Part shown: positions 1 to 15,581 of the stretch, one piece after another
Position numbering within the stretch: position 1 is the stretch's first letter
Layout of the letters: each line of letters opens with the position of its first letter
Source of the DNA: Deltaproteobacteria bacterium RBG_13_61_14
GTDB taxonomy: Bacteria; RBG-13-61-14
Direction: 5' to 3'
Length of the DNA: 15,581 nt
Assembly: GCA_001797815.1 (NCBI GenBank)
Contig: MGQK01000073.1
Coordinates: 31,712 to 47,292, forward strand
Translations under genes and position numbers: made by a program
The notes under the pieces: generated by a model
The model's database searches: none
The model's input: only the letters and a program-made list of their open reading frames with translations
What the model was told of the DNA's origin: nothing

Positions 1-1401
1 CAACGCCTGAACTTGTTCAAGCAGAGTCGAGGCATACTCCAGGTAGAGCCGCGGAGCCTCGAAGGAAAAACCGAGGCGAAAGGCCTGGTGCAAGGCGCGA
101 GTGATCCGAAACTCATCGGATATGTTCAGCGCCGAGTTGATTTCTTCGAAGGTCGGCAAAGGTTTGGGGCCAGGCCAATCCCGCGGGAGTAGTTGATTCT
201 CGAACAGGTAAGCAAGAAGGGTTTCAGCGATCATCTGCTGGCCCTCGAGGTTCGGGTGCAGGCAGTCGTAGAAAACGTCAAAACCGAAAAAGTGGTCGGG
301 AAACCGATCTTGAAGCCAGCTTTCCAGATCAAACAAGGGGACTTGTTCGCGCCGGCAGATCTCGCGGATCTCCAGGTTGATAAAGGTGGGCGCCCGTTTG
401 GGCTTATCGTCGAGGTCGCGCGCCTGCAAGAAGTCCTTTCGGGCCGATTCCCGCCTTTCTTCCCACAGGTAGGCCCGGCCGCGAAGGAAATAGGCGCGGG
501 CGTAAGAGGGATCTCGCGCAACCAGGCCATCCAACACGGCAATCGCTTTCTCGGCCTGGCCCTCTTCCACCAGCGCTTGCGCGGCGGTTAAATCCAACCG
601 ATATTTTTCCTGCTCACTCTTTTCCCGCAGTCGGCCGAAAGTGGATTTCATCGGGAAAAATTCCGCGTCGTTGCTGATCACCGTCATCATGACCAACCGG
701 GTTTGATGCCGGCGGCAGGTCCGGATGATCTCGACCAGATTGCGCTCGAAGCTACCGGCGGCCTGGCTCCGGAGTTCCTCGGGAAACCGGACCACATCTT
801 CGCGCTCTCCGACCTCTTCCTCGTACTTTTCTAATCTTTCCCTGAAGTGGACCGCCTGTTGCAGGTAAATCGAGGCCGCGAAGGCGCAGCTGTGCTCCCG
901 CAAGAAGAAGCCGATCCGGTAAATCCAAGGATGAGCAACCTGGTTGAAACGGGACAACCGGACCAGTTCGTTATGGCCCATATAGGCCACAATCAGATCC
1001 GGCTGGAAATGGACCGCCTGCCGCAGTACCAGGAGAACCTCGTCGCTTGAAAAAGCATTGACGCCAAGATTGATGACCTCGATCTTGGAATCAGGGGCTT
1101 GAGAAATCAGCATTTTTTCCAACCGCTGGGGAAAAGAGGAAACCGGCGCAAACGGATACCCGTAGGTGCTCGATCCCCCCAGAAAAAAAATCCGGAAGGT
1201 TCCGGGGGGCTTGGGATGGCGTAAACGCTGGGGTTCAATGGTGTGCGGGAGTTGAACCTCAATAACGCCTTTTTCGGCCTGATAAAAAAATTTATTGGAG
1301 AGATGCTGGGGCATATACAACCGAGCAAAGAGCTCGGTGCCCAGCGCCAGCGCAAAGAGAGGGAAAAGAGAGAAGCCCAGGTATTTGATGATCTTCCCCA
1401 T
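1..1401 (-). CDS. Membrane-anchored SGNH/GDSL-hydrolase-like protein with TPR-like segment (C-terminus beyond window)
   Basis: Reading from an ATG at 1401, the frame is open for 467 codons to the left edge with no stop, so the C-terminus is missing. Residues about 5-28 form one hydrophobic segment (signal anchor). The SGNH blocks are visible: block I as FLGGSSTYG (residues 73-81, candidate nucleophile Ser77), block III as GHNE (142-145, Asn144 oxyanion), and block V as DCLH (379-382, Asp379 and His382). Residues about 265-335 look like tetratricopeptide helices (EKAIAVLDGLVARDPSYARA), inserted before the last catalytic block. Known members of this superfamily are esterases or acyl/acetyl hydrolases acting on lipids or polysaccharides. 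An envelope location is inferred from the anchor; the substrate is unknown. The start is preceded by only a weak ribosome site (GGATAA). It lies downstream of the pentapeptide-repeat gene with a 292-base gap, so it may have its own promoter. Confidence 0.82.
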   Translation of the reverse strand, partial: MGKIIKYLGFSLFPLFALALGTELFARLYMPQHLSNKFFYQAEKGVIEVQLPHTIEPQRLRHPKPPGTFRIFFLGGSSTYGYPFAPVSSFPQRLEKMLISQAPDSKIEVINLGVNAFSSDEVLLVLRQAVHFQPDLIVAYMGHNELVRLSRFNQVAHPWIYRIGFFLREHSCAFAASIYLQQAVHFRERLEKYEEEVGEREDVVRFPEELRSQAAGSFERNLVEIIRTCRRHQTRLVMMTVISNDAEFFPMKSTFGRLREKSEQEKYRLDLTAAQALVEEGQAEKAIAVLDGLVARDPSYARAYFLRGRAYLWEERRESARKDFLQARDLDDKPKRAPTFINLEIREICRREQVPLFDLESWLQDRFPDHFFGFDVFYDCLHPNLEGQQMIAETLLAYLFENQLLPRDWPGPKPLPTFEEINSALNISDEFRITRALHQAFRLGFSFEAPRLYLEYASTLLEQVQAL

Positions 1402-1693
1402 GCTTATCCGGAAACTATATTACGGGATTACTTGATGGTGTCAAACCCGGAGCGATCCTCCTCGGGGTTTCCCCGATCCATAGCACCCCTTCCAGGACCT
1501 GAAAGAAACCGGAAATTCCGGAGTCGAGGCAAAAGCAAGGTCAAGGAAATCGCGCCGGTTTTCATCGAAACCGAAAAAGGCAAGTTTGAACTATAGTATA
1601 GTGTAATCGCAAGAAGTTTACAGCGGCGGTTGGCGGTAGGGGCACGGCATGCCGTGCCCCTACTTTCCCCAATGGGCAATCATCTGAAATTCC
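1402..1693. other. Intergenic region with no gene seen
   Basis: This 292-base gap separates the SGNH-hydrolase gene from the pentapeptide-repeat gene. No convincing coding frame is present. It holds the perfect palindrome at 1636-1663. On the minus strand there is a TATACT hexamer (1600-1595) that could be a -10 element for the hydrolase gene, but no good -35 lies 16-18 bases upstream, so I do not call a promoter. Confidence 0.5.
1636..1663. repeat. Perfect 28-base palindrome
   Basis: The half-site GTAGGGGCACGGCA is followed with no spacer by its exact reverse complement. As RNA it would fold into a long GC-rich stem. There is no T-run on the minus-strand side, so it is a poor intrinsic terminator for the pentapeptide-repeat gene upstream. 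I recall similar GGCACGGCATGCCGTGCC-type palindromes as dispersed repeats in many environmental bacterial genomes; that is memory, not a search. Confidence 0.85.
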
Positions 1694-3037
1694 TTACCTT
1701 CGGAACCTTCGCCGAACCGCGAGCAGGAACATGGAGATCAAATAAAAGACCAGGATTCTTTGGAGGGAAAGCCAAAGCAAAGAAGTATGCGATAGCCCCA
1801 GGTTGTCCACCCGGGCGATGCCAAATAAAGAGGCCACATTCAGACAAAACGCCGGCCACATGATTTTGGTGAAAAGATCCAGACGACTAACCACCAGGGC
1901 GGAAGCGATTGGAGAAGCCTGATAAAAAATAAGCGATGATAAGATGACCACTGCCAAGCCCAGGAGAAGCGGCTGAAGCCAGCGCTGGCCGTATTCGCTG
2001 GTCAGCCAATAGATTCCCTCGAAGCAGTATCCGCGCCAGCCCTTCCGGATCCGGCGGACCTCATTCTCCCGGACGTAAAACTCGCCTCCGGTCTCGTAGT
2101 CCCGCCGATGATCGAAATTCAGGATCAATTGATGGTAAAGGTTCTCGATCTCCTTCAGTTCATCCTTGTCTTTCCTCCGCAACAGCCGGAATTCTTCACG
2201 GACGGCCTCGATCCAGGCGCGAATCCAATCGCGCCCTACATCCCCTTCACCTTTCTCCTCCGTTTCACCCTTCACCCTTCTCTCACGCCATTTCCTCTCA
2301 TCATAAATCTTGTGCCCCTTGCCTTCCTCCTCCCACCACACGTCAATAAAATCCACGTTCTCAATCTGCGATCTCAGGAAGGACGCCCGGCTCAAATCCA
2401 CACGCTCGAACCGCACCCGCTTGGCTTCCCGGAAGTTGACGTGATCGAAGCCAATTTGTTTATCTCCCTTAAACAATCTGATGTCATGTTCTTGCTCATC
2501 CTTATCTTTATAATTGCCTCCGATAAAATCCAGGCTGGCTTCCTTTAATTTGGCATCGGAAAAATCAGCTCCGCCTTGCCATCGAGTCAAATTGAAGCTG
2601 ACATCACCATGAAATTTTGCGCCAGCAAACTTGGCCTCTCCGCTGAAGGTGGCGAAATCAAAGCTGGCATCTCCGCTGAAGGTGGCACCTTCAAACCCGG
2701 CCGCTCCGCTGAAGGTGGCGCAAACAAACCCGGCCCATCCGCTGAAGGTGGCGTCCGAAAACCGGGCATCTCCGCTGAAGGTGGCGTCCATAAAATGCAC
2801 ACTTTCAGGAAAGATAAATCCTACACAATTTAAATCCTGATACTCTCCTTTCTCATTTTTATGCTGATCAAGGAATTCTTGCCAGGCGGATCGGAATGCC
2901 TCTTTCTTTTGCTCGATCAAGGGGGAATGGAAAATACAGCAAGGCTTTTCCTCGGGTTGGGGCGTGTAACCCTGGGGCCAGAAGATTTCCCGACCACAAT
3001 TTAGATAAGAGCATTTGCCGGGTTCTTCTTTGGTCAT
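1694..3037 (-). CDS. Pentapeptide-repeat protein with N-terminal Cys/His cluster and C-terminal membrane segments
   Basis: A protein of 447 residues. The N-terminus has a possible metal site: Cys9, Cys14, Cys33, Cys34 and His37. Residues about 80-230 are pentapeptide repeats with Phe/Leu every five or six residues. The core contains five ATFSG units spaced exactly 11 residues apart, starting at residues 85, 96, 107, 118 and 129. Residues about 235-330 are strongly charged and helical. The C-terminus has two clear hydrophobic segments (about 354-372 and 418-441) and a weaker one (392-408), ending in RRRFRR. Pentapeptide repeats fold as a right-handed quadrilateral beta-helix used for protein contacts; the membrane tail suggests a scaffold or a small channel-like protein, but the function is unknown. 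The start is supported by AAAGGAA about 7 bases upstream of ATG 3037. The gene looks clearly more AT-rich than its neighbours, which may mean it was acquired. Confidence 0.88.
   Translation of the reverse strand: MTKEEPGKCSYLNCGREIFWPQGYTPQPEEKPCCIFHSPLIEQKKEAFRSAWQEFLDQHKNEKGEYQDLNCVGFIFPESVHFMDATFSGDARFSDATFSGWAGFVCATFSGAAGFEGATFSGDASFDFATFSGEAKFAGAKFHGDVSFNLTRWQGGADFSDAKLKEASLDFIGGNYKDKDEQEHDIRLFKGDKQIGFDHVNFREAKRVRFERVDLSRASFLRSQIENVDFIDVWWEEEGKGHKIYDERKWRERRVKGETEEKGEGDVGRDWIRAWIEAVREEFRLLRRKDKDELKEIENLYHQLILNFDHRRDYETGGEFYVRENEVRRIRKGWRGYCFEGIYWLTSEYGQRWLQPLLLGLAVVILSSLIFYQASPIASALVVSRLDLFTKIMWPAFCLNVASLFGIARVDNLGLSHTSLLWLSLQRILVFYLISMFLLAVRRRFRR
2246..2284. repeat. Heptanucleotide tandem repeat inside the pentapeptide-repeat gene
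   Basis: On the plus strand TTCACCT and TTCTCCT lie back to back at 2246-2259. After a short break, TTCACCC, TTCACCC and TTCTCTC follow at 2264-2284. On the coding strand this encodes a charged linker (about residues 252-264, rich in Lys, Glu and Gly) just before the helical segment. It has the same 7-base period as the intergenic arrays in this window. Confidence 0.6.
2639..2785. repeat. Five 33-base coding repeats
   Basis: The 15-base core TCCGCTGAAGGTGGC (plus strand) recurs identically starting at 2639, 2672, 2705, 2738 and 2771, a strict 33-base period. It encodes the ATFSG units of the pentapeptide-repeat protein. Identity of the core at the DNA level, with variable bases between cores, suggests recent tandem duplication or gene conversion. 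It is not CRISPR: the spacing is in frame and the units are coding. Confidence 0.9.
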
Positions 3038-3067
3038 GATCTTTCCTTTAAGGTGTCAAGGCTCCAA

Positions 3068-3148
3068 GATTTGGGATTTTGGATTTTCGATTTTAGATTA
3101 AACGCTTTCCGCCAATCCAAAATCCAAAATCTAAAATCCAAAATTCTT
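3068..3148. repeat. Heptamer-array hairpin between purF-like gene and pentapeptide-repeat gene
   Basis: The left arm (3068-3102) is five heptamers of the type GATTTTG. The right arm (3114-3148) is five heptamers of the type AATCCAA and ends at the base before the purF-like stop codon. Comparing 3068-3099 with the reverse complement of 3114-3145 gives 27 of 32 matches by eye, with a loop of about 14 bases. The element fills most of a 111-base gap. No T-run follows on the minus strand, so a classic terminator is unlikely, but attenuation or mRNA stabilisation is possible. Confidence 0.85.
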
Positions 3149-4540
3149 TCACTCTTCCCCGGTCCAGCAATAGAGGCAGAGCTTGTCCCGGGACAGGCCG
3201 ATGGCGGCGATCATGTCGTCCAGGGTCTGGTAGCGGAGACTGGTCACGCCCAGGTCTTCGGCGATCCAATCCACCATCTTGCTGAATTTTTCCGTGCGCT
3301 CATCCAGGTAGGGCGTGATGTCGGCCAAGTCGCTCCCTTCCAGGGCCCGGATGGCCCGGCGCGCGGCCAGTTCCTCGATCGAGCGGGTGCTGAGCGCGAA
3401 CTTGCAGGGGAACATGAGCGGCGGGCAGGCCGGCCGGATGTGGATTTCCTGCGCGCCCGCTCCTTTCAGCTTCTGCACGGTCAGGTTTTTAAGCTGGGTG
3501 CCGCGCACGATCGAGTCCTCGCAGAGGATGATCCGCTGGCCCTGGCTGATTTCTTCAATCGCGATCAGCTTCATCTTGGCCACGTGGTCGCGGATCTCCT
3601 GGGAGGGCGGGGTGTAAGAGCGGCCGTAACCGGGCGTGTATTTGACCAGGGGCCGGCAATAGGGAAGTTTGGATTCCATGGCATAGCCGATGGCGTGGCC
3701 GGTGCCGGAGTCGGGCACGCCGGCGACCAGATCGGCCTGGACGTGGTCGCGCCGGGCCATCGCCCGACCCGAGCGGTTGCGGACCATTTCCACCGAGATG
3801 CCCTCATAGCTGGAGGCGGGGTGGCCGGTGTAGATCCAGAGGAAGGCGCACACCTGGGAGCGGTGGTTGCCGTCGCTGTGCGCCTGCGCCCCGGAAGGGC
3901 TGAGCAGCACGATCTCGCCCGGGCGCAGAATCTTGATGGTCTTGAAGCCGAGGTTGGGAAAAGCGCAGGTTTCCGAGGCCACCGCGAACTCGCCTTGGCG
4001 CTCGCCGATGAGCAGGGGGGTGCGGCCCAGGCGGTCGCGGGCGGCATAGATCCCCTCTCGGGTCAGGGCCAGAAGCGAGATCGAACCCTCGATCTTCTCA
4101 AAGGCATACTCGATGCCGTCCACCAGGTCCCGGCCATGGGCGATGATCTTGGCCAAAAGCTCGGTGGGGTTGGGTCCGCCCCGGTGCAACTCGGAAAAGG
4201 TGTCGCCCTGGGAAAGGAGTTCGCGGTAAATTTCCTGGGCATTCTCGATCAGGCCGGCGCTGACCAGGGCGAAGTCGCCGAAGCGGGAGGAGATCAGGAT
4301 GGGCTGGGGGTTGGAGTCGCTGATCACGCCGATCCCGGCCGGGCCGGGCATGGCCTGGTATTCGTGGGCGAACTTGGACTTGAACTGGCTCTGGGAGATG
4401 TCATGGATCACGCGGCTGAAGTGATCGCCCAGGGTGGCCAGGCCTCCGATCTCGGTGCCCAGGTGGGAATGGTAATCGGTGCCGTAAAGCAAGGTCTCCG
4501 CGCAATCGCCCTTGGTCACTGCTCCAAACAGGCCGCTCAT
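3149..4540 (-). CDS. purF: Amidophosphoribosyltransferase-like protein (PurF family) lacking the N-terminal catalytic Cys
   Basis: PurF makes 5-phosphoribosylamine from PRPP and glutamine, the first step of purine synthesis. This 463-residue protein has the class II glutaminase fold followed by a phosphoribosyltransferase domain. The PRPP loop is EDSIVRGT (341-348), and GVPDSGTGHAIGYA (274-287) is typical of the family. Four cysteines (231, 379, 455, 458) fit the iron-sulfur ligands known for the Bacillus-type enzyme. The N-terminus, however, is MSGLFGAV: residue 2 is Ser, encoded by AGC, where the mature enzyme normally begins with the nucleophile Cys. The usual glutaminase RYST-type segment is also not recognisable; that area reads GPAGIGVISDSNPQP. 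A stop codon sits two codons upstream of ATG 4540 and GAGGTG precedes it, so the start is secure. It lies 64 bases after purB. It may be an ammonia-dependent enzyme or a regulatory paralogue; the symbol denotes family membership only. Confidence 0.85.
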   Translation of the reverse strand: MSGLFGAVTKGDCAETLLYGTDYHSHLGTEIGGLATLGDHFSRVIHDISQSQFKSKFAHEYQAMPGPAGIGVISDSNPQPILISSRFGDFALVSAGLIENAQEIYRELLSQGDTFSELHRGGPNPTELLAKIIAHGRDLVDGIEYAFEKIEGSISLLALTREGIYAARDRLGRTPLLIGERQGEFAVASETCAFPNLGFKTIKILRPGEIVLLSPSGAQAHSDGNHRSQVCAFLWIYTGHPASSYEGISVEMVRNRSGRAMARRDHVQADLVAGVPDSGTGHAIGYAMESKLPYCRPLVKYTPGYGRSYTPPSQEIRDHVAKMKLIAIEEISQGQRIILCEDSIVRGTQLKNLTVQKLKGAGAQEIHIRPACPPLMFPCKFALSTRSIEELAARRAIRALEGSDLADITPYLDERTEKFSKMVDWIAEDLGVTSLRYQTLDDMIAAIGLSRDKLCLYCWTGEE

Positions 4541-4604
4541 GCTTCACCTCGCTAATTCTGGATCGAGGCCCAGCCCCTTCGCGCCTCCGCGGCCAGGCCG
4601 CGCT

Positions 4605-5906
4605 TCATCGGGAAAACACGCGCCGAAAAATGAAATCCACTTGCGCCAGTTGTTTTTTCAGGTTGAAACAGTCCTTGACCTCTTGCGGCTTCAGGTGGCG
4701 GAGCAGTTCCACGTCCTTGAGCAGGCAGCTCTGAAAGTCCTGCTTGCCTTCTTCCCACGCCTTCATGGCGTTGCGCTGGACCAGGGCATAGGCCTGCTCG
4801 CGGGTCAAGCCTTTTTCCACCAGCTTGAGGAGCACGGCCTCGGAGAAGATCAGGCCCCGGGTCAAACCCAGGTTGGCCTTCATCCGCCCGGGATAGACGA
4901 TCAGCCGGTCCACCACGGAGGTGAAGCGGGCGAGCATGTAGTCGAGGAGGATGGTGGAGTCCGGCGCGATCACCCGCTCGACCGAGGAGTGGGAGATGTC
5001 GCGCTCGTGCCAGAGCGCCACGTTCTCGAGCGCGGCCAAGGCGTTGGCGCGGAGCAGGCGGGCCAGCCCGGAAATGTTCTCCGCGGCGATGGGGTTGCGC
5101 TTGTGGGGCATGGCCGAGGACCCTTTCTGACCGCGGTGGAAGAACTCCTCGGCTTCCAGCACCTCGGTGCGCTGCCAGTGGCGCACGGAGGTGGCGAACT
5201 TGTCCAGGCTGGAGGCGATCACCGCGCAGGTGGTGAAGTATTCGGCGTGGCGGTCGCGCTGGAGCACCTGGGTGGTGACGTTGGGCGTCTTCAGATGAAG
5301 CCGCTGCATCACGTAGCGCTCGACCCGAGGATCCACGTGCGCGTAAGTGCCGACCGCGCCCGAGATCTGGCCGACCCGCACCGCCTCGCGCGCCCGCTCC
5401 ATGCGCTCCAAGTTGCGGCCCATCTCGTCGAACCAGAGCGCGAAGACCAGGCCCAGCGTAATCGGCTCGGCGTGGACGCCGTGGCTGCGGCCGATCATGG
5501 CCGTGTTCTGGTAGCGGCGGGCCTGCCGGCGCAGCACCCGGCGAAGACCGCGGAGGTCGTCGAGGATGAGGTCCGCGGCCCGGGTGAGCTGGACCGCCAG
5601 GCAAGTGTCGAGCACGTCGGAACTGGTCAGCCCCAGGTGGATATAGCCGGAGTAACGCGGCCCCACTTTCTCGGCCAGTGCCTGGGTGAAGGCCACCACG
5701 TCGTGGCGGGTGATCTTCTCCAGGTCCAGCACCCGCTTCAGCTCGTAGCCGGCCTTCCGGCGGATCTCCGCCGCCGCCTTTTTGGGAATCCGACCTAACC
5801 GGGCCCAGGCCTCGCAGGCCAGGACCTCGATCTCTAGCCAGATATCAAACCGGCTTTGGTCGGTCCAGATTCGGCCCATTTCCGGCCGGGTGTATCTTTC
5901 GATCAT
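4605..5906 (-). CDS. purB: Adenylosuccinate lyase
   Basis: Cytosolic fumarase/aspartase-superfamily enzyme that releases fumarate from SAICAR and from adenylosuccinate, in two steps of purine synthesis. At 433 residues it matches the short bacterial form. Visible motifs are TRHDVVAF with His68, TSSDVLDT (94-101), SHGVHAEP with His142 (141-148), and the superfamily signature [11 protein letters not shown] (262-272), whose mobile loop carries the catalytic Ser. ATG 5906 is preceded by TGAGG at suitable spacing. Its downstream neighbour is the purF-like gene, 64 bases away, so the two probably share a transcript. All key residues appear intact. Confidence 0.97.
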
Positions 5907-5931
5907 TGCTAAACCTCAAAAGAAATTCTTA

Positions 5932-6002
5932 ACCACAAAGACACGAAGCTTATGAGATTATGAATCATAAAAAAACTTTTTGTGCCTTCGTGCCTTTGTG
6001 GT
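5932..6002. repeat. Inverted repeat between walJ-like gene and purB
   Basis: The arm ACCACAAAGACACGAAG (5932-5948) pairs with CTTCGTGCCTTTGTGGT (5986-6002): 16 of 17 positions match, with a 37-base loop. Each arm contains a degenerate internal repeat nearer 8 than 7 bases (for example GTGCCTTC then GTGCCTTT). It occupies a 110-base gap, close in size to the other hairpin-bearing gaps here. Confidence 0.85.
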
Positions 6003-6016
6003 GAAAAGATCTTTCT

Positions 6017-6778
6017 CTAAAGCTCCACCGTCTCGGCCGGCCGCTCCTGCCAGGTCAAGTGGATCTCGGACCCCCGGCCGGCGACGGCCTCCGCGGCCGC
6101 GGCCCGCTGCAGCGCGGGCGTGTTGTTGACCTCGCTCCGGTGCGCCAGCCACACGTGATCCAGGTCCGCGTGATGCACCCGGGCCAGAAGTTTTCCGCCC
6201 TTTTCATTGGCCAGGTGCCCGAACCGGCTCTGGATGCGCTGCTTCACCTCCCAGGGGTAGGGCCCTTCTTTGAGCAGGCGGGGGTCATGGTTCATCTCCA
6301 GGATCAGCCCCTGGCAATGCTTCAGCCGCTCTTCCACCAGGCGGGTGACCTGGCCGAGGTCCGTGGCCAGTCCCAGCCGGGTGCGTCGGTCCTCCAAGAC
6401 CAGTCCGACCGGCTCCGCGGCATCGTGGGAAACCGGAAAGGCCAGGACCTCGAAGGGCCCGATCTCGAACTTCTCGCCGGGATCAAACAGCTCGAAGCCG
6501 TTGAGGTCGAGCCGCTCGGCCAGGACCTTAGCCGTGCCGGGAGTGGCAAACACCGGCACCCCGATTTTTCGCAGCAGCAAGGGAAGCCCGCGGATGTGGT
6601 CCGAGTGCTCATGGGTGATGATCACACCCTTGAGCCGGCCGGGATCTTCATCCACCGCGGCCAGCCTTTGCTTGAGCTGGCGCAACGATAAACCCGCGTC
6701 CACCAGGATCGCGCTCTGGCCCGACCGGACCCAGATGGCGTTGCCGCGGCTGCCGCTGGCGAGAATGCAAACCTTCAA
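6017..6778 (-). CDS. walJ: WalJ/YycJ-type metallo-beta-lactamase-fold hydrolase (TTG start)
   Basis: A 253-residue protein of the YycJ/WalJ branch of the metallo-beta-lactamase superfamily; family members have been described as 5'-exonucleases or are linked to cell-wall regulation. The N-terminus KVCILASGSRGN is typical. The metal site is THEHSDH (His56, His58, Asp60, His61), with His118, Asp140 and later conserved segments EMNHD (161-165) and LAHRSEVNN (211-219). The start is a TTG at 6778: the conserved N-terminus begins exactly there and no ATG is available in the right place. A GGAG lies about 12 bases upstream, which is long spacing. It is followed by the hairpin-bearing gap and purB. 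The symbol rests on family resemblance. Confidence 0.87.
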   Translation of the reverse strand: MKVCILASGSRGNAIWVRSGQSAILVDAGLSLRQLKQRLAAVDEDPGRLKGVIITHEHSDHIRGLPLLLRKIGVPVFATPGTAKVLAERLDLNGFELFDPGEKFEIGPFEVLAFPVSHDAAEPVGLVLEDRRTRLGLATDLGQVTRLVEERLKHCQGLILEMNHDPRLLKEGPYPWEVKQRIQSRFGHLANEKGGKLLARVHHADLDHVWLAHRSEVNNTPALQRAAAAEAVAGRGSEIHLTWQERPAETVEL

Positions 6779-6880
6779 GACCTAGTAGCTCTCCGTTCCC
6801 CGACCACTACGGGTTGCACAAATCATAACCAATGCACCCGGCTTTTGCAAGTCAAATTTTTTAAAACCGCAGAGAATTTT

Positions 6881-6929
6881 CACCCTTCATTCTTCACTGT
6901 GCACTGTCCACTGTTTACTGTGCACTATT
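6881..6929. repeat. Array of seven degenerate heptamers downstream of mlaD
   Basis: Seven consecutive 7-base units (49 bases) can be read: CACCCTT, CATTCTT, CACTGTG, CACTGTC, CACTGTT, TACTGTG and CACTATT. The array ends one base before the mlaD stop codon (6931). The segment 6896-6925 matches the reverse complement of 9604-9633, on the other side of mlaEFD, at 24 of 30 positions. Confidence 0.85.
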
Positions 6930-6930
6930 C

Positions 6931-7863
6931 TCAGGGCTTGCGCATCACTTTCCAGGGGTTTTTCTTGATGTCCTCGGTCAGCTCTTCCACGTGCTTGGAG
7001 GTCGCATCCATGTGCTGGATCAGCTCATTGATCTGCCGGCGGTTTTCCTCGATCAGCGAGGTGATGCTTTGCTGGACCTGGTTGAAATCGGCTTCCACCG
7101 ACACCGGCAACTTCTGATAATTATCCACCAAGGTATTGAAGTCCTCCTTGTTCTGGGCCACGACCTGGCTCAGGTCCGCGGAGAGGACCCGGAGGTTGGC
7201 CGTGGTCTCGTTCAAGTCCCGGGTGATGACGCTCAGGTTGCGCACGATCTCGTTGATGTTGGTGACGTTGCCGGACACGACCTTATTCAGGTTGACCGAA
7301 GCGTCGCTCAGGCTGTCCAGGATGGTCTTGAACTTGGCCTGGACCTCCGGGTCGTTCACCGATTGGGTGATGGTGTTCATGGCGTCGCGCACGTCGGTGG
7401 CGATCTCCTGGACCAGGTTGGCCAACTCTTCCATCCGCACCATCTCTTTGCCCGGCACCACCGATTCCGGTTCCAGCTCCGGGTTGCGAACATCGCCGGC
7501 GGTGATCTCGATCGCGCTCTCGCCCAAGAGCCCGGTGGTGATGATCTTGAACTCGCTGCCCAGCCGGCCGCCGGACGCCTGGCGGTAGAGCGGAAGACTG
7601 GCCTCGATATCCAGGGTGACCTGGACCAGGCCGCTCCCGTCGGTGAGCACCTGAAGCTCGGTCACCTTGCCCACCTTGACGCCCTTGTAGAGCACCGGAT
7701 CGTAGGCCGCCAGCCCGCTCACGTTCTTGAAGGTGACGTAGATCTTCTTGGTCGCCTTGAACCAAAAGGCCAGGTCCGCGGAAAAGAAGAGCATCCCGAG
7801 CAGGATCAATCCCGCGGCCACCACAATGGCGCCGGCCCGGATCTCGTGACGGTAGTATTCCAT
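6931..7863 (-). CDS. mlaD: MlaD-family MCE-domain lipid-transport protein
   Basis: Periplasmic substrate-binding part of an ABC lipid transporter that moves phospholipids between inner and outer membranes. Residues about 11-33 are a single N-terminal membrane anchor. The MCE domain spans about 41-122 (VTFKNVSGLAAYDPVLYKG, then VGKV, and later GLLGESAIEI). Residues about 140-300 are a long helical, coiled-coil-like tail containing repeated Asn/Asp/Val segments, longer than in E. coli MlaD and like the extended MCE proteins. The start lies 5 bases after the mlaF stop, so the two are surely co-transcribed. No mlaC or mlaB follows. Confidence 0.93.
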   Translation of the reverse strand: MEYYRHEIRAGAIVVAAGLILLGMLFFSADLAFWFKATKKIYVTFKNVSGLAAYDPVLYKGVKVGKVTELQVLTDGSGLVQVTLDIEASLPLYRQASGGRLGSEFKIITTGLLGESAIEITAGDVRNPELEPESVVPGKEMVRMEELANLVQEIATDVRDAMNTITQSVNDPEVQAKFKTILDSLSDASVNLNKVVSGNVTNINEIVRNLSVITRDLNETTANLRVLSADLSQVVAQNKEDFNTLVDNYQKLPVSVEADFNQVQQSITSLIEENRRQINELIQHMDATSKHVEELTEDIKKNPWKVMRKP

Positions 7864-7868
7864 CGGCC

Positions 7869-8660
7869 CTATTCTCCCAACAGCGCTTTTTTGAGCTGCT
7901 CCGGCGCCGGGATCACCGGGATCGGACCCTCGATCTCGCCCCGGACGAACTGGCGCACCAGCGGGTCTTCGCTCGCGGCCATGTCGGCCGGGAGCCCGGA
8001 AAAAACCACCTTGCCGTTATAAAGCATGACCACCCGGTCCGCGACCGGCAGCATCAGGTCCACCCGGTGGGAAATGACCACCGCGGTGATCTTGAGCGCG
8101 CGCGAAAAATCGCGGATCAGTTTGACCATGGCCTGCCCCACCACCGGGTCCAGCCCCGCGGTCGGCTCGTCGAAAAAGACCACCTTGGGGTCCCGGGCAA
8201 TGGCCCGGGCCAGGCCGGCCCGTTTCTGCATGCCCCCGGAGAGCTGGTTGGGGTAGAAGTTTTCAAAGTCCGTGAGCCCCACCTGGCTGAGTTTCATCCG
8301 CACCATGATCTCGATCACGCTGGGGTCCAGGGGGGAATGCTCGATCAGGGGCAGAGCCACGTTCTCGCCCACGGTCAGGGAATGGAGCAAAGCCACGTTC
8401 TGGAAGAGCACTCCGAACTTGACCCGGACCTGGTCCAGCTCGCGCTCGCTGAGCGCCGTGATCTCGTCGCCGTCCAGCACCACCCGGCCCTGGTCGGGCT
8501 TGAGCGCGCCGAGCACGATCTTTAAGAGCGTGCTCTTGCCGGTGCCGCTCGGCCCCATGATGGCCAGGACCTCGCCGGCCTCGGCCGCGAAGCTCACCCC
8601 GTCCAGCACCTTGCGGCCGGCGAAAGCCTTGTGCAGATCATGGACTTCGAGTAATGCCAT
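7869..8660 (-). CDS. mlaF: ABC transporter ATPase, MlaF family
   Basis: The 263-residue cytoplasmic ATPase that drives the MlaE/MlaD lipid transporter. Walker A is GPSGTGKS (36-43), the Q-loop is Gln87, the ABC signature is LSGGM (140-144), Walker B is VVFFDEP (160-166) with the D-loop TAGLDP, and the switch His is His198 (VISHR). All are intact, so the protein should be active. It sits between mlaE (108-base gap holding a heptamer hairpin) and mlaD (5-base gap). The upstream ribosome site is weak (AAAG). Confidence 0.95.
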   Translation of the reverse strand: MALLEVHDLHKAFAGRKVLDGVSFAAEAGEVLAIMGPSGTGKSTLLKIVLGALKPDQGRVVLDGDEITALSERELDQVRVKFGVLFQNVALLHSLTVGENVALPLIEHSPLDPSVIEIMVRMKLSQVGLTDFENFYPNQLSGGMQKRAGLARAIARDPKVVFFDEPTAGLDPVVGQAMVKLIRDFSRALKITAVVISHRVDLMLPVADRVVMLYNGKVVFSGLPADMAASEDPLVRQFVRGEIEGPIPVIPAPEQLKKALLGE

Positions 8661-8668
8661 GCTTTAAT

Positions 8669-8769
8669 GATTGCGGATTGCGGATTGGGGATTGCGGATT
8701 TGAGGAAGAATCATTCGAGGGCCAAGGGCCAAACCCCAATCCGCAATCAGCAATCCACAATCCGAAATT
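8669..8769. repeat. Heptamer-array hairpin between mlaE and mlaF
   Basis: The left arm (8669-8703) is five heptamers of the type GATTGCG. The right arm (8735-8769) is heptamers of the type CGCAATC and runs into the mlaE stop codon. The segment 8674-8700 matches the reverse complement of 8738-8764 at 24 of 27 positions, with a 37-base loop. It lies inside an operon whose genes should be made in fixed ratio, so it could affect relative expression of mlaE and mlaFD. Confidence 0.87.
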
Positions 8770-9557
8770 CATAAATAAAACGCCACCGTCAATCCTGCGT
8801 CCGCTACCACCACCAGGATGATGCTGAACACGACCGAAACCATGGTTGCCCGGCCCACGTTCTCGGCCCCGCCTTCCACGGTCAGCCCCTGGTAGGAACA
8901 AAACACGCCCACGATCAGGGCATAGGTCAGGCTCTTGACCATCCCGACCAGGATATCAAAGTTGTCGAGGTGCTCGGTCACCTGCACCCGGAACAGGTCC
9001 GGGTCAATGCCCATGCCCAGGGTGCCCACCACAAAGCTGCCCAGCAAGCCGCCGGCCTCGGCAAAGAGCGTCAAGCAGGGCAGCATCACCACCAGGGCCA
9101 CGATCACCGGGACCACCAGGTAACTGACCGGATTGATGGCCATGCTCTCCAGGGCCAGCACCTCCTCCGAGACTTTCATGGTGCCGAAGCGGGCGGCAAT
9201 GGCCGCCCCCACCCGGCCGGCCACCACGATCCCGGTGAAAAGCGGGCCCAGCGAGCGCATCAAAGCCAGGGTGACCAGGCCGGCGGAATAGCGGGTCGCG
9301 CCGAGGTCGCGGAGCTGGGAGGTGGTCAGCACCACCACGATCATGCCCAGCGCCACCGAGATGATCAGCACCAGGGGCAGGGAGCCGGCGCCGACCTCGT
9401 CCATCATCCGCGTAACCTCGACCCGGCGCCAGTGCTTGCCCTGAAAAGGCGCCACCACCAGCCAGTAACCGATTTCGCGGCACAGGTAGAGGATGCTGGT
9501 CAGGTGTTCGAGGAACCGGATCAGGCGCCGGCCCAGGTAACCCAGGAGTCTTCGCAC
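8769..9557 (-). CDS. mlaE: ABC transporter permease, MlaE family (GTG start)
   Basis: The 262-residue inner-membrane permease of the MCE lipid transporter. Hydrophobic segments lie at about 61-80, 93-115, 142-170, 205-222 and 238-260. The MlaE-family core GRVGAAIAARFGTMKVSEEVLALESMA (about 114-140, with the conserved Gly-rich and Glu-Ala-Leu-Glu-like stretch) is clear. The frame is closed by a stop a few codons upstream and the only good start is GTG at 9557, with no ribosome site before it. A TAAATT hexamer lies just 6 bases upstream, which suggests a leaderless transcript (see promoter). It is the first gene of mlaEFD; an mlaB-like STAS gene of unrelated type lies further upstream. Confidence 0.93.
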   Translation of the reverse strand: MRRLLGYLGRRLIRFLEHLTSILYLCREIGYWLVVAPFQGKHWRRVEVTRMMDEVGAGSLPLVLIISVALGMIVVVLTTSQLRDLGATRYSAGLVTLALMRSLGPLFTGIVVAGRVGAAIAARFGTMKVSEEVLALESMAINPVSYLVVPVIVALVVMLPCLTLFAEAGGLLGSFVVGTLGMGIDPDLFRVQVTEHLDNFDILVGMVKSLTYALIVGVFCSYQGLTVEGGAENVGRATMVSVVFSIILVVVADAGLTVAFYL

Positions 9558-9563
9558 GCTAAC

Positions 9564-9592
9564 AATTTAGCGCAAGGGAAAACGGAATGCAA
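9564..9592 (-). promoter_or_regulatory. Candidate promoter for mlaEFD, possibly leaderless
   Basis: On the minus strand TTGCAT (9592-9587), a 17-base spacer and TAAATT (9569-9564) lie just upstream of the GTG start at 9557. The expected transcription start would fall at or next to the start codon, and no Shine-Dalgarno sequence is present, as expected for a leaderless gene. The hexamers are only moderate matches to consensus. Confidence 0.4.
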
Positions 9593-9594
9593 TG

Positions 9595-9636
9595 GCGGGA
9601 AGAGTGCACAGTGCTCGGTGAACAGTGCACAGGGAA
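9595..9636. repeat. Heptamer array upstream of mlaE
   Basis: On the minus strand six 7-base units can be read: TTCCCTG, TGCACTG, TTCACCG, AGCACTG, TGCACTC and TTCCCGC. The core (9604-9633) is an inverted, 24-of-30 match to 6896-6925 beyond the other end of mlaEFD. Confidence 0.75.
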
Positions 9637-9685
9637 GAGAGGTAACGCAACTCATTCCGCGATTAAAGATGATAGAAAGTTGTAG

Positions 9686-9708
9686 CCGCGACCACTCTTC
9701 GGTCGCGG
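9686..9708. repeat. Short GC-rich hairpin
   Basis: CCGCGACC (9686-9693) and GGTCGCGG (9701-9708) form a perfect 8-base stem with a 7-base loop. It is part of the repeat-filled 276-base gap between the STAS gene and mlaE, in which I see no coding frame. No T-run follows on the minus strand. Confidence 0.75.
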
Positions 9709-9752
9709 GTAACAGGAATATGGCATGGCCCGACCTCAATTTAGTCCAGGCA

Positions 9753-9768
9753 CGGGCATTCCTGCCCG
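9753..9768. repeat. Short hairpin CGGGCA / TGCCCG
   Basis: A perfect 6-base stem with the 4-base loop TTCC, in the same repeat-rich gap. I recall this motif as part of dispersed repeats in environmental genomes, without having searched. Confidence 0.55.
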
Positions 9769-9797
9769 CCAACCCTGACCTTGTTCTTATTCACAAA

Positions 9798-9826
9798 TGT
9801 AAAGTTTAATGTAAAGACCTGACCCC
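9798..9826. repeat. Direct repeat plus GTAAAGACCTGACCCC motif next to STAS gene stop
   Basis: ATGTAAAG occurs at 9798-9805 and again at 9810-9817. The second copy leads into GTAAAGACCTGACCCC (9811-9826), ending seven bases from the STAS stop codon. I recall this 16-base motif as a common sequence around REP-associated (IS200-like) transposase genes. No transposase is present here, so it would be a solo remnant. That link is from memory. Confidence 0.45.
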
Positions 9827-9833
9827 AAAAATC

Positions 9834-10178
9834 TTATCCCAGTTCCTTGAGCACGTCTTCACGGGAAGCGCGGATCTCAAAAATCTTTTCCAGGTGGGCC
9901 ATCTTGAAGACTTCGCTCACCGCGGTGCTGGGCGCGGCCAGGCGCAGCGCCATCCCCAGTTTCTGGCAGCCCTGCATGGCTTCGACCAGGGTGGCGATGC
10001 CGGAGGAATCCATGTAGCTGACCTGGGAGAGGTCCACGATCAGACCGCGCATCTTCTTCTTGAGGTGCGGGGCCATGGCCTGCCGGAGCTGGGGCGAGCT
10101 GTTGAGGTCCACTTCGCCCTCGGCCATCACCAGCACCAATCCCTTGCCCGGCTCTTCGACTTTCAGGTTGAGCGCCAT
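9834..10178 (-). CDS. STAS-domain anti-anti-sigma factor (RsbV/SpoIIAA-like)
   Basis: A 114-residue single STAS domain. The key motif YMDSSGIATLVEA (55-67) carries the Ser (Ser58 by position) that is phosphorylated by RsbW/SpoIIAB-type kinases and dephosphorylated by PP2C phosphatases in the known systems. It starts only 2 bases after the stop of the phosphatase/kinase fusion gene, so it is co-translated with its likely regulator. When unphosphorylated it should bind the kinase or another client. It could be taken for MlaB because mlaE lies downstream, but the DSSG site and the upstream partner favour a partner-switching role. Confidence 0.92.
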   Translation of the reverse strand: MALNLKVEEPGKGLVLVMAEGEVDLNSSPQLRQAMAPHLKKKMRGLIVDLSQVSYMDSSGIATLVEAMQGCQKLGMALRLAAPSTAVSEVFKMAHLEKIFEIRASREDVLKELG

Positions 10179-10180
10179 AG

Positions 10181-11911
10181 TTATCGTCCTGCCTTGAGGA
10201 GCGACCGACGCTTTTTCATGGTGAGAAGCGTCCCGCTGGGCGGGCTGATGTCGTAGTTGACCTCGTCCATGACCTCGCGGATGAAGCGGGTGCCCAAGCC
10301 GCCCGGCCGGATTTCTTCCAGTTCCCGCGGCTTGATCTTTTCCAGGTCCGGCTTCTGGCCGTAATCGCGGATGGCGATGGTCAGCCAGTCCGGAGAAAGG
10401 CTGAACTCGAAATCCATGAGCTGTTCGGTGTCGCCCGAGTAAGCATAACGGATCACGTTGGCCGCGGCCTCGTCCACCGCCAGCACGATCTTCTGAATCT
10501 CCTGGTCCAGCACCTCATCCTGGGCCAGCAAAAACTCGAGGTTGCGCCGCACCAGAGCCAGGTAGCGTGGGTCGCTCTGGATCCGCAGACTGACCTTTTC
10601 TTCTCGCTTTTCCGTCCGGCTCGGAGCCGGTTTGCCCCCCTTCTTCCGGGGCGGACCCGTCTGTTTCCGGCGCAGGCAGATCAAGGTCAGGTCGTCGTGC
10701 TGAGGCGCGCCCCGGCTGAAGCGGCTGACCGCGGCAAAGATGCTCTTGCCGGTCTGTTCGGCCGAGCGGGCCGCGGCCGCCGCGACCCGATGGATCCGCT
10801 TCGCCCCGAACAGGTCGCCTTTCCGGTTCATGGCTTCAATGATGCCGTCGGTCATCAAGATGACGACGTCCCCTGCCCCCAAAGGGTGATGCCATTCGGC
10901 AAACGTCTGCTCGGCTAAAATCCCGAGCGGGGTATTGGCCGCGCCTTCGAGATGAAGAAGCTTGCCGTCGGCCTGGCGGATGAGCGGAGCCAGGTGGCCG
11001 GCGTTGACCACGGTGATTTTGCCTTGCGCGAGATCAATCAACAGGTAGCAGAGGGTGACGAACATCCCCCGCCGGCTGCGCTCGACCAGGATCGAGTTCA
11101 TCCGGCCCACCACTTCGCCGGGCGAGGACAGGGCGGTGGCGTAAAAGCGGAAGTCGCTCATCAGCCGGGCCATGAAGAGCGCGGCCGGGACGCCCTTGCC
11201 GGAAACGTCGCCGATCAGAACGCCCATCTGGCCCTGGCCCAGGGGGATAAAGTCGTAAAAGTCTCCGCCCACCTCCTGAGCGGCGCGGTACTGGGCGGCG
11301 AATTCCCAGCCGGGCACCGCCGGGAAGGAGGCGGGCAGAAAGCCCTCCTGGATGGTGCGGGCGAACTCGAGGTCTTTTTTCAACCGCTCCTGGGCCAGGG
11401 CGGATTCGTGATAGCGCGCGTTCTCCACCGCCACCGCGGCCTGGCCGGCCAGGGCCAGGAGCACCTCTTCATCGGAGGCGTCGAACACTCCGCGCTTTTT
11501 ATTGAGGACCTGGATCACCCCGATGATGTGGCCCTCGGGGTTCTTCATGGGCACGCAGAGGATGCTCCGGGTGCGATAGCCGGTGCGCTTGTCCGTTTCC
11601 GGGTTGAAGCGCTTGTCGGCGTAAGCATCCGGAATGTTGATGATCTCGCCGGTCTTGGCCACGGCGCCGGCAATGCCTTTGCCGATGGGCAGGCGGATTT
11701 CGGTGGTGCCTTGGGCGATCTTGGACCACAGTTCCTTCTTCGCCTGGTCCACCAGGAAAAGCGAGCTGCGGTCGGCGTCCATCACCCCGGTGGTCTCGTC
11801 CAGGATCAGTTCGAGCAGGCGGTCGAGATGCATCTCCGAGCTGAGGCGCTGGCCGATCTTGAGCAGGGCCTCGAACTGCTTGACCTTCTTGTTCGCGGTA
11901 ATCGCAGGCAT
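10181..11911 (-). CDS. GAF - PP2C (RsbU/SpoIIE) phosphatase - RsbW-like kinase fusion
   Basis: A 576-residue cytosolic signalling protein with three parts. Residues about 20-165 are a GAF sensor (DRSSLFLVD, PIGKGIAGAVAKTGE). After a short helical linker, about 185-415 is a SpoIIE-type PP2C phosphatase with metal residues in GGDFYDF (215-221), GDVSGKG (234-240), MTDGIIEA (353-360) and HDDLTLICLR (405-414). A basic linker (416-438) leads to a GHKL ATPase of the RsbW/SpoIIAB type at about 440-570: N-box DEAAANVIRYA (480-490), DYG (516-518) and GGLG (537-540). It thus joins a STAS-directed phosphatase to a STAS-directed kinase in one chain, next to a STAS gene. GGGAG sits 5 bases before ATG 11911. 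No sigma factor is encoded nearby, so the output is unknown. Confidence 0.93.
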   Translation of the reverse strand: MPAITANKKVKQFEALLKIGQRLSSEMHLDRLLELILDETTGVMDADRSSLFLVDQAKKELWSKIAQGTTEIRLPIGKGIAGAVAKTGEIINIPDAYADKRFNPETDKRTGYRTRSILCVPMKNPEGHIIGVIQVLNKKRGVFDASDEEVLLALAGQAAVAVENARYHESALAQERLKKDLEFARTIQEGFLPASFPAVPGWEFAAQYRAAQEVGGDFYDFIPLGQGQMGVLIGDVSGKGVPAALFMARLMSDFRFYATALSSPGEVVGRMNSILVERSRRGMFVTLCYLLIDLAQGKITVVNAGHLAPLIRQADGKLLHLEGAANTPLGILAEQTFAEWHHPLGAGDVVILMTDGIIEAMNRKGDLFGAKRIHRVAAAAARSAEQTGKSIFAAVSRFSRGAPQHDDLTLICLRRKQTGPPRKKGGKPAPSRTEKREEKVSLRIQSDPRYLALVRRNLEFLLAQDEVLDQEIQKIVLAVDEAAANVIRYAYSGDTEQLMDFEFSLSPDWLTIAIRDYGQKPDLEKIKPRELEEIRPGGLGTRFIREVMDEVNYDISPPSGTLLTMKKRRSLLKAGR

Positions 11912-11926
11912 TGCGACTCCCTATCT

Positions 11927-12037
11927 AGGCATTAGACATTAGGCTTTAGGCTTTAGATTGAAGAAAATGAGTTCATAATTCAGATTGCCATATTCAATCA
12001 AATCTAATGCCTAAAGCCTAACGCCTAAAGCCTCTTC
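11927..12037. repeat. Heptamer-array hairpin between pilT-like gene and phosphatase/kinase gene
   Basis: The left arm (11927-11961) is heptamers of the type AGGCTTT. The right arm (12003-12037) is heptamers of the type CCTAAAG and ends one base before the pilT-like stop codon. The segment 11927-11959 matches the reverse complement of 12001-12033 at 29 of 33 positions, with a 41-base loop. It occupies a 127-base gap. Confidence 0.87.
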
Positions 12038-12038
12038 T

Positions 12039-13115
12039 TTACTCGAAGTGGAGCGCCCGCTCGAAGTCCGAGGGGTTGCTGGCCGCGCTCTTGGCTACTT
12101 CCAGGGTGATGACGTCGGCGCGATAGAGGTCGCTCAGGTGCTGGTCAAAGGTCTGCATCCCGTACATGTCCCGACCTTTCTCCATGTGCTCGTGGATCTC
12201 CGGAGTCTTCTCCTCCACCTTGATGCACTCCACAATGGACATGGTGGTGACCATGACTTCCGCAGCCACCGCCCGGCCCTTGCCGTCCTTTTTCGGCAGC
12301 AGCCGCTGGGAAATAATGGACTGCAGGCTCTCGGCCACCCGCATCCGCACCACGTTCTGTTCCTCCATGGGGAACAGGCCGATCAAGCGGTTGACGGTCT
12401 TGGGCGCGTCGGTGGTGTGGAGGGTGGACAACACCAGGTGACCGGTCTCCGCGGCTTTGAGCGCGATGTCCACCGTCTCCCGGTCGCGGATCTCGCCCAC
12501 CAGGATGATGTCCGGATCCTGGCGGAGCGCGGCCCGCAGCGCAATGGCGAAGTCGCCGGTATCCGGGCCGATCTCCCGCTGGCTCACCGAGCTCTTGATG
12601 TCCTGGTGCACGAACTCGATCGGGTCCTCGATGGTGAGGATATGCTTCTTGCGGTGCTGGTTAATGTAACCGATGATCGCGGCCAGGGTCGAGCTCTTGC
12701 CGCTGCCGGTCACCCCGGTGACCAGGATCAGGCCGCGCTCGTTCTGGGCGATCGTTTCCAGCACCGGGGGCAGGCCGAGTTGCTCGAAGCTGGGGATCTC
12801 CAGCGGGATGATGCGGAGGATGACGGCGAAGCTCCCGCGCTGGCGAAAGATGTTGACCCGGAAGCGGCCCACGTCCGGGAGCACGTAGGAGGTGTCGTGG
12901 TCGCGGAGTTTCTCGATAGCGGCCTTGAGCTCGTCGCTGTGCAGGAGGTTGAGCACCACGGCCTGGGTGTCCTCGGGCTGCAGCCTGGGCGCCTTGATCT
13001 CGCGCAGCTCGCCGTGGATGCGGAACATCGGGGGCGCGCCGACTTTCAGGTGCACGTCGCTGGCGCCGTTCTTGACCGCGGCCGCGAGCAATTGGTTGAA
13101 CACGCGCAGGTCCAT
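12039..13115 (-). CDS. pilT: PilT-family type IV pilus motor ATPase (variant AIRNLIRE region)
   Basis: Hexameric ATPase of the PilT/GspE family that powers pilus retraction at the inner membrane. With ATG 13115 it has 358 residues, close to normal PilT. This start begins the conserved N-terminus (MDLRVFNQLL, then GASDVHL). Walker A is GVTGSGKS (134-141), the Asp box holds TIEDPIEF (161-168), Walker B lies in DIILVGEIRD (202-211) and the His box is HLVLSTLHTTDA (226-237). The C-terminal segment that reads AIRNLIRE in classical PilT reads SIVECIKV (293-300). The ATG overlaps the TGA of the cyclic-nucleotide-binding gene (TGATG), so the two are translationally coupled. A longer frame upstream is only overlap with that gene. 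It could be a PilU or PilT2-type accessory motor. Confidence 0.92.
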   Translation of the reverse strand: MDLRVFNQLLAAAVKNGASDVHLKVGAPPMFRIHGELREIKAPRLQPEDTQAVVLNLLHSDELKAAIEKLRDHDTSYVLPDVGRFRVNIFRQRGSFAVILRIIPLEIPSFEQLGLPPVLETIAQNERGLILVTGVTGSGKSSTLAAIIGYINQHRKKHILTIEDPIEFVHQDIKSSVSQREIGPDTGDFAIALRAALRQDPDIILVGEIRDRETVDIALKAAETGHLVLSTLHTTDAPKTVNRLIGLFPMEEQNVVRMRVAESLQSIISQRLLPKKDGKGRAVAAEVMVTTMSIVECIKVEEKTPEIHEHMEKGRDMYGMQTFDQHLSDLYRADVITLEVAKSAASNPSDFERALHFE

Positions 13116-13696
13116 CAGGACTTGGCCCCTTTCTTCCGGCTCGACTTTTTCCGGGCGGACTTTTTCGCGGTTTTGCCGGCCTGGCTCCTTTTGGCTTTGC
13201 CGCCGGCCCGCTCTCCCAGGTGCACCTGGGCCAGGCTGTGGCCCAGTTCCTGGCTGGTGCGCCGCAGCCGCTCGGAGAGCGTGCGGCAAAACGACTTATA
13301 GACCTTGAGGGCCAGGGCCTCGTTCTCGCTCAGCAATTTCTCGAAGTCCGCGCGGCGGATCACCAGCAGTTCCACATCCGATTCCGCCACCACCGAGGCC
13401 GAGGTCAGCGCGTCCTCGATCAGGCTCATCTCCCCGAAGAGCTCGCTCGGCCCCAGTTCGGCCAACTCTTCTTGCCGGGCCCCCTCCCCTTTCAGCACCT
13501 TGACCCGGCCGCTCTGGATCAAGAACAACGCCTGGCCCAGGCTGCCCTCCTCAATGATCAGGTCCCCCCGGCGCCGGCGCTCGTAGTGGCTCAGCCGCGA
13601 CAGCGCCTGGGCCTCGCCAAAGTTGAGGTTCCGAAACAGGAACGTATCCTGAAGCATTTCGGACCCGGGGTTTCCTTCAAACACATCCAGTGCCAT
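13115..13696 (-). CDS. Cyclic-nucleotide-binding-domain protein without HTH, with Lys-rich tail
   Basis: A 193-residue protein. Residues about 15-130 are a CRP-type beta-barrel with FGEMSLIED (87-95), followed by a helix (130-150). The phosphate-binding cassette normally has an Arg in a PR(A/T)A context; here the stretch is DALTSAS (95-101) with no Arg, so ordinary cAMP/cGMP binding is doubtful. There is no DNA-binding helix-turn-helix. Instead the last 30 residues are a Lys/Arg/Ser tail resembling histone-like or nucleic-acid-binding tails. AAGGAG lies 6 bases before ATG 13696, so I prefer this start over an in-frame one at 13810, which would lie upstream of the promoter. It overlaps the pilT-like gene by one base, suggesting a role with the pilus motor. 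Confidence 0.88.
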   Translation of the reverse strand: MALDVFEGNPGSEMLQDTFLFRNLNFGEAQALSRLSHYERRRRGDLIIEEGSLGQALFLIQSGRVKVLKGEGARQEELAELGPSELFGEMSLIEDALTSASVVAESDVELLVIRRADFEKLLSENEALALKVYKSFCRTLSERLRRTSQELGHSLAQVHLGERAGGKAKRSQAGKTAKKSARKKSSRKKGAKS

Positions 13697-13736
13697 GGGC
13701 GGCTCCTTTGTCAGCCGGTTTGCTCTGAGCAGGCCC

Positions 13737-13765
13737 AGTATAGACGGGGGATTTTTCCTTGTCAA
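13737..13765 (-). promoter_or_regulatory. Strong sigma-70-type promoter for the cNMP-domain/pilT operon
   Basis: On the minus strand TTGACA (13765-13760), a 17-base spacer and TATACT (13742-13737) match the sigma-70 consensus at 6 of 6 and 5 of 6 positions. The predicted start near 13730 gives a leader of about 34 bases holding the AAGGAG ribosome site (13708-13703). Confidence 0.8.
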
Positions 13766-13787
13766 CGCCGAGGATTCTGTGTAAAAT
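13759..13787 (+). promoter_or_regulatory. Sigma-70-type promoter for the AGCS symporter gene
   Basis: TTGTCA (13759-13764), a 17-base spacer and TAAAAT (13782-13787) form a good plus-strand promoter. Its -35 hexamer overlaps that of the divergent minus-strand promoter. The predicted start near 13794 would leave only about 7 bases before ATG 13801, so the transcript would be nearly leaderless. Confidence 0.6.
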
Positions 13788-13800
13788 TGGAACGACCTGC

Positions 13801-15222
13801 ATGGAAGCATTCAACCATCTCCTCATCCAGGTAGATAATTTTCTCTGGGGCTCGGTGCTGGTGATCGCCTTGGTCGGCACCGGCCTGTTTCTGACCATCC
13901 GCCTGAAATTCATCCAACTGCGCGGGCTCAAACAGGGCTTCCAGATCACGCGCGGGGCCTACGATCGTCCCGAGGACACCGGCGACTTGAGCCACTTCCA
14001 GGCGCTCTCCGCCGCGCTTTCCGCCACCGTGGGCGTGGGCAACATCGCCGGCGTGGCCATCGCCATCCAGCAGGGCGGGCCGGGCGCGCTCTTTTGGATG
14101 TGGGTGACCGCCGCGGTGGGCATGGCCACCAAGTTCACCTGCTGCACCCTGGCGGTCAAATACCGCGACGTGCATGCCGACGGCTCGGTCTCGGGCGGGC
14201 CCATGTATTACATCGCCAAGGGGCTGGGCTGGAAGAAGCTGGCGATCACTTTCGCGCTGCTCGCGAGCCTCGCCAGCCTGGGCGTGGGCAACATGGCCCA
14301 GGCCGGGGAGTTGGCCCGGGCGCTCTCGGCGCTGATCGGCCGGCAATGGCTGGTGCCCCCCGGGCTGGACCTGGTCCGCTTCTGCATCGGAGTGGGCGTG
14401 GCCGTCATGGTCGGCCTGGTCATCATCGGCGGCATCCGCCGGATCGGCAAGGTCGCTTCCCGGCTGGTGCCTTTCATGTCCGCTTTTTACATCCTGGCCG
14501 CCCTCACCATCATTCTCTACCATTTCGACCGGATACCCCAGGCGCTGCTTCTCATCTTTCACGACGCCTTCACCGGCACCGCCGCGGTCGGCGGCTTTTT
14601 AGGCTCCGCCTTCATCTATACCATGCGCATGGGCGTGGCCCGCGGCCTCTTTTCCAACGAGTCCGGCATGGGCTCGGCACCCATCGCCCACGCCACGGCC
14701 AAGACGCCCTACCCCATCCGCGAAGGCTACGTGGCCCTGCTCGGACCTTTCATTGACACGATTATCATCTGCTCCATGACCGGGCTGGTGATTATTTTAA
14801 CGAGGGTCTGGACCGGCGACTCGTCGGCCGGCGGGGCGGAACTCACCGCCCTCGCCTTTAACCAGGGCCTGGCCGGGATCCACGGCCTGGCCGAGACCGC
14901 CCAGGTCGGCCGCTGGCTGGTGGCGATCGGGGTCATGCTCTTCGCCTATTCCACCGCCATCTCCTGGTCTTATTATGGAGACCGGTCGGTCAGCTACCTG
15001 TTCGGACTGCGCGCGGTGCTTCCCTACCGCTGGGTCTTCTGTGTTTTCCTGGTGATCGGCGCTACCATCCAGATTGACCTGGTCTGGAACTTGTGTGATA
15101 TCATGAACGGGTGCATGGCGCTTCCCAACCTGGTGGCGCTGCTTTTCCTGAGCGGAGTGGTGGCCCGGGACTTGGCCGAGTATAATCAAAAGATCCCGGA
15201 GTTCGAACGGGCGCTCAATTAG
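13801..15222 (+). CDS. Sodium:amino-acid symporter, AGCS (alanine/glycine:cation) family
   Basis: A 473-residue inner-membrane transporter that imports alanine or glycine with sodium (or proton), by family. The start MEAFNHLLIQVDNFLWG is the usual AGCS N-terminus. The hallmark is GVGNIAGVAIAIQQGGPGALFWMW (about 78-101). Further conserved stretches are SVSGGPMYYIAKGLG (129-143), SNESGMGSAPIAHA in the second half, and FAYSTAISWSYYGDR near the C-terminal third. About ten or eleven hydrophobic segments can be counted. ATG 13801 is preferred; an in-frame TTG at 13759 lies inside the promoter. It is divergent from the cNMP-domain gene with overlapping promoters, and no other symporter gene is adjacent. 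Substrate choice between alanine, glycine and others cannot be told from sequence alone. Confidence 0.95.
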   Translation: MEAFNHLLIQVDNFLWGSVLVIALVGTGLFLTIRLKFIQLRGLKQGFQITRGAYDRPEDTGDLSHFQALSAALSATVGVGNIAGVAIAIQQGGPGALFWMWVTAAVGMATKFTCCTLAVKYRDVHADGSVSGGPMYYIAKGLGWKKLAITFALLASLASLGVGNMAQAGELARALSALIGRQWLVPPGLDLVRFCIGVGVAVMVGLVIIGGIRRIGKVASRLVPFMSAFYILAALTIILYHFDRIPQALLLIFHDAFTGTAAVGGFLGSAFIYTMRMGVARGLFSNESGMGSAPIAHATAKTPYPIREGYVALLGPFIDTIIICSMTGLVIILTRVWTGDSSAGGAELTALAFNQGLAGIHGLAETAQVGRWLVAIGVMLFAYSTAISWSYYGDRSVSYLFGLRAVLPYRWVFCVFLVIGATIQIDLVWNLCDIMNGCMALPNLVALLFLSGVVARDLAEYNQKIPEFERALN

Positions 15223-15249
15223 ATTGCGGATTGGGAATTGCGGAGGGCG
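15222..15249. repeat. Single heptamer array after the symporter stop
   Basis: GATTGCG, GATTGGG, AATTGCG and GAGGGCG follow each other starting at the last base of the TAG stop codon. The sequence belongs to the same GATTGCG family as the hairpin between mlaE and mlaF, but no inverted partner arm is seen before the next gene. Confidence 0.7.
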
Positions 15250-15280
15250 GGTGGATTGAAGGGAAGGCGATCTTCCAGTC

Positions 15281-15581
15281 ATGAATGCTGATGAATTCAA
15301 AGAGAGGACCAAGGCATTGGTCTTGCGAGTGATTCGGCTGGTGGAGACTTTGCCGAAGTCGCGGACAACTGAGGTCATCGGGAAACAAATGCTCCGGTGC
15401 GGAACCTCGGTGGGCGCGAATTATCGCGCGGCCTGTCGGGCGAAGTCCCGAGCGGACTTCGCGTTTAAGATGAGCCTCGTCGAAGAGGAATGCGACGAAG
15501 TTCTCTATTGGATGGAGCTTTTGGTAGCGGCCGGGTTGGTGGAAGAGCGGCGGGTTTCGAAGCTCATGAACGAAGCCAATG
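15281..15581 (+). CDS. Four-helix-bundle protein of the 23S-rRNA-intervening-sequence family (C-terminus beyond window)
   Basis: From ATG 15281 the frame is open for 100 codons to the window edge. The N-terminal helix (EFKERTKALVLRVIRLVETL) is followed by the conserved core CGTSVGANYRAACRAKS and then SLVEEECDEVLYWMELL, typical of the small four-helix-bundle family first named from proteins encoded in rRNA intervening sequences. Members are usually about 115-130 residues, so only a short tail should be missing. Family members form oligomers; the diversity-generating-retroelement accessory protein Avd has a similar fold. Most stand alone and their role is unknown. No reverse transcriptase or rRNA is visible here. 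The ribosome site is weak. This gene follows the symporter by 58 bases. Confidence 0.88.
   Translation, partial: MNADEFKERTKALVLRVIRLVETLPKSRTTEVIGKQMLRCGTSVGANYRAACRAKSRADFAFKMSLVEEECDEVLYWMELLVAAGLVEERRVSKLMNEAN

Follow-up and report, generated by a model that had tools for sequence, protein, structure and literature searches.

Heptamer repeats of several mutually unrelated families lie within the genome of one uncultured deltaproteobacterium, nearly all of them in intergenic DNA. Their arrays have a fixed anatomy, read outward from the neighbouring gene, prefer positions close to stop codons and, in an unrelated genus, are replaced at orthologous gaps. The reading that we prefer, and to which we give about an even chance, is that they are dispersed gene-boundary repeats that occupy a tolerant slot between the stop codon and the next gene's leader and turn over rapidly; their function is unproven.

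The window, which is the whole stretch of DNA that was analysed (15,581 nucleotides; G000:C73:31712-47292), belongs to a genome of 4.74 Mb that is 95% complete. Statistics for this genome are based on 0.78-1.15 Mb of the 4.74 Mb, a sample partly picked for the GATTTTR motif. Rfam yields 0 matches to the window. The genes that flank its four hairpin gaps are an ordinary set, encoding a pentapeptide-repeat protein, a glutamine-amidotransferase-domain protein (purF-like), PurB, a metallo-beta-lactamase, MlaD/MlaF/MlaE, STAS, a SpoIIE-type phosphatase and a PilT-like ATPase.

Each of these four gaps holds one inverted repeat (Table 1), as an earlier note on this DNA described, and the arm complementarity agrees with the earlier count (88-92% over 24-25 nt in gap 1, 16/17 in gap 2, 24/26 in gap 3 and 29/33 in gap 4). 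Tandem Repeats Finder recovers the periods that were read by eye, namely 7 in gaps 1, 3 and 4, and 8 in gap 2. RNA folds of all four gaps are far better than those of shuffled sequences (z -4.8, -6.7, -6.9 and -9.5). Other details of the earlier description need correction. Three arrays were said to end within 0-1 base of a stop codon, but the distances in gaps 1-4 are 4, ~11, 0 and 5 nt, so that just one does. Most other junctions on the minus strand were said to be tight, which is true for only three of seven (5 nt, 2 nt and an overlap). The survey also missed two further gaps, 6779-6930 and 9558-9833, that contain unpaired ACAGTGN arrays.

Table 1. Repeat arrays and hairpin components in the window
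Positions	Strand	Feature	Basis
3068..3099	-	Left arm, GATTTTR heptamers; adjoins the leader of the downstream gene	Inverted-repeat and tandem-repeat search, family consensus
3100..3113	.	14-nt loop AAACGCTTTCCGCC; most frequent loop length in the GATTTTR family	
3114..3144	-	Right arm, 31 nt; stop codon of amidophosphoribosyltransferase-like gene 4 nt away	
5929..6005	-	ACCACAAAGACACGAAG-family inverted repeat, period nearer 8 (arms 5929-5948 and 5986-6005), in the gap between the metallo-beta-lactamase gene and purB	
6895..6926	-	Unpaired ACAGTGN array, outward, right after MlaD gene stop codon	
8669..8700	-	Left arm, GATTGCG heptamers; ~8 nt from MlaF-type ATPase gene start	
8738..8768	-	Right arm, GATTGCG family; touches MlaE-type gene stop codon	
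9601..9632	+	Unpaired ACAGTGN array, outward, upstream of MlaE gene start (repeat search: 9603-9632)	
11926..11959	-	Left arm, TTAGGCT (AGGCTTT) heptamers	
12001..12033	-	Right arm; stop codon of PilT-like ATPase gene 5 nt away	
15223..15245	+	Degenerate GATTGCG array, right after stop codon of the + strand gene 13801-15222	Sequence

The excess of intergenic period-7 arrays on which the earlier note had staked its proposal is strong. There are 49 such arrays in 780 kb of the window genome, 46 of them located between called genes. Every other period in the range 3-30 has 0-6 arrays, and Markov-simulated sequence has 0. Across 146 kb of intergenic DNA there are 53 long inverted repeats, compared with 0 in simulated sequence and 4 in all coding DNA. 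Among the 53, 26 are heptameric, six belong to the ACAAAGACAC family found in the second window gap, and eight belong to a REP-like GTAGGGGCG family. The heptamer families of this genome include GATTTTR, GATTGCG, TTAGGCT, CGTATNN, GTAGTAT and CAGTGNA.

The GATTTTR motif defines the main family, in which a 31-nt arm is followed by a loop, often of 14 nt, and an inverted 31-nt arm. The match to the arm template drops from 0.89 to 0.27 between nucleotides 31 and 32 from the loop (56 arms), a sharp edge that delimits the arm as four ATTTTRG units plus ATT. Among approximately 34 elements, 17 have an innermost GATT-AATC spacing of 14 nt and five have one of 21 nt. Loops of 14, 21 and 42 nt preserve the 7-nt phase, as most loops do, and loops are mostly unrelated in sequence between elements. 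Loop and arms are both common to one trio (L015 twice, and L023), and the L015 and L023 elements share 93% identity over exactly 76 nt within unrelated flanks, which is the best case for real element boundaries. Counted as overlapping matches, the ordered pair pattern occurs 54 times in the window genome, 12 times in genome G202, twice in G097 and not at all in 383 others. The swapped arm order has 0 occurrences in all 386 genomes scanned, against the 54 ordered matches in the window genome.

Heptamer inverted repeats occur in co-directional gaps in 22 of 26 cases, at a median of 8.5 nt from the stop codon. Such proximity could result from short gaps alone, since the following gene needs an unobstructed leader. 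Where a gap offers 100 or more free nucleotides, three of ten heptamer hairpins in the window genome are still no more than 12 nt from a stop codon (0.7 expected), as are five of nine in genomes G386 and G387 (0.7 expected), for a pooled 8/19 versus 1.4 expected. Non-heptamer hairpins in large gaps exhibit no preference (5/53 within 12 nt versus 3.0 expected). Of 21 solitary arms of the main family, 17 point outward (p 0.007); where solitary arms occur at the 3' end of a gene, their median distance to the stop codon is 2 nt. The outward-from-gene rule is therefore common to paired and solitary arms, and the stop-codon preference, which the earlier note had named as its second test, is present among inverted repeats, in large gaps and among solitary arms.

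Mismatches to the unit are distributed unevenly by phase (G.22, A.06, T.05, T.07, N.28, N.47, N.69), which describes a conserved core and a variable linker. This clustering in three phases falls short of proving selection, given that a variant unit can multiply inside an array. The pattern is also what might be seen if a protein contacted DNA or RNA every 7 nt, such that outward arms mark the ends of genes or operons as a boundary or insulator. The fixed 31-nt arms, the loops of 14, 21 and 42 nt that hold the phase, and the outward orientation of solitary arms are all compatible with arrays of binding sites. However, several unrelated families per genome would call for several proteins or for very loose recognition, replacement among congeners is rapid, and the clustering of variants within an array is also produced by spreading variant units. 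Binding arrays are thus a rather improbable explanation.

Genome-wide scans with the SpoIIE-like and PilT-like proteins as queries did not find a close relative of the window genome, and two genomes of the same order have just 30-40% identity to it; empty-site comparison is consequently confined to another genus. The genus of G202, whose lineage is unrelated to that of the window genome, also carries the paired motif and includes six congeners with 75-90% DNA identity. All evidence of turnover thus comes from this genus and not from the window genome's own relatives. The first locus tried for G202 and G061 was non-syntenic and provided no comparison there. One orthologous gap, directly after a stop codon, contains unlike hairpins in the six congeners. 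G202 has a GATTTTR pair; this pair recurs in G388, where CAC-linker units have lengthened the 3' arm, and in G389, where the 5' arm is expanded. Different hairpins occupy the gap in the other three genomes: G386 carries a GATTGCA pair, G387 a hairpin that is GC-rich and non-heptameric, and G061 a GACGCAAA hairpin. Between G386 and G387, the slot is either replaced or nearly empty. Hairpin replacement at orthologous gaps in this genus is therefore real, and the earlier idea of a constant architecture with varying sequence holds across families in the window genome and, in this other genus, within a given orthologous gap.

The one-sided arm expansions in the orthologous elements of G388 and G389 are suggestive of slippage. 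Perhaps heptamer arrays are microsatellites that grow by replication slippage where they are harmless, with template switching generating the inverted pairs. According to the Mrazek study as relayed in PMC4679880, heptamers outnumber all other long simple repeats in most genomes of bacteria. In contrast, slippage does not predict a constant, sharply bounded arm length of 31 nt, an order that is never swapped, or loops that mostly keep the 7-nt phase. Plain slippage is already disfavoured in the window genome, and we regard this explanation as improbable in general.

A different possibility is that the elements are selected 3' mRNA hairpins whose sequence is free to vary. Such hairpins might terminate or attenuate transcription, halt 3' exonucleases, or uncouple the translation of neighbouring genes, while slippage and template switching rewrite their arms. 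The very stable RNA folds and the persistence of stop-codon hugging in large gaps are consistent with this proposal, as is the lower rate of hairpins in divergent than in tandem gaps (0.82 versus 2.76 per 10 kb). Of the 69 tandem junctions conserved between G386 and G387, moreover, 14 have a hairpin in both genomes, 15 in one and 40 in neither (OR 15.6, p 2e-5), and by inspection the hairpins at 10 of the 14 shared junctions are unlike in sequence. A stricter alignment test of eight stop-proximal pairs classifies four as unrelated and four as related. However, stop-proximal hairpins are no longer associated once junctions are matched for free gap length, at 10-100 nt in both genomes (OR 1.8, p 0.67). 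Co-occurrence at orthologous junctions is thus largely a matter of gap permissiveness, conservation of hairpin position beyond what the junction tolerates is not shown, and hairpins at orthologous junctions were rejected as proof of selection.

Other observations also weigh against selected hairpins. Tandem heptamer hairpins of the window genome have 52 G-U versus 46 A-C mismatches on the sense strand (p 0.61), and hence no sense-strand G-U excess was found there; a weak excess is seen in the G386/G387 genus when classes are pooled (128 versus 93). Covariation between arms was not found, since linkers within an element have an identity of 0.615 and those of different elements one of 0.590 (p 0.16), and the notion that arms are kept complementary was rejected on this ground. 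An intrinsic transcription terminator was likewise rejected, because no U-tract follows the arms and a terminator scan has no site at the four window elements. Solitary arms follow the identical rule without a hairpin, and a fixed arm order is needless for one. Selection on the stem is not supported in the window genome by the G-U and covariation tests, and the selection on architecture proposed in the earlier note lacks arm covariation, a sense-strand G-U excess and gap-length-matched co-occurrence. Selected hairpins are therefore an unlikely explanation, though one to be taken seriously.

Dispersed gene-boundary repeats are the simplest reading, because this accounts for arms without hairpins, the fixed arm length and order, unrelated loops and fast replacement. 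On this reading, the basic unit is an arm of approximately four heptamers, each with a conserved core of 4-5 nt and a variable linker, and the arm points away from the gene beside it. In a gap between co-directional genes, two arms of the same family usually face each other, thereby creating the inverted repeat. Arms or whole elements presumably spread through the genome by copying and might be retained, as near-neutral sequences, where they are least harmful, namely in the slot that follows a stop codon and precedes the next gene's leader. In this slot, the repeats could later expand, shrink or give way to other short repeats. The hairpin would then be mainly a by-product of two outward arms in one gap, and probably has no essential function.

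Some observations count against dispersed repeats. Most copies have arms but not loops in common, unlike the products of simple whole-element copying. No target-site duplication is apparent by eye among aligned family elements, and no enzyme is tied to the repeats. The window genome has 19 Y1_Tnp matches, whereas G097, which carries the paired motif, has 0, and the Y1 transposases of the window genome fit the separate REP-like family better than the heptamer arms. The large-gap stop preference and the conserved core with its variable linker could also mean function, and chiefly on account of these two features the repeats may have a role in RNA or as a protein-binding boundary. In the most far-reaching version, the repeats would constitute a sequence-flexible gene-boundary code, in which a class of proteins recognises the core every 7 nt in outward gene-end arms and so restricts transcription or RNA decay across junctions; in many unrelated bacteria, interchangeable families would take one another's place at a given junction. 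We consider such a code a long shot.

Parts of this arrangement are described in other bacteria, and the earlier statement that no such class was known is too strong. Xanthomonas GGGNATC and Nostoc GGGGA(C/T)T repeats are heptamers with a variable position in arrays of approximately four units (Rehm et al. 2015, PMC4692102). Inverted, facing GGGNATC pairs lie between co-directional genes, with 70 in Xcc and 75 in Xac, and the Xanthomonas and Nostoc heptamers are found on the coding strand less than 50 bp from stop codons and on the non-coding strand upstream of ORFs (PMC4692102). The window-genome arrays resemble these repeats in comprising tandem, mostly intergenic 7-nt units, in forming facing inverted pairs of fixed order, and in having outward arms near stop codons on the coding strand. 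In contrast to the one G-rich, quadruplex-forming family per genome in Xanthomonas and Nostoc, the window genome has several families that are mostly not G-rich, and GATTTTR, AGGCTTT and ACAGTGN units lack the GGG tracts of quadruplexes. The fixed 31-nt arm and frequent 14-nt loop also set the window genome apart.

Degenerate, intergenic tandem heptamers occur across distant phyla as the STRR heptamers of filamentous cyanobacteria and the TAACTGA repeats of Beggiatoaceae (PMC4679880), and the window genome shares this property. TAACTGA arrays face start codons and are almost never paired, with one inverted case (PMC4679880), whereas the window-genome arrays are paired and stop-proximal. In Geobacter metallireducens, classes 2 and 3 are arrays of short tandem units, with heptamers in class 3, and class 2 forms opposite-strand pairs of variable spacing that are proposed to be sites for global regulators (PMC2700814). 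Short, paired tandem arrays are common to these sites and the window genome; a position relative to stop codons is not described for Geobacter. REP/REPIN elements, which are mobilised by RAYT transposases (PMC3116915, PMC2817692), are similar in being short, intergenic inverted pairs with many dispersed copies. REPs are themselves palindromes, whereas single heptamer arms form no hairpins. Assignment as REPINs was rejected on anatomy, because the arms are direct heptamer arrays and not palindromes with a 5' GTAG-type motif; the separate GTAGGGGCG family does resemble the REP type. Inverted stop-proximal heptamer pairs (Xanthomonas), single arrays (Nostoc, Beggiatoaceae) and paired arrays (Geobacter) are thus already described. 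What is new is how many families a single genome contains, the constant 31-nt arm together with its frequent 14-nt loop, the strictness of arm order in a broad set of genomes and the turnover at orthologous gaps.

Heptamer repeats were previously noticed family by family, in Xanthomonas, Nostoc, Beggiatoaceae and Geobacter. The window genome has many families that follow one anatomical rule, with outward, stop-proximal arms in a fixed order, and in a second phylum the slot is refilled with unrelated hairpins between sister species. Together, these findings make the origin and upkeep of heptamer repeats a question that can now be tested by comparing congeners and by mapping RNA ends.

The heptamer elements, which consist of two facing arms of tandem 7-nt units, include a near-identical pair in L015, a sampled locus of the window's own genome. 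The two share 98.9% identity across 93 nt, and this match runs 24 nt past the element, as far as the leader of the next gene. Judged by its sequence, the pair is evidently a recent local copy.

Coordinates of repeat features
Feature	Position	Arrangement
Heptamer element pair	L015:6755-6830, L015:10142-10205	opposite orientation, spacing 3.4 kb
Solitary outward arms	L014:13479-13509, L014:13885-13915	one convergent gap, ~375 nt between
Outward ACAGTGN arrays	window 6895-6926, 9601-9632	both sides of MlaD/MlaF/MlaE block
33-nt-period repeats	window 2595-2786	coding
Perfect palindrome GTAGGGGCACGGCATGCCGTGCCCCTAC	window 1636-1663	in gap 1402-1693

Arms also occur without a partner, and in L014, from the same genome, each of two facing genes has its end overlapped by one such arm. 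The ACAGTGN arrays are of one family. The 33-nt repeats belong to a pentapeptide-repeat protein gene.

In G202, a genome of another genus with the paired motif, perfect non-heptameric hairpins are also abundant (L116, L118, L120), for example, TTTTGGTTGGTTTTTGGCGGC-GAA-GCCGCCAAAAACCAACCAAAA, with many variants. The window's genome has 19 matches to Y1/RAYT-type transposase. Its dispersed GTAGGGGCGCAATT..GCGCCCCTAC double-hairpin family is REPIN-like, with a palindrome after 5' GTAG and a spacer of ~11 nt, and the window palindrome resembles this family.
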